Origin: a virus | Length of the DNA: 64,000 nucleotides | Virus record (IMG/VR): IMGVR_UViG_3300030390_000715 | Coordinates: 1 to 64,000 of that record | Direction: 5' to 3' (one strand) | Shown here: positions 1 to 64,000 of the stretch, piece by piece | Position numbering within the stretch: the first letter of the stretch is position 1 | How the letters are laid out: each line of letters starts with the position of its first letter | The notes under the pieces: model-generated | What the model saw: the letters and a program-made list of their open reading frames with translations, nothing else | Database searches by the model: none | What the model was told of the DNA's origin: nothing | Made by a program: the position numbers and the translations under genes

Positions 1-2
1 AA

Positions 3-662
3 GGCGACAAGGGTGACTCTGTTAAAGGCGACTCCATAAAGGGTGATAAAGGCGACAAGGGTGACAAAGGCGACTCTGTTAAAGGAGACAAAGGCGACTC
101 GATAAAGGGTGACAAAGGCGACAAAGGTGATACACCGGATATTGAAGCTAAGTTCGAAGAAGCCTTAGCGCAATTTAATGATAAATTGAATAGCAACCAA
201 AAGCTGGTCAAAACTAACACTGATACAATGCTCTCTAATGTTCAGAAGCAATTGTCTACTTTAGGTGGTGGTGGTTCTTACAAGATACTTGATAATGCTG
301 ATGTAGAAAAAACGAAATTAAGTTCAGTAGCCGGTGATAGTATACTGGTTTACGACCCTACAAAAAAGCTGTTTGTTGTAACTCCTTTTTTGTCAATATT
401 AGAAAGATTACGAGCGGAGTTAGAGGTGCAATACGATAAACTAATAGACGAAACTGACGCGACTGCCCATCCTCACGCACATCACCATGTTGGTTCCACG
501 TTTGTGGGTGAAGCGGCTCCCGGCTCTCTTAGAACCGCTGCGGTATGGAGAATAAAAAGAATATATGAATTGGCAGATAATCAAATCGAAATAATCTACG
601 CTAATGGTAGTGCTGATTTCGATAAAGTTTGGGATGATCGACTAACTTATACATTCGACTAA
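3..662 (+). CDS. Collagen-like tail fibre protein, 5'-truncated
   Basis: The gene enters from the left edge; the first complete codon is at 3. About 45 residues of Gly-Asp-Lys/Ser triplets (collagen-like Gly-X-Y) are followed by a short helical stretch, a Gly-rich linker, and a roughly 120-residue C-terminal part with a His-rich segment (HPHAHHH) that might bind metal. Gly-X-Y repeats in phage proteins usually form trimeric stalks, so a fibre or neck appendage is likely. It is followed by a late promoter and other tail genes. The true N-terminus and total length are outside the window. Confidence 0.7.
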   Translation, partial: GDKGDSVKGDSIKGDKGDKGDKGDSVKGDKGDSIKGDKGDKGDTPDIEAKFEEALAQFNDKLNSNQKLVKTNTDTMLSNVQKQLSTLGGGGSYKILDNADVEKTKLSSVAGDSILVYDPTKKLFVVTPFLSILERLRAELEVQYDKLIDETDATAHPHAHHHVGSTFVGEAAPGSLRTAAVWRIKRIYELADNQIEIIYANGSADFDKVWDDRLTYTFD

Positions 663-672
663 TGTTTAAACG

Positions 673-680
673 TATAAATA
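673..680 (+). promoter_or_regulatory. T4-type late promoter TATAAATA
   Basis: Exact TATAAATA, 40 bp upstream of the ATG at 721 in the short gap after the collagen-like gene. This is the T4 late -10 consensus read by gp55, which is encoded at 15457. A start about 6 nt downstream would leave a leader containing GGAG before the tail gene. Confidence 0.75.
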
Positions 681-720
681 GAATGTATACAAAAACTAAC
701 AATATTGGAGAGTTTCAACA

Positions 721-2037
721 ATGGCACTGATCACTGATCCAGATGACCTAAACCAAGGTACTGAAATTACTTTGGATACAGCCGCATTAACTTTTGAACT
801 AACGGTTACGGGCAATTTAAGCAATGATGGGGCGACCGGTCAGGCTTTATACTCGTTTCTAAAAGAAGAATGGAAAAACGATTCTTCTCTTATTCCTTAT
901 CCTTTCCCGATGGTATCGATCACACCGGAGCAGTTTGAATTTATTAAAGGATGGAAGCCAGCAAACGACACCACTCGCAACTTAATGCGATCATGTGGTT
1001 GGCGTGAGATTAACGCGGCTGGTGTTGTAAATCGTGAGTATATTGGTATTATAACACTTGGTGATATCGATAACGCAGATACAGGGTACTACGCATTCAG
1101 CTCCGACAGTGGTAAAACAGATTTCGATTTTCCTGGCGAAGTGAATCAGGGTGTTCAGACCTTCGGTGACTCAACTAATGGCAACTTTGACAAGCGTAGT
1201 AACGCATTAACTACTTTCATAAGAATTGCAGGCAAGATATATGGTTCTGCGACATCCGGAAGTATTGGTCTAACAGCACTTAACTACATTGCTAACCGAT
1301 TCCCTCTTGCTGAAAGCCTAGACGGTAAAATTACAGCGAGTGACGCGACTATCGCGTCTGCTTTACCTTATACAGGGATGAGCATTACTTACGGGGCAGT
1401 GACTCGATCTATCGGTGGAATATCAAGAAACTTTGGTGTAGTTATTGATGGTAATAACGGTACAGCCGAGCAAATCTATGAATTTGTACAGTACTCTTTA
1501 CGTCAAGCGACTGATATTGATGCTGATGGTACAGGCGTAGAAATAGGATCTCTAGCAACTAGTCTATTGAGCTTTGTTGGTGACACGTTGGTGACTCAAA
1601 ATGCATTCATCGACAACTTCCAATCTAATGATACTAACAGATTGACCTTCACCGATACTGGTGGCACAGAACGCACGTTCCCATTCGTAGCCGCAGGAAC
1701 ACTTAGTCCTAACCCCAACTTGACCGCAGATGGAAACGCGATCTATAGAGCGTTCTTTACTGCAGGCTTCGGTACAGCGGGTGCTTTGATCGTAAACGAT
1801 AACAGTGGCAATCCTATCTCCGGTACTATCAGCGGTAGTTCATCTATAGCGTTCGACTTTGATTATGATGGAAATACTCAAGGTGGTCGTACAGCGGGCA
1901 CAGACGCAGAAATAACGGTAGTAGCTATTGGATTAAACTCCGCGCAGTATGTAAGTGCGACAGCTACAATCGGTCGAGCGACTGGTCAGAACATCTCATT
2001 GGTTGCGCCTTTGGAAAGAAACTACAGCAATCCATAA
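721..2037 (+). CDS. Putative tail/adhesin structural protein
   Basis: 438 residues, preceded by TTGGAGAG at a good spacing from the ATG. It is rich in Gly, Thr, Ser, Asn and Asp with little Cys or Lys, a beta-rich composition typical of fibre or baseplate adhesins. The C-terminus ends in a short ..LER-NYSNP motif that resembles the ends of the next two proteins (QQFDR-Y-N-P/E). I do not recognise a named domain. Position between a collagen-like fibre and LamG proteins, directly behind a late promoter, supports a virion role. Confidence 0.6.
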   Translation: MALITDPDDLNQGTEITLDTAALTFELTVTGNLSNDGATGQALYSFLKEEWKNDSSLIPYPFPMVSITPEQFEFIKGWKPANDTTRNLMRSCGWREINAAGVVNREYIGIITLGDIDNADTGYYAFSSDSGKTDFDFPGEVNQGVQTFGDSTNGNFDKRSNALTTFIRIAGKIYGSATSGSIGLTALNYIANRFPLAESLDGKITASDATIASALPYTGMSITYGAVTRSIGGISRNFGVVIDGNNGTAEQIYEFVQYSLRQATDIDADGTGVEIGSLATSLLSFVGDTLVTQNAFIDNFQSNDTNRLTFTDTGGTERTFPFVAAGTLSPNPNLTADGNAIYRAFFTAGFGTAGALIVNDNSGNPISGTISGSSSIAFDFDYDGNTQGGRTAGTDAEITVVAIGLNSAQYVSATATIGRATGQNISLVAPLERNYSNP

Positions 2038-2049
2038 GGGGTATTTTGA

Positions 2050-3291
2050 GTGACATATTTGGTAAGCCTACAAGCTCTATCGCCTGACCATCTATGGGAA
2101 TTCGATGGCGACTTCGACGATACTGTCGGAGTCGCTAACGGCACCAATACTGACTTTACGTTTCTAGGACAAATTGTCGATGGTGCTAGTAGTTCCGCAG
2201 ATTGTGATGCAACTGATGCTCGTGTCACTTTAGCAAATAGAGCGACTATTACAGGAACCCTAGACCGCAAAGTAATGGGTGGTTGGGTTCGATTGGACTC
2301 TATACAACTTCCGCCAAAATCAATTTATCGTGAGGGAGAAGATAACGACCAGTTTAATTTGGTGTTATGGGCAGGCAATAACTTGCTCTTTGAAATTGTT
2401 GTGGGAGGTGTTATTTTTCAAGCATATAGCAACAATGTTCTTCTTCCTGGGCGTACTTACCATATACTCGCAAGAGTAGAAGGTAGTGCTTACGGCGATA
2501 CTTTTGCTTTATATATTGATGGAATTAAACAAGATCAAACTGAGCCAAGGTCCGGAGTATTTGGCATTGCTAGTTTAGCACAAAGATTTAATGCAGTGTG
2601 GGGAGAGCCTGCTGGTGTTACCCGAGTAGGAGACACAAACGTAGTTTTAAACGGTTGCGAAAGGTGTCGTTATTCATATTGGGCTTCTTTTAGCGGAGCT
2701 AACGCACAGCTAACAGATACAGAAATACGTGAAGTTTTATTTGAACAAGGTGCGATACCTAGTGCAACTATTACTACAGGCACACAGGCTCAAATGCAAA
2801 CACAGATAGATGCGGGAGCCAATTCATTTAGAAGTGACGCGCCTCTGAACGTCAGAGTAGAACCTGTCAGTGGAGGAGGAGATTTTACGTTGATTGCTAA
2901 CAATGTCACTCACGATCCTCTTGCTTCTATTCATATCCAATACACGGGCACAGATACGCTAAATTATATTAACGCAAATGGTTCCAACGCCAGTATCGGG
3001 TCTACCCCAAATGGTGGAACAATCAACTTTATTACTCCTTCGACTATAACTGTATCACCGTTAATTCCTGGAACAGAGGTTAGAATATATGAGTCGGGCA
3101 CTGAAACTGAGTTGGGTGGAGTCGAAAACTCAACGACGAGTTTCAGTTTATTAGTTCAAACTCCTAATGTAGATGTTGTTATACATAATGAAGAATACGT
3201 ATATGTTCGAGTTGACAATCTAGATATGACATCTGGTGACTTAGCATTACCAGTTTCACAGCAATTTGATAGAGGTTACAATAACCCATAA
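2050..3291 (+). CDS. LamG-like tail protein (shorter paralogue)
   Basis: 413 residues from a GTG start at 2050; no ATG lies nearby in frame and the reading frame is colinear with its paralogue. Residues 1-230 resemble a concanavalin/LamG jelly-roll (LSPDHLWEFDGDFDD, later ALYIDGIKQ), a glycan-binding fold common in phage adhesins. The C-terminal half has beta-rich repeats and ends QQFDRGYNNP. It aligns by eye with the last two thirds of the next protein, suggesting gene duplication. Its stop overlaps the next ATG by one base. It probably recognises surface polysaccharide. Confidence 0.6.
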   Translation: MTYLVSLQALSPDHLWEFDGDFDDTVGVANGTNTDFTFLGQIVDGASSSADCDATDARVTLANRATITGTLDRKVMGGWVRLDSIQLPPKSIYREGEDNDQFNLVLWAGNNLLFEIVVGGVIFQAYSNNVLLPGRTYHILARVEGSAYGDTFALYIDGIKQDQTEPRSGVFGIASLAQRFNAVWGEPAGVTRVGDTNVVLNGCERCRYSYWASFSGANAQLTDTEIREVLFEQGAIPSATITTGTQAQMQTQIDAGANSFRSDAPLNVRVEPVSGGGDFTLIANNVTHDPLASIHIQYTGTDTLNYINANGSNASIGSTPNGGTINFITPSTITVSPLIPGTEVRIYESGTETELGGVENSTTSFSLLVQTPNVDVVIHNEEYVYVRVDNLDMTSGDLALPVSQQFDRGYNNP

Positions 3292-5486
3292 TGGCTATTT
3301 CATTAGTCGGAACTAATATACAAGACACCGGTTCAGGTAACGCATTAACCTTTGCTGTACCTGGAGCCGCGCAAGCGGACGATCTAATATTAGTAGCCGT
3401 AAAACAATCTGATAATGGTGCCGCCGGAATATGGGACGATGACGGTGGTGGTGGACGCGGTTACACACAGCTTGCATATAATAGAAGCACCGGTGGTCGA
3501 GATCAAGAAACTGCCATTTACTTTAAGGTGCATAGCGGGTCAGAATCTAATCCGACGTTCACATGGAGATTAGGCGTTACCGGTGAACCCATGTCGGGCG
3601 CGATGCTTATCTATCGAGGCGTCGATACTTCTGACCCAATCGCAAACTTTGGATTCCTTAATGGCCAGAATAACGCGGCTCCAGCTAACCCTACTGCCAA
3701 TGTATCCGGTCCGTCACAAGTTGTTGTAGTACATGCCGCTACGCACGATGACATTGTTTCGCCACAACCGCCTACGGACTTCACGATGCGGGCTCAGGTG
3801 TGGGCAGGCACTAGCAATGATCACCGTAACCTTTTTGTTGCAGACAAATTTGTAGGTGATCTGGGCTTTTACAGTCCGGGTGCTTGGAATCATACGGTTA
3901 GTAGTACAACACCGGAATTTCATACATACACTTTAGTACTATCAGAACTACAGAGTGTAGGCTTTACTAATATTCCGAGTGGTAATGAATTCGGAACAAG
4001 TGTGACAGTAGAAGGCTTTGACTTTGGATCTGTCCAAGGATCGGGAAAAATAGAGCTATGGAGTGATGCGACCGGAACAATTAAAGTTAACCAAACTGTA
4101 ACGTCTTGGTCAGACACTTCTGTCTCTTTCCTAGCGGTACAGGGGACGCTAAGTAATAACACGACATTATACGTAGTACTAACAAACAATGCAGGTGATG
4201 AAACATTCGCCACCGCAATTATATTTGGAATTCCGTCTTACACTCAACTCGTCACGCAATTGGCGCCTGATCATTACTGGACCTTTAACAACAATTACAT
4301 CGATGTTATCAACGGCAATACTATTAACCTTAATGTCCAAGGATCAGGGAACTTCGTTACTCAACCAATTGCAGAAAACTCACCGGTCTCGTGGTTGAGC
4401 CTAGGTGGTAGACGCGGTCCCGATAACAGTAGTGTAATGAACACTGCGACTACAGTTAATGGAGTAAGGGCTGGCTGGATTCGAGTTAACACACTTCCAA
4501 AACCATTAACTTGCATTTATGAAGAAGGTGGTGGTGTAAATAACTTAGCGTTCTTTCTAGGCATGGGCAACAAGCTTATCGCCCAGTTAGCTGATACGAA
4601 TGACGATAACGTACAAGTATTTAGTGATTTTGCGCTCGTTGTTGGTCGTTCATATCATATCTTACTTAGATTTTCGTATGATGGTTCTGAACCTGTCAAT
4701 GAACTTGCACTTTATATAGATGGTATTAAACAGCAAGTGTCCGCTGGTAATCCTCTAACGGCTACGAATCTCGACGCGCACCCCGGAGCAATAACATTCG
4801 GAGGAACAGGTGGTAACCTAGAGGTCGGCGGAACCAACGTGGATTTTCTAGAGCAAGAGAACACAAACTTTTCTAATTGGGTTTCTTTTTCGACCAACAA
4901 AAGTGCGACCGAACTTTACCCTCTCTTTGCGCGAGGCGCAATTCCAGAAGTCACTTTTCCTGAGTCTACAGTGGCTTCACTACAAAGCCAGTTAGATGCA
5001 TATAGTGATCAAACTTTCCAGAACGTCGGTCCTCTTGCTTTAAGAATATCGGGTGCAACTACTATCGCTGATCTAACTCTCACTGCCAATGATATTGTTT
5101 TTGATGAAGCTATTTCGTTATTTTTAGAATGGCGAGGGCTTTCTCAATTGACCATAATTAACAAAGGCACAAGTAATTTTAGAGCGGAGAAGTGTATAGT
5201 AACAAGTACCTTAGGCTCTATCGTTATCATAGATGCACCACTTTTAACATTGACGGGCATACAAGCAGGATCAGAGGTAAGAGTATACGATAGTTCTACT
5301 AACCAAGAACTGGCGGGCTCCGAATCTGTTACAGGCACCTTTACAGCTTCATTGGAATCCACTACCGTGAATATTGTAGTTGTTAGTGTTCAATACGAAT
5401 ACCTGAGAATTGAAGATGTAGTTTTGAATCAAGATTTAACACTACCAATTCTGCAACAATTCGATAGGAATTATTCAAATGAGTGA
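3291..5486 (+). CDS. Large LamG/IPT-type tail adhesin
   Basis: 731 residues. About residues 1-220 form a beta-rich domain, followed by an IPT/TIG-like segment (near 225-340) and then a LamG-like domain beginning LAPDHYWTFNNNY with ALYIDGIKQQ, matching the preceding protein. It ends QQFDRNYSNE. Known relatives of such domains bind glycans at phage tail tips. The start overlaps the previous stop (TAATG) and the end overlaps the next gene by 8 bases, so the set is translationally coupled. A receptor-binding or tail-tip role is inferred from fold and context. Confidence 0.6.
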   Translation: MAISLVGTNIQDTGSGNALTFAVPGAAQADDLILVAVKQSDNGAAGIWDDDGGGGRGYTQLAYNRSTGGRDQETAIYFKVHSGSESNPTFTWRLGVTGEPMSGAMLIYRGVDTSDPIANFGFLNGQNNAAPANPTANVSGPSQVVVVHAATHDDIVSPQPPTDFTMRAQVWAGTSNDHRNLFVADKFVGDLGFYSPGAWNHTVSSTTPEFHTYTLVLSELQSVGFTNIPSGNEFGTSVTVEGFDFGSVQGSGKIELWSDATGTIKVNQTVTSWSDTSVSFLAVQGTLSNNTTLYVVLTNNAGDETFATAIIFGIPSYTQLVTQLAPDHYWTFNNNYIDVINGNTINLNVQGSGNFVTQPIAENSPVSWLSLGGRRGPDNSSVMNTATTVNGVRAGWIRVNTLPKPLTCIYEEGGGVNNLAFFLGMGNKLIAQLADTNDDNVQVFSDFALVVGRSYHILLRFSYDGSEPVNELALYIDGIKQQVSAGNPLTATNLDAHPGAITFGGTGGNLEVGGTNVDFLEQENTNFSNWVSFSTNKSATELYPLFARGAIPEVTFPESTVASLQSQLDAYSDQTFQNVGPLALRISGATTIADLTLTANDIVFDEAISLFLEWRGLSQLTIINKGTSNFRAEKCIVTSTLGSIVIIDAPLLTLTGIQAGSEVRVYDSSTNQELAGSESVTGTFTASLESTTVNIVVVSVQYEYLRIEDVVLNQDLTLPILQQFDRNYSNE

Positions 5487-5997
5487 TGCAGTTTTTGACG
5501 GCGACAATCTATACATAACACTACCCAGTCTAGGCTCGTATAATGCTGAGGTAGATTTATATTCGGCTTGGAAAGAATGGATTATTCTAGTCGATAACGC
5601 TAAATTTCCTATCGCATTCTCTACTACTGGTGGAGATGATATTGGTTCAGGTGATTCGTTAGCGCCAGCATTCTTTGTCAGAAATGATTTAGGTTGGAGA
5701 ATAAAAATGCCTAGTGCATCTGGTGAAATAAAAATCGATGGTAACATATTTCCAAGAGATCCTACACTGGACATGTTCGAAGCTACTGACGGGTTTGACG
5801 CGTTTGTTAGCCTTAAGACTTCAGCTAATGCGCTTGTCGTTAGCGCGGACGCTGAAGCCGCCACGATTACTACTGGCGATATAAATGCAATTGCCGCTAA
5901 AGTATGGGATACAATATTAGAAGATCACCTGACTAATGGCACTACAGGCAAAAAGCTGAACGATAACTTAAAGAAGACTCTCTTCTTAGCAGATTAA
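5479..5997 (+). CDS. Tail-associated hypothetical protein
   Basis: 172 residues starting in the overlap with the large adhesin. It has a beta-rich N-terminus (FDGDNLYITLPSLGSYNAEVDLYSAWKEW shortened here) and a helical C-terminus ending KKTLFLAD. The N-terminal sequence style is shared by small structural proteins next to tail fibres in marine T4-like phages. No enzymatic motif is visible. It closes the tail-fibre group; a 55-base gap with two ATGs precedes the head module. Confidence 0.5.
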   Translation: MSDAVFDGDNLYITLPSLGSYNAEVDLYSAWKEWIILVDNAKFPIAFSTTGGDDIGSGDSLAPAFFVRNDLGWRIKMPSASGEIKIDGNIFPRDPTLDMFEATDGFDAFVSLKTSANALVVSADAEAATITTGDINAIAAKVWDTILEDHLTNGTTGKKLNDNLKKTLFLAD

Positions 5998-6052
5998 CAA
6001 AACGCTATATATGACATTAAATGATAACATAACTATGAACTACGGAGAATGT

Positions 6053-6310
6053 ATGAGTGATAACGATGTAATTGTCGACGAGATTAAAAGCGAAGATGCG
6101 GAGCCTATTGTAACTGGATCTAATGGCATCGAAGACTTGATCGATGCAATTGGTAGCGAAGATTTCGGCACTGCTGAAACTTGCTTTAACGATCTCGTGG
6201 GTTCGCGATTGTCCGATACTCTTGACCAAGCGAAGATTAAAGTAGCTGACAGTATCTTTAACGCACAATTGGACGATGAACCAGCAGTCGAACCCGAAGA
6301 AGAAGTGTAA
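6053..6310 (+). CDS. gp67: Prohead core protein, gp67-like
   Basis: 85 residues, strongly acidic, ending EPEEEV. The ATG at 6053 is chosen because GGAG lies 6 bases upstream; upstream in-frame starts lack a ribosome site. The central segment (LIDAIGSEDFGTAETCFNDLVGSR, shortened) resembles the short gp67-type core proteins of marine T4-like phages, in which a helical unit precedes an acidic tail. Position just before gp21-gp22-gp23 fits the T4 order 67-68-21-22-23. Assignment rests mostly on context and composition. Confidence 0.5.
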   Translation: MSDNDVIVDEIKSEDAEPIVTGSNGIEDLIDAIGSEDFGTAETCFNDLVGSRLSDTLDQAKIKVADSIFNAQLDDEPAVEPEEEV

Positions 6311-6321
6311 AACTTCTTTTG

Positions 6322-6329
6322 TATAAATA
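6322..6329 (+). promoter_or_regulatory. Late promoter TATAAATA abutting a start codon
   Basis: Exact TATAAATA ending one base before the ATG at 6330. A transcript starting about 6 nt downstream would begin inside the methyltransferase-like gene, so it would not carry that ATG with a leader. It can serve the gp68-position gene and gp21-gp23 downstream. Confidence 0.6.
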
Positions 6330-6968
6330 ATGATAGTAGATAAAAAGTTCGAGAAAACTCTCGAAGATTTAGCGGAAAAACAACTCTTTTATGTAATGAA
6401 GAATAAAGGGTTGTTTTCCGATCCTACACATCTTAGCACTGTTCAATATATGAATGCGAAGAATTGTAGAAATCAGATTAAGTTTAACGAACTTCTCTAT
6501 AATAAGCTAGTGAAACATGATAGCAAGGGAGTGTATCTGGACATTGGAGTTGGTCCAGCCTTCTTAGAGTTATGCAATAGTAAGCTCGGCAATAAGTTAC
6601 ATTTATCGACCGTTGAATGGGAAGAACAGATTGACCAGTTCAAGGTAGTAAGAGATGAATGGGATGTTAATGTCGATTATGTATGTAATGACATACTAGC
6701 AGATGATTTTAAAATATATAATTGTGAGACATTTTACGATTATGTAATATTACAAAGATTCTTTCCAGTCTATAAATCAGACGTAACAGAAAGAATCGAT
6801 GAAGTGTTGAAGAAATTTATACCTTATGCGAAAAAGGCTATTATAGTCGAGGCAGATAATAACTGGTGCTCCAATCAATGGGAGCATTTACTTGCAATAT
6901 CTGAGAAACGCGTGAAGGTGTACGGAAGCTTTAATATGTTTCTCATTAATTTGGAGCGATATAAATGA
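6330..6968 (+). CDS. Methyltransferase-like protein in the head module
   Basis: 212 residues. YLDIGVGPAFLEL near residue 68 resembles motif I of class I SAM-dependent methyltransferases, with an acidic position about 25 residues later (VEWEEQ) and a motif IV-like YDYVILQRFFPV. No substrate can be named. No Shine-Dalgarno sequence precedes the ATG; the late promoter sits directly against it, so either translation runs from read-through mRNA or the true start is internal. An enzyme between gp67 and gp21 is not part of the T4 head order and may be an insertion. Its end overlaps the next gene by 4 bases. Confidence 0.45.
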   Translation: MIVDKKFEKTLEDLAEKQLFYVMKNKGLFSDPTHLSTVQYMNAKNCRNQIKFNELLYNKLVKHDSKGVYLDIGVGPAFLELCNSKLGNKLHLSTVEWEEQIDQFKVVRDEWDVNVDYVCNDILADDFKIYNCETFYDYVILQRFFPVYKSDVTERIDEVLKKFIPYAKKAIIVEADNNWCSNQWEHLLAISEKRVKVYGSFNMFLINLERYK

Positions 6969-7177
6969 TCACATTCGGTCAAATCAGAGTAGTAAGCGAA
7001 GCTAGTAAAATGCCCAAGGGTGAACATGTTTGGGATAAGAAAGTTGGTAAAGTTAAAGTTATGATACACAAAGAGCCAAAAGGCTTCACCACTTATATTG
7101 ACGGTGATAAATTAGATACCTATAAAACTCAAAAAGAAGCCGAGAAGATGGGTATTACATTCGCTAAGGAAATGTAA
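6965..7177 (+). CDS. Small basic head-module protein, gp68 position
   Basis: 70 residues, Lys-rich, starting at an ATGA overlap with the methyltransferase-like gene and abutting gp21. The N-terminus MITFGQIRVVSEASK resembles the short tags on late proteins elsewhere in this window and contains VSE-A, a plausible gp21 cleavage site. The rest (GEHVWDKKVGKVKVMIHKEPKGF, shortened) looks like a small beta sheet. By position it replaces T4 gp68, but I cannot show homology. Confidence 0.5.
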   Translation: MITFGQIRVVSEASKMPKGEHVWDKKVGKVKVMIHKEPKGFTTYIDGDKLDTYKTQKEAEKMGITFAKEM

Positions 7178-7846
7178 ATGAAACTTATTACAGAATATAC
7201 AGAAAATGATGTGCATTGCATTGTAGAGAAAAAAGAGAATGGTGAGAAATCATACATGATCGAAGGTGTATTCATGCAAGCAGAATCAAAGAATAGAAAT
7301 GGTCGTATTTACCCTAAGCAGATTATGGAAAAAGCTGTGGATAAATATGTCAAAGAACAAGTAAGTACGAAACGAGCGGTTGGTGAATTGAACCATCCCG
7401 AAGGTCCTACTGTAAATCTTGATAAAGTTTCACATCTCATTACTGACCTTCAGTGGGAAGGCAATGATGTTGTTGGAAAGGCACAAATATTGGATACTCC
7501 AATGGGTAGGATTGTTAAAGGTCTTCTCGAAGGTGGCGTTCAACTAGGTGTGTCAACTCGTGGTATGGGTAGTCTTGAGAGTAGAAGTGGCGTTATGTAC
7601 GTCAAATCCGATTTTCTTTTGAACACTGTAGATATTGTCCAAGATCCTAGTGCGCCTAGTGCGTTCGTTAATGGAATCATGGAAGGTGTAGACTGGGTTT
7701 GGAATAATGGTATTCTATCACCTCAAGTAATTGAAAATATGGAGACAGAAATAAGAAATGCTCCGAAAGCGTACAGTTCCGCTGTACAAATTCGTGAGTA
7801 CAAAAATTTCCTCTCGTTACTCAAATCTAACTTTAAGGAGTTATAA
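7178..7846 (+). CDS. gp21: Prohead core scaffold protease gp21
   Basis: 222 residues, close to T4 gp21. This serine protease sits in the prohead core and cleaves scaffold, capsid and internal proteins after Glu before DNA packaging. The U9/S77-type signature is visible: GELNHPEG with catalytic His near residue 73, and GVSTRGMG with catalytic Ser near 126. SKNRNGRIYPK and the C-terminal VDIVQDPSAPSAF block are also family hallmarks. It is followed after one base by gp22 and gp23, the canonical order. Confidence 0.95.
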   Translation: MKLITEYTENDVHCIVEKKENGEKSYMIEGVFMQAESKNRNGRIYPKQIMEKAVDKYVKEQVSTKRAVGELNHPEGPTVNLDKVSHLITDLQWEGNDVVGKAQILDTPMGRIVKGLLEGGVQLGVSTRGMGSLESRSGVMYVKSDFLLNTVDIVQDPSAPSAFVNGIMEGVDWVWNNGILSPQVIENMETEIRNAPKAYSSAVQIREYKNFLSLLKSNFKEL

Positions 7847-7847
7847 C

Positions 7848-8888
7848 ATGTCAGATAACGATATGGATACAAAACTTCCTGTTGATGAGGATAACTCAAT
7901 CGAGGAAGCTAGTACTCAACAAATGCCAGTAGGCACAGAAGCGGATTCTATTTCGTCTGTAGATAAGGCAGAGGATGGAGTTAAGAGCAAAGCACCAGTA
8001 CGTAAGGGTGATAGCACTAAGCAAGATCCAGCACCAAAGACTAAAGCCGGTTTACTAAATGCTATGTACGGGAAACTATCTTCTATGAAGAAAGCTGACC
8101 TGAACGCTGTTTTCAGTAAGTTCTCCGAAGATTTCGAAATGGAAGAGTCAGATGCAATTGTATTGCCTGAGTTCTCTGTTACGGATGAATTGAATGATCT
8201 TGTTGAATCAGAAAGCACATTGTCAGATGAATTCAAAGCGAAAACCGCTGTAATCTTTGCAACTGCTGTCAAAGCTAAAATCTCGGAAGAGACTGATAGA
8301 TTAGAAGATGTATACCAATCACGACTTGACGAAGAGCTAGAGGCAACTCGAAGCGACCTTGTTGAGAAAGTGGATTCATATCTCAATTATGTTGTTGAGA
8401 ACTGGATGAAAGAGAATCAGGTAGCTGTAGAATCTGGTTTACGTACTGAGATAGCAGAAGGTTTCATGGCTAGTCTTAAAGACTTGTTTGTTGAATCTTA
8501 TATCGATGTACCTGAGTCTAAGGTGAATCTAGTAGACGAACTAGCGGAGCAAGTTGAAGAGTTAGAAACTAAACTCAACGATTCTGTAGGTTCATCTATT
8601 GCAATGTCAGAAGAATTAGAAGGGCTAAAGCGTTCACAGATTATCCGTGAAAATGCTGGTGACCTTGCTGACACACAGATCGAAAAGCTAGCCTCATTAG
8701 TTGAATCACTCGATTTTGAAGATGCTGAATCCTTTGCAGAGAAAGTTAAGACTGTAAAAGAGTCGTACTTCAAACAAGAAGTGGCTACAACTGAAGAAGC
8801 GATCATGGAAGATGTAGCCTCTGCGCCTGAAGAAGTTTCTGGCGTAATGGGACAATACCTTTCAGCACTTAAAACAATCAAAAAGTAA
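7848..8888 (+). CDS. gp22: Prohead scaffold protein gp22
   Basis: 346 residues from ATG 7848, which has AAGGAG about 6 bases upstream; the longer frame starting at 7758 would overlap gp21. The protein is acidic, Glu/Ser/Lys rich and predicted almost wholly helical or coiled coil, as expected for the scaffold that fills the prohead and is then degraded by gp21. Several (L/I)-x-E steps are candidate cleavage points. It lies between gp21 and gp23. Confidence 0.85.
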   Translation: MSDNDMDTKLPVDEDNSIEEASTQQMPVGTEADSISSVDKAEDGVKSKAPVRKGDSTKQDPAPKTKAGLLNAMYGKLSSMKKADLNAVFSKFSEDFEMEESDAIVLPEFSVTDELNDLVESESTLSDEFKAKTAVIFATAVKAKISEETDRLEDVYQSRLDEELEATRSDLVEKVDSYLNYVVENWMKENQVAVESGLRTEIAEGFMASLKDLFVESYIDVPESKVNLVDELAEQVEELETKLNDSVGSSIAMSEELEGLKRSQIIRENAGDLADTQIEKLASLVESLDFEDAESFAEKVKTVKESYFKQEVATTEEAIMEDVASAPEEVSGVMGQYLSALKTIKK

Positions 8889-8896
8889 CTTAATTT

Positions 8897-8904
8897 TTTA
8901 AATA
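8897..8904 (+). promoter_or_regulatory. Possible late promoter before gp23 (TTTAAATA)
   Basis: TTTAAATA, one mismatch to the late consensus, lies 13 bases before the gp23 ATG and overlaps the region of its CGGAG ribosome site. T4 has a late promoter at this place, but the mismatch and short leader make this tentative. Confidence 0.3.
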
Positions 8905-8917
8905 CGGAGTATTAAAA

Positions 8918-10258
8918 ATGCAACAATCATACGACAATTTAGTCGAAAAGTGGGGAGCAATCCTCAACGAAGAGTCTGCAGGAACAATCGCAGACAGCCA
9001 CCGTCGATCGGTAACAGCCGCTGTTCTTGAGAACCAAGAAAAAGCTATGGGTGAGCAAGCCGCAATGCTTTCTGAGTCACCTACTAACACTAACGCTACT
9101 GTAACTGGCGCTGATGGCAACTGGAATCCTATCCTTATTGCTCTAGTTCGACGCGCTATGCCTAACTTGATGGCATACGACCTAGCTGGTGTTCAGCCAA
9201 TGACTGGACCTACTGGTCTTATCTTCGCTATGAAGAGCCAGTACAAAACAACTCGTGCCGGAGCTACTACTGGTGACGAAGCGTTTTTCAGCGAAGCAGT
9301 CACCGGCTTCTCTGGTGACAGTTCAGCTACCACAGATGGACGTGGACCTTCTGGTCTTGTCGGCGCAACTGATACTGATGCTGACGGAACCCTAGTTGAT
9401 TCTGGCGCTGTTTATGTTCCTAAAGTTGGCGGAGCTATGCCTACTGTAGATGCAGAAGCACTCGGAAGCACTGGATCTGCGTTCGCAGAGATGGGATTCA
9501 CTATCGAGAAAGCTACTGTAACAGCTAAGTCACGTGCCCTGAAAGCGGCTTACTCGCTCGAATTAGCGCAAGACTTGAAAGCTATCCACGGTCTTGATGC
9601 TGAGACTGAGCTTGCTAACATTCTTTCTACTGAGATCCTTTCAGAGATGAATCGCGAGATCATCCGTACTATCAACAGCCAAGCTAAAATCGGTTGTTTG
9701 CAAGCTAACACAGCAACTAACGGTATCTTTGACTTGTCAACTGATGCTGATGGTCGTTGGAGTGTTGAGAAGTTCAAGGGTCTATTAGTACAATTAGATC
9801 GTGAGTGTAACGTCATTGCTAAAGAAACTCGACGTGGTAAAGGTAATGTAGTGATCTGTTCTTCAGACGTTGCTACTGCTCTAACTGCGGCTGGAATGCT
9901 TGATTATGCTCCTGCTCTTGCTACTAGCTTGAACGTAGATGATACCGGTAATACTTTTGCTGGTGTTCTTAACGGTCGAATCAAAGTCTATATCGATCCA
10001 TATGCTGTCGGTGATTATGTCACTGTTGGTTATAAGGGTACTAACCCATATGATGCTGGTATTTTCTACTGCCCATATGTGCCTTTACAGATGGTTCGTG
10101 CGATTGGCGAAGATGACTTCCAACCACGTATCGGGTTTAAGACTCGTTATGGTATGGTATCTAACCCATATGTCGGAGCTTCTGCGGCTGATGGACTTGC
10201 TACTGCTCGTACCAATCAGTACTACAGGATCTTCCGAGTCGACAATATCTTGGCATAA
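8918..10258 (+). CDS. gp23: Major capsid protein gp23
   Basis: 446 residues (T4 gp23 is 521). The N-terminal helical propeptide is followed by a segment MLSESPT; cleavage after Glu53 would fit the gp21 rule (L/I)-x-E. The mature start GNWNPILIALVRRAMPNLMAYDLAGVQPM (shortened) with downstream GPTGLIFAMKSQY is the conserved T4-family HK97-fold capsid block. CGGAG lies upstream of the ATG, and a strong terminator follows. Folding in T4 needs gp31 with host GroEL; a gp31/GroES-like gene is at 35928. Confidence 0.95.
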   Translation: MQQSYDNLVEKWGAILNEESAGTIADSHRRSVTAAVLENQEKAMGEQAAMLSESPTNTNATVTGADGNWNPILIALVRRAMPNLMAYDLAGVQPMTGPTGLIFAMKSQYKTTRAGATTGDEAFFSEAVTGFSGDSSATTDGRGPSGLVGATDTDADGTLVDSGAVYVPKVGGAMPTVDAEALGSTGSAFAEMGFTIEKATVTAKSRALKAAYSLELAQDLKAIHGLDAETELANILSTEILSEMNREIIRTINSQAKIGCLQANTATNGIFDLSTDADGRWSVEKFKGLLVQLDRECNVIAKETRRGKGNVVICSSDVATALTAAGMLDYAPALATSLNVDDTGNTFAGVLNGRIKVYIDPYAVGDYVTVGYKGTNPYDAGIFYCPYVPLQMVRAIGEDDFQPRIGFKTRYGMVSNPYVGASAADGLATARTNQYYRIFRVDNILA

Positions 10259-10296
10259 GCTTTGTCAAGACAATAAGAAACATGCAGTAACATTAA

Positions 10297-10323
10297 GGGA
10301 GTCTTTCGAGACTCCCTTTTTTT
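10297..10323 (+). terminator. Rho-independent terminator after gp23
   Basis: GGGAGTCT (10297-10304), loop TTCG, AGACTCCC (10309-10316), then seven T. A perfect 8-bp stem with a UUCG tetraloop ends the head operon just before the convergent leftward gene. Confidence 0.95.
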
Positions 10324-10332
10324 AGGTCTACT

Positions 10333-10788
10333 CTATATCAAAAGTTCATCATAATCAGCTTCGTACAATGGCACATCTTTCTTTGACTGATAGCGTGTAA
10401 CTGTATAGATGTCTGTCACTCTATTCAGATGCTCGGCACACCAATCATCTATCGTCCCGTGATTTAAAGCGAACACATGATTGCATGTGAATACTAAATG
10501 TCTGCCGGTCGACAATGACTCGGGCAATGATCGTGCTGTCCAGCGATGATCCATTATGTTAGAATCAAATCTAGAACTAGTCACCTTCACTCCGAGCGAT
10601 CTTGCGGCTCTCACTATATCCATTCTATGAGCCGAACAACTATGTTTTCGCCCTTGTCTCTTTAAAGCAACGAAAGCTGTTATAATGTCTACATTACATG
10701 TTTTCGCAACGGCTTGCACTGAACAATTGTTGTAATCATTATAGGCTTTACTTCTAAGATTGTCTCGTTCTCGTTGTTTTGGAGTCAT
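10333..10788 (-). CDS. Small cysteine-peptidase-like protein, the only leftward gene
   Basis: 151 residues read leftward, the only convincing minus-strand gene in the window. It has NNCSVQAVAKTCN near residue 20 with a potential nucleophilic Cys, and RHLVFTCNHVFALNHGTIDDW near residue 90-115 (shortened) with candidate His and Asp. That arrangement resembles small phage proteins with a papain/C39-like fold, but activity is unproven. It has its own consensus promoter (10820-10847). It sits in the gap between head and tail-tube genes, a classic site for insertions. The shared terminator at 10297-10323 also lies at its 3' end. Confidence 0.6.
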   Translation of the reverse strand: MTPKQRERDNLRSKAYNDYNNCSVQAVAKTCNVDIITAFVALKRQGRKHSCSAHRMDIVRAARSLGVKVTSSRFDSNIMDHRWTARSLPESLSTGRHLVFTCNHVFALNHGTIDDWCAEHLNRVTDIYTVTRYQSKKDVPLYEADYDELLI

Positions 10789-10819
10789 ATAATTACTCTT
10801 TCTTGGTTAATGAAGTACT

Positions 10820-10847
10820 ATTATATCACATCGAAAGTTGTTGTCAA
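10820..10847 (-). promoter_or_regulatory. Leftward early promoter TTGACA-N16-TATAAT
   Basis: Read on the minus strand: TTGACA (complement of 10842-10847), 16 bp, TATAAT (complement of 10820-10825), followed by AGTACTTCATTAACCAAGAA. It is almost identical to the promoter at 14086-14113 and drives the leftward gene. Confidence 0.85.
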
Positions 10848-10851
10848 CCGT

Positions 10852-10859
10852 TATAAATA
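10852..10859 (+). promoter_or_regulatory. Late promoter TATAAATA before the tail-tube-like gene
   Basis: Exact TATAAATA, 26 bp before the ATG at 10885. Its position only 4 bp beyond the -35 box of the leftward early promoter makes a compact back-to-back early/late switch region. Confidence 0.8.
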
Positions 10860-10884
10860 AGTCTATATAACTCGGAATGATACT

Positions 10885-11394
10885 ATGACTACTAACACTG
10901 ATTTTACTTGCGACCCAAACTATCTCACAGCCAATCAATTCAAATTGGTAATTTCACGTAAAGATTATCCTGCCATTTCATTCTTCGCACAGCAAGTTAT
11001 GCATCCAAGCGTAGAGTTGGGCGAAGCTGATCTTGGATTTCCAAGAACGGCTCTAACTATGCCGGGTGACGTTCTGACATTCGGTACGTTATCGATGGAC
11101 ATTCTACTAGACGAAAAGATGGTTGTCTATGAAGAGATGTTTCAATGGATGAAACGTGTTGTCGAAACCAAAAATTCACCTAATACTGGATCGCTATATA
11201 ATAGTGAGACCGCTAGCCAGTACGCAGATATTCAATTACTTGTATTAACAAGCTCAAACAATGCTAGTAGGTCATTTAAGTATGTGAACGCATATCCTAT
11301 TTCATTAGGTGACATTACGTTTACAGCTACGAGTGACGGAGCGTTCATAACATTCCCGATCTCATTTAGATATGATTATTTTGATTTTGAATAA
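10885..11394 (+). CDS. Tail-tube-like protein (gp19/gp54 family)
   Basis: 169 residues, near the size of T4 gp19 (163). The pattern of an N-terminal strand that positions a core (NQFKLVISRKDYPAISFFAQQ, shortened), a central FGTLSMDILLDEKM block and a C-terminal FPISFRYDYFDFE is that of contractile-tail tube proteins or the related tube-initiator gp54. Late promoter upstream supports virion use. Which of the two roles applies cannot be told from this window. Confidence 0.55.
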   Translation: MTTNTDFTCDPNYLTANQFKLVISRKDYPAISFFAQQVMHPSVELGEADLGFPRTALTMPGDVLTFGTLSMDILLDEKMVVYEEMFQWMKRVVETKNSPNTGSLYNSETASQYADIQLLVLTSSNNASRSFKYVNAYPISLGDITFTATSDGAFITFPISFRYDYFDFE

Positions 11395-11408
11395 CAAGGT
11401 GGAATATT

Positions 11409-11852
11409 ATGGATTTACAAGCAATACTAGCAGACTGGAAAAAAGACTGCGAAATTGAATTTAACGCATTAGATGTAGCCTCTGTGGAGACACCCAGACT
11501 TCACTCCAAATATCTTACCATGCTGTCAGACTCTAGACTTAAATTAAAAGATTTAGAATTTAGACAGAAACACTTATTGAAAGACAAGTGGCAATGGTAT
11601 CACGGTAAAATGTCTCAAGAAGAAATCGAGAAGAAGGGTTGGAATCCTGATCCTTTTAATGGTCTTCGTGTACTAAAAGGGGAGATGGATTACTACTACA
11701 ATAGCGATCCAGAAATCATGAAGAGCGAAGCGCGTATCTTATTGCAGAAAGAAGGTTGCGATGTCCTAAAAGAAATACTCGAAAACATAAAATGGCGACA
11801 CCAAACAATTGGTAACGCTATTCGCTGGAAACAGTTTGAGGCAGGATTCTAG
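11409..11852 (+). CDS. uvsY: Recombination mediator UvsY
   Basis: 147 residues (T4 UvsY 137). UvsY loads UvsX recombinase onto gp32-coated single-stranded DNA. The N-terminal helix, the basic FRQKHLLKDKWQWYHGK segment and the conserved C-terminus AIRWKQFEAGF match UvsY, whose T4 counterpart ends RAFEAGK. It is grouped with uvsW as in T4. GGTGGAATATT precedes the ATG. Confidence 0.85.
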   Translation: MDLQAILADWKKDCEIEFNALDVASVETPRLHSKYLTMLSDSRLKLKDLEFRQKHLLKDKWQWYHGKMSQEEIEKKGWNPDPFNGLRVLKGEMDYYYNSDPEIMKSEARILLQKEGCDVLKEILENIKWRHQTIGNAIRWKQFEAGF

Positions 11853-12052
11853 TGGGCATGGAGTACGACGAGAGCGGCGAAAAACCGAGGGATAAGTTTT
11901 TGCTAGATAATGCTAGAGATCATATCGATTATTGTATTGATCGGGGCTATCTCGATCCGAATCTTCGTGAAGTGACGATCTCAAAGTATTACGACAAACT
12001 AGAAAAAGACGCTAAGAAGAACAGGGAACTTTTGAAAAATGCAGGTAATTAG
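11852..12052 (+). CDS. Small hypothetical between uvsY and uvsW
   Basis: 66 residues from GTG 11852, which overlaps the uvsY stop and has AGGA about 5 bases upstream; ATG 11858 is a possible alternative. Highly charged and helical (DARDHIDYC..., KYYDKLEKDAKKN). Its end overlaps the uvsW start by 14 bases. In T4 small genes uvsY.-1/-2 lie here, but no homology is clear. Confidence 0.6.
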   Translation: MGMEYDESGEKPRDKFLLDNARDHIDYCIDRGYLDPNLREVTISKYYDKLEKDAKKNRELLKNAGN

Positions 12053-13514
12053 ACTCAAAATGAAAGACTATGCATATCTACAATTAGTAGAGTGCGAGCC
12101 TGGCATTGTACAAGAGTTGAACGAGTATTTTTGTTTCGAAGTCCCGGGTGCTAAGTTCATGCCCGCGGTTCGTGCCAAAAGATGGGATGGTAAAGTCAGA
12201 CTTTTAAATAAACTGACTGGTGAGATTAATGCGGGTTTATACTACGCGATCAAGAAATTTGCGATGCAACGAGGGTATGGCATCAAGGTGGAAGAAGGAC
12301 CATTCGGTTTCCCGTACTCTACCAACAAACTCAATCATGTAGAGACTATGAATTGGATGGATACTTTGAATCTTCCGTTCAAACCTCGCGACTATCAGTA
12401 TGATGCGATAACACATGCAATTCAATATAAACGATGTGTTCTTATATCACCGACTGGTTCAGGTAAGTCTTTTATAATCTATTTGCTTATGCAATGGTAT
12501 CTTAAAAATCACGATGAAAAAATTCTTGTCATTGTTCCTACTACGTCTTTGGTTGAGCAGATGTACGCTGATTTTAAATCGTACGGAATGGACGTTGACA
12601 ATGAGGTTCATAAGATATACTCTGGTAAAGACAAACAGACAGATAAGCGCATTATTGTGACAACTTGGCAATCTATCTATAAATTGCATCCTGTTTGGTT
12701 CAATGATTATGGTGCTATATTTGGCGATGAAGTCCACGGCTTTAAATCTAAGTCACTATCATCGATCATGAATAAATCAAAAAATGCTGAATATCGGTGG
12801 GGAACTACGGGCACATTAGACGGTACGCAAGTACATAAATTAGTGCTAGAGGGGCTATTCGGACCAGTGCATAGAGTAACAACCACTCACGCACTCCAAA
12901 AGAATAAAACACTCGCTGAATTAAGTATAGATATAATACTATTGAAATACAGCGAAGAATACTGTAAACTGACAGAAGGAAGAACTTATCAAGAAGAAAT
13001 TGATTTTATCGTATCTTACGAAAAGCGGAACAAGTTTATCGCGAATCTGGCAATCGCTCAGAAAGGAAACACTCTCGTTCTATTCAATCTGGTTGATAGG
13101 CATGGCAAAGTCCTTCGGGATATAATTGAAAGTAAACTGAAAGAGGGTCAAAGATTATTTTATGTTAGCGGCGAAACTAATACAACTGATAGAGAACATA
13201 TCCGTAATATTGTTGATAAGCATCCTAATTCTATTATCGTCGCTTCTCTTGGTACCTTTTCTACTGGTATTAACATTAGAAATTTGCATAATATTATATT
13301 CGCGAGTCCGAGCAAATCCCAAATACGTGTGCTACAGTCTATTGGACGAGGTTTAAGGCAAAGTGATGACGGTACAACTGCTAAGTTATATGACATTGCA
13401 GATGATTTACATTTAGAAAAGAAAGCAAACTTTACGCTTCGCCATAGTGCAGAAAGAATTAAGATATATAAAGCAGAGCAATTTGAATATAAGATAACTC
13501 AGGTAGATATATAA
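12039..13514 (+). CDS. uvsW: DNA/RNA-DNA helicase UvsW
   Basis: 491 residues (T4 UvsW 503). Superfamily 2 helicase that unwinds branched DNA and R-loops, switching origin- to recombination-dependent replication. The N-terminal DNA-binding domain precedes PTGSGKSF (Walker A, near 138), FGDEVHG (DExH, near 229), GTTGTLDG (motif III-like) and QSIGRGLRQ (motif VI, near 435). It overlaps both neighbours, so is translationally coupled with uvsY and the next gene. Confidence 0.93.
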   Translation: MQVIRLKMKDYAYLQLVECEPGIVQELNEYFCFEVPGAKFMPAVRAKRWDGKVRLLNKLTGEINAGLYYAIKKFAMQRGYGIKVEEGPFGFPYSTNKLNHVETMNWMDTLNLPFKPRDYQYDAITHAIQYKRCVLISPTGSGKSFIIYLLMQWYLKNHDEKILVIVPTTSLVEQMYADFKSYGMDVDNEVHKIYSGKDKQTDKRIIVTTWQSIYKLHPVWFNDYGAIFGDEVHGFKSKSLSSIMNKSKNAEYRWGTTGTLDGTQVHKLVLEGLFGPVHRVTTTHALQKNKTLAELSIDIILLKYSEEYCKLTEGRTYQEEIDFIVSYEKRNKFIANLAIAQKGNTLVLFNLVDRHGKVLRDIIESKLKEGQRLFYVSGETNTTDREHIRNIVDKHPNSIIVASLGTFSTGINIRNLHNIIFASPSKSQIRVLQSIGRGLRQSDDGTTAKLYDIADDLHLEKKANFTLRHSAERIKIYKAEQFEYKITQVDI

Positions 13515-13981
13515 TGATAGAAAATCCAGACATAGCACAATTTAAACTAGTCAATGGTAATGAAGTCGTATGCGAAGTAGTAGAATGGAGTAATGATAAT
13601 CAACCTGATATGATTGTCAGAAATGCTATGCAAGTGGTTGGTGGTTATGATGCAGAAACAGATGAAGCATTCTTTATATTTCGACCATGGTGTAGTTTTG
13701 TAGAATCACATTCTGAATTGATTGTTCTTAACTCGGCACATATTCTTTCTACTAATAAGGTCAATAGAGGTCTTTTCATTGAATGGTCGCAGGCTGTTAT
13801 CTCCATGCACAAAAATGCTCTTGATCGTCAACACCAGTTTGCGCGTGAAGATGCTCGAATGCAGGCTCACTTAGAAAAAACTCTTATGGAGATGTCCGAA
13901 GAAAAAACAAGCGTAGATGCTGGAGTGTCAACGACCAACGTCCTAAGCTTTCCTAATAAAGACACTGAAACAATTCATTGA
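13514..13981 (+). CDS. Conserved hypothetical downstream of uvsW
   Basis: 155 residues. The first 90 residues (FKLVNGNEVVCEVVEW, FFIFRPWCSFVES) look like a small beta barrel of Sm/SH3 type; the rest is a helical, Met/Gln-rich tail ending in a flexible segment. No catalytic motif is seen. It shares one base with the uvsW stop and ends the rightward operon. A strong leftward promoter at 14004-14032 would transcribe antisense to it. Confidence 0.55.
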   Translation: MIENPDIAQFKLVNGNEVVCEVVEWSNDNQPDMIVRNAMQVVGGYDAETDEAFFIFRPWCSFVESHSELIVLNSAHILSTNKVNRGLFIEWSQAVISMHKNALDRQHQFAREDARMQAHLEKTLMEMSEEKTSVDAGVSTTNVLSFPNKDTETIH

Positions 13982-14003
13982 TGCGCTAAAAACTTCTAAG
14001 TGC

Positions 14004-14032
14004 ATTATAACAGGCTACCCTGTGGCTGTCAA
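14004..14032 (-). promoter_or_regulatory. Strong antisense promoter TTGACA-N17-TATAAT
   Basis: On the minus strand, TTGACA (complement of 14027-14032), 17 bp, TATAAT (complement of 14004-14009): both hexamers match the sigma70 consensus. No leftward gene follows before the end of the 13514 gene; only an 11-codon frame is present. The transcript would run antisense to 13514-13981 and possibly uvsW. Confidence 0.7.
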
Positions 14033-14085
14033 GCTTTATTTTCGATTTATTTTAATTAAATTGCAGTAGCTTCAAAAAAAAAAGC

Positions 14086-14113
14086 TTGACAATCTTTCTA
14101 TTTGTGGTATAAT
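14086..14113 (+). promoter_or_regulatory. Early promoter TTGACA-N16-TATAAT
   Basis: Consensus hexamers 16 bp apart, preceded by an A-tract and AAAGC, followed by AGTACTTCATTAACCAAGAA. It forms a divergent pair with the minus-strand promoter at 14004-14032; the two share mirrored AAAGCTTGAC boxes. Confidence 0.9.
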
Positions 14114-14147
14114 AGTACTTCATTAACCAAGAAAGAGAAATTATATT

Positions 14148-14513
14148 ATGAACACTTTCCTTAAAGAGAACTTCGAATATAGCGGTGGTTACCTAATGTA
14201 CAAAGGACCATATGATGGTCAGAAGACTTACGGCGAAACTCTTGGAATAGAGTCGTGTCATCCAACTATGAAAGATATTCCGATGCCTTTGTTCGTTGCT
14301 CGATTCAAGCATCCCGGACCAATCACTAAAGCAGTATTTCAAAAAGAGTTGATCGGTTCTTATATGACTGTAGAGCGATATGCTGAACAGATGGCTGATC
14401 GTAAAACACCAGTCGACATTCTTCGCACCAACAGCCCTAACTGGTACGAAGTTGTCATGAACAAGTGGAAATTAAAGCATGGTATATCTTTGGATTATAA
14501 TACCCGATCTTGA
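14148..14513 (+). CDS. Early hypothetical protein
   Basis: 121 residues, first gene behind the consensus promoter at 14086. AAGAAAGAG precedes the ATG. Aromatic-rich start (FEYSGGYLMYKGPYDGQK) and a central FVARFKHPGPITKAVFQKEL (20 residues) suggest a compact folded domain. I do not recognise it. A new promoter begins 13 bases after its stop. Confidence 0.55.
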   Translation: MNTFLKENFEYSGGYLMYKGPYDGQKTYGETLGIESCHPTMKDIPMPLFVARFKHPGPITKAVFQKELIGSYMTVERYAEQMADRKTPVDILRTNSPNWYEVVMNKWKLKHGISLDYNTRS

Positions 14514-14526
14514 ATTAAAAAATAGC

Positions 14527-14555
14527 TTGACAAAACCCTAAGTGTCGTGTATGCT
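14527..14555 (+). promoter_or_regulatory. Early promoter flanked by a dyad
   Basis: TTGACA, 17 bp, TATGCT. The inverted repeat CCCTAAG (14536-14542) / CTTAGGG (14554-14560) with an 11-bp centre brackets the -10 region. As DNA this could be an operator; as RNA it would place only the right arm at the 5' end. No T-run follows, so it is not a terminator. Confidence 0.65.
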
Positions 14556-14588
14556 TAGGGATATTAAATAAATTGAAGGATGAAGTAT

Positions 14589-14960
14589 ATGCAACTGGAC
14601 CTACAAGCAGGATCAGAGATAAACGGTAGAGTATTAGATACGATGGATGAAGACCAACTAGGTACATTCATTGACTTTCTTGCATCAGGTAACCACACCG
14701 ACGCAAAAGTGAGGGAAGAACTAGAAACCCTTTTTGCGCCCTCGCCTATCTGGTCAGATAAATTAGACGAAGAAGATGATCGAACGTGGGTGTTGTGTTT
14801 TCTCAGTCATTCATCGCCCGAAGAGACTGATCATACTGGTTGGGTATGCAATTCGAATTCTGATGGATATAAGGAGCATCGTCAAACATGGCAGTGGCCA
14901 TACGCCACACCCATTGACTTGAATCTGCGGTATTCCCACGTGGTGCGTTGTTGTTTATGA
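14589..14960 (+). CDS. Early hypothetical protein
   Basis: 123 residues from ATG 14589, chosen because GAAGG (14575-14579) is too close to the ATG at 14580. Acidic, with a tryptophan-rich second half (TWVLCFLSH, TGWVCNSN, TWQWPYATP). No family recognised. Its stop overlaps the cytidylyltransferase start (ATGA), so the two are coupled. Confidence 0.55.
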   Translation: MQLDLQAGSEINGRVLDTMDEDQLGTFIDFLASGNHTDAKVREELETLFAPSPIWSDKLDEEDDRTWVLCFLSHSSPEETDHTGWVCNSNSDGYKEHRQTWQWPYATPIDLNLRYSHVVRCCL

Positions 14961-15385
14961 GTAGAATTAAAATGAAAGTGGGGTTTACATGTTCAGCCTT
15001 TGACCTTCTTCACGCGGGTCATGTTCAGATGCTTCGTGCGGCAAAAGAGCAATGTGACTATTTAATAGTAGGTCTTCAGATTGATCCAAGTACTGATCGA
15101 GTAGGCAAGAATTCGCCTGTTCAATCTATTGTTGAGCGTTACACCCAACTTCATGCATGTAAGTATGTAGACGAGATTGTGCCGTATGGTAATGAGTCTG
15201 ACCTTACCGACATTCTTTCTATGTTTGATATTGATGTGCGAATACTAGGTGAAGAATATAAGACCCAAGACTTCACTGGTAGAGATATCTGTAGGGCTCG
15301 AAATATTGAGGTATATTTCAACGAGCGTTCTCATAGATTTTCTACGTCAAACCTTCGAAATAGAGTGAAAGAAGAATTGCCATAA
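14957..15385 (+). CDS. Cytidylyltransferase-like nucleotidyltransferase
   Basis: 142 residues. The HxGH signature (DLLHAGHVQML, near residue 21) and the C-terminal RFSTSNLR (near 130) are those of small CTP-dependent transferases such as glycerol-3-phosphate cytidylyltransferase (TagD), which make CDP-activated alcohols for wall or lipid precursors. Full length for the family. ATG 14957 overlaps the upstream stop. The natural substrate is unknown; glycerol phosphate is the default guess. With sugar-nucleotide genes elsewhere it hints at glycan or envelope precursor metabolism. Confidence 0.8.
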   Translation: MSRIKMKVGFTCSAFDLLHAGHVQMLRAAKEQCDYLIVGLQIDPSTDRVGKNSPVQSIVERYTQLHACKYVDEIVPYGNESDLTDILSMFDIDVRILGEEYKTQDFTGRDICRARNIEVYFNERSHRFSTSNLRNRVKEELP

Positions 15386-15396
15386 TCGAAAACCAC

Positions 15397-15425
15397 TTGA
15401 CTTTAAGAATTAAACCTGTTATAAT
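15397..15425 (+). promoter_or_regulatory. Promoter TTGACT-N17-TATAAT before gp55
   Basis: One mismatch in the -35 box and a perfect -10. It drives the late sigma factor gene, with a short leader ending in ATGGAACGAT before ATG 15457. Confidence 0.85.
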
Positions 15426-15456
15426 ACCGTATAACTTAAAATAAAGATGGAACGAT

Positions 15457-16089
15457 ATGCCAAAGTCTAAAACTACAGCTAAAGTTAAACCTAAAGATAA
15501 GCCGCATTACGTAAACAACGCACAGTTTTCCCAAGCTGTAGTTGACTATGTGACTGATAAACATGACCGAGTAGCACGTGGCGAGAAAGCGCCAATCGTG
15601 ACTAACTATATCGCTTCTTGTTTTCTTAAAATATGCGAAGGTCTATCCCATAAATCCAACTTCGTTCGATACACTTATCGCGATGAAATGGTCATGGATG
15701 CTGTAGAGAATTGTCTGAAGGCTATCGAGAATTATAATCTTGAGTTTGCTACGCGTACAGGCAAGCCTAATGCATTCGCATATTTTACTCAGATATCTTG
15801 GTACGCCTTTCTTAGACGTATCGAAAAGGAAAAGAAACAGCAGGATATTAAAGTGCGGTATCTGGCTGAGTCTGGGTTGTCTGATTTGGTGAGCAACGAG
15901 GGCGACGAGCAATCTAATCAGCAAGCGCAAGCCTTTGTGGATTCACTCAGAGATCGGGTTGATTATGTCAGAACAAACGATAGGTTGATAAGCGAATATA
16001 AAAAGAGTGAGAAGAAAGCGAAGCGCAGAAGTCGCTCGGTCGATTCTGATCTAACAGGTTTTCTCTTGGGTGAAGAGGACCGGTCATGA
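15457..16089 (+). CDS. gp55: Late-transcription sigma factor gp55
   Basis: 210 residues (T4 gp55 185). It replaces sigma70 on host RNA polymerase and recognises TATAAATA late promoters. Family features: VNNAQFSQAVVDY near the start, a sigma region 2-like centre (MVMDAVENCLKAIENYNLE, YFTQISWYAFLRRIEKEKK) and a short hydrophobic/acidic C-terminus LTGFLLGEEDRS. In T4 the C-terminal motif binds the gp45 clamp, which is encoded 3 kb downstream. Seven exact TATAAATA sites in the window fit its specificity. Confidence 0.92.
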   Translation: MPKSKTTAKVKPKDKPHYVNNAQFSQAVVDYVTDKHDRVARGEKAPIVTNYIASCFLKICEGLSHKSNFVRYTYRDEMVMDAVENCLKAIENYNLEFATRTGKPNAFAYFTQISWYAFLRRIEKEKKQQDIKVRYLAESGLSDLVSNEGDEQSNQQAQAFVDSLRDRVDYVRTNDRLISEYKKSEKKAKRRSRSVDSDLTGFLLGEEDRS

Positions 16090-17162
16090 AGATTGCTTTT
16101 CTAAATGATACGCATTGCGGTGTGCGAAATTCTTCTGACATATTCATGGAATATCAAGAGGCGTTCTATAGAGACATATTCTTTCCATATTTGAAAAAGC
16201 ATAATATCACTAAGATCGTCCATCTAGGCGATTACTATGAAAATCGAAAGTTCATTAACTTCAAGGCTCTTGAACATAACAGACAGATATTCCTTGAGAA
16301 GCTTCGAGAGTATGGTATTCATATGGATATTATACCTGGCAATCATGATGTCTACTATAAGAATACCAACGATCTCAATTCTTTAAAAGAACTTCTTGGT
16401 CACTATATGACTGAAGTTCGAATTATTGAGAAACCCACGGTCGTTAATTATGATGGTCTAGACATCGCTATGGTGCCTTGGATCAACCAAGAAAATGAAG
16501 CTAGGACTATAGAATTTCTTACTAACTGCAAAGCTAGTTATGTTGGCGCGCATTTAGAGTTAGAAGGATTCGAAATGTCTGCGGGCATTCCATGCTCCCA
16601 CGGTCAAATTCCAGCATCATTGTTTGATAGATTCGAGATGGTTTTATCAGGACACTTTCACACAAAATCGCAACAAGGAGCAATTCATTATCTAGGTTCT
16701 CAGTACGAGTTTTTCTGGAGTGACGCGCACGATCCTAAATACTTCCATGTATTAGACACTGACACTCGCGAGTTAACACCTGTACATAATCCTTTGACAA
16801 TATACGAAAGAGTCTACTACGACGATTTGCAGGAGAAAGCTGAATTCAAGTATAGCGTAGGTCAATTGCCTGACGTGGATAAGAAGTTCGTAAAGTTGAT
16901 TGTTCTTAATAAATCTAATCCTAAGTTGTTCGAGAGATTTGTTGATCGTCTACAGATGAAGCGAATACATGAGTTAAAGATTGCAGAAAACTTCTCGGAG
17001 TTTGTAGGAGAGAATGTTGAAGATGATAAAATAACGGTTGACACTACCGAAGAATTACTGTATACTTACATAGACAACGTAGATACGGTACTAGATAAAA
17101 ATCGTATTAAATCGGAAGTGCGACAATTAATGATTGAAGCCCAGACATTGGAGATAGCGTAA
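16086..17162 (+). CDS. gp47: Recombination nuclease subunit gp47 (Mre11-like)
   Basis: 358 residues, as in T4 (339). Metallophosphoesterase that with gp46 resects DNA ends for recombination-dependent replication. Metal-binding motifs in order: FLNDTHCG (8-13), HLGDYYENRK (near 48), GNHDVYY (near 92) and SGHFHTKSQ (near 187). Its ATG overlaps the gp55 stop, and its stop overlaps the presumed gp46 start. Confidence 0.95.
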   Translation: MKIAFLNDTHCGVRNSSDIFMEYQEAFYRDIFFPYLKKHNITKIVHLGDYYENRKFINFKALEHNRQIFLEKLREYGIHMDIIPGNHDVYYKNTNDLNSLKELLGHYMTEVRIIEKPTVVNYDGLDIAMVPWINQENEARTIEFLTNCKASYVGAHLELEGFEMSAGIPCSHGQIPASLFDRFEMVLSGHFHTKSQQGAIHYLGSQYEFFWSDAHDPKYFHVLDTDTRELTPVHNPLTIYERVYYDDLQEKAEFKYSVGQLPDVDKKFVKLIVLNKSNPKLFERFVDRLQMKRIHELKIAENFSEFVGENVEDDKITVDTTEELLYTYIDNVDTVLDKNRIKSEVRQLMIEAQTLEIA

Positions 17163-18868
17163 TTATAGTCTTTCAGAAACTCAGATACAAGAATTTTCTC
17201 AGTACCGGTGATAATTTCACAGAGGTAGAGTTAAATCGATCACGATCTACTTTAGTAGTTGGACAAAATGGTGCAGGCAAGTCCACAATGCTTGATGCGC
17301 TATCATTTGGGCTGTTCGGTAAAGCGCATAGGTCTATCACAAAGAATCAATTGATCAATTCTATTAACAATGGTAAGACTGAGGTTGAAGTAGAGTTCGC
17401 TGTTGGAAGTGCCCACTATAAGATTCATCGTGGTATTAAGCCTAACACGTTCGAGATATGGAAAGATGGTGTACTTGTTAACCAAGACAGCCATAGTAAA
17501 GAATATCAATCTGTACTTGAAAAGAATATTCTCAAACTCAATCATAAGTCGTTTCACCAGATTGTAGTGCTTGGTTCATCATCGTTTGTTCCATTTATGC
17601 AGTTACCAGCACAACACCGAAGAGATGTGATTGAGGATTTGCTTGACATTAACGTATTCTCTAAAATGAATGGTATTCTGAAAGAGCGTATGTCGGTACT
17701 TCGTGAGACTTCACGAACTAATCAGGTGCAGTTAGAACTGGTCCGCGATAAGATAAAGAATCAAGAGCGTTATGTTGTCAAGATTCAGAAGATGGCTAAC
17801 GAACATAAAGCTAGTAAACAGAAAGAGATTGATGACGTATTAAAGCAGATCAGTGGTGCTATAGAGAATGATATCGGCAATCTTAAATCCTCGCTATCTT
17901 CACTCGAACATGAAATGAAAACATTAGATGATAAGATACGCGGTATCGAAAAGTTCGATCACCAGTATGCTGTAAAGCAAAAAGAATTAAATAAAGAAAT
18001 TAAATTTTATGAAAATAACCAAATCTGTCCCACCTGTGACCAAGACATTGACGAAGGACTTAGAACAGAGAAGACGGAATGCGCTCAAGGAAAACACGAT
18101 AAGCTCCAAGAAGGAAGAACGAAAGTCGTCCTGTCACTCGGCGAATTCAACGATAAACTGCAATATTTAAAAAAGTCGCATTCAGACGTTACTGAGGTTG
18201 TTAATGCCCAGAATATACGTGACATACAATTGCAGGAGTTGAATCGCCGAGTGACGAAGCTAAGAGCAGAATTGGCTAAGTTTGACGAGCAAGAAGGTGA
18301 CATCGATCAAGCTATGTCTCAGTTAGCCGAGTATAATGCTACCAAAGATAAGATAATGGAAGATCATATCATCATTTCGGACAACGGTTCATACGGTCTT
18401 GTCATTGCAGAACTTTTAAAAGATACTGGTATTAAGACGAAGATTATTAAGCAGTACTTGCCAGTAATCAATAAGCTTGTTAATCAGTACCTACAGATAC
18501 TAGATTTTTACGTGTCGTTCGATCTTGACGATACTTTTAAGGAGACAATAAAATCTCGCCACCGTGATATGTTTTCGTATGATTCATTCTCCGAAGGTGA
18601 GAAACAAAGAATTGATCTGGCATTATTATTCACTTGGCGCATGATCGCTAAGATGAAAAATAGTGTTGCAACTAACTTACTAATCCTCGATGAAACATTC
18701 GATAGTAGCTTGGATGCTGATGGGGTAGATAACCTCACTAAGATCATTGGTAGCATGGACGAAGATTCAAGCGTTTTTGTTATCAGCCACAAAGGTGCAA
18801 TCTTAGATCAGTATTTTGACAATAAGATCGAGTTTGTTAAAGATAAAAACTTTAGTAAAATAGCTTGA
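17162..18868 (+). CDS. gp46: Recombination nuclease ATPase gp46 (Rad50-like), non-ATG start
   Basis: 568 residues if initiated at ATT 17162. The first in-frame ATG (17288) lies just after the Walker A motif GQNGAGKST (34-42) and would delete the ATP site, so it cannot be the start. ATT 17162 overlaps the gp47 stop and has GGAG (17150-17153) 8 bases upstream; the resulting N-terminus (M)IVFQKLRYKNFLSTG fits the family. Further features: coiled coil, CPTC zinc hook near 289, signature FSEGEKQRIDLALL and Walker B NLLILDETFDSS. Works with gp47. Confidence 0.9.
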   Translation: MIVFQKLRYKNFLSTGDNFTEVELNRSRSTLVVGQNGAGKSTMLDALSFGLFGKAHRSITKNQLINSINNGKTEVEVEFAVGSAHYKIHRGIKPNTFEIWKDGVLVNQDSHSKEYQSVLEKNILKLNHKSFHQIVVLGSSSFVPFMQLPAQHRRDVIEDLLDINVFSKMNGILKERMSVLRETSRTNQVQLELVRDKIKNQERYVVKIQKMANEHKASKQKEIDDVLKQISGAIENDIGNLKSSLSSLEHEMKTLDDKIRGIEKFDHQYAVKQKELNKEIKFYENNQICPTCDQDIDEGLRTEKTECAQGKHDKLQEGRTKVVLSLGEFNDKLQYLKKSHSDVTEVVNAQNIRDIQLQELNRRVTKLRAELAKFDEQEGDIDQAMSQLAEYNATKDKIMEDHIIISDNGSYGLVIAELLKDTGIKTKIIKQYLPVINKLVNQYLQILDFYVSFDLDDTFKETIKSRHRDMFSYDSFSEGEKQRIDLALLFTWRMIAKMKNSVATNLLILDETFDSSLDADGVDNLTKIIGSMDEDSSVFVISHKGAILDQYFDNKIEFVKDKNFSKIA

Positions 18869-18893
18869 CCTTTACTATGAATTATGTTATAAT
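18865..18893 (+). promoter_or_regulatory. Promoter TTGACC-N17-TATAAT before gp45
   Basis: The -35 box overlaps the gp46 stop codon. Perfect -10. It gives the clamp gene independent transcription. Confidence 0.85.
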
Positions 18894-18922
18894 TAACCCA
18901 CAAACACAACTTGGAATATATC

Positions 18923-19600
18923 ATGGAATTAACAGAAAAGACGATGCAGGTTCTAAAGAATTACGCGTCGATTAACCCTAACATTGTTATACAAGAAGGC
19001 AATGTTCTCAAAACAATCTCCGAAGCAAAGAATGTACTAAGTTCTGTAGAGCTAGATGTAACATTTCCTAAGACTGTAGGCATATATGAACTTAATGAGT
19101 TTCTATCGGTTCTGTCTCTGGTTGATCGACCTCGACTAAAATTTGAAGATGATCACGTTCTTGTTAGCGACACCTCGGGTAGATCACGAATCAAGTACTT
19201 TTATTCTGACATTGACATGTTGACAACACCAGCAAAAGATATTGTTATGCCCGAATCACAAGTCAACTTTACTTTAGATGGTGCAACGCTATCAAGTATC
19301 AAACGTGCGGCTTCTGTACTGGGTCACGCTGAAATGTCTGTTCGCGCTGTCAATGGTGCGGTGTCTTTATCTGTTATAGATAACAATGATAAAACATCGA
19401 ATGCATATTCCATTGATGTGGACGGAACATTCGAGCAACCAGATTTCAACTTTATTTTTAACATCTCTAATCTTAAAATGATTGATGGTGATTATCAAGT
19501 CGGTATCTCGGAGAAGCTAATCTCGCATTTTGTGAACATCGAGTCTGGTGTTCAATATTGGTGCGCTCTAGAAAAAACTAGTACATACGGAGATAAGTAA
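18923..19600 (+). CDS. gp45: DNA polymerase sliding clamp gp45
   Basis: 225 residues from ATG 18923 (T4 228). Trimeric clamp for gp43 and co-activator of late transcription through gp55. Conserved patterns: MQVLKNYASINPNI, VGIYELNEFLSVLSLVDRP (19 residues), and FNFIFNISNLKMIDGDY near 175. TTGGAATATATC supplies the ribosome site. It is followed by a one-base overlap with a small gene, then gp44 beyond a terminator. Confidence 0.92.
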   Translation: MELTEKTMQVLKNYASINPNIVIQEGNVLKTISEAKNVLSSVELDVTFPKTVGIYELNEFLSVLSLVDRPRLKFEDDHVLVSDTSGRSRIKYFYSDIDMLTTPAKDIVMPESQVNFTLDGATLSSIKRAASVLGHAEMSVRAVNGAVSLSVIDNNDKTSNAYSIDVDGTFEQPDFNFIFNISNLKMIDGDYQVGISEKLISHFVNIESGVQYWCALEKTSTYGDK

Positions 19601-19809
19601 TGAGTAAGGAAAGTAATGCAGTAGAAAGTAAGGTCGAAGAATTAGTTAAGATTTGTGCGAATTCTTCGCGCTCTACTACAGCAGTAATTGATGCGCTAAC
19701 AGCACGAGGCGCATTTCGAGGCGAAGAATTATCGTCAGTAGGAAAACTACGGGACCAATGTATACATTTAGTCCAGTTGTGTGAAGAGCTTCAGGCTTCT
19801 GAAGCGTAG
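19600..19809 (+). CDS. Small hypothetical after gp45
   Basis: 69 residues overlapping the gp45 stop by one base. Helical, with Ser/Thr-rich centre (NSSRSTTAVIDALTARGAF) and acidic end. It is the last gene before the hairpin at 19831-19900. Unrecognised. Confidence 0.6.
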   Translation: MSKESNAVESKVEELVKICANSSRSTTAVIDALTARGAFRGEELSSVGKLRDQCIHLVQLCEELQASEA

Positions 19810-19830
19810 TAATTTGTTGGGTGTACGACC

Positions 19831-19900
19831 CCTCGGACATTAGATTGCCCCCAAGCGCCTTAAATGGTTGCCCCCAAGCGTCTAATGTTCGAGGTTTTTT
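19831..19900 (+). terminator. Terminator with duplicated TTGCCCCCAAGCG in its loop
   Basis: A 14-bp stem, CCTCGGACATTAGA (19831-19844) with TCTAATGTTCGAGG (19881-19894), one pair being G-U, is followed by TTTTTT. The 36-nt loop holds two exact copies of TTGCCCCCAAGCG (19845-19857 and 19868-19880). It separates gp45 from gp44. The repeated loop is not needed for termination. Confidence 0.85.
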
Positions 19901-19924
19901 ATATAATATATTATGAGGTAATAC

Positions 19925-20872
19925 ATGAGTCAAAAAGATTTCATCTGGGTCGAGAAATATCGCCCTCAAACCATTGAAGATACAATTCTACCACCAGCCC
20001 TAAAGGCTGTATTTAAAAAGATCGTAAAAACAGGCGAACTGCCTAATATGCTATTCACTGGTTCAGCCGGTCTTGGTAAAACTACAGTAGCTAGAGCTAT
20101 ATGCGAAGTTCTAGGTTATGATTATATCATTGTTAACTGTTCCGAAGACGGCAATATCGATACTCTACGTGGCAAGATCAGACGATTTGCGTCCACTGTA
20201 TCACTAGCTGGTGGTGTAAAAGTCGTTATTCTTGACGAGGCTGATTATCTAAACGCACAGTCAACTCAACCTGCTTTGCGTGGTTTTATCGAAGAGTTCT
20301 CGGATAACTGTAGATTCATTCTAACATGTAACTTTAAAAATCGAATTATCGAACCTCTTCACTCACGATGTGGCGAATATCAATTCAACACATCTAAGAA
20401 AGATATGGCTCAACTTTGTGGTCAATTCATGAAGCGTCTGCAATTTATTCTTGACAGCGAAGGTGTTACGTATAATAATGAAGTGATCGGTAAGATGATC
20501 ATGAAACATGCGCCTGACTGGCGACGAGTCGTAAATGAAGCGCAGAAGTTTTCGATGGGTGGTCAGCTTGAGACCGTTGCGGTAGATGCTAACAATGGCG
20601 ATGCCTTTGAAAGTCTGTTCGAGCATTTGAAAGCGAAAGACTTTAAGAAGATGCGAACGTGGGTCGTTAACAACGTGGATGTCGATGCGTCGGTAATCTT
20701 TCGTGCGGTGTATGATATGATGTACGATAAGGTGAGTGATGATGGTCAGTCCATACCTCAACTTGTTCTTATTCTCGCTGATTATCAATACAAGAATGCG
20801 TTCGTAGCAGATCACGAACTTAATATAGTGGCTTGCATGACCGAGATCATGGCAAACGTGAGTATAAAATAA
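19925..20872 (+). CDS. gp44: Clamp loader large subunit gp44
   Basis: 315 residues (T4 319). AAA+ ATPase that with gp62 loads the gp45 clamp. GSAGLGKTTVAR (Walker A, near 46), VVILDEADYL (Walker B) and the arginine-finger LHSRCGEYQF (SRC motif, near 145) are present. GAGG precedes the ATG. The stop overlaps the next ATG. Confidence 0.95.
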   Translation: MSQKDFIWVEKYRPQTIEDTILPPALKAVFKKIVKTGELPNMLFTGSAGLGKTTVARAICEVLGYDYIIVNCSEDGNIDTLRGKIRRFASTVSLAGGVKVVILDEADYLNAQSTQPALRGFIEEFSDNCRFILTCNFKNRIIEPLHSRCGEYQFNTSKKDMAQLCGQFMKRLQFILDSEGVTYNNEVIGKMIMKHAPDWRRVVNEAQKFSMGGQLETVAVDANNGDAFESLFEHLKAKDFKKMRTWVVNNVDVDASVIFRAVYDMMYDKVSDDGQSIPQLVLILADYQYKNAFVADHELNIVACMTEIMANVSIK

Positions 20873-21477
20873 TGATTAACATATATGATTATGAAACATT
20901 GAGTACTGATTTACGGACTGCTCCTGTGGTAAACATAGCGGCTATGTCTATTGATGAAGACCATTTCCTATCAGATACGCCATATGCGTACATGGATATA
21001 GTAGACCAAGCTAAAGAGATGAAGTTTGACGTTAAAGATCAGGTCGAAAACTACGGTCGTGTTATCAATAAAGATACACTCGATTGGTGGAAGAACCAAG
21101 GTCCTGATGCATTAAAGCAGTTAGCACCTAGTCCGGACGATCATTCAATCGAAGACTTGCCAGGATTTTTGCGTGGTGTATTGTCTTCGGGCGATCTAGT
21201 CTATACGCGAGGCAATTCATTTGATCCTGTTCTGACAACATCTATATTCGATATGTTAGGGCAACATGAGCCATACAAGTTCTGGGATGTTCGTGACACT
21301 AGATCCTTTCTTGAGGGTATCGCAGTAGGTCACGGATTGAGTGTCAGGAATTCGTTTATTCCAAAGGGTGTTCCTGAGGGTGCTTTTATTGCTCACAATC
21401 CTTCGCATGATATCGCGATGGACGTATATAGAATGCAGTCATTACTACGCGGAGTTTATTTCAATGAACCCATTTGA
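20872..21477 (+). CDS. dexA: DEDD 3'-5' exonuclease, DexA-like
   Basis: 201 residues from ATG 20872, overlapping the gp44 stop. DEDDh-type exonuclease features: YDYETLST (DxE, near 5), RGNSFDPVL (near 117) and HNPSHDIAMD (near 180). This matches T4 DexA-family exonucleases (227 residues). It is inserted between gp44 and gp62, which are adjacent in T4, and its end overlaps gp62 by 14 bases, so transcription and translation of the clamp-loader genes remain linked. Confidence 0.8.
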   Translation: MINIYDYETLSTDLRTAPVVNIAAMSIDEDHFLSDTPYAYMDIVDQAKEMKFDVKDQVENYGRVINKDTLDWWKNQGPDALKQLAPSPDDHSIEDLPGFLRGVLSSGDLVYTRGNSFDPVLTTSIFDMLGQHEPYKFWDVRDTRSFLEGIAVGHGLSVRNSFIPKGVPEGAFIAHNPSHDIAMDVYRMQSLLRGVYFNEPI

Positions 21478-21841
21478 TTATCTGAAAGCGATAAACATGG
21501 ATAAGAAAGATGTCATGGTTGATGATGTGACAGAAAAGGGTTATGCTCCTTATGTGGTGAATAAATCACTATCTTACTTCGCTGATACGGTTGCTATGGC
21601 GAATGCGATGAACATGCACCACCAATTAGATAAAAAACTACAATTTCACTTTTTGCTAAATATAGTCAGAAGAAGGAAGCGATTCTCTAAATGGGCAAAG
21701 CCGACTATTTCTAATGACATTGACGCAGTGAAAGAGTATTATGGATATAGTAGTGCTAAAGCGAATTCCGCCTTGCGACTCCTAACTGATGATCAAATAA
21801 TTGAAATCAAAAAAAGGATCAGTAAAGGTGGAAGGAATTAG
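21464..21841 (+). CDS. gp62: Clamp loader small subunit gp62
   Basis: 125 residues from ATG 21464 with GGAG at 21451; shorter than T4 gp62 (187). MNPFDYLKAIN at the start and the RRRKRFSKWAKP stretch, followed by YYGYSSAKANSALRLL, match the gp62 family in marine T4-like phages. Position gp44-gp62-regA-gp43 follows T4 order apart from the exonuclease. Confidence 0.85.
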   Translation: MNPFDYLKAINMDKKDVMVDDVTEKGYAPYVVNKSLSYFADTVAMANAMNMHHQLDKKLQFHFLLNIVRRRKRFSKWAKPTISNDIDAVKEYYGYSSAKANSALRLLTDDQIIEIKKRISKGGRN

Positions 21842-21860
21842 ATTATGGACTTCGTCCGAT

Positions 21861-22232
21861 ATGTTAGAAGTTATTCTCAAGGAGCCAGATGACTTTCTGA
21901 AAGTGAGAGAGACATTAACACGAATGGGAGTGGCTTCCCGTAAGGAACAGAAGTTGTTCCAGTCTTGTCATATACTTCATAAGCAAGGCAGATATTTCAT
22001 TGTGCATTTCAAAGAGTTGTTCTTATTAGACGGCAAAAAGTCTAATCTCGAAGATGGTGACTTACAACGTAGAAATAGCATTACACAACTATTATCCGAT
22101 TGGGGTTTAGTTAAGATTGTTGATACAAAGATGGTGGCTGACCAAGCATCTCTTAGAACGATCAAGATTATATCTCATAAAGAGAAAGATCAATGGGAGT
22201 TATGCCCCAAATATAATATAGGTAATAAATGA
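21861..22232 (+). CDS. regA: Translational repressor RegA
   Basis: 123 residues from ATG 21861 (T4 122). RegA binds ribosome sites of early mRNAs and represses translation. MLEVILKEPDDFLKVRETL, QSCHILHKQGRYFIVHFKEL (20) and the end CPKYNIGNK correspond closely to T4 RegA. A GTG at 21828 would add 11 residues; family length favours the ATG. The stop overlaps the next gene (ATGA). Confidence 0.95.
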   Translation: MLEVILKEPDDFLKVRETLTRMGVASRKEQKLFQSCHILHKQGRYFIVHFKELFLLDGKKSNLEDGDLQRRNSITQLLSDWGLVKIVDTKMVADQASLRTIKIISHKEKDQWELCPKYNIGNK

Positions 22233-22408
22233 AAGTAGAAGAGCATATCAGTGCGATGGAAGAGTTATTCGGTACTCTTCCAGAGCCTGAACATCATCCC
22301 AAAAGATTTGCGTATTTAGTTAAATTATATAAGTTTTATTTGCAAAATTCACATAAAACTGTTATAAATAACGAGGCAGATCAAAAGCAAGACCAGTCTA
22401 AAAAGTAA
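22229..22408 (+). CDS. Small hypothetical between regA and gp43
   Basis: 59 residues beginning in the ATGA overlap with regA. Mixed charge, MKVEEHISAMEELFGTLPEP start, aromatic centre (FAYLVKLYKFYLQ), Lys/Gln-rich tail. A late promoter lies inside its 3' part. Unrecognised, but coupling to regA supports expression. Confidence 0.65.
   Translation: MKVEEHISAMEELFGTLPEPEHHPKRFAYLVKLYKFYLQNSHKTVINNEADQKQDQSKK
22363..22370 (+). promoter_or_regulatory. Late promoter TATAAATA inside the replication cluster
   Basis: Exact TATAAATA within the 3' end of the 59-codon gene. It points at the 22409-22721 interval, which has two tiny reading frames and hairpins, and at the 22722 gene. A late promoter between regA and gp43 is unexpected. 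Confidence 0.6.
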
Positions 22409-22435
22409 CAAAACGAACAGCACCACGGTGACTGC

Positions 22436-22451
22436 TACCCTTTCGAGGGTA
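22436..22451 (+). other. RNA hairpin with UUCG loop
   Basis: TACCCT-TTCG-AGGGTA, a 6-bp stem with a stable tetraloop, 4 bases upstream of ATG 22456 and without a T-run. It may stabilise a 5' end or control the tiny downstream frames; it is not a terminator. Confidence 0.55.
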
Positions 22452-22455
22452 CTAC

Positions 22456-22599
22456 ATGTCGGGCGGCTTTAAATCGTCACGACTAAATTTAATCTTAACT
22501 AATAAGGAACCTCAAAAGTTATGGCAATTTTACTCAGAGCGACACGACGAGTATCACGCCCAGAGATTATCACAACCGCACAGACAACGCTCACGTTAA
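22456..22599 (+). CDS. Possible 47-residue basic peptide
   Basis: MSGGFKSSRLNLI... continuing to ..QPHRQRSR, Arg/His/Gln-rich. It lacks a clear ribosome site (the hairpin occupies the place) and overlaps the better-supported frame at 22521. Listed because it fills an otherwise geneless late-transcribed interval. Confidence 0.25.
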   Translation: MSGGFKSSRLNLILTNKEPQKLWQFYSERHDEYHAQRLSQPHRQRSR

Positions 22600-22649
22600 T
22601 GATACCCGCGTTTACTGTCTGGTTAGCGATATCAGCAAGCACATTATAA
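22521..22649 (+). CDS. Possible 42-residue single-span membrane peptide
   Basis: Starts with a basic segment (MAILLRATRRVSRPE) and ends in a hydrophobic stretch (LTLMIPAFTVWLAISASTL), consistent with one membrane span. AAGGA (22504-22508) lies 12 bases upstream. The TATAAATA at 22363 would express it late. Function unknown. Confidence 0.45.
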   Translation: MAILLRATRRVSRPEIITTAQTTLTLMIPAFTVWLAISASTL

Positions 22650-22721
22650 GAAGTGTATAAACAGTTTCATGGGGTCTACTGTTAAAACAAGCCCCACCCA
22701 AATTCTATAAGTGAGTGATTG

Positions 22722-23444
22722 ATGATTGAAGCATATATGGGAGTTGATTTTAATAATCCTCTTGCAGTTAAATATAATGAATTGTCCATAAAGTCATTCG
22801 CACCAGTTTCGCATTATTTCAATATTAACGTCATACAGTGTATCACTCCTGGTACACTTTTAGATTCGATCACGTTATCAAAACATAAAGATCGATCTCC
22901 TCAAGAGCAGGCACATATACATTCCACCTACAGATTGATGAAAAGAATCGCTAACGGTGAGCGGCTATGGATTATGGAGCATGATGCATATCTTTATCCG
23001 GAACATGTTGACTTGTTCGAGCGTATTATGTTAAAATACAAAGAAATGCCAACATGCAACATAGGTATCGCTCTGGAGTGCTATACGGTTGCTCCAATCG
23101 TCGCCTCCCTGTTCTGTTCCTATATTGAACATGATGACAGTCATAATTGCAGAGGACCAATGTCTGTTCTTCATACTATCACCGACAAACACTGCGCGAA
23201 TGTGGACAATCGCATACGTAATGTTTACTGGCCCAAGAACGGTATGGAGAATTTGACGGGTGTTTCAACTAATGTTTCGAACGCGCATAATAGACCCGAA
23301 GTTATTTTACCTAGTCCGGTCACTCAACTGATAGACGAAAGCTTGGGTTGTACAGTTACAGATAGAACTAGATTTCAAGGTAAAGATAGGTTCTATAACG
23401 AAACGACACATCCAAACTTTCATTTCGTGACACTTGACAAATAG
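22722..23444 (+). CDS. Glycosyltransferase-like hypothetical
   Basis: 240 residues from ATG 22722. The segment LWIMEHDAYLYPEHVDLF resembles the metal-binding acidic motif region of small glycosyltransferases (a D/E-x-D variant, EHDAY), preceded by an alpha/beta half. The match is by eye only. The 22650-22721 gap contains an imperfect TGGGG/CCCCA hairpin. It sits directly before the gp43 promoter. Confidence 0.4.
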   Translation: MIEAYMGVDFNNPLAVKYNELSIKSFAPVSHYFNINVIQCITPGTLLDSITLSKHKDRSPQEQAHIHSTYRLMKRIANGERLWIMEHDAYLYPEHVDLFERIMLKYKEMPTCNIGIALECYTVAPIVASLFCSYIEHDDSHNCRGPMSVLHTITDKHCANVDNRIRNVYWPKNGMENLTGVSTNVSNAHNRPEVILPSPVTQLIDESLGCTVTDRTRFQGKDRFYNETTHPNFHFVTLDK

Positions 23445-23462
23445 CACAAAACCTAGTATAAT
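23434..23462 (+). promoter_or_regulatory. Promoter TTGACA-N17-TATAAT before gp43
   Basis: Both hexamers are consensus; the -35 overlaps the end of the upstream gene. The leader of about 20 nt carries TGGAG before ATG 23486. Confidence 0.9.
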
Positions 23463-23485
23463 GCGCTATACACTATGGAGAAACT

Positions 23486-25927
23486 ATGAAATTTTATACT
23501 AACGTGACCCGATATGGTAACAAACTTCTTTATCGCGGTTATGACAATGGCACACAAATACAGCACCGCATACCTTATCAACCCACATTATTTGTCACTT
23601 CGACTAAAGCTACAGGTGAATTCAAGACCCTATATGATATTCCAGTTGAGCCTATGGAATTTGATGATATGAAGGAAGCATCCGATTTCTCAAAGCAATA
23701 CGAAGGCGTCAAAAACTTTGATGTTCACGGGCAGACTAATTTCGTTACGCAGTTTATCAGTAAGACGTTTAAGCAAGAAGACCTAGAATGGAATCTCGAG
23801 GATATCAATATCTGTTACTTTGATATCGAAGTTCTATCCACAAACGGATTCCCTAAGCCGCGTGATGCAGAAGCTCCTGTCACGGCTATTTGCTGTAAGA
23901 GTAGCAAGCAAGGCTCATTTATTGTATGGGGTCTAAAGCCATACGACCCTTCTATGAATCCTGATAATCATCCTATCGAATACTATCTAATGCAAGACGA
24001 GAAGGCTTTGCTTCGTGCCTACTTAGACTGGTGGAGTGCTAATTGCCCTGATGTTGTTACCGGATGGAATTCTAAGATGTTTGATATTCCTTATCTAGTC
24101 AACCGCATTGCCAAGATCATAAACGCTGATGCTATCAAAGCATTATCACCATGGGGCTTGGTGCGTGAACGAGAGGTCCGTACTGCATATAGTACAGAGC
24201 AGACATATGATATCGAAGGTGTTTCCCATCTTGATTATCTTGACCTATTCAAAAAGTTCGGTAAGCAGATATACGGTGAGCAAGAATCTTATAGACTCGG
24301 TCATGTAGCCCAGACTATTCTTGGTGTAGACAAGTTAGCGTTTGAAGAAGATAATTTGTCGGAGTTATATGCGAATGATCACCAAACGTACATCGACTAT
24401 AATATTAGAGATGTAGACTTGATCATGAGGTTCGAAGAGAAGACGGCTCTTATTGCACTAGCATTGACTATGGCATATCAAGCAAAAGTTAATTATACTG
24501 ATACTTTCGGTACAACTTCTATATGGGATTCGATCATCTATAATGAGTTGATACGAAAGAATGTTATCATACCTCCTAGACCACCCTTAGATCATGATGT
24601 CGATAAGATCGTAGGTGGTTATGTTAAAGATCCACAAGTCGGATCGCACAATTGGGTAACGTCCTTTGATTTAAACTCTCTGTATCCTAACATTCTTGTC
24701 CAATACAATATGTCACCCGAGACTATGTGCTACGATGAAGATATTCCTACAGCCCGAGCGGCTAACGGTGCTTCATTTAGAAAAGATAAAGAGGGTGTTA
24801 TTCCTACTGTTATTCGTAAGTACTATTCGAATCGTGCTGTCATTAAAAAGAATATGATTAAAGCGCAACAAGAATACGAGACTGCACCGACTAAGGTATT
24901 AGAGAATCAAATTGCTACCATGAATAATCAGCAGATGGCTATTAAGATTCTTATGAACAGTTTGTATGGCGCACTGGCTAACAAATACTTCAGATACTTT
25001 GATCAGCGAATTGCCGAGGGTGTCACTATGTCAGGGCAACGCGCAATCAAACATGCCGAAGTCGCTGTTAATGACGAGATGAATAAGCTCCTCAAGTCTG
25101 ATAAAGATTATGTCATCGCAATGGATACAGATTCCCTCTACATTAATATGGAAGCTCTTGTCGATAAGTTCAAGCCTGATAATCCAGTTAAGTTTCTTGA
25201 TAAGATATGTTCTGAACATTTTGAGAAAGTGTTGAAGTCTTCGTATGCAACATTAGCAGAAGATACAGGCGCATACATGAATCGTATGGAAATGGGTCGA
25301 GAGGTCATTGCGGATCGTGGAATATGGTTAGCAAAGAAGCGGTATATTTTAAATGTGCATAATAATGAAGGTGTACAGTACGCAGAACCTAAATTAAAGA
25401 TGATGGGCATCGAAGCTATTAAATCATCGACACCTCAGATAGTTCGTCAAAAGTTTAAAGAAGTCTTCAAGGTTATCATTGAAGGTAGTGAAGATGATGC
25501 ACAGGCGTTTATTCGTAAGTTCAAGCGTGAATTCAGTTCGCTTAATCCAGAAGATGTCGCGTTTCCTAGAGGCATTTCTGACTTGACTAAGTATAAAGAT
25601 CGTGTGAGTATATACGGTAAGAAGTGTCCGATTCATGTTCGAGGCGCGCTTCTATATAATCATTATATCGAGAAAGCTGGATTACAAGACAAGTATGAGC
25701 TAGTCAAAGATGGTGAGAAAGTCAAGTTTCTTTATCTAAAGCTTCCGAATCGAATTAAGGAGAATGTTGTTGCGTTTCCTGTTCGATTACCAAAAGAGAT
25801 AGGTGTTCATCCACAGATTGATTTTGATACTCAATACAAAAAAGCTTTTCTTGACCCGCTTGAGCCCATTCTGAGTGCAGTTGGATGGAGTTCTGAACCC
25901 AGATCGTCATTAGAGGATTTCTTTTAG
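23486..25927 (+). CDS. gp43: DNA polymerase gp43 (family B)
   Basis: 813 residues (T4 898). Proofreading exonuclease motif YFDIEV near 111; polymerase motif [10 protein letters not shown] near 395, motif [19 protein letters not shown] (18) near 485, and motif C AMDTDSLY near 546. The C-terminal SSLEDFF is a typical clamp-binding peptide for gp45. It is intact and has its own strong promoter. Confidence 0.97.
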
Positions 25928-25928
25928 A

Positions 25929-26519
25929 ATGAACTTAAATCATTTATCATTCCCCGACTTTGGTTGGGGTTACATGCCACCAACTCAACAAGTGTTCGAC
26001 GCGTTCGAGTTTGTTCAAAGTGTCTATGCACCAAAGTCGGTGTTAGAGATCGGATTTCATATAGGGCATTCTACCACATATCAACTAGAGATATACAAAG
26101 ACGCGAAAATAGTGGGAGTGTCTCCTGATAATGAAGTTATAGGTCGACCGGGTGATAGCATTGATCCTCAAGTTAGACGAGATATGGTCGGGATTCTCAA
26201 TGAAAAGTATATCAATCGATTCACGTGGATCAAAGGTAAGACAAAAGAAAGTCATGTAGCAGAGGCACTTGATCAATACCATTTCGACTTTGCGCTAGTT
26301 GACGGCAATCATTCAGAGGATGCGGCTACTGTAGATATGATAATGATGTACGACTTGAACATACCAAATCTATTGATCGATAACTGGGACCAACGACCCG
26401 TCAAAGAGGCTGTCGACAAGCATGGTATGTATGAGCTAGTAAAAGAATTCGACTATCGCCAGACATTCAAAGGTAAGACCGTGACGAATCAGATGGCAGT
26501 CCTACGGATGAAGAGATAA
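25929..26519 (+). CDS. Class I methyltransferase (Methyltransf_24-like)
   Basis: 196 residues, starting one base after the gp43 stop. VLEIGFHIGHSTTYQL near 38 is motif I, and FALVDGNHSEDAATVDM near 118 is the DGNH/DGDH motif of methyltransferases active on small molecules or sugars (CmcI-like, cephalosporin/O-methyl type). Substrate unknown. With glycosyltransferase-like and nucleotide-sugar genes nearby it could modify a glycan. Confidence 0.65.
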   Translation: MNLNHLSFPDFGWGYMPPTQQVFDAFEFVQSVYAPKSVLEIGFHIGHSTTYQLEIYKDAKIVGVSPDNEVIGRPGDSIDPQVRRDMVGILNEKYINRFTWIKGKTKESHVAEALDQYHFDFALVDGNHSEDAATVDMIMMYDLNIPNLLIDNWDQRPVKEAVDKHGMYELVKEFDYRQTFKGKTVTNQMAVLRMKR

Positions 26520-26527
26520 AAAAACTA

Positions 26528-26556
26528 TTGACATTGATTGCAGAACCTGCTATAAT
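26528..26556 (+). promoter_or_regulatory. Promoter TTGACA-N17-TATAAT, leaderless geometry
   Basis: Both hexamers are consensus. The -10 box ends 5 bases before ATG 26562, so the predicted transcript start falls on or within the start codon. Confidence 0.9.
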
Positions 26557-26561
26557 ACATT

Positions 26562-27497
26562 ATGAATTATAAACTGACTATATTTAAAAACAGATACGAC
26601 AACGTAACTTCAAAAACTATGTGCTTTAATACGTGGCACGAGTTCGTTTCCCTGCTAAATAAACTTGCGAAAGTGAATAACACTAAGGCTACAGCACCAC
26701 TAATTAGCCCTGCAATATACACAGAAGAAACTACAAGGAGTAACAAGAATGTTGAAGTCTGGGCGGGGTGGTGCGCACTTGATGTGGATGATCATAGCTT
26801 CGGCAATGACATTCACGTTCTTCAGTCTGAGCTTACACGATTGTTTGCTCCTTATGATTTTGTGTGCTACAGTACTGCTAGTAGTAATCCTGATTGCCTT
26901 AAGTTTCGCCTTGTCTTTCGAATTGACTCTCATATCGAAAGGGAACAGATTCCTAAGTTTTGGTTCGCTCTCAACGCTGAAGTTGGTGAGATCGGAGACG
27001 CGCAAACAAAGGATCTCTCGCGCATGTATTACGTACCTGCCAATTATACTGGAGCTTCTAACTTCTGTTTTAGTCACGACGGCGGCTCTCCAATTGATTC
27101 ATTCGCTTTAATAATAAAGCACCCTTATGTACAGAAGACTGGCAATTCATTCTTAGATCGACTACCTCCAGAAATGCAGAAAGCTGTGGTCGAACATCGA
27201 AAAACTTCTATGACTACCACCGATATCTATTGGACAAACTACAAAGATTGCCCTTTCTTTCCTAGGCGTTTGGGTGTAGAATATCAAACAATGACAGAAA
27301 CTGGTTGGTATAGAAAAATGTATCAGATAATGATTGCAGTCGCAGGTTCTGCGATTAAACGCGGTTATCCAATTACCGCAAAGCAAGTAGCTGATATGTG
27401 TAGACAGCTAGATAATGACACAGGTAATTGGTATGAGACTAGACCGTTAGAAGTAGAAGCTGATAGAGCAGTAGAATATGCGTATCGAAATAATTAA
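26562..27497 (+). CDS. Primase-like (AEP fold) protein
   Basis: 311 residues. WCALDVDDHSFG near 70 gives an acidic D-x-D pair and CYSTASSNPDCLKFRLVFRID near 103-125 (cut) gives the Ser/Lys/Arg strand seen in archaeo-eukaryotic primase-type replication proteins. T4 itself uses gp61, a TOPRIM primase, which is not seen in this window, so this could be a replacement, but that is inference. The promoter sits so close that the mRNA may be leaderless; the next Met is residue 20. Confidence 0.5.
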   Translation: MNYKLTIFKNRYDNVTSKTMCFNTWHEFVSLLNKLAKVNNTKATAPLISPAIYTEETTRSNKNVEVWAGWCALDVDDHSFGNDIHVLQSELTRLFAPYDFVCYSTASSNPDCLKFRLVFRIDSHIEREQIPKFWFALNAEVGEIGDAQTKDLSRMYYVPANYTGASNFCFSHDGGSPIDSFALIIKHPYVQKTGNSFLDRLPPEMQKAVVEHRKTSMTTTDIYWTNYKDCPFFPRRLGVEYQTMTETGWYRKMYQIMIAVAGSAIKRGYPITAKQVADMCRQLDNDTGNWYETRPLEVEADRAVEYAYRNN

Positions 27498-27520
27498 ACT
27501 TAACTAGAAGGTAGATGTAA

Positions 27521-28435
27521 ATGAGTGATGAAGTAGAAGATGGTGTGGTAGTGCCTATGCGTGAGGACATGGCAATGATGGCTACTGGTGAGCAACCGGT
27601 CGAAGATAAAAGATCACAAAAACTAAGGATTGGTGTTGTGGGTAATGATCTAGTAGCTAATGCTATGGGTATAGCCTTTGATCCTAATATCGTCGAGGTT
27701 ATGCGCGTCGATGGTTTAGAGCAGATCGATGACTTGATCGATTGGCATCCAGGTGTTACGTTCTTATGCAGTCCAATTAAAGTTCTTGAGAATGATTCGG
27801 TCGACGATGCTGATCTTATCAATATGATAGCCAAGCTTATCAAAAGTTGTGGTAGCGGTATTTGTATTAGAAGTACTTTGGCTATTGAAACTGTCGAGCG
27901 ATTGATTAAAGCTTTGAGTTACGAAGTTGTATTGAATAAAGTTGTTTATAATCCTGTCATGTCTGATAGCACTGATGTAGGAGCTATTCTGACTCCTTCA
28001 ATCGAGTATTTCGGTGCAAGCGACGATGTGTTATCAAAGCATATGGATATTATGAGAGGCACTTCTATTATGTCGGTGTCGCAGATCCGATCGGGTAGTA
28101 TCTTTGAAGTCGTATATGCAAAGTTAGCCATTAACGGTTTTAAAGCTGTTAAACAAACTTTCTTTAATCAGTTGCATGATACTATTATGGATTGTGGTGG
28201 AGCAAGCCCGTCCAATGTTCGAAGATTAATTGAAACAAGTGAAGCACTCACAGATCGAAGCGCGATGGTTCCAACATTCGTTCGTGCGAAGGCTGATAGT
28301 GGCATGACTCACAAACGGGCTCGCTCATTTAGTGGTGAATTTGAAAATGATGTTCGAGTACTTTCGAGCATGACCGATAAAATACCTCTGCTTGACGAGT
28401 GCATTAACTATAAAAATATTGTTGATAAGGATTAA
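27521..28435 (+). CDS. Degenerate nucleotide-sugar dehydrogenase-like protein
   Basis: 304 residues. The order of a Rossmann strand (KLRIGVVGNDLVANAMG), a CSPIKVLEN segment, VVYNPVMSDST and a central helix SIFEVVYAKLAINGFKAVKQ (20) follows UDP-glucose/GDP-mannose dehydrogenases. The catalytic GFGGxCFPKDV block appears as SFSGEFENDV (near 269), lacking Cys and Lys, and the dinucleotide loop lacks its Gly pattern. It therefore looks catalytically dead, in contrast to the gene at 35100. It sits between the primase-like gene and uvsX, suggesting a structural or regulatory role in replication. Confidence 0.65.
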   Translation: MSDEVEDGVVVPMREDMAMMATGEQPVEDKRSQKLRIGVVGNDLVANAMGIAFDPNIVEVMRVDGLEQIDDLIDWHPGVTFLCSPIKVLENDSVDDADLINMIAKLIKSCGSGICIRSTLAIETVERLIKALSYEVVLNKVVYNPVMSDSTDVGAILTPSIEYFGASDDVLSKHMDIMRGTSIMSVSQIRSGSIFEVVYAKLAINGFKAVKQTFFNQLHDTIMDCGGASPSNVRRLIETSEALTDRSAMVPTFVRAKADSGMTHKRARSFSGEFENDVRVLSSMTDKIPLLDECINYKNIVDKD

Positions 28436-28438
28436 TAT

Positions 28439-29467
28439 ATGAGTATAATGGATAAATTGAAGAGTAATTCCAAGATTAAAGAAACTGCTACGATGTCAAA
28501 ATCACAGTATTTTCAAGCTAAACAATCTACTATAACTGATGTGCCCATGTTGAATGTGGCACTATCAGGTGAATTGGAGGGCGGTCTTATTCCTGGTATG
28601 ACAGTTTTAGCTGGACCCAGTAAGCACTTTAAAACTTCGTTTGCATTAAAGATCGCTAGTGCATATCTAAAGGCTGACCCTGAAGCTATCATGTTATTTT
28701 ATGATTCTGAGTTTGGTTCTCCTCAAGGCTACTTCGAGAATTTTGGTATTGATGTGAGTCGTGTTCTACACACACCCATCATTAATGTCGAAAAGCTAAA
28801 GTTCGATATTATGAGCCAACTTGAGCAGATCGAAAAGAAAGATAAGGTTATTATTGTTATCGATTCTATTGGTAACCTAGCCTCTAAGAAAGAAATGGAA
28901 GATGCGCTGAGTGAAAAAAGTGTTGCGGATATGTCCCGAGCAAAAGCTTTGAAAGGTTTGTTCCGTATGATCACGCCTTACTTGAAGATGCGAGAGATTC
29001 CACTTTTAGCTATCAATCATACGTACAAAGAGATTGGTCTATATCCTAAAGATATTGTTGGTGGCGGTACAGGCATTTATTATAGTGCTGATACTATCTG
29101 GATTATTGGTCGTCGCCAGAACAAGACTGGCACAGAGATTGATGGCTATGACTTTATCATTAAAGTAGAGAAGTCTAGATTTGTCAAAGAGCAGTCAAAG
29201 ATACCGATCACAGTAACTTGGGAAGGTGGTATTGAGACTTATTCTGGTCTACTTGACGTAGCACTTCTTGGTGGCTTTGTGACTAAACCATCGAACGGTT
29301 GGTATCAGAAAGCTGGTGCTGAAAATAAAGTTCGTATGAAAGATACACTCACCAAAGAGTTCTGGAATGATATTCTTGCTAATTCTGAGTTTCAAGACTT
29401 TATGGAAAAGCAATATCAGATTGGTAAAAAAGCTGATGTCACACTAGAAATTGAGGAAGCATACTAA
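28439..29467 (+). CDS. uvsX: RecA-like recombinase UvsX
   Basis: 342 residues (T4 391). Strand-exchange protein of recombination-dependent replication. GPSKHFKTSFAL (Walker A, near 60), IIVIDSIGNL (Walker B, near 140) and LAINHTYKEIGLY (loop region) are present. Works with UvsY (11409). Overlaps the next ATG by one base. Confidence 0.95.
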   Translation: MSIMDKLKSNSKIKETATMSKSQYFQAKQSTITDVPMLNVALSGELEGGLIPGMTVLAGPSKHFKTSFALKIASAYLKADPEAIMLFYDSEFGSPQGYFENFGIDVSRVLHTPIINVEKLKFDIMSQLEQIEKKDKVIIVIDSIGNLASKKEMEDALSEKSVADMSRAKALKGLFRMITPYLKMREIPLLAINHTYKEIGLYPKDIVGGGTGIYYSADTIWIIGRRQNKTGTEIDGYDFIIKVEKSRFVKEQSKIPITVTWEGGIETYSGLLDVALLGGFVTKPSNGWYQKAGAENKVRMKDTLTKEFWNDILANSEFQDFMEKQYQIGKKADVTLEIEEAY

Positions 29468-29820
29468 TGGCTGGATTAGTTGAGGGGACTGACTACGTGT
29501 TAGTCCCCGCTGATGGTTCACACGGCAACGATCAAGCGTGGGATGTCAGAATCGAAAGAGGACCTTACACCGAGACTGTATTGAGATATGGTAATATAAA
29601 AGCCGACGAAAATAATGGTTGCCTTAAGTTCAGTTTTATGATACAATCTAGTCCTAGCGAAGTTACTACTGAAGATCCAGCGATGCAAGAGTACGCAGGT
29701 TTGGTTCTTGAAAGTTTGCTAGAAACTGCCGCAGAAGATGGATCATTACAAGCTACCTCTGCGAAAGATGGTTGGAAAGAAATCTCGGAAGAGCAACACG
29801 ACAATTTAATGAGAACCTAG
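29467..29820 (+). CDS. Small protein between uvsX and gp41 (gp40 position)
   Basis: 117 residues, coupled to uvsX by a one-base overlap. Beta-rich start (DYVLVPADGSHGNDQAWDVRIERG, shortened) and an acidic helical end. T4 has gene 40 (head-vertex chaperone, 114 residues) at exactly this place; length and order agree, but sequence similarity cannot be verified here, and no C-terminal membrane anchor is seen. Confidence 0.5.
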   Translation: MAGLVEGTDYVLVPADGSHGNDQAWDVRIERGPYTETVLRYGNIKADENNGCLKFSFMIQSSPSEVTTEDPAMQEYAGLVLESLLETAAEDGSLQATSAKDGWKEISEEQHDNLMRT

Positions 29821-29827
29821 GTAATAC

Positions 29828-31204
29828 ATGAAAATAGATTTAGAACAAACTATATTAAGAAACTTGTTGACGAATGAACCTTATTTACGTAAGGTCATTC
29901 CTCATCTGAAAAGAGAATACTTCGAAGGTGTGTACGCTCTATTGTTCTCTGAAGTTACCCAATTTGTAGCCAAGTATAATAAGCTTCCTACGATTGAATC
30001 GTTCAAGATAGAGATAGACGAATCCGAGAAGTTCAACGAACAGAATTATCTACATGCAATTGATATTATGCCCACTATCTTTCAGTATTCTGAGGAGAAC
30101 GAAGAGTGGTTGTTAGATAAGACTGAGAAGTGGTGCCAAGATCGAGCAGTATATCTTGCTATCATGGAATCGATTCAAGTGATCGACGGTAAGCACGATC
30201 TGTATACAAAAGATGCGTTACCTGAGATTCTACAGAATGCGCTTGCAGTATGTTTTGATAACAATGTAGGTCATGATTATCTAGAAGATATTGATGAACG
30301 ATACAGATTTTATCATGAGCAAGAAGAGCGCATTCCGTTTGATCTTGATCTGTTCAATAAGATCACGAAGGGTGGATTACCTAACAAAACTTTGAATATA
30401 TGTCTTGCAGGTACTGGAGTCGGTAAGTCGCTATTTATGTGTCATATGGCAGCCGCCGCATTAGCGCAGGGAAGAAACATTCTTTATATTACAATGGAAA
30501 TGGCTGAAGAGCGAATCGCAGAACGGATAGATGCTAACTTACTTAATGTACCTATTGATCAGTTAGAGAATCTATCTCAAAAAATGTTTACCGATAGAGT
30601 TCAGAAGGTAGCATCGGGCACTACAGGCAAGATGATCATCAAGGAGTATCCTACTGGTGCGGCTCATAGCGGTCACTTTAGAGCCCTCTTGAATGAACTG
30701 AAGCTGAAGAAAAAGTTTACACCTGATGTTGTTTTTATTGATTACTTGAATATATGTTCTAGTGCTAGAATGAAGTCTATGGGTGGTGCGATTAACTCAT
30801 ATACTTATATTAAAGCAATTGCCGAAGAGTTACGAGGTCTTGCTGTAGAGTTTAATGTTCCTATTATGTCTGCAACTCAAACGACACGATCTGGATTCGG
30901 TAATTCTGATCCGGGTCTGGAAGACACTTCAGAGTCATTTGGCTTGCCTGCTACTGCTGACCTTATGTTTGCTTTAATCAGCAACGAAGACTTAGCGGGA
31001 TTAGGGCAGATCATGGTCAAGCAATTGAAGAATAGGTATAATGATGCCACAGGTGCGAACGAAAGATTTGTTATAGGAGTCGACCGATCTAAAATGAGAC
31101 TGTATGACATTGACGAGACTGAACAAACATTGACGGCTCAACCGGAGCAGGGTATGTTTGACGGTCAAAAGACTAATAAATTTAAAGATATAAAAATCAG
31201 CTAG
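29828..31204 (+). CDS. gp41: Replicative helicase gp41 (DnaB-like)
   Basis: 458 residues (T4 475). Hexameric 5'-3' helicase. An N-terminal helical domain precedes CLAGTGVGKSLFMCHMAAA (Walker A, near 195), ILYITMEMAEERIAER, VVFIDYLNICSS (Walker B, near 300) and SATQTTRSGFGNSD, the DnaB motif order. Follows uvsX and the gp40-position gene as in T4. Confidence 0.95.
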   Translation: MKIDLEQTILRNLLTNEPYLRKVIPHLKREYFEGVYALLFSEVTQFVAKYNKLPTIESFKIEIDESEKFNEQNYLHAIDIMPTIFQYSEENEEWLLDKTEKWCQDRAVYLAIMESIQVIDGKHDLYTKDALPEILQNALAVCFDNNVGHDYLEDIDERYRFYHEQEERIPFDLDLFNKITKGGLPNKTLNICLAGTGVGKSLFMCHMAAAALAQGRNILYITMEMAEERIAERIDANLLNVPIDQLENLSQKMFTDRVQKVASGTTGKMIIKEYPTGAAHSGHFRALLNELKLKKKFTPDVVFIDYLNICSSARMKSMGGAINSYTYIKAIAEELRGLAVEFNVPIMSATQTTRSGFGNSDPGLEDTSESFGLPATADLMFALISNEDLAGLGQIMVKQLKNRYNDATGANERFVIGVDRSKMRLYDIDETEQTLTAQPEQGMFDGQKTNKFKDIKIS

Positions 31205-31217
31205 GAGAGCTTATACA

Positions 31218-31433
31218 ATGGAAATTCATCCAGTACATATTCACGCGATTATATCGTCCGCATTAATTATATTTTCTTATTATATAGGACATACGATTGG
31301 ATTTAAGAGTGGGGTTCGAGGTGTCATGGTGTTGATCTGCGAATTGTATAAGGCAAAAAGTATTAGAGTAGATGAAGAAACTGGCGAACTTATCGTCACC
31401 GATGAAAACGACAACGAGAGAAAGGTTAATTAA
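31218..31433 (+). CDS. Small membrane protein
   Basis: 71 residues. One hydrophobic segment (IHAIISSALIIFSYYIGHTIGF shortened, residues 7-27) followed by a charged cytoplasmic-type tail with acidic repeats. AGGAGAG precedes the ATG. Function unknown; first of the accessory small genes. Confidence 0.6.
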   Translation: MEIHPVHIHAIISSALIIFSYYIGHTIGFKSGVRGVMVLICELYKAKSIRVDEETGELIVTDENDNERKVN

Positions 31434-31435
31434 TT

Positions 31436-31897
31436 ATGGCAGTAGATTACAAGTTCAACGAAAAATTATTGGTCGAAGAAATTATGGATTACATTAATTC
31501 GACATATGGTGCGCATTACGGTGCAAACGGATTGCAGTCCAGTGAGGTGATAGTAGATCGAGGTAGAGGTCTAGATTTCTTTCTAGGAAATATTGACAAG
31601 TACAATGGTAGATATGGTTCAAAAGGTGACAGTCCAGATGATTACAGAAAGGATTTAATGAAGATCGTTCACTATGGCATACTGTCATTATATGAGCATG
31701 ATCGAAGATACGAGCGAGTTCCGGTCGAAGAAGAGTCTTCGCAAACGCAACCTATTGATAATCGTCGATCAATTAATGATCCGACACCCGAAGAATGGGA
31801 CCTCGTCAACAGGAAGCAGAAAGAGCTGACACAGGAACTTATTGATAATCGATTAATTATCGAGAGATGCGAGAAAACGCAGGTGAAGATGAAGTGA
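31436..31897 (+). CDS. DUF3310-like protein
   Basis: 153 residues. FLGNIDKYNGRYGSKGDSPDDYRKDLMKIVHYGILSLYE (shortened; residues 45-85) matches the core of DUF3310, a small phage domain often called a nucleotide-kinase-associated protein without demonstrated function. The C-terminal 60 residues are acidic and helical. Starts two bases after the upstream stop. Confidence 0.7.
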   Translation: MAVDYKFNEKLLVEEIMDYINSTYGAHYGANGLQSSEVIVDRGRGLDFFLGNIDKYNGRYGSKGDSPDDYRKDLMKIVHYGILSLYEHDRRYERVPVEEESSQTQPIDNRRSINDPTPEEWDLVNRKQKELTQELIDNRLIIERCEKTQVKMK

Positions 31898-31980
31898 GAC
31901 GAACGGCTAATAATAGAAGTTTGAGTAGATCACGTTCGAGAGTTTGGTTTAATATTAATGAAAATAAAAGGGAATATGAG

Positions 31981-32226
31981 ATGGATGTAAAGAAGTTTGT
32001 AGAAGCGGCAAGAATGGGTGAAGTGACAGTAAGCTTCGAAAAGATTAATGATGGCGGGTTACGTGTTATGCCATGCACTCTAAACAGAGCTTTGAGCGGA
32101 GATAGAGTGCCCGAAGTGTATGAAATCAATGAGGAAAGTGATAACATAGCTGTTTGGTGTATTGACAAAGAAGCTTGGAGATCATTTCGAATCGATACAG
32201 TAGTTGATTGGGAGATAACAGTTTAA
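31981..32226 (+). CDS. SH3-barrel protein, DUF2693-like
   Basis: 81 residues from ATG 31981, chosen for GGGA 7 bases upstream; an in-frame ATG at 31867 would add 38 charged residues. GEVTVSFEKINDGGLRVMPCTL and VWCIDKEAWRSFRIDTV are the hallmark strands of DUF2693, a WYL/SH3-like barrel. Function unknown. A terminator/promoter element follows. Confidence 0.7.
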   Translation: MDVKKFVEAARMGEVTVSFEKINDGGLRVMPCTLNRALSGDRVPEVYEINEESDNIAVWCIDKEAWRSFRIDTVVDWEITV

Positions 32227-32247
32227 AATTAATTTGAAATAAAGACG

Positions 32248-32275
32248 GGTAAGGGTTGACACTCTTACCTTTTTT
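32248..32275 (+). terminator. Terminator whose loop contains the next -35 box
   Basis: GGTAAGG (32248-32254) pairs with TCTTACC (32263-32269), one G-U, followed by TTTTTT. The 8-nt loop GTTGACAC carries the TTGACA used by the promoter at 32256-32284. Confidence 0.85.
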
Positions 32276-32284
32276 CATTATAGT
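32256..32284 (+). promoter_or_regulatory. Promoter TTGACA-N17-TATAGT inside a terminator
   Basis: The spacer includes the terminator's right arm and T-run. Leader ATTAATCATAGAGCGAGA precedes ATG 32319. Confidence 0.8.
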
Positions 32285-32318
32285 GGTCTAACAAATTAAT
32301 CATAGAGCGAGAAATCTC

Positions 32319-32636
32319 ATGGGCATTATGAACGGTCACCGATATACAACTAATATTACTGATACTATTACTACCTGCCCGCTAGGTGGTAAAGAAGAGC
32401 TAACGGTCGAGCGAAGATACTTTGGATTCTTAAATGGTTTCGGTGCTTCGATAATGCGCTTCAATGATGACATGCTGTGGGAATTAGCGGTACTTGAGTG
32501 TACTAGCGTCGAAAATGATGAATGGTCTATAACATACGACACTGCTATCACGGGCGATGTGATAGCACACAAAACTGACTGTGAGATCGCCAGTCTTTTA
32601 AATAAAATATCTAATTTAAAAATGAAAAAAGCTTGA
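32319..32636 (+). CDS. Early hypothetical protein
   Basis: 105 residues, beta-rich start (GHRYTTNITDTITTCPLGGKEELTVERRYFGFLNGFG shortened), ending in a Lys-rich helix. The start MGIMNGHRYTT resembles that of the 34543 protein (MGMINGRYTT), suggesting shared ancestry of the N-terminus. Its stop codon overlaps the -35 box of the next promoter (AGCTTGACA). Confidence 0.6.
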   Translation: MGIMNGHRYTTNITDTITTCPLGGKEELTVERRYFGFLNGFGASIMRFNDDMLWELAVLECTSVENDEWSITYDTAITGDVIAHKTDCEIASLLNKISNLKMKKA

Positions 32637-32660
32637 CACCTTTATGGACCCTGATACAAT
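32633..32660 (+). promoter_or_regulatory. Early promoter, cassette copy 1
   Basis: TTGACA-N16-TACAAT followed by AGTACTTCATTAACGAGAG. The 50-bp block recurs almost unchanged at 33299 and 34030. Confidence 0.85.
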
Positions 32661-32691
32661 AGTACTTCATTAACGAGAGAGAGCATTTATC

Positions 32692-32916
32692 ATGAACAAC
32701 TTATTAGCTAAAGCAATCGAGTTCGCAGATAATAACTTAGTCGGCACTAGTTGCGACTACCCGAAGTTGACTGAGTATGTTGACGCGTTTCCTTGTACTA
32801 AAAAAATGAAAAATAGCATCTTGTATCAGATCGGTAGCACAAGAACTTGTGCGGTCGCTTACGATACTGACTTCGTAACCAAGTATGGTACTTTAACTAT
32901 TAAGAGTGAGAAATAG
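32692..32916 (+). CDS. Early hypothetical protein
   Basis: 74 residues; AGAGAGAGC leads the ATG. Contains LVGTSCDYPKLTEYVDAFPCTKKM (shortened) with spaced Cys. Unrecognised. It precedes the first of two paralogous genes. Confidence 0.55.
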   Translation: MNNLLAKAIEFADNNLVGTSCDYPKLTEYVDAFPCTKKMKNSILYQIGSTRTCAVAYDTDFVTKYGTLTIKSEK

Positions 32917-32918
32917 AC

Positions 32919-33302
32919 ATGGCATTTATAAATCAAGAGATGAAGAAGAGAATCGCCCCAGGTGTTAAGGCGGTCTTAGCCAAGTACAACATGAAAGGTA
33001 CTATGAAAATACGAGATCATATGGTTCTTTCTGTCACCATTAAGTCTGGTGAAATCGATATGATGAAGAATTGCGACTATCAGCGTGATCATATGCAAGT
33101 CAATCCGTATTGGATCGCAGACAACTTTGAGACTGTTGCCGCTTCTTTCCTTATAGAACTGAAAGCCGCGATGGAGGGACCTGAGTGGTTCGATGAAAGC
33201 GACTTTCAGACTGATTATCACCACTGTAGTCACTACTTAGAAATTAACGCTGGCACTTATAAAAAGCCATATGTTTACACTCCCGCTGAAGAAAAAGCTT
33301 GA
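32919..33302 (+). CDS. Early protein, paralogue A
   Basis: 127 residues. PGVKAVLAKYNMKGTMKIRDH, then a strand LSVTIKSGEIDM, an ELKAAMEGPEWFDESD helix and a YTP end correspond point by point to the 34095 protein. The same arrangement is common in hypothetical proteins of many tailed phages; function is not known. Its stop lies within the -35 box of the next promoter. Confidence 0.65.
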   Translation: MAFINQEMKKRIAPGVKAVLAKYNMKGTMKIRDHMVLSVTIKSGEIDMMKNCDYQRDHMQVNPYWIADNFETVAASFLIELKAAMEGPEWFDESDFQTDYHHCSHYLEINAGTYKKPYVYTPAEEKA

Positions 33303-33326
33303 CACCTTTATGGACTCTGATACAAT
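33299..33326 (+). promoter_or_regulatory. Early promoter, cassette copy 2
   Basis: TTGACA-N16-TACAAT, then AGTACTTCATTAACGAGATA. It is part of a nearly identical direct repeat (33287-33345 versus 34018-34076). Confidence 0.88.
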
Positions 33327-33359
33327 AGTACTTCATTAACGAGATAGAGCGAGAAGATT

Positions 33360-33674
33360 ATGAAAGACAGAATTTTTAACTACGCCAAGACGCAAGACAC
33401 CAACGTGTTTTACTTCAACCGTGTAGCCGATGCCTTCACTTCTAAGTTAGATTGGTACGACAACGATGACGTTGATATGATCGTCGTTGATGCTACTAAC
33501 ACTTCGCAAGAGACTGACAACATCTTCTCTTTCCTTTACCAAACTGAACCTAACACTGATCAAGTATGGATGCGCTTCGCCAAAGAGTATGAAGTGGCTA
33601 ATGCTGATCTGATTCTTGATCCAACTAAACCCGCTTACATTATACAGACATTATACAATACAGGTGTGAAATAA
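33360..33674 (+). CDS. Early hypothetical protein
   Basis: 104 residues, Asp-rich (WYDNDDVDMIVVDATN near 40), with GAGCGAGAAG before the ATG. No family recognised. The following start lies 2 bases beyond its stop. Confidence 0.55.
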   Translation: MKDRIFNYAKTQDTNVFYFNRVADAFTSKLDWYDNDDVDMIVVDATNTSQETDNIFSFLYQTEPNTDQVWMRFAKEYEVANADLILDPTKPAYIIQTLYNTGVK

Positions 33675-33675
33675 T

Positions 33676-33855
33676 ATGAATATTGATGAAAGCTATGATT
33701 CAAAAGAATTTATGAATGATGTTTATGATAATTTGATGAAAAACCAGCAACACAATCCGTTGGATTTTTCAAAAACTGATTTTGATTCTTGTCTTGATCT
33801 TGATGATTTAACAATCACCATCGGAAATTTTAAACTTAAATTAATGCAGGTGTGA
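33676..33855 (+). CDS. Small acidic protein
   Basis: 59 residues, rich in Asp, Asn and Phe (DFSKTDFDSCLDLDDLT). It begins and ends with the same 22-bp block CAGGTGTGAAATAATATGAA, found at 33660 and 33848, so the gene was probably gained or duplicated by recombination between these short repeats. Ribosome-site quality is poor. Confidence 0.5.
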   Translation: MNIDESYDSKEFMNDVYDNLMKNQQHNPLDFSKTDFDSCLDLDDLTITIGNFKLKLMQV

Positions 33856-33861
33856 AATAAT

Positions 33862-34014
33862 ATGAATATGGAAATATGGTGTGCAGAGTATTACGACCAA
33901 TTCGGTAAGAGAATAATCGAATGGAATATTAACCCAGACCGAATCGAGGCTGAGCTAGTAGCTAAGGGTATAAAGGCTGAAACGATTGATGTATATGTAA
34001 AAGACGTTTCATAA
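33862..34014 (+). CDS. Small hypothetical protein
   Basis: 50 residues (MNMEIWCAEYYDQFGKRII...). It follows the second copy of the GTGTGAAATAATATGAATAT block and ends just before promoter copy 3. The amphipathic C-terminal half (ELVAKGIKAETIDVYVKDVS, 20) looks like a real fold. Confidence 0.5.
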   Translation: MNMEIWCAEYYDQFGKRIIEWNINPDRIEAELVAKGIKAETIDVYVKDVS

Positions 34015-34029
34015 AGGTGAAGAAAAAGC

Positions 34030-34057
34030 TTGACACCTTTATGGACTCTGATACAAT
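34030..34057 (+). promoter_or_regulatory. Early promoter, cassette copy 3
   Basis: TTGACA-N16-TACAAT with AGTACTTCATTAACGAGATA. Identical over about 58 bp to copy 2. Confidence 0.88.
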
Positions 34058-34094
34058 AGTACTTCATTAACGAGATAACACAGGGAATATTGAC

Positions 34095-34514
34095 ATGGCA
34101 TATGTAAGCAAGCAAGACAAATTAGACCTTACTCCAGGCATCAAAGCTGTCCTGAAGAAATATGATGTTAAAGGTACCATATCTGTTCAGCACCACAGCA
34201 CTCTTGTTGTTAAACTTAAATCTGGTGCAGTCGATTTCAACGCTGATAATATAGTCACTGAGGACATCTTCGGCGAGCCTGACACTAGAGATTACCACGA
34301 CAATCATACTATAAACACTTATCACATAGACCGTCGCTGGAAAGGTGAAGCTAAAGCCTTCCTCTATGAACTTAAAGAAGCTATGGAAGGCGAAGCCTTC
34401 TTCAACCACGACGATAGCATGACCGACTACTTCTTTCGTTCACATTACATCGATGTTAAAGTTGGTTATAACGCTCCGTACGCATGTACTGCCGCAGACT
34501 CAATTGCGGCTTAA
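34095..34514 (+). CDS. Early protein, paralogue B
   Basis: 139 residues. PGIKAVLKKYDVKGTISVQHH, LVVKLKSGAVDF, ELKEAMEGEAFFNHDDS and the C-terminal strand IDVKVGYNAPY match the 32919 protein, with a longer middle. Both paralogues are preceded by nearly the same promoter cassette. Function unknown; duplicated early genes often diverge against different host targets. Confidence 0.65.
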   Translation: MAYVSKQDKLDLTPGIKAVLKKYDVKGTISVQHHSTLVVKLKSGAVDFNADNIVTEDIFGEPDTRDYHDNHTINTYHIDRRWKGEAKAFLYELKEAMEGEAFFNHDDSMTDYFFRSHYIDVKVGYNAPYACTAADSIAA

Positions 34515-34542
34515 TAATTAATTATATAAATGAGGAAAGATC

Positions 34543-34947
34543 ATGGGTATGATAAACGGAAGATATACGACTAGTGCGGAAGAAATTCGAGTTCTTGAGA
34601 AAGAGCTTCATATGATGCGCCTTAAATTCGATAAAATACTTTCTTTTGTGGAAGAAGAATTTCCACTAGGGCGTCCTTTTGACTATATGGGGGTGGAAAT
34701 GTGTACGACTAGTATTGATGTTACACAGCCTCGAGGTGTCAAATCCTTTAGTAGGGAAGATGCCGTGAAAGTGCATTCTGAGGCAATGTCTGGTTTAGTT
34801 GAAATTCCTGAGGTTCGACCCGCATATAATGCTGAGGGTAAGATTGTATTAAATAGCGAATATTTTAATCCAGTGACTGGACTATTCACGCCTAAGTCTT
34901 TCGGCAGTGAGCATTTCACGCCACGATTCCTTGAAAGTGATGTGTAA
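34543..34947 (+). CDS. Early hypothetical protein
   Basis: 134 residues from ATG 34543 with GAGGAAAG upstream. N-terminus MGMINGRYTTSAEE recalls the 32319 protein, followed by a helix (LEKELHMMRLKFDKILSFVEEE shortened). The end has repeated Phe-rich segments. No family recognised. Confidence 0.5.
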   Translation: MGMINGRYTTSAEEIRVLEKELHMMRLKFDKILSFVEEEFPLGRPFDYMGVEMCTTSIDVTQPRGVKSFSREDAVKVHSEAMSGLVEIPEVRPAYNAEGKIVLNSEYFNPVTGLFTPKSFGSEHFTPRFLESDV

Positions 34948-34950
34948 CTT

Positions 34951-35103
34951 ATGACTAGACGAGCTAAAATAATATTAATGTTCCCGATCTTAATCACGTG
35001 GGACGCATTCTATTTTCTGATTAAACAATTAACTCGACTTTGCGATTATATAGATATTGAGGGTGCAAAGATTATCGATAAAATATTGGAGAATGGCGTT
35101 TGA
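34951..35103 (+). CDS. Small single-span membrane protein
   Basis: 50 residues: basic start MTRRAK, hydrophobic IILMFPILITWDAFYFLI, then a charged tail. It overlaps the next gene by 4 bases and contains that gene's GGAG ribosome site, which supports real coupling. Confidence 0.5.
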   Translation: MTRRAKIILMFPILITWDAFYFLIKQLTRLCDYIDIEGAKIIDKILENGV

Positions 35104-35915
35104 GAAAGCAGAATATAGTAGTAGCGGGATGGGGTGCGGTGGGTCAATGCGTAGGCGAAGCCTTGCGACCGGTCGCGAACATTCTCATTGACGATCCATA
35201 TCATGACAATCCAGATTATAGATCGACTCAACCCTCTGACTTGAATGATCTTGATGCGGTAATCATATGTGTAGCCACGCCGGCGAACGTGCATAATAAT
35301 AGTTGTGATACCAGTTTTGTAGAAGAAGTTATCGAAAAGTATGGAACAAAGCCAAGGTATCTACTCAAGTCGACCATCACCCCCGATTTCTTTGCAAAAC
35401 CTTATATGCTAGATGGTGTTGAATGTAAGATTACATATAGTCCAGAATATATTCGCGGCACGACAGGTAATGATTACGTCACTGATTTTAAAAACGCGAC
35501 CTTTGCAATATACGGTGGTGGTGAGATGCGTTGGTGGGACGAGTTGTTTCGTTTAGTCCAACCCAACATTAAAGATGTTCGGTACATGACTGCGGTACAG
35601 GCTTCTTTTACTAAGTATTTTCTTAATTGCTATTTAGCCGCTAAGACCACATTCTTTAACCACATGAAAGACATAGTTGATCATATGCCCTCTATGGGCG
35701 ATCCTGACTATGACATTATTATCGATGGTCTATGTTTAGATCCTAGAGTCAGTAAGTCACATACTCAAGTACCAGGACCAGACGGTAAGAAAGGATTTGG
35801 GGGACATTGTTTCCCAAAAGATGTATCAGCGATGTCATGGATGTCGACTGATCTGGGTGTAGAGAATAACTTCCTCGACACCGTATTAAACTTTAATGAT
35901 ACTTATAGAAAATAA
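35100..35915 (+). CDS. UDP-glucose/GDP-mannose 6-dehydrogenase
   Basis: 271 residues from TTG 35100, with GGAG (35088-35091) 8 bases upstream and no in-frame ATG before the Rossmann motif. IVVAGWGAVGQCVGEAL binds NAD; YSPEYIRGTT, KYFLNCYLAAKTTFFNHMKD (20) and the catalytic GFGGHCFPKDVSAM (near 233, with Cys and Lys) are intact. It is short compared with cellular enzymes (about 390-450), lacking much of the C-terminal domain. Likely makes UDP-glucuronate or a similar uronate for the epimerase at 44764. Confidence 0.85.
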   Translation: MRKQNIVVAGWGAVGQCVGEALRPVANILIDDPYHDNPDYRSTQPSDLNDLDAVIICVATPANVHNNSCDTSFVEEVIEKYGTKPRYLLKSTITPDFFAKPYMLDGVECKITYSPEYIRGTTGNDYVTDFKNATFAIYGGGEMRWWDELFRLVQPNIKDVRYMTAVQASFTKYFLNCYLAAKTTFFNHMKDIVDHMPSMGDPDYDIIIDGLCLDPRVSKSHTQVPGPDGKKGFGGHCFPKDVSAMSWMSTDLGVENNFLDTVLNFNDTYRK

Positions 35916-35927
35916 AAAGGAAACGAT

Positions 35928-36203
35928 ATGAAAAGCGAAAGTGGTATGTACGTAACGGATTATAATGTTGTATTAAAAGAGACCGAGGTTCAAAACCAAT
36001 CATCAGGTGGTATCATTCTATCAGGTGATGTATCAACTGGCAACAAGCCCGGTATCGTGGTCGCAGTAGGTCCTGACGTATCTAATCTAGTTCCAGGTCT
36101 GAAAGTCTACCTTGATTGGAAAGAAGCGATGCCCTTTGAATATAAAGGCGTTAAGATGGCTGTAGTTGATCAAGGTGCTATCAAGGTTATTTGCGATGAA
36201 TGA
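35928..36203 (+). CDS. GroES-like co-chaperonin (gp31-type)
   Basis: 91 residues. NVVLKETEVQNQSSGGIIL, then KPGIVVAVGPDVSNLVPGLKV and the end GAIKVICDE follow the Cpn10 barrel and mobile loop (SSGGIIL). T4 gp31 replaces GroES to allow gp23 folding in GroEL; this gene probably serves the gp23 at 8918. AAAAGGAAACG precedes the ATG. It overlaps the next gene by 8 bases. Confidence 0.8.
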   Translation: MKSESGMYVTDYNVVLKETEVQNQSSGGIILSGDVSTGNKPGIVVAVGPDVSNLVPGLKVYLDWKEAMPFEYKGVKMAVVDQGAIKVICDE

Positions 36204-36423
36204 TGCACCCTTTGCGGCTTCATTATATAATGACGAATCTGATAATGAATCAGCTACGCGATGGCATTTAAAAATGCTCATTGAGGATCTTGATGATATG
36301 GGCATTTACATTAATGCAAACGGAGAACAATACGACGAGGATACTCCTCAATTTAAAGAGATGGCGTATATACTTCGAAGGACTCTAGAATATGTTAGTA
36401 AAACAGGAGAGGTACATATCTAA
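36196..36423 (+). CDS. Small acidic hypothetical
   Basis: 75 residues from ATG 36196, inside the co-chaperonin's last codons. Acidic and helical (WHLKMLIEDLDDMGIYIN near 25). Coupled at both ends by overlaps. Unrecognised. Confidence 0.55.
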   Translation: MNDAPFAASLYNDESDNESATRWHLKMLIEDLDDMGIYINANGEQYDEDTPQFKEMAYILRRTLEYVSKTGEVHI

Positions 36424-36818
36424 TGATAGGAATTATTCGTAATGCGATGAAAACACCTGACGGAACGATTCTGGAGTCCAGACATCGACATGATTTTAAA
36501 TCACATAAAGACGCGAATGGCAAAGAATATATCATCGACGGTGGACAATCATATCTTCGAAGATCCGCGTGGGACGACCAAGTAGATTTGTCTGTATCGC
36601 TTATGGATGGTCATGATAGAGTTCGAAATGCATTAGAATGGGGAACATATGGTGTTACCGGAGACATGCCTCTGACGTATCTTACCCTTAAAGATATGGA
36701 TACTGATCACATTGAAACTATTCTAGAACTTCAAAATCCAGTGGCTTCGTTTAAAGAAGCGTTTAAAAACGAGCTATCATACAGAAAGGAAACGGGTCAA
36801 TGGCAAACAGCGATTTAG
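36423..36818 (+). CDS. Conserved phage hypothetical
   Basis: 131 residues. IIRNAMKTPDGTILESRHRHDFKSH (shortened) with clustered His, then DGGQSYLRRS, and a middle WGTYGVTGDMPLTYLTLKDM (20) are typical of an uncharacterised protein found in many myoviruses. No enzymatic assignment. It overlaps its neighbours by 1 and 19 bases. Confidence 0.6.
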   Translation: MIGIIRNAMKTPDGTILESRHRHDFKSHKDANGKEYIIDGGQSYLRRSAWDDQVDLSVSLMDGHDRVRNALEWGTYGVTGDMPLTYLTLKDMDTDHIETILELQNPVASFKEAFKNELSYRKETGQWQTAI

Positions 36819-37405
36819 TAAATAAAGCCCACATGAAAGTCGCCAATGTGTATGCGCAACTTAGTACAGCAAAGAAGTTGAAAGTTGGTTGTATTATCGT
36901 TAAAGACAATCGCGTCATATCAATTGGATATAATGGTATGCCAAGTGGGTGGAGCAACGAATGTGAGGAGCCATGGACAAGAGAAGGTAATCTAGTAACA
37001 AAGCCCGAAGTTCTTCATGCCGAAGCTAATGCAATAACTAAAGTAGCACGTAGTTCTGAGTCGTGCGAAGGCGCAACACTATATTGTACTCACGCACCAT
37101 GTATAGAATGTGCCAAGTTGATCGCGCAGTCGGGTATCAAGGAAGTGTATTATGAAACTCCTTATCTAGCCTCAAAAGGTTCGGGGCTAAATTTTCTCGT
37201 AGAATGTGACATTAATGTTGTCACTATTGAGCGACCGATTATGCCTCTGAACGAGAATGCGCTTGGAATGACTAATGACTTTGACAGGCTACAGCCAACA
37301 GGCTATAATGACTTTGACAGGCTACAGCCAACAGGCTATAATGACTTTGACAGGCTACAGCCAACAGGCTACAGCCATTATAAGAATGGCATCGCCCACA
37401 AATGA
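36800..37405 (+). CDS. dCMP deaminase with tandem-repeat tail
   Basis: 201 residues. Converts dCMP to dUMP for dTTP synthesis. LHAEANAI (near 73, zinc His and catalytic Glu) and CTHAPCIECAKL (near 94, PCxxC) are the deaminase signature. After the usual end (about residue 150) the protein carries three copies of an 11-residue unit NDFDRLQPTGY, encoded by an exact 33-bp tandem repeat (37273-37371). The repeat is unlike any dCMP deaminase part I know and contains promoters (see below). Confidence 0.88.
   Translation: MANSDLVNKAHMKVANVYAQLSTAKKLKVGCIIVKDNRVISIGYNGMPSGWSNECEEPWTREGNLVTKPEVLHAEANAITKVARSSESCEGATLYCTHAPCIECAKLIAQSGIKEVYYETPYLASKGSGLNFLVECDINVVTIERPIMPLNENALGMTNDFDRLQPTGYNDFDRLQPTGYNDFDRLQPTGYSHYKNGIAHK
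37281..37309 (+). promoter_or_regulatory. Consensus promoter within repeat 1
   Basis: TTGACA (37281-37286), 17 bp, TATAAT (37304-37309), created by the junction of repeats 1 and 2. Confidence 0.75.
37314..37342 (+). promoter_or_regulatory. Consensus promoter within repeat 2
   Basis: TTGACA (37314-37319), 17 bp, TATAAT (37337-37342). The third repeat has the -35 box but TACAGC at the -10 place. Confidence 0.75.
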
Positions 37406-37411
37406 AATTGG

Positions 37412-37440
37412 TTGACATGAGCCTAGAATATCATTATAAT
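37412..37440 (+). promoter_or_regulatory. Promoter TTGACA-N17-TATAAT
   Basis: Both hexamers consensus, just after the deaminase stop; third strong promoter within 160 bp. It serves the small frame at 37468 and the metalloprotease-like gene. Confidence 0.88.
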
Positions 37441-37467
37441 GTACTCTTACCGACCATGGAGTCGCCT

Positions 37468-37545
37468 ATGATATTCGTAATTAACAGAGATGCAATTGCA
37501 ATGACTTTTGGTTATATCGGTGCATGTTTTATGATGGTATTCTAG
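37468..37545 (+). CDS. 25-residue leader-like peptide
   Basis: MIFVINRDAIAMTFGYIGAC.. ends FMMVF; hydrophobic. GGAG is 7 bases before the ATG, an ideal ribosome site just downstream of a promoter. The stop is 2 bases before GTG 37548 of the next gene, suggesting translational coupling. Confidence 0.5.
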   Translation: MIFVINRDAIAMTFGYIGACFMMVF

Positions 37546-37547
37546 GT

Positions 37548-37961
37548 GTGATATATTTTATTGAAGGAGGTGATCCTACATACAATTCGATTATAATGGT
37601 ATCTTATGTCGATCACTTGATGAAGAAGCTCGGCATTGAATGCATTCCTGATGTAGAAGTTAATATTAATATTACTAACGAAGCACTCGACTCCACTACC
37701 GATATGGGGCACACTTGGGGCGATAGTGACGAGATGAATATCACAATCACTACCAAGAATTGTAGCATTGTAGATCGAATGTTGACACTCGCCCATGAAA
37801 TGGTTCATGTCAAGCAGTACCTTCTAGGCGAGTTATCCACTGACAATGGTTACTTAGAATGGCATGGTGAACCTGCGAAAAAGTACAAGAAAGAATCAAG
37901 ACCACCATGGGAAGTAGAAGCCTATGCGTTGGAATCAGAATTGCTTAATACCTGGCAATAA
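37548..37961 (+). CDS. Zincin metalloprotease-like protein (HExxH)
   Basis: 137 residues from GTG 37548; alternatives are ATG 37524 (overlapping the leader peptide) and ATG 37596. LAHEMVHVKQYLLGEL near 83 is an HExxH zinc site, followed by WEVEAYALESELL, the pattern of small phage zincin/SprT-like proteins. The frame passes through AAGGAGGTGATCC (37564-37576), a full anti-16S match inside the coding region. Substrate unknown. Confidence 0.65.
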   Translation: MIYFIEGGDPTYNSIIMVSYVDHLMKKLGIECIPDVEVNINITNEALDSTTDMGHTWGDSDEMNITITTKNCSIVDRMLTLAHEMVHVKQYLLGELSTDNGYLEWHGEPAKKYKKESRPPWEVEAYALESELLNTWQ

Positions 37962-38015
37962 AAAGTCTTAACATGTTGTTAAGCATTGAATGTAACATTA
38001 CCAAAGGAAAAGTTT

Positions 38016-38261
38016 ATGATTAGTAGTCCCGCAGACAAGCAGAAGATCAAAGGTGCCATTAAGGAACTGTCTGATTCTATGCTCCGAACTGATGCAGAAA
38101 AAGATTTGCAAAAAGATATCATCGAAGTTACTTTCGAAGACACTGGTATCGACAAAAAGCACCTACGAAAGATCGCAACCATTTACCATAAGCAGTCTAT
38201 GAATGATGTTAAGAGCGATTACGAAGAAGTCGAAACACTATACGACCAGCTATTCTCCTAA
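38016..38261 (+). CDS. dsbA: dsDNA-binding protein DsbA-like
   Basis: 81 residues from ATG 38016 with AAAGGAAAAG upstream. LRKIATIYHKQSMNDVKSDY near 53 and the end EEVETLYDQLFS closely follow T4 DsbA (89 residues, ..LALYHKDNRD.. and VVELYDTVFSK), a small dsDNA-binding protein linked to late transcription. The hairpin at 38269 begins 7 bases after its stop. Confidence 0.75.
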   Translation: MISSPADKQKIKGAIKELSDSMLRTDAEKDLQKDIIEVTFEDTGIDKKHLRKIATIYHKQSMNDVKSDYEEVETLYDQLFS

Positions 38262-38268
38262 CTATCAA

Positions 38269-38310
38269 CACCGCGCGTGACCATTTCTTTTAGTCCGGTC
38301 ACTCGCGGTG
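38269..38310 (+). terminator. Strong hairpin just upstream of a promoter
   Basis: CACCGCG-C-GTGACC (38269-38282) pairs with GGTCAC-T-CGCGGTG (38297-38310), 13 bp with one mismatch. No T-run follows, but the next promoter's TTGACA begins 2 bases later. It may act as an insulator or weak terminator. Confidence 0.6.
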
Positions 38311-38311
38311 C

Positions 38312-38340
38312 TTGACACCAAAGCTCCACTAATGTATAAT
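38312..38340 (+). promoter_or_regulatory. Promoter TTGACA-N17-TATAAT
   Basis: Consensus boxes, leader CATATCTTATTAACTCGACA, then ATG 38371. Confidence 0.88.
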
Positions 38341-38370
38341 CATATCTTATTAACTCGACAGGAAATAGTT

Positions 38371-38538
38371 ATGACTGATTATACGCTAAAGAGTTGGAAT
38401 GATTTGACTTCATTAAAGAAGCGAATCACCGAAGACAAAACAAGCGAGAGTGTAGTTGAATTTACTGGATACTCTCTGATAACTAACCACTTCGTCTATA
38501 CACTATATGATGGAATATTAACAAGGGTGAAAAAATGA
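38371..38538 (+). CDS. Small early hypothetical
   Basis: 55 residues from ATG 38371, preceded by AGGAAA. LKSWNDLTSLKKRITEDK then a beta-type second half (VVEFTGYSLITNHFVYTLYDG). Unrecognised; ATGA overlap with the next gene. Confidence 0.55.
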   Translation: MTDYTLKSWNDLTSLKKRITEDKTSESVVEFTGYSLITNHFVYTLYDGILTRVKK

Positions 38539-38723
38539 ATCTATACGAAGCAATGACTTTAGGATTTTTTATGGCTGTTGGAGTCTGTTGCGCTGTCGGC
38601 ATGGCGATGGCGTTCATCGCCTCTGGAAGGGTGCATCAACGAGAGTGGAACTTAGCTGTTCCAATGTTTGGTTTATGTTCTTCTGTGGGCGTAGTTACGT
38701 TTATGTTATCCTATGGAGCATGA
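38535..38723 (+). CDS. Small two-span membrane protein
   Basis: 62 residues. Hydrophobic segments at about 7-30 (GFFMAVGVCCAVGMAMAFIA, 20) and 41-60 (VPMFGLCSSVGVVTFMLSYG). Holin-like in size and lying a few hundred bases upstream of the spanins, so a lysis role is possible but unproven. Confidence 0.55.
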   Translation: MNLYEAMTLGFFMAVGVCCAVGMAMAFIASGRVHQREWNLAVPMFGLCSSVGVVTFMLSYGA

Positions 38724-38725
38724 TA

Positions 38726-38965
38726 ATGTCAGAACGCTATAGACAGGAAACTACAGATTGGGGCACGTTAAAAATTCTCAATCACATATATATCACTGAG
38801 GGTGAGCAACTAGTCGGTTATATACCTCTCGGTGGTAAAGAGATCCGTTACAAGAAATCAAAGAAGCAATGGTCTTCTGCCAAGCGAAAGTTCCGTGATC
38901 TGACCAAGAATGAGATTGCTTACATAAAAGAAAATGGTAGCTTTATCGAAGGAGGTAAAGTATGA
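38726..38965 (+). CDS. Small basic hypothetical
   Basis: 79 residues from ATG 38726 with GGAG 8 bases upstream. Beta strand (YITEGEQLVGYIPLGGKEI) then a Lys-rich helix. ATGA overlap with the i-spanin gene. Confidence 0.55.
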   Translation: MSERYRQETTDWGTLKILNHIYITEGEQLVGYIPLGGKEIRYKKSKKQWSSAKRKFRDLTKNEIAYIKENGSFIEGGKV

Positions 38966-39357
38966 TTGCTAAGTTTCTCGTAGGAATGATAGTGACACTA
39001 TGTTTGGGTCAGTGGCTACACTACACCTTTCAGTATAAGCCTTTACAAGAGGATTACGCTGAAGCTAAAAATCTTATAAGCGCACAGGCTGTTCGAGAAG
39101 CTGAACAGGTTATAACTATCAGTAAGCTCGAAGACAACCTAGCGAAAACTAGTGAAGCGTTACAAGTGCAGACTCGACGCAATTCTGAAATAGAAGCCGA
39201 GAAAGATTTATACCTCGATATTTTTCGTCGACATAAACTATCTCAACTAGCCGCGGCTAAACCTGGTCGCATTGAACCCTTATTTAACAAAGGTACTAAA
39301 GATGTATTCGATTCAATTGAAGCGAGTAGTTCTATTATTGACGCTCTTAACGATTAG
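38962..39357 (+). CDS. Inner-membrane spanin (Rz-like)
   Basis: 131 residues: N-terminal membrane anchor (FLVGMIVTLCLGQWLHYTF, residues 5-23) and a periplasmic coiled coil. The end of the gene overlaps, in another frame, a lipoprotein gene, the classic Rz/Rz1 layout. Spanins fuse inner and outer membranes in the last step of lysis of Gram-negative hosts. AAGGAGGTAAAGT gives a strong ribosome site. Confidence 0.75.
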   Translation: MIAKFLVGMIVTLCLGQWLHYTFQYKPLQEDYAEAKNLISAQAVREAEQVITISKLEDNLAKTSEALQVQTRRNSEIEAEKDLYLDIFRRHKLSQLAAAKPGRIEPLFNKGTKDVFDSIEASSSIIDALND

Positions 39358-39694
39358 TGGCTGTAGTCTATGGGGTAAGAAAGATGCTCCTATCGTAGAG
39401 GTACGAACAATAGAAGTGAAAGTTCCTATTGTGCATCCGGTATTACCACGAGCCATTAATCTTAAAGAACCTTATTTTCACGTGGTGAGCAGGGTGAACC
39501 TCGATGAATTCATCGAAGACTTCGAGAAGCGAAATGACGTTCTAGTGTTCACCGCAATGTCAATTGGCGATTATGAGTTGATGGCATATAATATGCAAGA
39601 AATAAAAAGATATATTGACCAATTGAAAGAAGTTATAGTATACTATAGAAAAATAAATGATGATGAAGGAGTGAAGAGTGATGAAGCTAAGTAG
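39302..39694 (+). CDS. Outer-membrane spanin lipoprotein (Rz1-like)
   Basis: 130 residues from ATG 39302 (AAGG upstream), overlapping the i-spanin by 56 bases. Signal sequence LKRVVLLLTLLTISGCSLWG with lipobox I-S-G-C (Cys near 21). Much longer than lambda Rz1, with a proline-containing stretch (VPIVHPVLPRAI) and a helical C-terminus, as in T4-type o-spanins. Confirms a Gram-negative host. Confidence 0.75.
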   Translation: MYSIQLKRVVLLLTLLTISGCSLWGKKDAPIVEVRTIEVKVPIVHPVLPRAINLKEPYFHVVSRVNLDEFIEDFEKRNDVLVFTAMSIGDYELMAYNMQEIKRYIDQLKEVIVYYRKINDDEGVKSDEAK

Positions 39695-39920
39695 CGAAAC
39701 ACTGAACGCAATAGGTTATTTCTTTAGTTATAAAGGACTTGATAGGTGGAGTGGATGGGAAAGAGAGCAAAAGGTGATACTTCAAGAACTACCTACGCTA
39801 AAAATGTATCTGGATAAAGAGAAAGAGCTAGAGGATTTAAGGTTAGCTGTTAAGGACGAATTAAAAACTTATTACGAGAAACGTAGCCTGTCGCAATATA
39901 CGAGCGACCCCGAAGTCTAG
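39681..39920 (+). CDS. Hypothetical after the spanins
   Basis: 79 residues from ATG 39681 (AAGGAG 10 bases upstream; a GTG at 39678 is also possible). Helical and charged (WEREQKVILQELPTLKMYL, KELEDLRLAVKDELKTYYEK). Overlaps the o-spanin end by 14 bases. Confidence 0.55.
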   Translation: MKLSSETLNAIGYFFSYKGLDRWSGWEREQKVILQELPTLKMYLDKEKELEDLRLAVKDELKTYYEKRSLSQYTSDPEV

Positions 39921-40182
39921 TAACCGGGACAATTTAACTCGCATGACCCCTTGAGGTAGGATCTCACTGGTAAATGCTAAGGGTGGAGTAGAACGTGAAT
40001 AGTAGTCGTGCTTGGTCGCTTGACGAACTTGAAACAGAATCGCTCTAATAGTATGAAGCGTATTCCTAACCAGTTGATCGTTAGTACAAACTTAGTAAAC
40101 CTGTCCTACAAATCAAGGCGCCTGAGAACGGCGATGCGAGGCCAATTAAAATAGTAAAGCAACATTAAAAGGAAGCAAGCAA
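39921..40182 (+). other. 262-bp interval without a convincing gene
   Basis: Only a 33-codon basic frame (40053-40154, MKRIPNQLIV...) is present, without a ribosome site. A weak promoter, TTGACG (40020-40025), N18, TCTAAT (40044-40049), may transcribe it. No tRNA T-loop or terminator was found. It could hold a leader or small RNA for the repeated genes that follow. Confidence 0.4.
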
Positions 40183-40317
40183 ATGAGTAGTTCAAGCATA
40201 CGACGAGGTGCAGTCAAAACGGTTGAATGGTGGAAACACTTGCGTAGTAGAAAACGAGCGCAAAATAAACTTGTGAGACAGGACGGTAAGGCGATAACAA
40301 AAGAGGAAAGCAAATGA
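40183..40317 (+). CDS. 44-residue basic peptide, duplicate copy 1
   Basis: MSSSSIRRGAVKTVEWWKHL...; AAAAGGAAGCAAGCAA gives a ribosome site. It is a shortened twin of the next gene: start, WWKHLRS and the RAQNKLVRQDGKAITKE end are the same, while two internal in-frame segments are missing. ATGA overlap with the next gene. Confidence 0.6.
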   Translation: MSSSSIRRGAVKTVEWWKHLRSRKRAQNKLVRQDGKAITKEESK

Positions 40318-40499
40318 TAAAAATGAGTAGTTCAAGCATGCGACGAGGTGCAGTCAACCCGCCCGATCAACGTGGAGACTTACTAGAATGGTGGAAACAC
40401 TTGCGTAGTGACAAATATTTTAATCAATTGAATCAACGAGCGCAAAATAAACTTGTGAGACAGGACGGTAAGGCGATAACAAAGGAGGCAAGCAAATGA
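40314..40499 (+). CDS. 61-residue basic peptide, duplicate copy 2
   Basis: MIKMSSSSMRRGAVNPPDQR...; the likely internal start at 40323 matches copy 1 exactly. Compared with copy 1 it has extra segments NPPDQRGDLL and DKYFNQLNQ. A tandem duplication with in-frame indels is the simplest explanation. Function unknown. Confidence 0.6.
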   Translation: MIKMSSSSMRRGAVNPPDQRGDLLEWWKHLRSDKYFNQLNQRAQNKLVRQDGKAITKEASK

Positions 40500-40732
40500 G
40501 ATACATTGCCCGGTTTAGCGCGAGTAGAAGCGCATGGTGCGTTCATTGGCTTGAGGAGAGCAATGCCTCTAGTTATATTGTGGATTTGGATTCTGTTATA
40601 ATACAAAAGTATGGGACAAAAGAGTTGGCTGAAGCTAAGTGCTTGCAGTTGAACGAGGAGAAAGACAAATTCCTAGCAAGCCCATCTTTTGAACCCCAAC
40701 TTGAACTAGACCTAGAGGAAACAAGCGAATGA
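40496..40732 (+). CDS. Small hypothetical
   Basis: 78 residues, ATGA overlap. MRYIARFSASRSAWCVHWLE start and acidic end (LELDLEETSE). The middle (YGTKELAEAKCLQLNEEK) is helical. Unrecognised. Confidence 0.55.
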   Translation: MRYIARFSASRSAWCVHWLEESNASSYIVDLDSVIIQKYGTKELAEAKCLQLNEEKDKFLASPSFEPQLELDLEETSE

Positions 40733-40956
40733 ACGAATACATGAGAACAAGTGTGAAGTCAAAGTCATTTTGGGAAACAGTAATGCTGATAGTTCTACTC
40801 TGCCTCGTCATAAGCGTGGTTTATTCTGTTGCAAACAAAGAACCTCCGCAAAACAAGTGTATTGACGGAACTCTTTACCGACCAACCGATCAAGGTTACT
40901 GGCTGGCATACAATCAAAAGTGCAAGTCTTTACCGATAGAGGAGATAAGCGAATGA
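40729..40956 (+). CDS. Small membrane protein
   Basis: 75 residues with one span (ETVMLIVLLCLVISVVYSV, near 16-35) and a C-terminal domain with two Cys (NKCIDGTLYR, NQKCKSLP) probably in the periplasm. ATGA overlaps on both sides. Confidence 0.55.
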   Translation: MNEYMRTSVKSKSFWETVMLIVLLCLVISVVYSVANKEPPQNKCIDGTLYRPTDQGYWLAYNQKCKSLPIEEISE

Positions 40957-41129
40957 AAATGGCAGTGTTTTGTTTTTGGTGGCTTATGTTGATTTTTGTA
41001 GATCATATTCTGGCATTAAATGTTATTAATTACGAGTCTGTTAGTAAAGATGGATTGTTATTACGGGCATTTATTTTGACCTATTGCAGTGTCAGCTACA
41101 GCGGCTTCAAAGAGGGCATACGACTATGA
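40953..41129 (+). CDS. Small membrane protein
   Basis: 58 residues from ATG 40953, ATGA overlap. Hydrophobic FCFWWLMLIFVDHILALNV near the N-terminus and a second apolar stretch (LLLRAFILTYCSVSY). Likely two spans. Unrecognised. Confidence 0.5.
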   Translation: MKMAVFCFWWLMLIFVDHILALNVINYESVSKDGLLLRAFILTYCSVSYSGFKEGIRL

Positions 41130-41305
41130 ATACAATGAATTTAAAAGGATTTACTATAGCATTTATGGTTTGCTATATCATGCTTAGTATCATGCTAAGA
41201 TATAGCGGTGTAGTTCTAGGCGCAGAGCAGGTAGTTTTGTCTACCGCGTTTACAATATATCTACTCTTTCAGATACCTCGAAAGAGAAAAAAGAGGAATA
41301 TGTAA
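41126..41305 (+). CDS. Small two-span membrane protein
   Basis: 59 residues from ATG 41126, ATGA overlap. Spans near 8-26 (FTIAFMVCYIMLSIMLRY) and 34-49 (VVLSTAFTIYLLFQIP), followed by a basic tail RKRKKRNM. Holin-like topology but not near the endolysin. Confidence 0.5.
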   Translation: MNTMNLKGFTIAFMVCYIMLSIMLRYSGVVLGAEQVVLSTAFTIYLLFQIPRKRKKRNM

Positions 41306-41322
41306 TTAAAACAAATAAAGTC

Positions 41323-41351
41323 TTGACAATAGTTGACTGACCCGTTATAAT
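41323..41351 (+). promoter_or_regulatory. Promoter TTGACA-N17-TATAAT
   Basis: Consensus boxes before the DUF932 gene; leader contains ACTTAATTGAGAAGG. Confidence 0.9.
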
Positions 41352-41383
41352 AACATCTTACTTAATTGAGAAGGTATTATATT

Positions 41384-42343
41384 ATGTCACATGAATTAGA
41401 AATTGTTAACGGTAAAGCTATGATGGCTTATGCAGGAGATACTCCATGGCATGGTCTAGGTACACGAGTAAACACTGATCTAGCACCTCGTGAAATGATG
41501 GTAGAAGCCGGACTAGATTGGGGAGTCGAGAAACACCCTTGCTTCATTGATGTCAATGGCGAATCAATCGCTACAGGTCAAGAAGCACTCATTCGAACAG
41601 ACACCAACGCAGTACTTACTAATGTAGGAAAGGGTTGGAATCCTGTTCAAAACCATGAAGCGTTTGATTTTTTTGCTGAGTATTGTGCCGCTGGTGATAT
41701 GGAAATGCACACGGCTGGCTCACTTAAAGATGGTCAGATTACTTGGGTTCTTGCTAAAGTGAACGAGTCGTTTGATGTACTTGGCGACGATAAGATCGAT
41801 TCTTACTTATTACTATCTAATCCACACCAATACGGTAAAGCGATCAATGTACGATTCACCCCTATTAGGGTTGTCTGTAACAACACCTTAAGCTTTTCGC
41901 TTAGTACTAGCTCTAAGAACACTGTTAATTTGAATCACCGCAACAAGTTTAACCCTGATATGGTTAAAGATCAGATGGGAATTGCGCACGAGAAGTTTTC
42001 GCTATACAAAGATATGGCTCAACACTTAGCCCATAAGACCGCAAGCTTTGATGATTTGATTACATATTTCAATGAAGTCTTTCCTGTCGCCAACTCGCAA
42101 AAACGTGATGCCAGAGCCTACGCTGATCTTTCAAGAACTGCTAAACTTGCGTTCGATCAACTAAACACACAGCCCGGAGCAGACTATGCACGTGGTTCTT
42201 GGTGGCAAGCACTTAACGCTGTTACTTACACCACTGATCACTTACTTGGTCGAACAGCGGATGCTCGAATGACTTCAGCATGGTTCGGAGCGAATCAGTC
42301 AAAGAAAACGAACGCTGTCAACCTAGCTGTAGAGATGGCATAA
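41384..42343 (+). CDS. DUF932 phage/plasmid-like protein
   Basis: 319 residues from ATG 41384. TPWHGLGTRVNTDL near 20, VGKGWNPVQNHEAFDFF near 85 and the segment PIRVVCNNTLSFSL near 165 are hallmarks of the DUF932/TIGR03299 family, found in phages and plasmids with unknown biochemical role. Full length. Own promoter upstream and terminator/promoter element downstream make it a monocistronic unit. Confidence 0.8.
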   Translation: MSHELEIVNGKAMMAYAGDTPWHGLGTRVNTDLAPREMMVEAGLDWGVEKHPCFIDVNGESIATGQEALIRTDTNAVLTNVGKGWNPVQNHEAFDFFAEYCAAGDMEMHTAGSLKDGQITWVLAKVNESFDVLGDDKIDSYLLLSNPHQYGKAINVRFTPIRVVCNNTLSFSLSTSSKNTVNLNHRNKFNPDMVKDQMGIAHEKFSLYKDMAQHLAHKTASFDDLITYFNEVFPVANSQKRDARAYADLSRTAKLAFDQLNTQPGADYARGSWWQALNAVTYTTDHLLGRTADARMTSAWFGANQSKKTNAVNLAVEMA

Positions 42344-42351
42344 CCCACAAA

Positions 42352-42382
42352 GGTGCGATCAGTACTTGCTATTGGTCGCACC
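42352..42382 (+). terminator. Hairpin overlapping the next promoter
   Basis: GGTGCGATC (42352-42360) pairs with GGTCGCACC (42374-42382), 9 bp with one G-U. The 13-nt loop holds the start of the next -35 box. Only ATGTTTT follows, so termination may be partial. Confidence 0.65.
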
Positions 42383-42394
42383 ATGTTTTATAAT
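42366..42394 (+). promoter_or_regulatory. Promoter TTGCTA-N17-TATAAT
   Basis: Weaker -35, perfect -10, followed by GACACTTCATTGATAAAGG. The -35 lies in the hairpin loop at 42352-42382. Confidence 0.75.
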
Positions 42395-42421
42395 GACACT
42401 TCATTGATAAAGGAACTATTT

Positions 42422-42967
42422 ATGTCTGTTTATGAAAGAGCGTCTTTGATTGCGGAAGCCTTGCATATCGATCACGTTAGAAAATATACTGGTGAAGCCT
42501 ATATCGCCCACCCGAGAAAGGTCGCTGAAAATGCTGAAGCTGTTATACGGCATATGTTCAAAGAATCTCGTTCTTGGTTATATAGTGATATGTCCGTGTA
42601 TTCTAAAATGCCGCTCGACGAATTTATCGATATCGTTAAAACTATTGCGGTGTTACATGATACGGTCGAAGATACTGCCGCGAACATCGAATACATTCAA
42701 GAAGAATTTGGTGATGAAGTCGCAAGAGGTGTTTGGTACTTATCAGACCCAGATAAGTTTGTGGGTAACAGAGTAACGAGAAAAGCCTTAACAAAAGATC
42801 GCTTGCGTAATGCTCCCGCTTATGTTAAACTAATCAAAATATGTGATATTAATCATAACAGAGGTTCGATAGCAGAGTATGATCCTAAGTTTCTTTTACA
42901 GTTTGACCTAGAAACGAACGCGCTGATCGAAGCTATGAATTTACGTACACTTAATGAAACAGTGTAA
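42422..42967 (+). CDS. HD hydrolase, SpoT/MESH1-like
   Basis: 181 residues from ATG 42422 (AAAGGAAC upstream). HVRKYTGEAYIAHPRKVA near 20, AVLHDTVEDT near 78 (HD pair plus ED) and KLIKICDINHN near 138 match the hydrolase half of RelA/SpoT and the stand-alone MESH1 enzymes that degrade (p)ppGpp. There is no synthetase domain. A phage enzyme of this type could blunt the stringent response; substrate is inferred from motifs. Confidence 0.75.
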   Translation: MSVYERASLIAEALHIDHVRKYTGEAYIAHPRKVAENAEAVIRHMFKESRSWLYSDMSVYSKMPLDEFIDIVKTIAVLHDTVEDTAANIEYIQEEFGDEVARGVWYLSDPDKFVGNRVTRKALTKDRLRNAPAYVKLIKICDINHNRGSIAEYDPKFLLQFDLETNALIEAMNLRTLNETV

Positions 42968-42996
42968 ACTTAATGAAACAAAATAAAGGTAACAGC

Positions 42997-43236
42997 ATGG
43001 AAAATTTAGACGCCGCAATAGATACTATACAGTCCATAGCTTCGGCGATTATAGACACCCAAGAAGCTATAGCCACTCTGCAAGAAGAAACCCTAATAAC
43101 GCTTCAATGTGCAGGCAGAGAGTGCTTAAGGCTTGAGACAGCTTTAAAGGAATTACAGCTAGAGTCCCAAGCTGATATTGATGATAGAAGATATTCACGT
43201 ATGGCGAACGTACCGTACTCCGAGGTAACAGCATGA
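42997..43236 (+). CDS. Small coiled-coil protein
   Basis: 79 residues from ATG 42997, chosen for AAAGGTAACAGC upstream; an in-frame ATG at 42973 lacks one. Helical heptads (IDTIQSIASAIIDTQEAIAT, 20). The next two genes use the same GGTAACAGC/GGTGACAGC leader. ATGA overlap. Confidence 0.6.
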   Translation: MENLDAAIDTIQSIASAIIDTQEAIATLQEETLITLQCAGRECLRLETALKELQLESQADIDDRRYSRMANVPYSEVTA

Positions 43237-43433
43237 GCTATATTATAATTCAAGATAATTCTTATGATGGTAAAGACGTTAGATACTGTGATGATCGAAA
43301 GGAACTTATACGCGTACTTAAAGCTAAAGGCTATCATGGTTATGAGTGGCCTGTCGCTGATTTAGAAGTATATGCTGTGGGTAATGCCTTAACTATAAAT
43401 GAACTAACAACACTAAGAGAGGTGACAGCATGA
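43233..43433 (+). CDS. Small hypothetical before DNA ligase
   Basis: 66 residues. SYIIIQDNSYDGKDVRYCDD start, then a helix ELIRVLKAKGYHGYEWP. Ribosome site GAGGTAACAGC. ATGA overlap with the ligase gene. Unrecognised. Confidence 0.55.
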   Translation: MSYIIIQDNSYDGKDVRYCDDRKELIRVLKAKGYHGYEWPVADLEVYAVGNALTINELTTLREVTA

Positions 43434-44578
43434 GAGATGATACGGCTCGAGGAGAAGCGACAGGAGAAGCGACTCCTATACTCTATAAAAAAGACTCGAA
43501 AGGCAAGACGCGAACTTGGCAAGCAGAATTTCAGTCGACCAATGGTCGCTATTTATGGCGAACCGTTAGCGGCATCGAAGGTGGCAAATTAGTGCGCTCT
43601 GGATGGAAGTCTGTAGAATGTAAGAACGTCGGTAAAATTAACGAGACTGATCAGAAAGGTCAAGCTATTAGCGAAATGTTCGCCAGCTATGAGTTGAAGG
43701 CTGAAGGGGAATATTTTAAAGATCGCAACGACATTGATAAGTACGACAAGATCAAGCCGATGTTAGCGTCAAAACACGAAGATCGCGAGTACGATTGGGC
43801 AACTGGTCAATACTTCTCTCAGCCTAAACTAGACGGTATTCGTTGTATCGCTCGTAAAGATGGATTGTGGTCACGCTCGGGTAAATTGATAGTTAGTATT
43901 CCACATATTAGCGAAGAGTTGAAACCTCTATTCGAGAAGTATCCTGATGCAATTCTTGACGGTGAACTTTACAACCATTGCCTGCGAGATAACTTTAACA
44001 AGATCACATCGCTTGTTCGTAAGACAAAGCCCACCTCCAATGATCTTGAAGAGACTGTGGAGTTAGTTCAATACCACGTTTACGATAAGGTCGATGCTGA
44101 CTTAACTTTTGTAGATAGAAACCTTTGGCTCAATAGTGAAGTACCGCAGTCAAAGGCAGTGAGATTAGTCACTACGGTTGAAGTCTCTGATAAAGATACG
44201 CTCGATATAATATACAGTGGATATCTTGAGGATGGCTATGAAGGTCAAATGATTAGAACTAATCTCGGTTACGAGAAGAGCAAGCGTTCGAAATCCCTTA
44301 TCAAGCGTAAAGAATTTTTCACTGATGAATACCCGGTGTGTCGAGTAGAAGAGGGCAACGGAAACTGGTCAGGTCACATCAAACGATTTGTACTGGTAAC
44401 AGAAAGTGGTGTAGAGTTCGGTGCTGGTGTAAGAGGCAATCAAGCCACGCTAAGTAGCATGTATCAGAACAAAGAAACGCCTGATTGGTGTACGTTACGA
44501 TACTTCACGCCAACGCCAGACGGCATACCGAGATTCCCAGTAGTTATTGATTGGGGTTATGGAAAAAGGGAAGACTAG
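43430..44578 (+). CDS. ATP-dependent DNA ligase
   Basis: 382 residues. Motif I QPKLDGIRCIA (near 132) with the adenylated Lys, motif III-like ILDGELYNH (near 182), motif IV DGYEGQMIRTN (near 276) and motif V SLIKRKEFF (near 295) are in order. Shorter than T4 gp30 (487), similar to compact phage ligases. Seals nicks during replication and repair. Start in the ATGA overlap with the previous gene. Confidence 0.9.
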   Translation: MRDDTARGEATGEATPILYKKDSKGKTRTWQAEFQSTNGRYLWRTVSGIEGGKLVRSGWKSVECKNVGKINETDQKGQAISEMFASYELKAEGEYFKDRNDIDKYDKIKPMLASKHEDREYDWATGQYFSQPKLDGIRCIARKDGLWSRSGKLIVSIPHISEELKPLFEKYPDAILDGELYNHCLRDNFNKITSLVRKTKPTSNDLEETVELVQYHVYDKVDADLTFVDRNLWLNSEVPQSKAVRLVTTVEVSDKDTLDIIYSGYLEDGYEGQMIRTNLGYEKSKRSKSLIKRKEFFTDEYPVCRVEEGNGNWSGHIKRFVLVTESGVEFGAGVRGNQATLSSMYQNKETPDWCTLRYFTPTPDGIPRFPVVIDWGYGKRED

Positions 44579-44587
44579 GAGAATAAA

Positions 44588-44767
44588 ATGGAACAAACAT
44601 TACTTGATAGACTACGTGGAATAAAGCGGGTCGATGAAAGCCTCTATTATCAAAATAAAGATTGCATACCGATGATTTGCTTTGAAGCGGCTCTAAGGAT
44701 CGAGTTTCTAGAGAATGCGCTAGTAGAACAAGGCAATGAATTAAGGGGTTTGAGCCTAAAACCATGA
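44588..44767 (+). CDS. Small hypothetical after ligase
   Basis: 59 residues; TAGGAGAATAAA is an excellent ribosome site. MEQTLLDRLRGIKRVDESLY then a helical C-terminus. ATGA overlap with the epimerase. Unrecognised. Confidence 0.6.
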   Translation: MEQTLLDRLRGIKRVDESLYYQNKDCIPMICFEAALRIEFLENALVEQGNELRGLSLKP

Positions 44768-45771
44768 TAGAGTTTGATCATTTAAAAACTATAGCCAAAG
44801 AAATTGGCAATGCAATTAAAAGTAGGAAGAAGCTTGGTCCTCAGAGAATCCTTGTTACCGGTGGTGCGGGATTCATTGGATCACAATTGCTGAGGCGTTT
44901 GACCGAACAAGGACATAACGCTGTTGGAATTGACAACTTTAATAGTCACTTATATGATGCTAGTGTAAAGCGTGAAAGAGTCCGAGTTATGAAGCTGAAC
45001 GTATTGGATTGTGATCTTCGCGACGAATACGCAATGAAAGTCATGATCACGACTATGCAACCCACGTTTATATTTCATCTGGGAGCTTTGGCGGGGGTGA
45101 GAGATTCGTACGGAAAGGAAAGAGATTATCATAGTAGTAATATCGATGGTACTCAAACTCTTATCGAGCAGACTAAGGCGATTGTTCCTGATTGTCGAGT
45201 GATCTATGCTTCTACGTCTAGCGTTTATAGTAGCACCAAAGAACTGCCGTGGAAAGAAGACAATGTTCAGGCTCACCAATTGAACCCGTACTCGTATACA
45301 AAGTACGCAAACGAATGTATGTTCAAGATGTCAGGGTTGAATAATACCGGTCTAAGATTCTTCACAGTCTACGGACCATGGGGTAGACCCGACATGGCTC
45401 TATTCGATTTTACTAAAAAGATACTTGCGGGTGAAGAGATTGAGGTGTATAATTACGGAGACATGAAACGAGATTTCACTTTTGTCGATGATATAATAGA
45501 CGGCATACTCTGCGTGATGGTTAATCCTACAGAGAGTGGTGAGATTTATAATATAGGAAGAGGTCGACAAGTTCCTATAATGGACTTCATTGAAGAGATC
45601 GAAAAGAATTGTCGTGTAAAGGCTATTGTCAAGTTGTCGCCACCTCATCCAGCTGATGCTCTTGAAACATGGTCCGATACATCAAAGCTCGAAGCATTAG
45701 GTTATTCTCCATCCACAGATATAGCCACAGGCATCAAAAGATTTTACGAGTGGTATGTCAAATATCATTAA
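44764..45771 (+). CDS. NAD-dependent sugar epimerase (UDP-uronate type)
   Basis: 335 residues. Extended SDR: ILVTGGAGFIGSQLLRRL (NAD site, near 30), catalytic S-S-V-Y (near 156) and YSYTKYANE (YxxxK, near 178), then VYGPWGRPDMALFDFTKKIL (20), which is typical of UDP-glucuronate 4-epimerases. Together with the dehydrogenase at 35100 this would give UDP-Glc to UDP-GlcA to UDP-GalA. Intact and full length. Confidence 0.85.
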   Translation: MIEFDHLKTIAKEIGNAIKSRKKLGPQRILVTGGAGFIGSQLLRRLTEQGHNAVGIDNFNSHLYDASVKRERVRVMKLNVLDCDLRDEYAMKVMITTMQPTFIFHLGALAGVRDSYGKERDYHSSNIDGTQTLIEQTKAIVPDCRVIYASTSSVYSSTKELPWKEDNVQAHQLNPYSYTKYANECMFKMSGLNNTGLRFFTVYGPWGRPDMALFDFTKKILAGEEIEVYNYGDMKRDFTFVDDIIDGILCVMVNPTESGEIYNIGRGRQVPIMDFIEEIEKNCRVKAIVKLSPPHPADALETWSDTSKLEALGYSPSTDIATGIKRFYEWYVKYH

Positions 45772-45931
45772 GGATAAGAAAGTTGCTTTGTTTCTTGAAA
45801 CGGTCGAAACTAAGATACAGCAGGAAATAGACATTCTATTGCCCGAAGCAATTGGGGAAGTCTACAGAAAAGTGTTCGAAATTACTTATAACGAGGAGAT
45901 CATAAAACATGATAGTAGTGGCTCAGCCTAG
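45755..45931 (+). CDS. Small hypothetical overlapping two genes
   Basis: 58 residues (MSNIIKDKKVALFLETVETK.., 20). It begins inside the epimerase 3' end and ends inside the next gene, filling the 137-bp gap. Helical and charged; no strong ribosome site. Moderately supported. Confidence 0.4.
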   Translation: MSNIIKDKKVALFLETVETKIQQEIDILLPEAIGEVYRKVFEITYNEEIIKHDSSGSA

Positions 45932-46505
45932 ATCAGGCGCAACTAGAATATGCATGGACATGGCGAAGAGAATAGGCATAGAGTTTATCGGTGAATTAAA
46001 TTCTCGAAATACTCAGGTGACTACTCGCATGAACAAAGGCATTATTCACGAGACTAATTTCAATCCACCATTGTCTAGTTATACCTATTGTAAAGCGTTA
46101 AAGGGTGATGTCCAATCAATTTGTCTAGTCAATGGTCCCGGCTTTGAGTATATGGCGCCAAGAGCAGACTTAATTATTCTTAGAAAGGACTTGCGAAAAG
46201 CCGTACTTAGTTTCGCGTCTTATGTTCCTAAACTAAAATGTCAAGACGGTCTCAAGGTGCCAGAAGAGGCTAAGGCTAATTGGCTACACTATAATATCAT
46301 GACACTTCTTGATGGTGTATTGGGATTAACTAACTATCTCGTTCAAACCCCTGATGCGCCTATTTTATGGTATGAAGATCATTTTCCGCACGTAAACACG
46401 AGGTATGATGTCAGTCGTGAAATGTGTGTGGACATAGATAACTGCATCCGCTTTATATATCCCACAATTACGGATAACATGAAGGTATTATTAAGTAGAT
46501 ATTAA
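45909..46505 (+). CDS. Sulfotransferase-like P-loop protein
   Basis: 198 residues. VVAQPRSGATRICMDMAKR at the N-terminus resembles the 5'-phosphosulfate loop of sulfotransferases (PRSG-T). ADLIILRKDLRKAVLSFASY near 87 (20) matches the second, 3'-phosphate binding block (RxxRxxxxS). GAGGAG precedes the ATG. If active it would transfer sulfate from PAPS to a glycan or small molecule; placed right after the epimerase. Confidence 0.55.
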   Translation: MIVVAQPRSGATRICMDMAKRIGIEFIGELNSRNTQVTTRMNKGIIHETNFNPPLSSYTYCKALKGDVQSICLVNGPGFEYMAPRADLIILRKDLRKAVLSFASYVPKLKCQDGLKVPEEAKANWLHYNIMTLLDGVLGLTNYLVQTPDAPILWYEDHFPHVNTRYDVSREMCVDIDNCIRFIYPTITDNMKVLLSRY

Positions 46506-46531
46506 CTCTACTCTCAAACACCCTCCTCTAC

Positions 46532-46559
46532 AGTGACCCAGTCTTTTGATTGGGTCACT
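46532..46559 (+). terminator. Hairpin before the 46568 promoter
   Basis: AGTGACCCA (46532-46540) and TGGGTCACT (46551-46559), perfect 9-bp stem, followed by CGTTTCTG. Probable terminator for the epimerase/sulfotransferase group. Confidence 0.7.
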
Positions 46560-46567
46560 CGTTTCTG

Positions 46568-46595
46568 TTGACAATAACTTCCAATACGATATAAT
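46568..46595 (+). promoter_or_regulatory. Promoter TTGACA-N16-TATAAT
   Basis: Consensus boxes, AGTAGTCTAGTTGAGC start region, leader of about 50 nt with GGGAGGG. Confidence 0.9.
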
Positions 46596-46648
46596 AGTAG
46601 TCTAGTTGAGCAAAGATGCTCGTGTTATTTACCAGGGAGGGTTAAATT

Positions 46649-46966
46649 GTGTCAGAATTATTCGCTATGTTTATGTCAATTTGCATACATGCAGACGTTA
46701 TGAATTGTGAGCAAGTCGAAGTAGAGTACGATAAAGTTAAGCCTGCATTCGCTGAAGCCTACTTATACAATACAGGACGGAGAAAGATTGTACTTGACAA
46801 TCGTTTGTCTAAGCGTGATTACGATGTTAAGCTAGGCTATCTAGTGCATGAAGTTGCTCATGTAGCTAACTTTCCTGACGGTGGTCACGGTAAAGCTTTT
46901 CAGAAAGAATGCCGTCGTTTGAGCGAAGTGATGGGAACTTATGTTGGACATTGTAAGTCCCACTAA
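46649..46966 (+). CDS. SprT-like zinc metalloprotease
   Basis: 105 residues from GTG 46649, with GGGAGGG 8 bases upstream. LVHEVAHVANFPDGGHGKAF near 72 (20) contains HExxH and a third His, the SprT/WLM zinc arrangement, and the size suits minimal phage members. Substrate unknown. A second HExxH protein is at 37548. Confidence 0.7.
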   Translation: MSELFAMFMSICIHADVMNCEQVEVEYDKVKPAFAEAYLYNTGRRKIVLDNRLSKRDYDVKLGYLVHEVAHVANFPDGGHGKAFQKECRRLSEVMGTYVGHCKSH

Positions 46967-46983
46967 ATGATTTTAAAAAAGTG

Positions 46984-47011
46984 TTGACAACCACCGTCGA
47001 TATGATATAAT
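46984..47011 (+). promoter_or_regulatory. Promoter TTGACA-N16-TATAAT
   Basis: Followed by AGCACTTCATTAACCAGAGCG, a member of the ACTTCATTAAC family. Confidence 0.9.
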
Positions 47012-47040
47012 AGCACTTCATTAACCAGAGCGAGATTGAC

Positions 47041-47181
47041 ATGCCCGAATTAGATACTGCTACATTCATCGAAGTTACCGCAGAGTGGATGGACGAGGTA
47101 AACTTTGTTGAATGTTTTCTTCACTACTTTGAGTCCGTAGCCGACGCTAGAGAGTATTGGAAATTACTCAACCCGAGCTAA
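47041..47181 (+). CDS. 46-residue acidic early protein
   Basis: MPELDTATFIEVTAEWMDEV.. with a C-terminal YWKLLNPS. It lies right behind a consensus promoter (AGAGCGAG as ribosome site). Helical, aromatic and acidic; similar small early proteins often bind host factors, but nothing specific is seen. Confidence 0.6.
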   Translation: MPELDTATFIEVTAEWMDEVNFVECFLHYFESVADAREYWKLLNPS

Positions 47182-47189
47182 AAAAAAGC

Positions 47190-47213
47190 TTGACAATTCC
47201 TATATGATAGAAT
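47190..47213 (+). promoter_or_regulatory. Defective or atypical promoter, 12-bp spacer
   Basis: AAAGCTTGACA and GATAGAAT-GTTACTTCAATTAGCC align with the early promoter family, but only 12 bp separate the boxes, about 4 too few. It may be an inactive deletion derivative. Confidence 0.35.
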
Positions 47214-47246
47214 GTTACTTCAATTAGCCAATTTGAGAAAATTATT

Positions 47247-47438
47247 ATGAAAAAATTATCAATTGAACATATCGAAGCTGTAATCACTTCGCAAATGAGC
47301 AACCTAGCAGATGCTTGGGACAGCGCCGCAAAGCGTAAAGATACGCAAAGGCAGATGTCTTTAACTGATTCTGGCATGGAGTTGAGCATGTTATTAGATA
47401 CTTTAAAGCAAAAAGCTAGGAACTCGGGAGAGTCATGA
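47247..47438 (+). CDS. Small helical protein
   Basis: 63 residues, helical throughout (LADAWDSAAKRKDTQRQMSL). The atypical promoter lies upstream. ATGA overlap with the next gene. Unrecognised. Confidence 0.55.
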   Translation: MKKLSIEHIEAVITSQMSNLADAWDSAAKRKDTQRQMSLTDSGMELSMLLDTLKQKARNSGES

Positions 47439-47725
47439 TGATAAAAGATGATGTAGAACTTTGCAAATGGTTACGCGATAATTCTAGCGGTATTTATCGC
47501 CCAAGCGCACTAGCGGCTAACAGGATAGAAGAGTTGTTAGTCCTAGTGTCAAAACTAGACGATATTTTCATAGCTCTAGAGAAGCTAAAAAACGATGACG
47601 AAGAAGGTGTATATTGGGGTCGTGATCAGGATATCTATAACATTGCTATTGACGATGTTATTCATTTTATAAGGGGAGAGTACAGTAGAGGGTTTTTTAA
47701 CAACTCGGAGAAAAATGATGACTAG
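47435..47725 (+). CDS. Small acidic hypothetical
   Basis: 96 residues. GIYRPSALAANRIEELLVLV near 15 and an acidic C-terminal half (LKNDDEEGVYWGRDQDIYN). GGGAGAGTC precedes the ATG. Unrecognised. Confidence 0.55.
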   Translation: MMIKDDVELCKWLRDNSSGIYRPSALAANRIEELLVLVSKLDDIFIALEKLKNDDEEGVYWGRDQDIYNIAIDDVIHFIRGEYSRGFFNNSEKNDD

Positions 47726-47903
47726 AACTACCAAAAAAAATCCAAAGGACTTTAATGGCGGTGGTTGTCGAGAGTATTGGTCAAATAGACCACACAACAA
47801 AGGTGGAAGTGCCAGCATAGGTAAATACCAAAAGAGCAGAACCGCAAGAACGGAAAGGCGATTAGCCAAAGCAAAAACAGGAGAAAGTGATGGAACTAAT
47901 TAG
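47718..47903 (+). CDS. Small basic protein
   Basis: 61 residues from ATG 47718 (GGAG 7 bases upstream; ATG 47715 is too close). Very basic with a GGGCREYWSNRPHNKGG stretch and a Lys/Arg tail, suggestive of nucleic-acid binding. Unrecognised. Confidence 0.5.
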   Translation: MTRTTKKNPKDFNGGGCREYWSNRPHNKGGSASIGKYQKSRTARTERRLAKAKTGESDGTN

Positions 47904-48141
47904 AGACGAAGAGATACTAAAGTTTTCGAAACAGAATTTAATCTTTACAAGGGATAATTCTGGGGAACTTGAGCTGTCAAGAGTGCTATGTGATGTTGAT
48001 AATGTTGCCCTTAGTGTTGGTTATGTTGGCGGTAATGTTGGTTATGTTGGCGGTAATGTTGATAATGTTCACGGTGGTGTTCGTTATGTTGAAGGTAATG
48101 TTGGCGGAAAGACAAACAGGGAGAATTTGAAGCCAGAGTAA
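47890..48141 (+). CDS. Protein with five heptapeptide repeats
   Basis: 83 residues, GGAGAAAGTG ribosome cassette. Residues 37-71 are five heptads: DNVALSV, GYVGGNV twice, DNVHGGV, RYVEGNV. Such Gly-Asn-Val repeats are typical of small beta-solenoid segments. The encoding DNA is a 21-bp tandem repeat (47998-48102). Function unknown. Confidence 0.6.
   Translation: MELIRDEEILKFSKQNLIFTRDNSGELELSRVLCDVDNVALSVGYVGGNVGYVGGNVDNVHGGVRYVEGNVGGKTNRENLKPE
47998..48102 (+). repeat. Five 21-bp tandem repeats
   Basis: Units at 47998, 48019, 48040, 48061 and 48082; the second and third are identical (GGTTATGTTGGCGGTAATG..). In frame, so copy number can vary without frameshift. Confidence 0.9.
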
Positions 48142-48225
48142 GAAAGTTGCCCATTCCTTTCACTTTTGCTAAGACATACGAAACAGTTCTGGAGAGCTTA
48201 AACTAACTAATCTGAGGAGAGAGTG

Positions 48226-48477
48226 ATGAAGGAATATGTAATAGGAACAGCAGTTTTTATAGTCAAAAGAGGGTCAATGACTTGTCGTGCGCTTGATCCA
48301 GTTGCGTATTTTTCAAGACGTAGCAAAGCCGAGGCTTTTATCGCTAAAGATCGGAAATTCTATAATGGCGATTTGGGGGTTTCTGCCAAAGATTATGTGT
48401 ATCAAATAGAAATCATTCCACTAGACAATACATATTCGGAGATATCAGCGTCGCAGATACCTTATAGGAGAAAGTGA
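48226..48477 (+). CDS. Small hypothetical
   Basis: 83 residues from ATG 48226, with GAGGAGAGAGTG upstream. TAVFIVKRGSMTCRALDPVA then FSRRSKAEAFIAKDRKFYN and a beta strand YVYQIEIIPL. Unrecognised. Followed by another AGGAGAAAGTG cassette. Confidence 0.55.
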   Translation: MKEYVIGTAVFIVKRGSMTCRALDPVAYFSRRSKAEAFIAKDRKFYNGDLGVSAKDYVYQIEIIPLDNTYSEISASQIPYRRK

Positions 48478-48479
48478 AG

Positions 48480-48644
48480 ATGACAAATGAAAATAATGAA
48501 ACAAATGCAACTGAATTTGATAACTGCACATTTACTGGCGTAGAAATTGAATTAAGGTGTCTTAAAACAGCCCTTGAAAATATGTTAGTAGCGGTGAAGA
48601 AGATTTCGACCTTTAATAATAACGAAGATGATAGATGGCGATGA
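48480..48644 (+). CDS. Small hypothetical
   Basis: 54 residues; ribosome site AGGAGAAAGTGAAG. Asn/Thr/Glu-rich start, then a helix GVEIELRCLKTALENMLVAV (20). Unrecognised. Confidence 0.5.
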   Translation: MTNENNETNATEFDNCTFTGVEIELRCLKTALENMLVAVKKISTFNNNEDDRWR

Positions 48645-48667
48645 CGCCCGAAAAACAGGAGAAAGTG

Positions 48668-49036
48668 ATGCGAGACATTAAATTTAGGCAGTGGGATAAA
48701 AGAAATAAACGGTTTCATTATTTTGGGTTTACTTTAGACGATTACTTCGAATTTACCTCGCCAGTAAGCCCCTGTAGGAAAAATTACCCAGTATCACAAT
48801 ACACTGGCTTAAAGGACTCAAAAGGCGTTGAGATTTATGAGGGTGATGTTGTCAACTCAAGACATCTTTCTCTGGCTGAGGTGGTTTTCTCAAAGAAAGC
48901 CGCGAAATTTTGCATACAAATCTATCGAATGAATCCTTACAAAGAAATGACTAAGCGAGTTTATAGTATTTTGTCGTGCGAAGTTGTAGGCAACATCTAC
49001 GAAAACCCTGAGCTATTAGGAGAAAGTAATGAATAA
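48668..49036 (+). CDS. YopX-family protein 1
   Basis: 122 residues from ATG 48668 (AGGAGAAAGTG). MRDIKFRQWDKRNKRFHYFG, VSQYTGLKDSKGVEIYEGDV and the end VVGNIYENPELL are the complete YopX pattern, a small phage protein of unknown function. The last codons already contain the AGGAGAAAGTAATG start signal of the next gene. Confidence 0.85.
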   Translation: MRDIKFRQWDKRNKRFHYFGFTLDDYFEFTSPVSPCRKNYPVSQYTGLKDSKGVEIYEGDVVNSRHLSLAEVVFSKKAAKFCIQIYRMNPYKEMTKRVYSILSCEVVGNIYENPELLGESNE

Positions 49037-49229
49037 GGCCATATTGGAGCCAAATGTGGAGCGTACTCCAAGCGATCTCGAACTGCTTAGGCAAGGAAAA
49101 ATTAGAGCAGTCGGAAAAGTCAGGGCCAGAAAATTAAAGCGCAAAGGAGTTTCATGTTGGTGGTCACCTGAATTAAATAGCCGAGTAAGGGCAGGATTAA
49201 TTAAAGGAGAAAGTGATGCGAGAAATTAA
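49029..49229 (+). CDS. Small basic hypothetical
   Basis: 66 residues, Arg/Lys-rich (GKIRAVGKVRARKLKRKGVS, 20), with a WWSPEL motif. It overlaps both YopX genes. The ribosome site lies in the YopX 1 tail. Likely nucleic-acid binding by composition only. Confidence 0.5.
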   Translation: MNKAILEPNVERTPSDLELLRQGKIRAVGKVRARKLKRKGVSCWWSPELNSRVRAGLIKGESDARN

Positions 49230-49566
49230 ATTTAGAGCGTGGCATAGAGGTGCTGAGGAATTTTGTGAGGGCTTAACATCTAATATGTTTCAGTGGAGAG
49301 AAGATGGGCAACCCATAACACTTATGCAATACACCGGACTCAAAGATGCTAATGGTGTTGAGATGTACGAGGGTGATGTTCTTACTGCACAGAAAGGCTC
49401 TTACTCTGGGAAGTCCCTACCTATCAAGGGGGCATTAGAAGTCCACGGAATACATTGGTTTATTAACACAGGTGATATCCTAACGTATCTAGGGGGCGTC
49501 AGAAACATAAAAGTAATTGGCAACATATACGAAAACCCAGAACTAATCCGAGGAGATACAAAATGA
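49216..49566 (+). CDS. YopX-family protein 2
   Basis: 116 residues from ATG 49216. MREIKFRAWHRGAEEFCEG, LMQYTGLKDANGVEMYEGDV and KVIGNIYENPELIRG match YopX 1, with a different middle. The pair are paralogues flanking a small gene. Their conserved ends and shared ribosome cassette look like recombination joints. Confidence 0.85.
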   Translation: MREIKFRAWHRGAEEFCEGLTSNMFQWREDGQPITLMQYTGLKDANGVEMYEGDVLTAQKGSYSGKSLPIKGALEVHGIHWFINTGDILTYLGGVRNIKVIGNIYENPELIRGDTK

Positions 49567-49844
49567 TTGAACTAGAACAGATTGCAAAACAAGCCAAATC
49601 GTCAATAGTTGCCGCTGAAAAGCTTAGTGCATTGGACGATCTTCGTGTCGAGTACCTTGGTAAGAAAGGTAGGCTAACAGGCCTTCTTAAAGGTCTAGGC
49701 AGATTGTCGGCTGAAGAACGCCCGGCAGAGGGCGCTAAAATAAATGATGTCAAACAAAGCCTACAAGAGCTTATTGGGCAGCGAAAAGCTTATCTTGAGA
49801 GTATCGACCTGGATGCCACTTATACGCAAACCCAGAACTATTAG
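49563..49844 (+). CDS. Stand-alone PheS N-terminal domain
   Basis: 93 residues. Residues 5-85 match the N-terminal coiled-coil, tRNA-binding arm of bacterial phenylalanyl-tRNA synthetase alpha (PheS, normally about 330 residues): LDDLRVEYLGKKGRLTGLLK (20) and LSAEERPAEGAKINDVKQ have close counterparts in E. coli PheS (NVRVEYLGKKGHLT, PPEERPAAGAVINEAK). The catalytic domain is absent. The last codons (TYTQTQNY) derive from DNA resembling a YopX tail. Probably captured host DNA now expressed as a phage gene. Confidence 0.85.
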   Translation: MIELEQIAKQAKSSIVAAEKLSALDDLRVEYLGKKGRLTGLLKGLGRLSAEERPAEGAKINDVKQSLQELIGQRKAYLESIDLDATYTQTQNY

Positions 49845-49853
49845 GAGAAAGTG

Positions 49854-50057
49854 ATGGAAAACCTACGTTTAACTTATATTAATTTTTACACTTACAAAGG
49901 GTGGACTTTTGAATGGAAAAAAGACTGGCCTGTTGGCCCTTGGCCTTGTAAAAAAGACTTGGAGTTAAGGGCAAAAGCAGGTAGAAAATTCTGGGATATG
50001 TTTCAAGAATTCTCCGAATTAAGCGACGAGGAACAAGAACAGTACAGGGTTTTTTAA
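49854..50057 (+). CDS. Small aromatic-rich hypothetical
   Basis: 67 residues from ATG 49854 (AGGAGAAAGTG). Trp/Tyr/Phe-rich start (YINFYTYKGWTFEWKKDWP), PVGPWPC, then an acidic helical end. Unrecognised. Last member of the AGGAGAAAGTG series. Confidence 0.5.
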   Translation: MENLRLTYINFYTYKGWTFEWKKDWPVGPWPCKKDLELRAKAGRKFWDMFQEFSELSDEEQEQYRVF

Positions 50058-50114
50058 CAACTAGGAGAATGTGCTTATTTCATGCCCCGTCAGGTCTAAA
50101 GTGTGGTTATAGTG

Positions 50115-50143
50115 TTGTAAATGTAATATTTGTTTGCTATAAT
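50115..50143 (+). promoter_or_regulatory. Promoter TTGTAA-N17-TATAAT
   Basis: Weak -35, perfect -10; about 45-nt leader with TTAAAGGAATAC before ATG 50191. Confidence 0.7.
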
Positions 50144-50190
50144 GATCTTGTCATCGGGAGATGGCGCAACTATCTTAAAGGAATACAAAA

Positions 50191-50460
50191 ATGAATACTG
50201 CAAAAGACTTTGAAGTACTAATTACGTATAAGAGCGGACACAGTGAGATAGCTATAATTCCACTGACCCAGTACTGCTCGGAAATAGAAACACTACAGGG
50301 CAAACTGATGAAATACTGCATAAACACGAAAGACTATGAAGTACTAATTACGTATAAGAGTGGACACCGTGAGATAGCTATAATTCCACTGACCCAGTAC
50401 TCCTCAGAAATAGAAACACTACAGTCAGAAGGTCGGCTCGTAAGTATGGAGATTTTATAA
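50191..50460 (+). CDS. Internally duplicated hypothetical protein
   Basis: 89 residues made of two nearly identical 42-residue halves: FEVLITYKSGHSEIAIIPLT / YEVLITYKSGHREIAIIPLT, then QY-SEIETLQ. The DNA repeat has a 126-bp period and few changes, so the duplication is recent. Each half looks like a small alpha/beta unit. Unrecognised. Confidence 0.65.
   Translation: MNTAKDFEVLITYKSGHSEIAIIPLTQYCSEIETLQGKLMKYCINTKDYEVLITYKSGHREIAIIPLTQYSSEIETLQSEGRLVSMEIL
50203..50424 (+). repeat. 126-bp direct duplication
   Basis: Aligned blocks such as TGAAGTACTAATTACGTATA occur at 50211 and 50337; about 95 bp of each unit are nearly identical. Confidence 0.9.
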
Positions 50461-50461
50461 A

Positions 50462-50734
50462 ATGATTATTGATTTTGTAAAAAAAGCTGAAAAAGCTCTA
50501 GGCAAAAAGCGCATGAAGTTAGTCTCTTCAATTACACATGAGGCAGACATTATGGTGGTTAGCTTAAAACACCCATATATGCATACCCTTTATGACGAGA
50601 TTAGTTGGTTATATGGTGACGATTATGAGGATACTCAAGTTACAGTATTTAAGGATCTTTTAGACTGGTTTGACCTATATTATATCCGAAAAGTTACGGT
50701 TGAAAAATTGAAAAGCATAGGCGTATCTAAGTAA
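50462..50734 (+). CDS. Small hypothetical
   Basis: 90 residues, one base after the previous stop. Basic N-terminal helix (FVKKAEKALGKKRMKLV), acidic centre (LYGDDYEDTQVTVF). Unrecognised. Confidence 0.55.
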   Translation: MIIDFVKKAEKALGKKRMKLVSSITHEADIMVVSLKHPYMHTLYDEISWLYGDDYEDTQVTVFKDLLDWFDLYYIRKVTVEKLKSIGVSK

Positions 50735-50834
50735 GAAAAATTTAGGTTTTAACCAACCGCACTTTCGGGGCATATCAAAGGAATAGTTGAATGAGAGAAA
50801 GTCGCCTAATAAAGGAATATTTTTCGTAAAACGC

Positions 50835-50863
50835 TTGACGGATGTATTGAAAACATTTATAAT
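50835..50863 (+). promoter_or_regulatory. Promoter TTGACG-N17-TATAAT
   Basis: Leader contains ATTAACTGACTAGAGCGAG, related to the early start element. Confidence 0.85.
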
Positions 50864-50900
50864 ACTTGTATTGATTAACTGACTAGAGCGAGAAAATATT

Positions 50901-51155
50901 ATGACTTTAAAAGCATTGTTTGAATTTCATCCTTCTGAGTGTTTGATTATTGAAGACAGTATGTTCGTCTTGTTAGCGAATCGCGCTATCGCAATTCAAG
51001 TTTGTCAAGATAAAACTTTTGTTGTTAGTGTTTGGCACGAAGATAAGTTGATGATCGAAGAAGTCGCGACTACGCGTTCATTAGATAGAGCCATGCGAAT
51101 CGCGGCTACTTATAACGTAACTCCATTAATTGACGAAGATGGTTGCCTATCATAA
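50901..51155 (+). CDS. Early hypothetical protein
   Basis: 84 residues, AGAGCGAG before the ATG. Beta strands (CLIIEDSMFVLLANRAIAIQ, 20; FVVSVWHEDKLMIEEVAT) and a helix. Unrecognised. The 50735-50834 gap upstream shows only a 12-codon frame (50791). Confidence 0.55.
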   Translation: MTLKALFEFHPSECLIIEDSMFVLLANRAIAIQVCQDKTFVVSVWHEDKLMIEEVATTRSLDRAMRIAATYNVTPLIDEDGCLS

Positions 51156-51168
51156 GTTTAAAAAGGGG

Positions 51169-51196
51169 TTGACAACTACTGCCAACCCGATAGAAT
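51169..51196 (+). promoter_or_regulatory. Promoter TTGACA-N16-TAGAAT
   Basis: Followed by AACACTTCATTAGAC; family member with one -10 mismatch. Confidence 0.8.
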
Positions 51197-51228
51197 AACA
51201 CTTCATTAGACAAAAGGAACAATTGAAA

Positions 51229-51471
51229 ATGAGAAAGCGAAGTGGTCGAAAAAACCAAAGCCGCGATTTTCCTACTCGTGCTAACCCTGTAGCTAAGAAC
51301 TTTGTGTTTGCCTGTGTAAACACCGACAATGTTGATGAAATTTGCTCTGATTGTTTTGTGGACACTCTTGAATATGCCCTTGAGATTCGAGAAGATCATC
51401 AAACTACATATTCGCTTATGTGGGACGGTGAAGATGTTAACACTGCCGTTATTATTGGAGAATTATCATGA
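51229..51471 (+). CDS. Early hypothetical protein
   Basis: 80 residues from ATG 51229 (AAAGGAAC upstream). Basic N-terminal 25 residues (MRKRSGRKNQSRDFPTRA) before an acidic domain with CSDC. ATGA overlap with the next gene. Unrecognised. Confidence 0.55.
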   Translation: MRKRSGRKNQSRDFPTRANPVAKNFVFACVNTDNVDEICSDCFVDTLEYALEIREDHQTTYSLMWDGEDVNTAVIIGELS

Positions 51472-51845
51472 GTAATATTTGTTATTCGGAGCAGAAGGAT
51501 CTGGTGTTATGCAAGACGAGAGGTATGCTTTACTTCATTCCAAAGAGCGAAGTGTCAAGAATATATATACCTAAGTCTACCACTCTTGACCAAATTGCTA
51601 TAAGGCTAGCATCTCTACAACTTTCAGAATTCGCGGTCGATGCCAGAGACCCTAAAAATCCTTATGTCCTTAAGAATCGTCACACCGGAGATGTGGGCAC
51701 TAAAATATTCATAGGCATTTCAAAGCCCACAAACACAGCAACCTTTTATGCGAAAATGTCCAACACATTTTTCCAAGTTCCGTTTACACCGAAAAAAGAG
51801 TTTGACGAACCACACCACATGGACTATAATAGGTCCATAGACTAA
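51468..51845 (+). CDS. Early hypothetical protein
   Basis: 125 residues. Beta-rich (YFIPKSEVSRIYIPKSTTL) with YVLKNRHTGDVGTKIFIG in the centre. No motif recognised. Follows its partner by ATGA overlap. Confidence 0.55.
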   Translation: MSNICYSEQKDLVLCKTRGMLYFIPKSEVSRIYIPKSTTLDQIAIRLASLQLSEFAVDARDPKNPYVLKNRHTGDVGTKIFIGISKPTNTATFYAKMSNTFFQVPFTPKKEFDEPHHMDYNRSID

Positions 51846-51866
51846 CCAAAAGAGAAGATATTCATT

Positions 51867-52055
51867 ATGTATTTAATTGTTGATAAAAATAGTGGCTTTC
51901 CTGTCACGCAAGACCTTCTGACTACGGAATCTGAGGCTGAGAAGTATAAAGCCAAGCATTGTGGAGATGTTGATTGTGTAGTTGTTTCTGAGAGTAATTA
52001 TAACGAAGGGTTCTTTCATAGACGATGGCCCATGACTGCCACAAGGAGTCTATAG
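51867..52055 (+). CDS. Small hypothetical
   Basis: 62 residues; AAAGAGAAG precedes the ATG. MYLIVDKNSGFPVTQDLLTT start, CGDVDCVVVSESN centre. Unrecognised. Confidence 0.5.
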   Translation: MYLIVDKNSGFPVTQDLLTTESEAEKYKAKHCGDVDCVVVSESNYNEGFFHRRWPMTATRSL

Positions 52056-52056
52056 T

Positions 52057-52437
52057 ATGAAGTACCAATCTCATAGTGAAATACCAATCCAGTACCGCAA
52101 AATAATTCTTAGTGCAGTTTCCGAGAAACGCGTCAATAAAGTTGATATTATAAAATGTAATGATATCATCGAAGAGCATGATCGACACGAAGCGCAAATG
52201 GCACCACTTCGAAAGTTTCAGATTACCTATCAGAAAGGAAAGACTCGAAAGGTCTATGATTACAATAACGCTTCTGATGCTCTAACGACCCTTGACCAGT
52301 TAATTGGATTTGATGAACGCGATCCTGACGTTCTAGCTGTAGTGAAACAAGGTGATAGAATAGTACGTGGTTACTTTAAAGGCGAGTGGTATATTCCTGA
52401 GCCGCGTGATGCAATTAAATATGTTAATAGGGTGTAA
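52057..52437 (+). CDS. Hypothetical protein
   Basis: 126 residues starting one base after the previous stop; AAGGAGTC gives a good ribosome site. A helical first half and a second half KFQITYQKGKTRKVYDYNNA resembling a small beta domain. Unrecognised. Confidence 0.55.
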   Translation: MKYQSHSEIPIQYRKIILSAVSEKRVNKVDIIKCNDIIEEHDRHEAQMAPLRKFQITYQKGKTRKVYDYNNASDALTTLDQLIGFDERDPDVLAVVKQGDRIVRGYFKGEWYIPEPRDAIKYVNRV

Positions 52438-52442
52438 ATGAA

Positions 52443-52697
52443 ATGACAATGTTAAAAAATATAGCTATCATCACCAAAACCTGTGATGCAACTTTCGACG
52501 AGGCTTCTTTAAGGTCTGTTTACGATTTAGTTAAACGTATGGGATTAGATAGATGTGTCGAACTAGAAGAGTCTAATGATGGACAAAAATACACTATGGA
52601 AATGATGGAAGCGTTTCGCGGACCAAGGGCTGAAATAAGAAACCGCTCTCATGGGTCCCTGATAGAAGTGATTCATGTGCAAAGTAATCTATCATGA
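52443..52697 (+). CDS. Small hypothetical
   Basis: 84 residues (ATG 52443; ATG 52449 also possible). Helical with an acidic centre (LVKRMGLDRCVELEESNDGQ, 20) and a basic RGPRAEIRNR segment. ATGA overlap with the nucleotidase gene. Confidence 0.5.
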   Translation: MTMLKNIAIITKTCDATFDEASLRSVYDLVKRMGLDRCVELEESNDGQKYTMEMMEAFRGPRAEIRNRSHGSLIEVIHVQSNLS

Positions 52698-53335
52698 ACA
52701 GTAACTTAGGGAATATTATATTAATTGACTGCGACGGTGTTCTGCTTAATTGGGAACACTCGTTCGTCCAATTCATGGAGACCTATTCAGATTTGAAACG
52801 ACTTCCTGATGCAGATAAGCATTATAATATCGCCAAACAATATGGCATCAGCAATAAATCTGGCAAATATTGGGCTGAGAGATTCAACACTAGTGCGGCA
52901 ATAGGTAGTCTACCACCGTTCCGTGATGCTATTAAGTATGTCCGCAAACTCCACGAAGAACATGGCTACGTGTTTCACTGCATTACTTCTATGAGCGATG
53001 ATAAGTACGCTGTTCAACTTAGAGTTGAAAACCTAGAGCGCGTATTTGGTAAGGGCATATTCGAGAGGATTGTTTGTCTTCCAGTAGGTGCTGATAAGAC
53101 CGATACACTATTCGAATATAAAGATAGCGACTATTACTGGATTGAAGATAAGGTTGCCAATGCTATGGTCGGATTAGATTTGGGGCTAGAACCTATTATC
53201 GTCGAGCATGTTAACACCGCTAATCAAGTAGAAGACGTGGAGAGTTTATTTCAATTATTTCAATCTCTCGGTAATTGTTTCTATGCTGTTAAATGGAAAG
53301 ACATCTACAACCACATTACTGGAGAAGAATCATGA
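52694..53335 (+). CDS. HAD-type 5'(3')-deoxyribonucleotidase-like
   Basis: 213 residues. IILIDCDGVLLNWEHSF (motif I, DxDGV, near 12), HCITSMSDDK (motif II Thr/Ser, near 97) and YWIEDKVANAM (motif III/IV, near 152) fit the 5'-nucleotidase C group. It would dephosphorylate deoxynucleoside monophosphates. It pairs with dCMP deaminase and NrdA in nucleotide control. ATGA overlaps both sides. Confidence 0.75.
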   Translation: MNSNLGNIILIDCDGVLLNWEHSFVQFMETYSDLKRLPDADKHYNIAKQYGISNKSGKYWAERFNTSAAIGSLPPFRDAIKYVRKLHEEHGYVFHCITSMSDDKYAVQLRVENLERVFGKGIFERIVCLPVGADKTDTLFEYKDSDYYWIEDKVANAMVGLDLGLEPIIVEHVNTANQVEDVESLFQLFQSLGNCFYAVKWKDIYNHITGEES

Positions 53336-53595
53336 GACTTATAAACAATTTACCTGAAAACTCGGATATAAAAGCGATTGATATTAGTTCCGAGCGAAAA
53401 CGCAAGTATTATTACCCGATGATCGACGGGAATGATGCTTACGATATCACCATAGATCGTCCTAAAATGGTGTATATCACACCCGAAGGCAATCATCGCG
53501 TTCTTGATGATTACGGTTGGGTCAGTCGTATTCCACCGGGTTGGTCTGTACTTAGTTGGTTACCTGGAACTGATCAACCTCACGTAGTAGCCTAA
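53332..53595 (+). CDS. Small hypothetical
   Basis: 87 residues from ATG 53332. Tyr-rich centre (KRKYYYPMIDGNDAYDIT), then IPPGWSVLSWLPGTDQPH. Compact beta fold likely. Unrecognised. The endolysin promoter follows at once. Confidence 0.55.
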   Translation: MRLINNLPENSDIKAIDISSERKRKYYYPMIDGNDAYDITIDRPKMVYITPEGNHRVLDDYGWVSRIPPGWSVLSWLPGTDQPHVVA

Positions 53596-53599
53596 AAGT

Positions 53600-53628
53600 T
53601 TGACAATACTAACGCGTTCGTATATAAT
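53600..53628 (+). promoter_or_regulatory. Promoter TTGACA-N17-TATAAT before the endolysin
   Basis: Consensus boxes; leader with TTAATGAGACGAGG. An early-type promoter before a lysis enzyme is unexpected. Confidence 0.88.
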
Positions 53629-53660
53629 GATTATCTATTAATGAGACGAGGTTGAGAAAA

Positions 53661-54257
53661 ATGCAAAAATGGTCTAGTGTATTAGAATCGTTTGTTTGGG
53701 TTCTTTTGTCGTGTGTCGTGTTGACGGCGATAATAGGTTCTTATTATGACTTTAGAAAAGATAACGTAGTCGAACCGCCCGTGATTATATTCGAAGAAGG
53801 TGCGTTCGAACGAGAAGAGAACGTCGAGGTGCAGAAAGATGTACCAGACAACGACCAATTAGAATGTTTAGCCTTGAATACATATCACGAGAGTAGAGGG
53901 GAATCTATCGCAGGGCAATTAGCTGTCGCTCAAGTTGTTATGAATCGAGTCAAGAGCGAACGATTCCCTAATAGTGTTTGCGAGGTAGTCAAACAAGGTC
54001 CCACTTACGAAAACTGGAAAGGGAATGAGCTTCCGGTATTAAACAAGTGTCACTTTTCTTGGTACTGCGACGGTAAGAGTGACAACTACAATCCTAAGAC
54101 ATTAGATACTATACGAGATTTAGTGGTAGCCGTTATGGTCGATTCGCTAGATTACACCGATGGTGCGACTCACTATCACGCAGATTATGTTGACCCGTGG
54201 TGGGCAAAACATTACGAGGTCACTACACAAATTGATGACCACATATTTTACAAATAA
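53661..54257 (+). CDS. SleB-like cell wall hydrolase, membrane-anchored endolysin
   Basis: 198 residues from ATG 53661. N-terminal signal anchor (FVWVLLSCVVLTAIIGSYY, residues 10-28), acidic linker, then the Hydrolase_2/SleB domain: LNTYHESRGESIAGQLAVAQ (20, catalytic Glu) with VVMNRVKSERFPNSVCEVVKQ (shortened) and CHFSWYCDG. Cleaves peptidoglycan glycan strands. The uncleaved-anchor layout suggests a signal-arrest-release endolysin exported by the host Sec system, as with some holin-independent systems. Confidence 0.8.
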   Translation: MQKWSSVLESFVWVLLSCVVLTAIIGSYYDFRKDNVVEPPVIIFEEGAFEREENVEVQKDVPDNDQLECLALNTYHESRGESIAGQLAVAQVVMNRVKSERFPNSVCEVVKQGPTYENWKGNELPVLNKCHFSWYCDGKSDNYNPKTLDTIRDLVVAVMVDSLDYTDGATHYHADYVDPWWAKHYEVTTQIDDHIFYK

Positions 54258-54300
54258 GTGAGAGTAAACTATAACCAATACTAAAAAGGGATTAAACAGC

Positions 54301-54486
54301 ATGAAAGCACATGATTTATATAGCGCAAAATGTAAAGCCGTCGAGCATTTTAAAGTACCCAAGAGTAAAAAACACCTTGTCGCAATCGAACCGGCATACG
54401 AAAACGAAACGGATGAATTTTGTGCTGGGTGGATTGCATTCTACAACCAAAAGAAAGTTGAGATTCTAAAAGAGATAACAGCATGA
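54301..54486 (+). CDS. Small hypothetical
   Basis: 61 residues. HDLYSAKCKAVEHFKVPKSK then ETDEFCAGWIAFYNQKKVEI. Its end carries GAGATAACAGCATGA, the same leader type as at 42997-43430, followed by only a 7-codon frame, so a neighbour may have been lost. Confidence 0.5.
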   Translation: MKAHDLYSAKCKAVEHFKVPKSKKHLVAIEPAYENETDEFCAGWIAFYNQKKVEILKEITA

Positions 54487-54515
54487 AAATCAATAAATTG
54501 CTTAGACTATAACCA

Positions 54516-55619
54516 ATGGCATCATTATCATACGTCGACCTTCTGAAGCGCGACAACATTGAAGTTCTATTAGAAAGAATTGATAGCAGATCCACAATGA
54601 TTCTGGGTGCACGAGATGACGGTGAAGTAATCAATCTCTCGGGTGCTATCGAGTTGAATAATATCCGACACGAGAATTTATCGCCCGAAGAGTTGAGAGA
54701 GTTTCTTACTAAACGAACCTCGACTGATTCAATTCAGATAGAAACTAGTGACCAACGAATGATACGAGTAACGAAATTCTTTAAAGATAAATCGTTTGGT
54801 GGTGTGCCAGGTAAATCAAGTGGTGCAGGATCAGAACGTCAAGAGGAAGGTGTGATCGATGCTATTATAGGTTGCCTCGAGAGGTCTAATAACATCGCTA
54901 ATGATCACAGTCCTCTTCCTATAACAGTCACTACACTCAACTACCCGAGAATGGATCTAGAATATCCAAAGCCAATATTCATAGTCAACGCTTCAAAAAA
55001 TGAAGGTCTTAGTTCTATTGGCAAAGAGCCTTATATTGATGTCAACTTGGTATCAAATAAAGGTGAAGTCGTTGGCTGTTCTATGAAAGGTATGAGCGCA
55101 CCTTCACTCGCAGGTGGCGGTCTTGCCGGTATCAACACAGTAACACCACACTTAATGCCTCGATTATATACTTCGGTGACCAACCATTTAGTGTCCGAAG
55201 GCTACCATCATGGAGACATTGTAGACAATAAAGAATTGCCTGATCTATACTTACCTGTTCCTCTAACTGATACCCGAATTCTTATTGAAGGTACAAAAGA
55301 GATGGGTGGTCCAGTCCAGTTCATGTATGTCGGACCAATGGACGTAACATACACCTTTCAAAGAGACTTCGGGCAATATAACGTAGACCTCAACGGCAAC
55401 TTCTATTCTGTCGAAGAGTATATGCAGAAGATACCGGAGTTCTATTTTAGAGTGAGAAAGCGCGACCTAGACGTTGACAATAGAGTGCAAATAGATTATT
55501 ATAACTTAAACAAAGAGGGTTTTCCTAAACTATTTACTTCGCCAACGACTGGCAAGAATAATCTAAGAATAGTAGTAGTTGACAAGGTGCCCAAAACGGG
55601 TAAGAAATTGCCCTTATAA
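54516..55619 (+). CDS. Late-region hypothetical
   Basis: 367 residues. Gly/Ser-rich linker near 95-105 (GGVPGKSSGAGSE), a central domain (PKPIFIVNASKNEGLSSIGK, 20), then a Gly-rich GMSAPSLAGGGLAGIN segment and a beta-rich end. I do not recognise it; similar long hypothetical genes occur next to the DUF6267-type gene in marine T4-like phages. A late promoter overlaps its stop codon. Confidence 0.55.
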   Translation: MASLSYVDLLKRDNIEVLLERIDSRSTMILGARDDGEVINLSGAIELNNIRHENLSPEELREFLTKRTSTDSIQIETSDQRMIRVTKFFKDKSFGGVPGKSSGAGSERQEEGVIDAIIGCLERSNNIANDHSPLPITVTTLNYPRMDLEYPKPIFIVNASKNEGLSSIGKEPYIDVNLVSNKGEVVGCSMKGMSAPSLAGGGLAGINTVTPHLMPRLYTSVTNHLVSEGYHHGDIVDNKELPDLYLPVPLTDTRILIEGTKEMGGPVQFMYVGPMDVTYTFQRDFGQYNVDLNGNFYSVEEYMQKIPEFYFRVRKRDLDVDNRVQIDYYNLNKEGFPKLFTSPTTGKNNLRIVVVDKVPKTGKKLPL

Positions 55620-55622
55620 ATA
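55615..55622 (+). promoter_or_regulatory. Late promoter TATAAATA
   Basis: Exact, overlapping the previous stop, 20 bp before ATG 55643, with ACGGAG in the leader. Confidence 0.8.
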
Positions 55623-55642
55623 ACCGTATAACGGAGATTATA

Positions 55643-56863
55643 ATGGACTCGTTCGCTAACTTTTCACTCACCGAACAGAAGAATACTCATATGACTCACC
55701 TTGAAGATAAGGTGATATATGGTGGTGCTGACGGTACTCGTCAAGCAATCAATGCACTTCGCGATCTACGTAACATGCTGGCTGGTAAAAAGAAAGGTAG
55801 TATATCAGTCAAGTGGGATGGTGCACCCGCAGTATTCGCAGGAATTGATCCAACTGACGGCAAGTTCTTTGTCGCCAAGAAAAGTATCTTCAACAAGAAT
55901 CCTAAAGTCTATAAATCACCCGAAGATATCGATAGCGATACCTCGGGCGACCTCAATGATAAACTTCAACTCGCACTACAATATCTGCCCGAGTTAGGAA
56001 TAAAAGGCGTTATTCAAGGCGACTTCCTATACAAAAGATCAGAGCTAAAAACGAAATCAATTGGCACTGAGACATATGTAACATTTCATCCCAACACACT
56101 GGTCTATGCAGTACCCGTTGATCAAGCTAAAGTAGTTCTCGCTTCGAAAATAGGCATTGTGTGGCACACTACATATAAGGGTAGCTCGTTCGAAAGTATG
56201 AGTGCCTCGTATGGGGTAGATGTGAGCAAGTTAAATAAATCTAAAAATGTTTGGTCACAAGACGCTGTATTGCGCGATGTATCAAATGCAACTATGACAA
56301 AGAAAGAAACGGAGACAGTAAATGAATACCTTACGCAAATTGGTAAACTCTTTAATCAAATTTCTGGGACAACTCTTAGGACGCTCGGAGCCAATCAAGC
56401 CCTTGCCCAAACAATCGAAACCTTCGGCAACACCAAAGTCAGAAAAGGTCAAGTCATCGGCAACACGAAAAAGCACGCCGAAGACCTCATCCGGTACATC
56501 GAGACTAGATACGAAAAGGAAATTGAAAAGCGCAAAACTGAAAAAGGAAGAAGTAGCCAAAAGGCAAAACTCGAAGAAGTCCTCAAATTCTTCAGCCAAG
56601 AAAACAAAGAAAGTCTAATAAAAATGTTCGAATTGCAAAAGTTACTCATTTTAGTGAAGTTAAAACTTATAAATAACCTTAACAGATTGAGTAAATTTGA
56701 TACTTTCGTGAAGACCAGTAAGGGTTTTAAGACAACTGGTCAAGAAGGTTACGTAGCAATAGATACATTAGGTGGTGACGCGGTGAAACTTGTTGACAGA
56801 ATGGAATTTTCCTACAACAACTTTTCACCCAATATATTGAAGGGCTGGGATAAAGCTAAATAA
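55643..56863 (+). CDS. Late protein with ligase-like KxDG motif (DUF6267-type)
   Basis: 406 residues. N-terminal tag MDSFANFSLTEQ with LTE as a possible gp21 cleavage site. SVKWDGAPAVFAGIDP (near 54) resembles the KxDG nucleotidyl-transfer motif of DNA/RNA ligases, with FFVAKKSIFNKNP and GVIQGDFLYK downstream at plausible motif positions. The end is basic and coiled. A ligase-type activity is conceivable but unproven. A second late promoter lies inside its 3' part. Confidence 0.55.
   Translation: MDSFANFSLTEQKNTHMTHLEDKVIYGGADGTRQAINALRDLRNMLAGKKKGSISVKWDGAPAVFAGIDPTDGKFFVAKKSIFNKNPKVYKSPEDIDSDTSGDLNDKLQLALQYLPELGIKGVIQGDFLYKRSELKTKSIGTETYVTFHPNTLVYAVPVDQAKVVLASKIGIVWHTTYKGSSFESMSASYGVDVSKLNKSKNVWSQDAVLRDVSNATMTKKETETVNEYLTQIGKLFNQISGTTLRTLGANQALAQTIETFGNTKVRKGQVIGNTKKHAEDLIRYIETRYEKEIEKRKTEKGRSSQKAKLEEVLKFFSQENKESLIKMFELQKLLILVKLKLINNLNRLSKFDTFVKTSKGFKTTGQEGYVAIDTLGGDAVKLVDRMEFSYNNFSPNILKGWDKAK
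56668..56675 (+). promoter_or_regulatory. Internal late promoter TATAAATA
   Basis: Exact match within the 55643 gene, about 230 bp before ATG 56901; it would boost the basic protein and nucleotidyltransferase genes. Confidence 0.6.
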
Positions 56864-56900
56864 TACTATATTGAATGGGTAAACCAAAAGGTACTAATCG

Positions 56901-57275
56901 ATGGCTGATCAACCATTATCGTTCAAGAGTTTCTTGGCGACGGATACACCTACCGAGGCGTTAGACTTCTCACAGAGACGCGCACGTGGTAGAGTGATGA
57001 AAAAGAATAAAGCAAAGATTGCTATGGGGCGCAGACGTGCCGCTAAGAAAACTGCTAGTGTAGAAGTCCTCAAAAAACGCGCTCGTAAAGGCGCAGTCAA
57101 TGACCTATTCAAAAAATTCTCTAAGGGTAAATCACGAGGCGAAATGCCTGCGGCTCGTCGCGCTGAGATAGAAAAGCGTATAAGTAAAATGAGTTCAAAG
57201 GTCGCAGTGATGACCCGTAAGAAACTACCACAGATTCGAAGTCTAGAAAAACAACGTAAGATGGGCAAAAAATGA
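56901..57275 (+). CDS. Very basic tagged late protein
   Basis: 124 residues, about 35 percent Lys plus Arg (RRARGRVMKKNKAKIAMGRR, 20). The N-terminus MADQPLSFKSFLATDTPTEA has the F-K-x-F-L tag seen in neighbours. Composition like T4 internal proteins that bind packaged DNA. AAAAGGTAC precedes the start region. ATGA overlap with the next gene. Confidence 0.6.
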   Translation: MADQPLSFKSFLATDTPTEALDFSQRRARGRVMKKNKAKIAMGRRRAAKKTASVEVLKKRARKGAVNDLFKKFSKGKSRGEMPAARRAEIEKRISKMSSKVAVMTRKKLPQIRSLEKQRKMGKK

Positions 57276-58549
57276 TTCCTTCCTTTAAACAATATCTCGT
57301 AGAAGAAAACCGTGAAGTGTTCTTCTCATTCGGTCGTATGAATCCACCGACAATAGGGCACAGCAAGTTGGTGACTAGTCTAGCTACTAAAGCTGGCAAG
57401 AACCCATATTACATTTATCTTTCACAGACTAATAAGCCTAAAAAAGATCCTCTTGAATACACTCAAAAAGTGAAGCACGTTCGTAAGATGTTCCCTAAGC
57501 ATGGACGAAATGTTGTACTCGACAAGAAGGTGCGTGATGTATTCGACATTGCTGTCGGGCTATATGCTCAAGGATTTAATAAGATCACAATGGTCGTTGG
57601 TTCTGATCGCGTCACTGAATTCGAAACACTCCTGAATAAGTATAACGGTAAAGAAGGTCGACATGGAACGTATAACTTCGAGCGTATCACCGTAATATCA
57701 GGGGGTGAACGCGATCCTGATAGCGATGGTGTCGAAGGAATGTCTGCCTCTAAACAACGCGAAAATGCTCGAAACAATGATTTCTCTACATTCTCTCAAG
57801 GCTTACCTAAGAATGTAAACGCTAAAGATGCAAAGAAGTTGTTCAATGACGTTCGAGCGGGAATGGGGCTAGAAGAAACTACCTCGTTTAAAAATCATAT
57901 TGAGTTAGAGTCCGTTAGCGAAACCCGCGAGAAATTCGTAAAGGGTGAACTGTTCAATCTCACTGATAAAGTCGTTATCATAGAAGATCAGCGCACAGGC
58001 TATATTCAGACGATAGGCACTAATTATGTTATCGTAGCATTAGATGAAGGTGGTATTACTCGACAATGGATTGATTCAGTCGAGAGAATATCCGAGAGAT
58101 CACTTTCTAACTTAGCAATTGATTTTATCGACAAGAAGCTTAATGCTAAAAAGTACACTAGTGCTATACAGACTTTTATCAAAATCGCACGAAAGAATCC
58201 TGATAGCAATCAAAATGTGGTCAAAGCCGCGCAGGTTCATCGTCTTCCAGTACGCCAACTTCAAAGCATTATAAAAGACATGCTGAAGAGTAAAGACGCG
58301 CCCAAAGAATTGTTAAACTATAGAAAAATGTTCGAGTCTGCGCCTGAATGGGGCACAGATGAAGCTACTGAGAAGGCTAAAACTATGGTTCCAGGGCAGA
58401 ACGAAGAGAAAGAAGATGCCGTTGATACCGCACGTAAGGTCATAGCTAAAGATGACAAACTTGATAAAATTAAGCATGATCGTATTATGGATAGAGCAAG
58501 ACTAAATCGCGCTAGACGCAAAAATAAACAGACGAATCCAAAAGTATAA
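57272..58549 (+). CDS. Tagged nucleotidyltransferase (HxGH family), multidomain
   Basis: 425 residues. Tag MIPSFKQYLVEE, then VFFSFGRMNPPTIGHSKLV (near 16; T-x-G-H nucleotide site) and VEGMSASKQRENARN (near 155), the cytidylyl/NMN-adenylyltransferase pattern. After about 200 come linkers ELESVSET and MFESAPEW and two further small domains with a Lys-rich end. A late-expressed enzyme that may be packaged in the head; substrate unknown. Confidence 0.65.
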   Translation: MIPSFKQYLVEENREVFFSFGRMNPPTIGHSKLVTSLATKAGKNPYYIYLSQTNKPKKDPLEYTQKVKHVRKMFPKHGRNVVLDKKVRDVFDIAVGLYAQGFNKITMVVGSDRVTEFETLLNKYNGKEGRHGTYNFERITVISGGERDPDSDGVEGMSASKQRENARNNDFSTFSQGLPKNVNAKDAKKLFNDVRAGMGLEETTSFKNHIELESVSETREKFVKGELFNLTDKVVIIEDQRTGYIQTIGTNYVIVALDEGGITRQWIDSVERISERSLSNLAIDFIDKKLNAKKYTSAIQTFIKIARKNPDSNQNVVKAAQVHRLPVRQLQSIIKDMLKSKDAPKELLNYRKMFESAPEWGTDEATEKAKTMVPGQNEEKEDAVDTARKVIAKDDKLDKIKHDRIMDRARLNRARRKNKQTNPKV

Positions 58550-58552
58550 ATA
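58545..58552 (+). promoter_or_regulatory. Late promoter TATAAATA
   Basis: Exact, ending 5 bp before ATG 58558 and overlapping the previous stop. As at 6322 the transcript would start on or inside the start codon region. Confidence 0.7.
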
Positions 58553-58557
58553 GACTT

Positions 58558-59769
58558 ATGAAATCATTTAAAACTGTAATAGAATCTGTATCGCAAAGAG
58601 AACTAGACGACCTCGAGAAATTCGGGGACAGACTACTTAACAAATTTGACATCGATATAGAATTCACTCGACACTTCGCCGATCGTCTTAATGATAAGAG
58701 GAATAAGCCTGCTATTGACGTAGAAGAGCTAAAAACTCTATTCAAAAAGATGGCAGATAATAAAGGCAAGAAGATCAAAAAGCATGGTAACTCTGAAGTT
58801 ATTCTAAAAGATATGCAGGCTGATCTTAATCTACCTGTCGTGATTAACTGGAAGAACGGTGAGTTCGAAGTTGTTAACAAAACTATTATGAGAAAGAAGG
58901 GTTTTAAATCTCCTGACCCTATGCTAAAATACGAGTCTGTCGAAGAAGAGCGGAACTATCGCAAAGAATACGATAACTACCATAAAGACCCAATTCAAGT
59001 AAAAAGACGCGCAAAGAGAAATGAAGCGCGTCGAAGCTTACGCGGTAGAAAAGACTTGACGGATGATAAGGATGTGCATCATAAAGATAACGATCCAATG
59101 AACAACGATCCATCAAACTTAGCTATAGTAACACAACACTATAATCGCAGAGAACCGAGACTTCGCAAAGAGGAAACCGCTACAGTGAAAACTATACAGG
59201 ACATCATCAAAGAGTCAGGAGCGCGACGATTGACCAATCGCTTAAAGAAGGGCGGTGTTGATCTTGACAAACGAGCGAAAGAACGTGCCGCTAGTCATGC
59301 CGCATTAGTAAAGAAGTATGCGAGTGATAAGAAGGAAGAAGTCGATGAAATGAAAGACGATCCTTGTTGGAAAGATCACGAAATGGTCGGGCACAAGATG
59401 AAGAATGGTAAAAAAGTACCTAATTGTGTACCCAAAGAATCTGTTAAAGAAGCTCGAAGTATAAAGATTGCTAAGGGTGATAAAACTCGTACCGTTAATA
59501 AGCAAGAGCTATCTACATACAAGCAGATGGGCTGGAAAGTAGTCGCTGAATCTGCTCTTCTTGACGAAGAAACATTTTACATTGATTTTCTGAATAAGAA
59601 AAAGGGATTTAAACAAGATAGGATTAAGTTTAAATCTCACGATGCCGCAGTAAAATGGGCTAAGAAAAACATGGATAAGTTTAACAGCGATATGATAAAA
59701 ACAGAAAGTGTTAACCTTGAAGTCGAACGGGATTTCTTTGCTATTAGAGAAGCGACGAAGAAAAATTAA
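58558..59769 (+). CDS. Tagged multidomain late protein with HNH domain
   Basis: 403 residues. Tag MKSFKTVIES; domain 1 (FTRHFADRLNDKRNKPAIDV to KTIMRKKGFKSPDP) is common in marine T4-like phages. HNH nuclease motif DKDVHHKDNDPMNNDPSNLA (20) near 165-190. Then DPCWKDHEMVGHK with VPNCVPKES, and two more small units. Linkers KYES, IKES, PKES, VAES and KTES separate the parts. The HNH is embedded within a conserved late gene, not intron-like. Confidence 0.65.
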   Translation: MKSFKTVIESVSQRELDDLEKFGDRLLNKFDIDIEFTRHFADRLNDKRNKPAIDVEELKTLFKKMADNKGKKIKKHGNSEVILKDMQADLNLPVVINWKNGEFEVVNKTIMRKKGFKSPDPMLKYESVEEERNYRKEYDNYHKDPIQVKRRAKRNEARRSLRGRKDLTDDKDVHHKDNDPMNNDPSNLAIVTQHYNRREPRLRKEETATVKTIQDIIKESGARRLTNRLKKGGVDLDKRAKERAASHAALVKKYASDKKEEVDEMKDDPCWKDHEMVGHKMKNGKKVPNCVPKESVKEARSIKIAKGDKTRTVNKQELSTYKQMGWKVVAESALLDEETFYIDFLNKKKGFKQDRIKFKSHDAAVKWAKKNMDKFNSDMIKTESVNLEVERDFFAIREATKKN

Positions 59770-59810
59770 TCAACTATATAACGGATCGACTTGATCGATA
59801 ACAATAAAAA

Positions 59811-60119
59811 ATGGCAGTCACTAACGCAGATAGATTAACAAGAATTGAAGACAAGCTCGACGCGATGGGCGAAGCATTGGTAGCTATCGCAAGAATTCAG
59901 GAGAAAGTTGCAGATTTGGAAAATCGACGAGAAGAGCAAAGCGATCGGCTCAACCATGAATCTAAAAAATTAGATGATATAGATACGAAAGTCACAGCAT
60001 TGATTACGAAAGTTGGAGCTATGCAAACCTATGGCATGGTAGCATTCTCGGCTCTAGCTTCAGTGATATTAGCAGTATTAACCGGTGCGATTGGAGTACC
60101 ACACATACCACACCCCTAG
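59811..60119 (+). CDS. Coiled-coil protein with C-terminal membrane span
   Basis: 102 residues: coiled coil 5-70 (LTRIEDKLDAMGEALVAIAR, 20) and hydrophobic MVAFSALASVILAVLTGAI near 78-96. This XhlA-like layout suggests a holin accessory or tail-membrane factor. Its stop overlaps the AGGAGAAC ribosome site of the next gene. Confidence 0.55.
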   Translation: MAVTNADRLTRIEDKLDAMGEALVAIARIQEKVADLENRREEQSDRLNHESKKLDDIDTKVTALITKVGAMQTYGMVAFSALASVILAVLTGAIGVPHIPHP

Positions 60120-60128
60120 GAGAACAAC

Positions 60129-61487
60129 ATGAACACCGAACACATTAATAGAATTGCTGACTTGTGGCGTAACATGCATACAGAAGCTAAAAAGCTCGAT
60201 CCAGTAGATGACAAGGCAAACGATAAAAAATTCAAAGATCGAAAAGACAAAGACATCGATAATGATGGTGATGTTGACGGTTCCGACAAGTTTCTGCATA
60301 AGAAGCGCAAAGCTATCGACAATGAGATTGATGGTGGTGAGAAGCCAGCGAAGAATGAGTCGACCGACCTTGATGAAGCAAAGGAACATACCTACACTGT
60401 AGTTCACGCTAAGAAAGGTAAGGTTGTAGTTAAAGCCCCCACCTCTTATGATGCCGCCATGAAAGCCGCCAAGGGATGGAAGTTGAAGTCTACGGCTGGT
60501 ATTGATTCTCACCTTATGGAAGAAACTCTTGACGAAGCGCAAGGCAAGTTAAATGCCAAAGGCGAGATCGAGATGACTGCGAAGAACTACGCCAAGGTTC
60601 ACAAAGACTTTAAGACCAAGATCAAAGGAACTTCTTATGCTATGCAGATAGATCCTAAGACTGGCGGTTCTGCACTGTTTCCTGTTACGTTCATCAAAGA
60701 ATCGGTCGAAGAAGCTTGTGGTGATGACAAGAAGATGATGAAAAAAGAAGACGATGCTGATGCAAAGATGACTGCTTGTTCTGATTGCGATGGATCTACT
60801 GACAATCACGACGAGGAATGCCCTACTAGTGGCTCAAAGAAGAAGCCAAAGAAGGGTGAGGACGATGATAAAGACCTCGAAGAAGCGGCTGAAGCATCTA
60901 ATTGGAATGTTCAGATACCCAAGCAAACTATCTCCGGCAAGACCGTAGGTGGTGGTAAGCAAGGTATCGTCGTTAAAGCAAAAACTGCTCGTCAAGCAAT
61001 CAGCATGGCAGCCAGACGTTTGGCTGTTGATTTCAAGATGCTTAGAGTCGGTAAGGTAATTAAAGAGGGGAAAGTTAATATGAAAGAGAATGCGGTTACA
61101 CATGCGAAACATGGTTACGGTGAAATTCTTCAGCGTACCGCTGAAGGCGTAGATGTCATGTTTGAACATGGTGTTGAGATGGGAATGGACGAGTCTGAGC
61201 TAATAGGTATTCTAGAGAAGAGTGCTACAGGTAGTCAGAAGCAAGCTAAAAATGTTCCTGGTGCTGGTGGCGAGAAGCATGGCGAAACGGCTTCTGCTGG
61301 TGAGAAAGCGTTTGCAAAAGGTTTAGGAAAAGATGGCGAGTCTGTCGGCACTGAAGAAGAAGATGGTGTCAATGACGTTAATAAAGCCTCTCGCGTAAAG
61401 GGTCAAGCACCTACGCGTGGTAGTGAGCCTCGAATTGGCGACAAAGCTATTGTTAAGCCAGTAACTGATCCTTCGAAGGGGAAATAA
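60129..61487 (+). CDS. Late multidomain protein with EF-hand-type loop
   Basis: 452 residues, acidic. DKDIDNDGDVDGSDKFLHKK near 37 is an EF-hand/dockerin calcium loop. It is followed by repeated small alpha/beta units (VVVKAPTSYDAAMKAAKGWK near 100, IVVKAKTARQAISMAARRLA near 285, 20 each) and a Cys-rich acidic patch (CSDCDGSTDNHDEEC). Units are joined by NEST, IKESVEEA, LEEAAEAS and VIKEGKV. Looks modular, perhaps proteolytically processed. Confidence 0.6.
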   Translation: MNTEHINRIADLWRNMHTEAKKLDPVDDKANDKKFKDRKDKDIDNDGDVDGSDKFLHKKRKAIDNEIDGGEKPAKNESTDLDEAKEHTYTVVHAKKGKVVVKAPTSYDAAMKAAKGWKLKSTAGIDSHLMEETLDEAQGKLNAKGEIEMTAKNYAKVHKDFKTKIKGTSYAMQIDPKTGGSALFPVTFIKESVEEACGDDKKMMKKEDDADAKMTACSDCDGSTDNHDEECPTSGSKKKPKKGEDDDKDLEEAAEASNWNVQIPKQTISGKTVGGGKQGIVVKAKTARQAISMAARRLAVDFKMLRVGKVIKEGKVNMKENAVTHAKHGYGEILQRTAEGVDVMFEHGVEMGMDESELIGILEKSATGSQKQAKNVPGAGGEKHGETASAGEKAFAKGLGKDGESVGTEEEDGVNDVNKASRVKGQAPTRGSEPRIGDKAIVKPVTDPSKGK

Positions 61488-61488
61488 G

Positions 61489-61764
61489 ATGATTAAAGGA
61501 CCAAGCAGATCAACACCTACAACACGTGGTTGGATATGTGATCGTACAGGCGAACTACTCAAGTCACAGCGAATAACACCCGATCAAATTTCAGAGTGGC
61601 ATGGCATGCCAGCTGTTGGTCAAGTACAGACATTGCATGAAGCACCTTATCAGGAAATTGCAATTGCAAAAGATGACTTAACGCACTACGAACTTAAAGA
61701 GCAAGAAGAGGAAGCGCCTAAACTTGGTCTTCTTGATACGTTCTTTGGTAAGCTATCCAAGTGA
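61489..61764 (+). CDS. Hypothetical late protein
   Basis: 91 residues, one base after the previous stop. TRGWICDRTGELLKSQRITP then an acidic C-terminus. No family recognised. Overlaps the membrane protein gene by 4 bases. Confidence 0.55.
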   Translation: MIKGPSRSTPTTRGWICDRTGELLKSQRITPDQISEWHGMPAVGQVQTLHEAPYQEIAIAKDDLTHYELKEQEEEAPKLGLLDTFFGKLSK

Positions 61765-62024
61765 CCGAAAAAGAAACCAAGCCTTCATTCGCTGAAAGGC
61801 AGATTGTATGGGCTGATAAGATGCGCGAAACACAGCGCAGAATGGCTTGGTTTTCTTTGTATGGTATGTTGTTATATCCGGTCACTCTAATTATATTAGA
61901 TGTACTGGGTAGAAAAGTTGCGATAGAGGCTCTAGTCGATATCGCTCCTACGTATTTCGTATCCGTAGCCGCGATTATAGCCGCATATTATACTAAAGAA
62001 GCTATTATCGAGAGATCGAAATAA
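61761..62024 (+). CDS. Two-span membrane protein, holin candidate
   Basis: 87 residues from GTG 61761 (GTGA overlap). Charged N-terminus, spans near 32-49 (FSLYGMLLYPVTLIILDVL) and 59-78 (IAPTYFVSVAAIIAAYYTK), basic end. Size and topology suit a class II holin; late position agrees. The endolysin and spanins are far away, so the role is inferred. Confidence 0.55.
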   Translation: MTEKETKPSFAERQIVWADKMRETQRRMAWFSLYGMLLYPVTLIILDVLGRKVAIEALVDIAPTYFVSVAAIIAAYYTKEAIIERSK

Positions 62025-62063
62025 ACACTATATACTGTTATAATCCTAAAGTATATCGAGCAT

Positions 62064-62432
62064 ATGAAATTTTTTGAGACACTAGACGAAAGCACGTTCA
62101 CTATTTTCGCGGCACATCATTACCAAAATCCAACATGCATTGATGCAGATGAATTTTACGAAGATATTAAGCGTTTCAAGTATATAAAACGTCTAGTCAA
62201 TAGACACCTCGAAGGTGGTAAGCTATCAGTCCATCTTATATTGAATCACTTGATCGTAGTCTTTAATGTGTTTGGTAATGGTGCAGGATTAAAGATGTTA
62301 GAGTATAAGCTAGAGGAACGGCATTGGTCAACGATCAAACCATTCATAATCTATCTTAGAATCGTCACAAACGAAAAATATACTGGTGTCGAAATGGACG
62401 CTGAAGTTGTCGAAGGGTTGAGAAAAATATGA
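62064..62432 (+). CDS. Conserved T4-like late protein (DUF7207-like)
   Basis: 122 residues. STFTIFAAHHYQNPTCIDAD near 9 and RFKYIKRLVNRHLEGGKLSV then HLILNHLIVVFNVFGNGAGL (20) match a conserved, uncharacterised protein of marine T4-like phages. Helical. ATGA overlap with the next gene. Confidence 0.65.
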   Translation: MKFFETLDESTFTIFAAHHYQNPTCIDADEFYEDIKRFKYIKRLVNRHLEGGKLSVHLILNHLIVVFNVFGNGAGLKMLEYKLEERHWSTIKPFIIYLRIVTNEKYTGVEMDAEVVEGLRKI

Positions 62433-63016
62433 GTCTAGCAAGTAAAGCTGGTGATCTGCTATACACGTTTCGCTTTCTAAAGATGTTAACCACACCTTGG
62501 GAAGAATCGGACGCGTTTAAGCTTGGGCTTATTGACGAGAATGGCAAACGTGTAAAAAGTGTGAAGATGGATTCTAAAGAGAAAAAACTCGCGCTAGGTC
62601 CTTTTGTTCGATTAGTGTTTAATCTTAAACGCGCTCTCAATAAAGTGCCCGGAGGCAAGACAACACTGGGTAGCTATGCGGCGGCTCTATTTCTACTCAA
62701 AGAACACTATGATATCAGCGACAAGAATATTAAAAAGATATTAGATACCGCGGGAGTTGATCCTCTTGATCTCATTAGCGAAGATCATTCTTGGTACATA
62801 CTTAATAACGGATGCCTCTCACCAGGAATATATCGAGTCAAAGAAGAAAAAGTTCTTGCTACCGGACTCGAAGACGTTGTTAATGCCAAAGATCAAATTC
62901 GTGTCAATGAATCAGCGCACCCAATAGGCGAAGTATTAGGCTTGCATGTTTTCGAAGCATATCATCTAAACACTCATAAGAGGGTGTACGTCACCGTCGG
63001 AGAAATCTACAAATGA
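62429..63016 (+). CDS. Conserved late hypothetical
   Basis: 195 residues. RFLKMLTTPWEESDAFKLGL near 15 and KTTLGSYAAALFLLKEHYDI near 77 (20 each) are typical of a conserved protein in marine T4-like phages with unknown role, probably virion assembly. Coupled with both neighbours by ATGA overlaps. Confidence 0.6.
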   Translation: MSLASKAGDLLYTFRFLKMLTTPWEESDAFKLGLIDENGKRVKSVKMDSKEKKLALGPFVRLVFNLKRALNKVPGGKTTLGSYAAALFLLKEHYDISDKNIKKILDTAGVDPLDLISEDHSWYILNNGCLSPGIYRVKEEKVLATGLEDVVNAKDQIRVNESAHPIGEVLGLHVFEAYHLNTHKRVYVTVGEIYK

Positions 63017-63195
63017 AAAAGTTCAATGATTACGTAATCCCATCCATAAAAGAAGAACCTACAATGACAACCGGACCTGGTATTGCAGGAACAAGTGATG
63101 GCGATACTGCTGATTGGATGCATGGTAAGAAGAAAAAACCTCTCACCCGAAGATTCATCGAGATCATGGGTAAAAGAAAAAAACTCGTAAAATAG
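63013..63195 (+). CDS. Small tagged late protein
   Basis: 60 residues. MKKFNDYVIPSIKEEPTMTT has the F-x-x-Y tag with IKE as possible gp21 site; the remainder is Gly-rich then basic (GKKKKPLTRRFIEIMGKRKK, 20). Similar in style to T4 internal head proteins. Confidence 0.55.
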   Translation: MKKFNDYVIPSIKEEPTMTTGPGIAGTSDGDTADWMHGKKKKPLTRRFIEIMGKRKKLVK

Positions 63196-63279
63196 TAAAA
63201 TAAATCTAGATATTCTCGTTTTTATGGTGTATACTTACGCTATATAATTCCACTAACCCTAAATAAAAGAGAAAGGTAA

Positions 63280-64000
63280 ATGCCCGTAAAAATTGATAAA
63301 AATCGCGATGAATTATTAAAAGATTATGCTGTAGGAATGTTGCGCGATTTCTATATGACAGACAAAGAAACCTCACCACAGCAAGCCTATCGAAGAGCCG
63401 CAAGAGCATGGTCTTGTTACGAGGGTCAAATGGACGAAGCCCTAGCACAACGCTTATATGACTATGTTTCGAAAAAGTGGTTTATGTTCGCTTCCCCAGT
63501 TTTATCGAATGCGCCTGAAATGAGTAACGGTCTGTCTCCAAAGGGTATGCCTATATCATGTTTCTTGACATATGTTCCAGATACATTAGAGGGCTTGATT
63601 AGTCACACTTCTGAACTACGTTGGTTATCTGTTTATGGGGGTGGAGTTGGCGGACACTGGAGTGCTGTTCGGACTGTATCAGACGTAGCACCTGGTCCTA
63701 TGCCTTTTCTACATACAGTTGATGCAGACATGATCGCTTATAGACAAGGTAAAACGAGAAAGGGTTCATACGCGGCTTATATGGACATCTCTCACCCAGA
63801 CATTATCGAATTCTTAAATATGCGCGTACCTACAGGTGACGTACAGCGTAAAGCACTAAACCTTCATAACGCTATTAATATCACTGATGAATTCATGGAG
63901 GCGGTGCGATTCAATTACGAGTTTGCATTGCGTGATCCTAAAGACAACGGTATAAAGGAGATGATCAACGCTCGAAAGACTTGGGAACGTATTCTGGAAA
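63280..64000 (+). CDS. nrdA: Ribonucleotide reductase large subunit NrdA, 3'-truncated
   Basis: The reading frame is open from ATG 63280 (GAAAGGTA upstream) to the right edge, 240 residues. WFMFASPVLSNAP, MPISCFLTYVPDTL (first redox Cys), LRWLSVYGGGVGGHWSAVR and YAAYMDISHPDIIEFL are class I alpha-subunit signatures. There is no N-terminal ATP-cone, so dATP inhibition is probably absent. It supplies dNTPs together with dCMP deaminase. The 63196-63279 gap has a TATAAT but no clear -35. Confidence 0.9.
   Translation, partial: MPVKIDKNRDELLKDYAVGMLRDFYMTDKETSPQQAYRRAARAWSCYEGQMDEALAQRLYDYVSKKWFMFASPVLSNAPEMSNGLSPKGMPISCFLTYVPDTLEGLISHTSELRWLSVYGGGVGGHWSAVRTVSDVAPGPMPFLHTVDADMIAYRQGKTRKGSYAAYMDISHPDIIEFLNMRVPTGDVQRKALNLHNAINITDEFMEAVRFNYEFALRDPKDNGIKEMINARKTWERILE

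Follow-up and report, generated by a model that had tools for sequence, protein, structure and literature searches.

Promoters whose copy number varies are already known between genes in bacteria. In Mycobacterium tuberculosis, promoter tandem repeats have been described for dop, lpdA (58 bp), and cysG (54 to 56 bp), the copy number varies among isolates, and strains engineered with a second lpdA copy were reported to form more biofilm (PMC12817950). An open complex has a footprint of about 35 bp, and modeling of tandem-promoter genes in Escherichia coli predicts that starts 35 bp or less apart occlude each other, with an output that can drop below that of one promoter (PMC8830795). T4-like phages place host-polymerase promoters before their early genes, many of them in front of novel ORFs (PMC1524935). 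Our literature search turned up no earlier description of a phage promoter array that is at the same time a tandem repeat in coding sequence.

The locus described here lies in a window of 64,000 nucleotides, which is the whole stretch of DNA that was analyzed (positions 1 to 64,000 of virus record IMGVR_UViG_3300030390_000715). The full record, of 152,753 bp, is a T4-like phage with a DNA polymerase 55% identical to that of Phage C48C1 (Kyanoviridae) and 46 to 48% identical to those of cyanophages. Both ends of the record (window positions 24 to 122 and genome positions 152486 to 152753, the end of stretch L086) share a repeat type made of AAAGGCGAC... units, with collagen-like GDK coding. A single repeat gene was therefore probably split by the contig ends, and circular permutation of the genome is possible. 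A second near-perfect minisatellite of this phage (24 bp, 2.3 copies) is at genome positions 90641 to 90696 (L083, 6641 to 6696).

RESULTS

An in-frame repeat in the dCMP deaminase gene forms perfect consensus promoters at its copy junctions

The deaminase gene contains a tandem array with a period of 33 bp, 3.0 copies, a 100% match, and no indels (Table 1), and direct comparison of the three units found them identical letter for letter. They are read in frame, so that NDFDRLQPTGY is added to the protein three times, as the original prediction had stated. It had also proposed that each junction between copies forms TTGACA-N17-TATAAT, giving two promoters 33 bp apart, and that a third, separate consensus promoter follows; we found perfect sites at both positions (P1 and P2) and a third (P3) 70 bp after P2. 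The dual reading of this tract as coding and promoter sequence is right at the DNA level.

Table 1. Features of the repeat locus and its surroundings (window coordinates unless marked as genome)
Feature	Position	Strand	Basis or remarks
GroES-like co-chaperonin gene	35928-36203		Upstream of deaminase
dCMP deaminase gene, 201 aa	36800-37405	+	ORF; PF00383, 1e-24; phrog_174 dCMP deaminase, 4e-54
Three identical 33-bp tandem copies	37273-37371	+	Unit TAATGACTTTGACAGGCTACAGCCAACAGGCTA = NDFDRLQPTGY, in frame
Promoter P1, TTGACA-N17-TATAAT	37281-37309	+	-10 at copy 1/2 junction; predicted start ~37316
Promoter P2, TTGACA-N17-TATAAT	37314-37342	+	-10 at copy 2/3 junction; predicted start ~37349
Nested 14-bp direct repeat ACAGGCTACAGCCA, two copies	37350-37377	+	3' edge of array
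Short ORF	37402-37545		Overlaps deaminase stop
Promoter P3, independent perfect consensus	37412-37440	+	Just past deaminase stop codon; predicted start ~37447
HExxH (LAHEMVH) protein, unknown function	37524-37961	+	phrog_10499; HExxH read from translation
DsbA-type transcriptional regulator (T4 DsbA family)	37986-38261	+	PF11126, 1.7e-15; phrog_639
AGTACTTCATTAACC-family promoters	10820, 14086, 46984; genome 71125, 71559, 87634		Genome positions in L082, L083

The -10 hexamer is formed solely at the two copy junctions (GGCTA/TAAT, the slash marking the junction), and the third copy ends in TACAGC, which leaves no usable -10. With every -10 lying across a junction, the number of promoters is one less than the number of copies (n-1 for n), here two for three; it follows from the sequence that reduction to one copy would remove both. 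Being copies of each other, P1 and P2 represent one evolutionary event and not two independent ones. The duplication of the nested 14-bp element shows that the tract has gone through at least two rounds of duplication. Between the -10-forming junction and the left flank there is no microhomology, which leaves the precise route of the duplication unclear. As an RNA element the array was rejected, with no Rfam match of note and a fold z-score of just -2.4.

We also weighed whether short reads had given the wrong copy number. The record does come from a metagenome, and no independent contig crosses the locus, but an array of 99 bp is shorter than the usual Illumina read, so that three copies are resolvable, and collapse is a likelier assembly error than expansion. 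We give an assembly artifact very little credence.

Upstream of the deaminase gene are the GroES-like gene and, beside it, a UDP-glucose dehydrogenase-like gene. Downstream, the HExxH protein gene adjoins dsbA; the HExxH protein has no Pfam family, and its matches are limited to PHROGs of unknown function. An internal ATG in its reading frame is preceded, at a distance of about 25 nt, by GGAGGTGATCC, which can pair with the 3' end that 16S rRNA usually has. A search of the + strand for terminator-like sites separating the array from the downstream genes gave none up to position 38646.

The repeat lies in a lineage-specific, predicted disordered tail

The catalytic core of the deaminase comprises approximately residues 1 to 143, and residues 145 to 201 form a C-terminal extension. 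The core carries the zinc-site motifs HAE (H73-A-E75) and PCxxC (P100-C-x-x-C104) that identify a dCMP deaminase, residues H73, E75, C101, and C104 are invariant, and the protein matches the solved dCMP deaminases PDB 4p9c and 1vq2. In the AlphaFold2 model, pLDDT exceeds 90 for most of residues 1 to 143 and is about 50 beyond them, and the tail is predicted to be disordered.

Relatives end at, or within about 10 residues of, the position equivalent to residue 143. In the closest deaminase-bearing relative (G007, with a polymerase 77% identical), the deaminase has 154 aa, and its locus has no tail, no promoter, and different genes downstream; in another cousin phage, G004, the deaminase found no clear counterpart. 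The tail is absent from 80 other related loci as well and is thus not a family feature; a few relatives are longer, with unrelated ends, including a different tail in L075. We found no relatives of the tail peptide in IMG/VR or phage records and no exact copies of the 33-bp unit elsewhere in IMG/VR. Tail alignments to L026 and L031 were weak and ran past the stop codons of those sequences, and they were discarded as spurious.

One of the two selective causes offered by the original prediction was the peptide tail itself. In that case the NDFDRLQPTGY repeats would give the deaminase a binding or regulatory function and the promoters would be incidental, and both the frame kept through all copies and the exact repetition of the peptide are consistent with this. 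However, the identity of the units extends to synonymous sites and so gives no sign of protein-level constraint, and the absence of the tail from the cousin and the 80 related loci, its lack of homologues, and its low predicted structure all speak against selection for it. We judge this explanation to be highly improbable, and the tail is most likely without function. We infer as its simplest origin a stop-loss extension into formerly intergenic, promoter-bearing DNA; no intermediate was found.

Perfect consensus sites are a normal signal of this phage

The window contains 13 perfect sites (N15 to N19), compared with 0.20 expected in shuffles, and the whole record has 21 perfect consensus promoters, whereas about 0.35 are expected genome-wide from hexamer frequencies at N16 to N18. 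This excess indicates that the perfect consensus is the normal early signal of the phage and that P1 and P2, which fit its sigma-70 consensus (TTGACA-N16-18-TATAAT), lie within that vocabulary. All three predicted promoters should be recognized by host sigma-70 polymerase.

When random 33-bp tandem duplications were simulated, a perfect promoter was created at 131 of 152,419 genome positions, and in nearly all of these cases a natural promoter was already present, in whole or in large part, in the 33-mer. This favors, without proving, the presence of promoter DNA at the site before the duplication.

These counts bear on a purely neutral explanation, in which a slippage repeat carries hexamers that are accidental or silent and neither the peptide nor the promoters matter. 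The cousin phage lacks the perfect sites that this phage has in other ORFs (genome positions 77707 and 82951), and long ORFs contain four sense-strand perfect sites, two of them supplied by the array, while synonymous shuffles give 0.9. With in-ORF sites unconserved and their number near the shuffle expectation, a perfect match within a gene can be accidental. A tail that is lineage-specific and predicted to be disordered, and promoter flanks that score at background (see below), fit this explanation too. It is harder to reconcile with the simulation, where, of the 152,419 positions, very few yielded a promoter by duplication unless one was copied, and with the general expectation that a full consensus at N17 binds sigma-70 polymerase whatever its flanks. 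Overall, we consider a neutral repeat unlikely, while according it real weight.

P1 and P2 have background flanks and starts within one open-complex length

Several other promoters of this phage form a distinct family, often with an A-rich stretch ahead of TTGACA, N16-18, and TATAAT; a conserved AGTACTTCATTAACC-like element follows directly after the -10. Scored against the other promoters of the phage, the flanks of P1 and P2 gave -10.5 downstream and -7.1 and -10.3, respectively, upstream, compared to background means of -7.2 and -4.3. Both flanks are thus at or below background, and P3 is intermediate. The A+T-rich upstream sequence and AGTACTTCATTAACC-like downstream context of the main early promoters were not found at P1 or P2. 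Our interpretation of the array is a pair of promoters that are auxiliary or accidental, and not a dosage device.

The predicted starts of P1 and P2 are 33 bp apart, and those of P2 and P3 are 98 bp apart. The former distance lies within the 35-bp footprint, so P1 and P2 are expected to be mutually occluding, which argues against simple promoter dosage, while P2 and P3 can be occupied together. The gain from the array over P3 alone would therefore be, at most, roughly that of one further effective promoter. Thus, the other cause offered by the original prediction, selection of the duplication for promoter dosage to the downstream genes, is not supported: occlusion is predicted, P3 already serves the same genes, and the flanks score at background.

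The explanation that we favor, with somewhat better than even confidence, is a recent slippage duplication within a lineage-specific C-terminal extension that held promoter DNA, with P1 and P2 acting at most as auxiliary early promoters. The minisatellite would have arisen by replication slippage in the unstructured extension of the deaminase. Early in infection, host sigma-70 RNA polymerase would probably recognize the junction-made P1 and P2, and transcription from them would read into the HExxH protein and dsbA genes as an auxiliary to P3. Given their spacing, P1 and P2 would act as alternative sites and not additively. The background flanks of P1 and P2, the unconserved perfect sites in other ORFs, and the lack of microhomology at the junction count against this explanation.

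Tuning of downstream expression by copy number is improbable

A further explanation is that selection keeps the array and that slippage tunes the downstream HExxH protein and dsbA genes by changing the number of promoters. Several features agree with this. The -10 made at each junction ties promoter number to copy number; the period is divisible by three, so gain or loss of copies keeps the reading frame and the enzyme core would stay intact; and the perfect identity of the units indicates recent or ongoing turnover. Promoter repeats of variable copy number, with an effect on lpdA expression, are documented in M. tuberculosis (PMC12817950). However, the distance between starts predicts occlusion and not additivity, P3 is redundant with the array, and no second copy-number allele was found in IMG/VR, where no other contig spans the locus and the same-species contigs L092 and L112 (polymerase 99 to 100% identical) stop short of it. 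Copy-number change by slippage is plausible from the sequence, and the effect of the array on gene expression may be small, with P1 and P2 too close for joint use. We therefore regard a selected expression tuner as improbable, and slightly more so its version as an in-frame promoter counter, in which slippage within the population would tune early expression of dsbA and its neighbor while the deaminase stays in frame. If true, such a coding array in a lytic phage, with junction-only promoters, would be an unusually compact way to alter expression without breaking a gene; a neutral array would instead illustrate cleanly how perfect promoters can be created or multiplied by one duplication.

Tight pairs of perfect promoters are seldom duplications

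We took a census of IMG/VR for pairs of perfect N17 promoters no more than 30 bp apart. This identified 92 stretches, and the 80 loci examined contained 61 distinct pairs. Counting a pair as a duplication when its members matched at 24 or more of 29 bases, we found 6 duplications among the 61; the only exact one, in L194, is intergenic with a 54-bp period. No promoter duplication of period 33 was found among the 61 distinct pairs, and the P1/P2 arrangement is rare in form. In another viral contig, L141, a pair of perfect consensus promoters was observed inside a 1,029-aa ORF (943 to 4032, - strand).

DISCUSSION

Comparison with known systems

Another viral contig, L191 (IMGVR_UViG_3300034341_000375), is comparable in that it encodes proteins related to the HExxH and DsbA proteins and has, at 9227 to 9295 (- strand), two perfect promoters that arose by tandem duplication, with 25 of 29 bases alike. 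Unlike the array, its duplication is intergenic, upstream of a different gene, and of period 40, and its copies have already diverged. From this 40-bp duplicated promoter it is evident that the array is not the sole case of promoter duplication in phages of this kind. As an enzyme, the deaminase has its core sequence and catalytic motifs in common with 4p9c and 1vq2 but differs from them in its C-terminal extension, which is lineage-specific, is 57 residues long, and includes the repeat. As an early-promoter system, the phage uses TTGACA/TATAAT, whereas the -35 region of T4 early promoters is GTTTAC-like (PMC1524935).

Like native E. coli tandem promoters (PMC8830795), P1 and P2 point in the same direction, serve the same genes, and are close enough (35 bp or less) for occlusion; unlike them, they are exact copies inside coding sequence. 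The M. tuberculosis isolates show copy-number variation, while no allele series was seen here. There, a change in copy number can alter expression of the downstream gene, and the likeness of this locus is conditional on both the change and its effect. What the two have in common is that tandem copies contain or create a promoter. The M. tuberculosis repeats are longer and occupy a noncoding position upstream of the gene, whereas the phage array lies inside the deaminase ORF, has a 33-bp coding unit, and makes its -10 at the copy junctions.

Follow-up and report, generated by a model that had tools for sequence, protein, structure and literature searches.

Why should a T4-like phage carry the N-terminal, coiled-coil arm of a bacterial PheS as a gene of its own, and where did this arm come from? 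The question is raised by a 93-codon open reading frame (ORF) at 49563..49844 (+ strand) of the 64,000-nucleotide stretch analysed here (the window), which comprises positions 1 to 64,000 of the IMG/VR virus record IMGVR_UViG_3300030390_000715. What emerges is a clear gene capture and a strong clue to the host of the phage, in which the captured piece itself may be a mere passenger.

A free-standing PheS arm in a T4-like phage

The complete record of 152,753 bp represents a T4-like phage by its major capsid protein, the nearest relatives of which are found in the Kyanoviridae record Phage C48C1 and in Methylophilales and Pelagibacter phages, and its genes for the capsid and for replication are T4-type. 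ARAGORN detected no tRNA genes, and a search of the 152,753-bp record for integrases of the tyrosine family (PF00589) found none. Megablast of the 40-60 kb portion of the window against phages returned no match, and for the protein encoded at 52057 no related loci were found. Both ends of the record (1-60 and 152694-152753) consist of similar GDKGD-type, collagen-like repeats, so that the genome is probably circularly permuted, with the contig broken within a single repetitive gene.

PF02912 (Phe_tRNA-synt_N) occurs once in the complete 152,753-bp record and is the sole Pfam domain of the ORF (E 4.3e-23, residues 20-85), with a score of 81.5 bits against a gathering cut-off of 22.3, which places the protein within this domain family. 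Searched against the PDB, it matched bacterial PheS chains (best E 1.8e-16) with identical residue numbers from 3 to 86. An earlier note, made from the letters of this DNA alone, had claimed a PheS N-terminal signature in a gene ending at 93 codons and had proposed a profile search as a check; both the signature and the gene end are borne out. An AlphaFold2 model built with 32 aligned sequences is all helical (mean pLDDT 83), and the top 18 PDB matches retrieved with it by Foldseek are PheRS entries (query TM 0.64-0.92), the best four PheS chains reaching 0.81-0.92; the predicted structure adopts the helical arm fold as in solved PheS chains. Thus, the protein resembles the arm of bacterial PheS in sequence, predicted fold, and residue numbering, and shares ~90% identity with the PheS of the metagenome-assembled genome (MAG) UBA1117. 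In contrast to that arm, it stands alone with 93 residues, lacks the class II catalytic module according to Pfam, ending before any catalytic domain would begin, and closes with eight foreign residues, TYTQTQNY. The frame has no internal stops, and Pfam assigned no YopX (PF09643) match to the ORF itself, the YopX remnant described below being 3' DNA read in another frame. Furthermore, PHROG 19793 (339 positions, function unknown) matches the arm over positions 4-87; this family probably consists of full-length PheS that derives from records of phages or of prophage flanks.

The earlier note knew of no described stand-alone PheS arm in phages, and our searches agree. Arm matches were recovered from 3 of 50,697 phage records, namely Pseudomonas phage SC_8_H2H8_2017 and two Listeria records, and each was part of a full-length PheS match. 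The Pseudomonas phage gene was rejected as a captured arm, since it sits between IF-3 and a pheT-like ORF and therefore belongs to host flank. Positions 1-5421 of that record (MT121966.1, L162) start with IF-3 and hold ribosomal-protein-like ORFs, the full-length pheS, and pheT-like ORFs; this start is probably host flank, mostly unannotated, on a prophage-like record. A full-length pheS in related phages, which would have marked the fragment as a decaying remnant, was not encountered either: PF02912 is missing from 27 viral contigs whose relationship rests on the major capsid protein, and from five that share the cassette discussed below, both sets consisting mostly of fragments with no syntenic empty site. 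Pattern scans of viral contigs, which reach mainly near relatives, likewise yielded no relative of the arm, and a phage-encoded stand-alone PheS arm is absent from the literature searched, the coverage of which is incomplete.

Donor and joins of the captured DNA

The captured DNA (49562..49818, + strand) aligns ungapped with pheS of the Porticoccaceae MAG UBA1117 at 247 of 257 bases (96.1% identity, 10 differences), beginning with the AATG that contains the start codon and ending at the first base of codon 86, whereas the next-nearest relatives share 82%. In UBA1117, a full-length pheS encoding 337 amino acids begins with the counterpart of this piece. In a scan of prokaryote genomes, the best PheS was again that of UBA1117, followed by SAR92/HTCC2207-like MAGs, and at the amino acid level the arm is ~90% identical to UBA1117 PheS over residues 1-88, as against 72% for the next of the 61 family genomes searched. 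A DNA tree groups the phage fragment with UBA1117 (support 92/82). The earlier note had proposed a tree with PheS of marine Gammaproteobacteria, and a close match to one host genus was there expected to name the host as well; the outcome is positive, the closest match being one host lineage, SAR92/Porticoccaceae, at 96% DNA identity. Judged by these alignments, the donor was a Porticoccaceae bacterium of the SAR92 clade and a close relative of UBA1117. The host of the phage is probably of the same SAR92/Porticoccaceae type, now or recently, as far as one gene indicates. A 20-kb query around the fragment gave no further match in the UBA1117 genome, which argues for a small fragment rather than host contamination.

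Both ends of the piece are sharp (AATG and GATGCCA), with few bases common to the two sides. At the left junction (49550..49566, + strand), GAGGAGATACAAAATGA, containing the phage ribosome-binding site and the start codon, stands where the host leader aaagtgatcaataATG was, and the TGA stop of the preceding YopX-like gene 2 overlaps the ATG; the host sequence upstream of pheS (aaagtgatcaata) was not carried into the phage. At the right junction (49814..49843, + strand), where short shared bases surround GATGCCA, host identity stops at this motif, and CTTATACGCAAACCCAGAACTATTAGGAGAAAGTGATG comes next. In the YopX frame the latter translates as LYANPELLGESD, the kind of end typical of YopX (compare NIYENPELLGESN of gene 1); the whole tail reads HLYANPELLGESDG in this frame, compared with (G)NIYENPELLGESN, its own-frame reading being YANPELLGESD, whereas the PheS frame runs through it as TYTQTQNY and then meets a stop. 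Among ungapped matches to the 26 bases 49818-49843 on both strands of the window, the best are the ends of the two YopX genes (22/26 and 21/26), the next-best reaching 18/26. The likeness of this 3' DNA to the end of YopX 1 in another frame, pointed out in the earlier note, is therefore real.

Host DNA that is near-identical, breaks off sharply, and joins with little homology is what illegitimate recombination would be expected to leave. The 96.1% identity to UBA1117, the out-of-frame YopX tail, and the phage ribosome-binding site strongly support the proposal of the earlier note that the body of a third YopX-like gene gave way to host pheS DNA, an event which by its sequence traces would be very recent. 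Its further claim that the phage ribosome cassette was kept holds for the cassette of the downstream gene, but not for the PheS ORF, which starts from GAGGAGATACAAAATGA and not from GGAGAAAGTGATG.

The mosaic block and its start cassette

The fragment lies in a block of small genes (47880..50057, + strand), most of which begin at (A)GGAGAAAGTGATG, the start cassette common to them being AGGAGAAAGTGATG. YopX-like gene 1 (48668..49036, + strand; PF09643, E 5.7e-19) carries this cassette at 48658, and we place its start at the cassette ATG at 48668, the mechanical ORF being 48635-49036. It is followed by YopX-like gene 2 (49216..49566, + strand; PF09643, E 1.1e-19), the stop of which overlaps the start of the PheS fragment, and behind the fragment the cassette repeats at 49844..49856 (+ strand) to open the next gene (49854-50057). 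Exact copies of GGAGAAAGTGATG occur at four window positions (47880, 48658, 49206, and 49844); with up to two mismatches there are nine sites compared with 2.2 expected, a number reached in 0 of 100 shuffles. Further (A)GGAGAAAGTGATG cassettes lie elsewhere in the record, at 90,100 and 90,551.

Pieces of the block recur in other viral contigs in different company. In contig L278, the gene that follows the PheS fragment (89% DNA identity) stands directly behind the tail 47841-47895 (98%), the two being joined at AGGAGAAAGTGATGGA, that is, differently from the phage block and exactly at the start cassette, and contigs L279 and L280 hold YopX pieces matching the block at ~80-97%. These arrangements argue that the block is a mosaic, the pieces of which appear to have been swapped at the common start sequence. 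Scanning viral contigs with the 17-base cassette returned 61 stretches; several copies were present in L278 only, and besides L278 one hit aligned with the cassette block (L340, 44 bases), so that most of the single hits may be chance. The cassette occurred in none of the 112 Porticoccaceae-type family genomes scanned and was consequently rejected as independent evidence for the host, to which it lends no support by itself.

Three local features were also observed. The relative of the post-fragment gene in L278 (1859-2061) has one A fewer in an A-run, causing a frameshift attributable to gene decay or to a sequencing error. The small ORF 47890-48138 contains 21-base repeats encoding 7-residue, VGYVGGN-like repeats, and a tandem duplication at 50203-50424, within one small ORF, comprises two 96-base copies, 95% identical and 126 bases apart.

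Passenger or phage factor

We favour, with a probability of roughly 0.6, a recent illegitimate capture that travels as a near-neutral passenger in a phage whose host is, or recently was, of the SAR92 type. A pheS fragment of a UBA1117-like SAR92-clade bacterium would have entered the T4-like phage and displaced the YopX-like body, the left join falling at the phage start codon and the right one at codon 86 with few bases in common. Illegitimate or microhomology recombination probably made these joins, in a block habitually reshuffled at its repeated ribosome-binding and start sequence. The ORF would then be translated via the phage ribosome-binding site, its start overlapping the YopX 2 stop, and the predicted product would be a soluble helical hairpin, the tRNA-contacting arm of PheS freed of its catalytic body, which selection may so far have neither kept nor purged.

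The substitutions accumulated by the copy bear on this last point. With other SAR92 sequences as outgroup, six of the 10 differences from UBA1117 fall on the UBA1117 branch and three are phage-specific, one silent change being unassignable. The three phage-branch changes (E12K, A56E, and F78L) all alter the amino acid, whereas two independent host pairs differ over the same stretch by 8 amino-acid-changing and 47 silent substitutions; the ratio of 3:0 or 3:1 on the phage branch thus departs from the host 8:47 (Fisher p 0.005 or 0.018, on very few events). The neutral expectation is 75% amino-acid-changing substitutions, with which the phage branch agrees. Since the UBA1117 branch itself shows three amino-acid-changing and three silent changes, the contrast rests on very few events. 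With such tiny numbers, the pattern looks as expected under little purifying selection, and adaptive change would look alike, so that the substitutions are no proof of retention for a function. Two of the three changed residues, K12 and L78, occur commonly in other bacterial PheS, and folding may therefore still be under constraint. An intact ORF was discarded as a sign of function, because four random changes leave no stop with a probability of ~0.83, and the occurrence of all three changes at residues seen in other PheS is uninformative, as 52% of random amino acid changes do likewise.

A further point speaks against a mere passenger: the fragment begins exactly at the start codon and ends approximately where PF02912 ends (residue 85). 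Ends that match a domain look more like function than randomness, the right end having a chance of ~7 in 339 as judged post hoc. A functional arm, which we regard as unlikely, would bind tRNA-Phe or dock at the site of the PheS arm and compete with host PheRS in a dominant-negative manner, whereby tRNA-Phe charging might be lowered or redirected, or tRNA-Phe shielded during infection. Besides the domain-matching ends, the retention of the whole predicted fold and a good ribosome-binding site would suit this, and the faster amino acid change could be adaptive, but the substitution pattern fits neutrality equally, and the arm is absent from every other phage examined. From the structure of PheRS it is established that the arm touches tRNA and does not join the subunits; alone it supplies only part of the tRNA contacts, and a free arm would lack most of them. 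Binding of tRNA-Phe or competition with PheS assembly, as put forward in the earlier note, has no direct support. It is doubtful, too, that an arm cut at exact domain boundaries and placed behind a phage ribosome-binding site interferes with tRNA-Phe or PheRS in a dominant-negative way or as a decoy, with the cassette as a general docking point that captures genes in frame.

A decoy or substitute for the host arm, by which a host factor or a defence protein specific for the N-terminus of PheS would be titrated in a host-phage conflict, seems quite improbable. The host-identical surface is kept (~90% amino acid identity), and small genes of phages often encode anti-host factors when they lie in blocks of this kind, but the literature searched yielded no PheS-recognising factor, and we know of none acting on its N-terminus. 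Host reads stitched into a phage contig are more improbable still: the source is an IMG/VR virus record, but the two junctions lie within 0.3 kb, one at the phage ribosome-binding site and the other returning to phage DNA at an out-of-frame YopX remnant, and the piece differs at 10 positions from the only near-identical host. An attachment-site-like fragment, by which a temperate phage integrating in pheS would restore the pheS start, could explain why the piece derives from the 5' part of a conserved host gene but is largely contradicted by the T4-type capsid and replication genes, the lack of tyrosine integrases (PF00589) in the record, and a length of 257 bases, long for an attachment core.

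The favoured passenger capture has several relatives among known systems. Mycobacteriophage Giles, for instance, has reportedly gained host DNA by illegitimate recombination. This acquisition (Morris et al. 2008) is cited in PMC8136500. In both cases a mosaic phage recently took up a piece of host chromosome without targeting; unlike in Giles, the pheS piece is one whole domain, placed behind a phage ribosome-binding site and in frame from the start codon onwards, in a T4-like phage with probable SAR92 hosts. Lambdoid phages exchange modules mosaically at short conserved boundary sequences, and here a short common sequence likewise joins unrelated modules at gene boundaries, but the boundary is one ribosome-binding and start cassette common to the T4-like phage, L278, L279, and L280. 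Trbp111 is a free-standing tRNA-binding domain related to synthetase parts; the phage arm would be a similarly lone synthetase-type domain, its tRNA binding being putative, although it has a different fold and a very recent origin. T4 makes a factor acting on the host valyl-tRNA synthetase; if a function is assumed for the arm, it would likewise be a phage product directed against a synthetase of the host, except that it is itself a copied piece of such an enzyme. Thus, while the process of capture is known, we know of no earlier case in which one synthetase domain was placed in frame at the start of a phage gene.

The locus presents the birth of a phage gene caught in the act, in which the donor gene, its lineage, both joins, and the replaced gene are all readable, and it ties a large T4-like phage, probably through its host, to the abundant marine SAR92 clade without culture. 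It also makes the recruitment of single synthetase domains as phage inhibitors testable. Finally, the common start cassette suggests a route by which unrelated phages may shuffle small genes while leaving their translation intact.

Follow-up and report, generated by a model that had tools for sequence, protein, structure and literature searches.

Two genes near the end of a 64-kb stretch of DNA from a marine T4-like virus of bacteria (the window; positions 1-64,000 of a 152,753-bp record) encode strings of small domains separated by short linkers that contain Glu-Ser or Glu-Ala. Given these linkers, a preliminary description of the DNA proposed that the genes, which start at positions 58558 and 60129 and are named by those positions here, encode polyproteins that the gp21-type head protease cuts into several head peptides. 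We asked whether the locus bears out this proposal, and what the pieces might be.

The head protease and the virion location of related proteins

The phage that carries 58558 and 60129 encodes its own gp21-type protease, identified by a PF03420 match at 7178-7846, and the gp22 and gp23 genes adjoin the protease gene (Table 1). The start of gp22 was set at an internal ATG (MSDND) of ORF 7758-8888. T4 gp21 cuts after L/I-x-E (PMC9026906), and the gp21 homologue of phage SPN3US cuts after A-x-E with a preference for Ser at P1', cutting long propeptides several times (PMC10052503). When the site region of gp23 from this virus was aligned with relatives and with T4, the predicted gp21 site was AMLSE53↓S (the arrow marks the predicted bond). 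Among gp23 relatives, 75 of 76 distinct N-terminal regions contain [LIM]-x-E in the segment matching the cleavage region of T4 gp23, a count that leans towards the motif because the best-fitting site was picked in a short stretch. P3 at these sites is L (60), I (9) or M (6), and P1' is A (47), T (10), S (6), V (6), D (3), Q (2) or G (1). PF03420 was also found in seven of the eight large contigs carrying modules, the eighth being a 91-kb record. A 70-aa gene at 6965-7177, immediately 5' of gp21, has the leader-like start MITFGQIRVVSE↓AS and possibly encodes a further small head protein.

The block of modular genes occupies 55.6-63 kb and is followed by nrdA at 63280. A DNA search with the block region returned no near match. 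The cyanophages S-SCSM1 and S-PM2 have a similar gene order (NMNAT-like gene, modular genes, primase, nrdA), and relatives of the block proteins are located near primase in phiM12 and Melnitz. The syntenic ORF89, 90, 91 (NMNAT), 92 and 93 of S-SCSM1 are annotated as virion proteins. Mass spectrometry of CsCl-purified S-SCSM1 virions identified 45 phage proteins, NMNAT among them, and its authors cite the virions of two further cyanophages as containing NMNAT-like proteins, noting that for enzymes carry-over of non-virion protein is possible (PMC9602691). The 57272 protein is 37% identical to ORF91 (E 1.6e-52), which starts with MKSFLQFLKE↓A. ORF92 contains an EF-hand-like module that is 74% identical over 39 aa to an ORF at IMG/VR locus L042. 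ORF93 (69 aa; MPAVSKAQQRFMGMVHA...; L253:5034-5243) is a free-standing copy of a module that closes the 673-aa polyprotein L045:8137-10158 and lies within the chain in L042. The published data place the cyanophage homologues in the virion, and the proteins of this virus may be located there too.

Table 1. Head genes and module boundaries in the window; arrows mark predicted bonds.
Feature	Positions	Strand	Basis
gp21-type prohead protease (Peptidase_S77), proposed cutter	7178..7846	+	PF03420 E 3.7e-45; phrog_207 head maturation protease E 2e-80
gp22-type head scaffold protein	7848..8888	+	phrog_237 E 1.1e-74 (ORF 7758-8888)
gp23 major capsid protein	8918..10258	+	phrog_138 E 5.3e-158; T4 gp23 E 6.3e-82
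56901: basic single-module protein, N-terminal leader (SFKSFLA...TPTE↓A) and Lys/Arg-rich module	56901..57275	+	
57272: NMNAT/cytidyltransferase-like protein, conserved leader SFKQYLVEE	57272..58549	+	phrog_3041 E 7.1e-62
58558 aa 1-9, capsid-targeting-like leader MKSFKTVIE	58558..58584	+	position matches MKRFKLFIE, MKTFNVLLE, MLRFRGYISE in stand-alone/N-terminal relatives
58558 aa 10-126, module A1, putative RelE/HigB-like fold, end KYE126↓S	58585..58935	+	AF2, VIA, junction Glu 11/11 contexts
58558 aa 127-219, HNH nuclease module, end IKE219↓S	58936..59214	+	PF13392 E 8e-6; pelagiphage HNH proteins 44-58% identity
58558 aa 220-294, NCVP-motif module (CWKDHEMVGHKMKNGKKVPNCVPKE)	59215..59439	+	cyanophage hits <=77% identity over 30 aa
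58558 linker SVKE between E294 and A299	59440..59451	+	spacing of 4 residues between E↓S and E↓A
58558 aa 299-331, short module (KGDKTRTV...GWKVVAE)	59452..59550	+	43 matches aligned, in different arrangements
58558 aa 332-403, C-terminal remainder, contains E383↓S	59551..59766	+	boundary from motif only
60129 aa 1-19, N-terminal leader, end HTE↓A	60129..60185	+	ordered helix 3-18
60129 aa 20-83, module B1 and linker with E77↓S, E83↓A	60186..60377	+	85 matches in many contexts
60129 aa 84-136, module B2	60378..60536	+	N-side Glu 5/5 contexts, P3 L/M
60129 aa 137-191, module B3, LDE136↓A to IKE191↓S	60537..60701	+	invariant Glu, C-side 7/7 and N-side 6/6 (false hits removed)
60129 aa 192-255, module B4, acidic and rich in Cys; linkers E191↓S, E195↓A, E252↓A, E255↓A	60702..60893	+	low pLDDT
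60129 aa 256-313, module B5, end VIKE313↓G	60894..61067	+	AF2 ordered island; C-side Glu 4/4
60129 aa 314-452, module B6: helices 332-367, then disordered tail	61068..61484	+	

Modules and Glu sites of the window proteins

All of the Glu-Ser and Glu-Ala motifs listed in the preliminary description are present in the 58558, 60129 and 57272 proteins at the places given there. The Glu sites of the 58558 protein are E9↓S, E126↓S (KYES), E219↓S (IKES), E294↓S and E298↓A (PKESVKEA), E331↓S (VAES) and E383↓S (KTES); those of the 60129 protein are E19↓A, E77↓S, E83↓A and E136↓A (LDEA), E191↓S and E195↓A (IKESVEEA), and E252↓A and E255↓A (LEEAAEA). Six of 16 candidate sites follow the strict T4 rule L/I-x-E (IKE219 in 58558; LDE83, LDE136, IKE191, LEE252 and IKE313 in 60129), and at the other ten P3 is V, K, P, H or A. 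We compared E[SA] counts with composition-preserving shuffles of each protein across the whole 152,753-bp genome, which has 179 non-overlapping ORFs. The 58558 protein has 9 against 3.5 expected (p 0.0067 uncorrected, tied for first rank) and the 60129 protein has 10 against 6.0 expected (p 0.057, fifth). Neither excess survives correction for 179 ORFs, and the whole-genome count is at expectation (379 vs 391); thus, the signal from this single genome is marginal, whereas that from its relatives, described in the next section, is strong.

Module A1 of the 58558 protein was modelled (AF2) with a pLDDT of ~93 across aa 11-120. Structure comparison (VIA) returned many RelE/HigB/YafQ rows, the best being RelE with a Z of 6.0 (rmsd 2.9, 77 residues), a score that is under 8 and so below the range of safe matches, and a Foldseek search with A1 gave no hit under E 0.001. 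The model of A1 looks like the RelE/HigB/YafQ toxin fold. The A1 family is present in phiM12, Melnitz and many marine contigs, and is labelled hypothetical in phage records. For aa 332-383 (A5), no homologue was found in the set of relatives that we retrieved.

The AF2 model of the 60129 protein is ordered at residues ~1-67, 137-191, 256-313 and 332-367, with low confidence in between, including most of the B2 region. The islands 137-191 (B3, with blocks of 10 residues at pLDDT 79-90) and 256-313 start and end at predicted cuts. Two units of this protein had been described as internal paralogues. While BLASTP between aa 84-136 and aa 256-313 found no similarity, B2 and B5 each match one intermediate family (hhalign probability 96.1 and 96.7%, against 18% for the direct comparison), so that a remote paralogy of the two, visible through profiles, is likely. 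B1 (aa 20-77; 60186-60359) contains an EF-hand/dockerin-like calcium-binding loop, DIDNDGDVDGSD, called by inspection, and a homologous module lies in the S-SCSM1 virion protein ORF92, linked through L042. Short modules of the B1 type are frequent in marine phage proteins, and similar loops occur in S-TIM5, S-PM2 and S-SCSM1. In relatives, B4 mostly comes after B1. Foldseek with the 60129 model found nothing under E 0.001, and a comparison of the protein with a phage collection gave no match.

The ELESVS and MFESAP motifs of the 57272 protein had also been counted among the linkers. As cleavage sites, E213↓S and E355↓S were dropped because the Glu is not conserved: relatives have IELEP, IEMPT, IEMGH or ISLQP at the first, and YKDQPEW where the window has FESAPEW at the second.

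These modules bear on the possibility that the chains are prohead core proteins, comparable to T4 gp67, gp68 and gp22, which gp21 would cut into pieces that mostly exit the head and have no later role. T4 core proteins are indeed cut into multiple fragments, most of which exit the head (PMC9026906), and acidic, partly disordered stretches are present here too. However, the modules are folded and conserved, some resemble enzymes (HNH, NMNAT, P-loop kinase, RelE-like), and their homologues remain in mature virions. Likewise, T4 gp22 and gp67 resemble the present proposal in that one chain is cut into several pieces by gp21, but those pieces are scaffold remnants and the chains here are strings of folded modules. 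We therefore regard a core role as very unlikely.

Module shuffling and the junction Glu in related phages

Scans of IMG/VR with the 58558 and 60129 proteins gave matches that mainly cover single modules. The ORFs there consist of modules of ~30-120 aa strung together in varying order, up to 1,310 aa in total length; a module can change its place in the chain or form a gene of its own, and seams mark the points where modules meet. The seam is stereotyped as K-E↓S-V-x-L-D/E-E↓A, as in KESVELDEA, KESVDLEEA and KESVEEA. For example, one chain at L075 joins relatives of 57272, 56901 and A1 of 58558, which are separate genes in the window, to a P-loop kinase module, and relatives of the 56901 protein are fused into long polyproteins at L075, L078 and L045 and in phiM12. 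The P-loop kinase-like module (GGPGSGKSFIVGK) lies between seams in the polyproteins L075:2431-6363 and L078:3115-6369. A 303-aa protein, L057:7055-7966, has the variant seam ESVELGE three times.

The most context-promiscuous 4-5-mers at these loci include ESVE, KESV, LDEA, ESVEL, KESVE and VELDE. In ORFs around gp23, seam k-mers are less frequent by a factor of 2 to 11 (per 10,000 residues, modular loci vs gp23 region: KESV 3.0 vs 0.28, LDEA 2.5 vs 0.28, VELDE 1.1 vs 0.14 and ESVE 3.7 vs 1.6). The same k-mers head the list in neighbouring ORFs that have no homology to the window proteins, indicating that the system holds more modules than the window does.

At seven module ends, the junction Glu is invariant across 41 contexts while the flanking residues vary: A1 end (11/11), B3 end (7/7), B3 start (6/6), B2 start (5/5), B5 end (4/4), and the start (4/4) and end (4/4) of intermediate family X. 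For this count, similar flanks were removed, two regex false hits at the B3 start were left out, and the A4, B1, D and NCVP rows, in which unrelated matches were mixed, were omitted, as was the N-side of A1 because the anchor itself contained Glu. P1' at the junctions can be S, A, G, D, E, K, V, L, M or I, and P3 at N-side junctions is L, M, I or V. A reading in which E[SA] has no special meaning and merely reflects proteins rich in E, K, S and A would fit the marginal enrichment in the window alone, but is contradicted by the invariant junction Glu and the promiscuous linker k-mers; we give it almost no credence.

Gene-start copies of A1 carry leaders that include MKRFKLFIE, MKTFNVLLE and MKSFKTVIE (the last in 58558), and stand-alone copies have an MKxFxxFIE-type leader in place of the seam of fused copies, indicating that leader Glu and seam Glu share one position. 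The near-identical ORFs L045 and L047 stop exactly at KYE, where the window protein reads KYE↓S. At L035, L049 and L082, a leader-like MTFSQMRE↓A (MMTFSQMRE↓A in L035 and L049) lies inside a long chain, suggesting a gene fusion in which the leader was kept as a seam. The leader pattern occurs in 28% of modular ORFs and 13% of neighbours, with related sequences kept in both counts.

Two other measures were set aside. A hydrophobic P3 before E[SA] is equally common in modular and neighbouring control ORFs (44.5% vs 45.8%), so this comparison does not discriminate and was dropped as proof of gp21 specificity. Homology breakpoints lie within 6 aa of E[SA] in 29% vs 19% at starts, a modest enrichment, and were not kept as strong evidence since other linker dipeptides (LD, EE, VE) also lie near breakpoints.

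Codon use in the linkers is biased (CTT encodes the Leu of VELDE in 76% vs 22%) and more uniform than background, indicating that common descent carried by recombination is part of the history of the seams. Synonymous forms are plentiful, with 24 distinct sequences for 48 KESV, and the similarity of seams may be due in part to copied DNA. Such codon uniformity also fits a reading of the chains as uncut multidomain virion proteins, from which gp21 would remove the leader only and in which the acidic seams would serve as flexible linkers and as homology for exchange. The P3 preference, no higher than in controls, is consistent with this, and multidomain injected 'polyvalent' proteins such as the N4 virion RNA polymerase are packaged unprocessed (PMC5512222). 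On the other hand, a flexible linker has no need of one invariant Glu amid varying neighbours, ORFs stop exactly at a junction Glu, the seams resemble the gp23 site motif, and these modules are also encoded singly, by small genes that have leaders. On this evidence, we consider uncut chains unlikely.

Proposed processing and its relation to known systems

Taken together, the shuffled modules with invariant Glu, the T4-like leaders, the location of gp21 beside gp22 and gp23, the LxE↓[A/S] site of gp23 and the virion mass spectrometry of the syntenic block argue for cleavage, and we think it probable that the 58558 and 60129 proteins are packaged polyproteins that gp21 cuts into small internal head proteins. 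The seams resemble the predicted target sites of the head protease that this virus encodes, so each gene probably yields several small proteins. Several independent lines thus support that part of the preliminary description in which virion polyproteins are cut after Glu; its sites in 57272 fall away, and instead of head peptides the predicted products seem to be small folded proteins of ~33-120 aa.

We propose that the N-terminal leader, like the T4 capsid-targeting sequence, would bring the polyprotein into the prohead core. During maturation, gp21 would cut after the seam Glu, at a mostly hydrophobic residue-x-E↓[S/A/G/D], and the leader and short linkers (SVKE, SVEE) would be lost. The folded modules (RelE-like, HNH, EF-hand-like and others, ~33-120 aa) would remain with the DNA and enter the host; by analogy, the packaged modules are probably injected. 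The pieces may act as host-takeover or counter-defence proteins, as the parallel with T4 internal proteins and the presence of RelE-like and HNH modules suggest.

The T4 internal head proteins IPI, IPII and IPIII and Alt have a capsid targeting sequence that is removed by gp21. They resemble the present chains in their short leader ending in Glu, which in these chains is a putative targeting sequence, in the gp21-type protease and in the diversity of proteins that are packaged (probably so here) and likely injected, but they are single proteins with one propeptide, whereas several modules per chain with seams between them are found here. The proposed processing likely extends that of T4 internal proteins to several modules per chain. 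The head ejection proteins of SPN3US and phiKZ (gp21 homologue gp245, gp175) are, as proposed here, cut after Glu, in SPN3US with Ser preferred at P1', and their long propeptides are cut more than once, but the known multiple cuts lie within propeptides, the mature part is one piece, and the SPN3US motif is A-x-E (PMC10052503).

Like the polyvalent proteins of phages and conjugative elements, the chains consist of multiple unrelated domains that are shuffled between phages, with conflict-related domains in or with the particle; the authors who described polyvalent proteins liken them to polyproteins (PMC5512222). The present chains differ in their very small modules, their stereotyped seam and the lack of a detected embedded peptidase domain: a Pfam scan of 58558 and 60129 returned HNH_3 only and no peptidase domain, a scan that small diverged domains can escape. 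Not every polyvalent protein has an embedded peptidase. We found no earlier description of polyproteins in T4-like marine phages in a search of freely available papers.

We regard as slightly more likely than not a broader view in which a large group of marine T4-like phages uses true polyproteins. Each such gene would carry a cassette of many small injected effectors, gp21 would release them within the prohead by cutting a stereotyped seam twice, and phages would exchange modules at the seams. If this is true, tailed phages use the polyprotein trick of RNA viruses, with the capsid protease as the cutter and many small proteins per head. Applied to marine phage proteins that lack annotation, the sequence rule of the seam would then divide many of them into functional units, and would supply candidate injected effectors and nucleases for testing.
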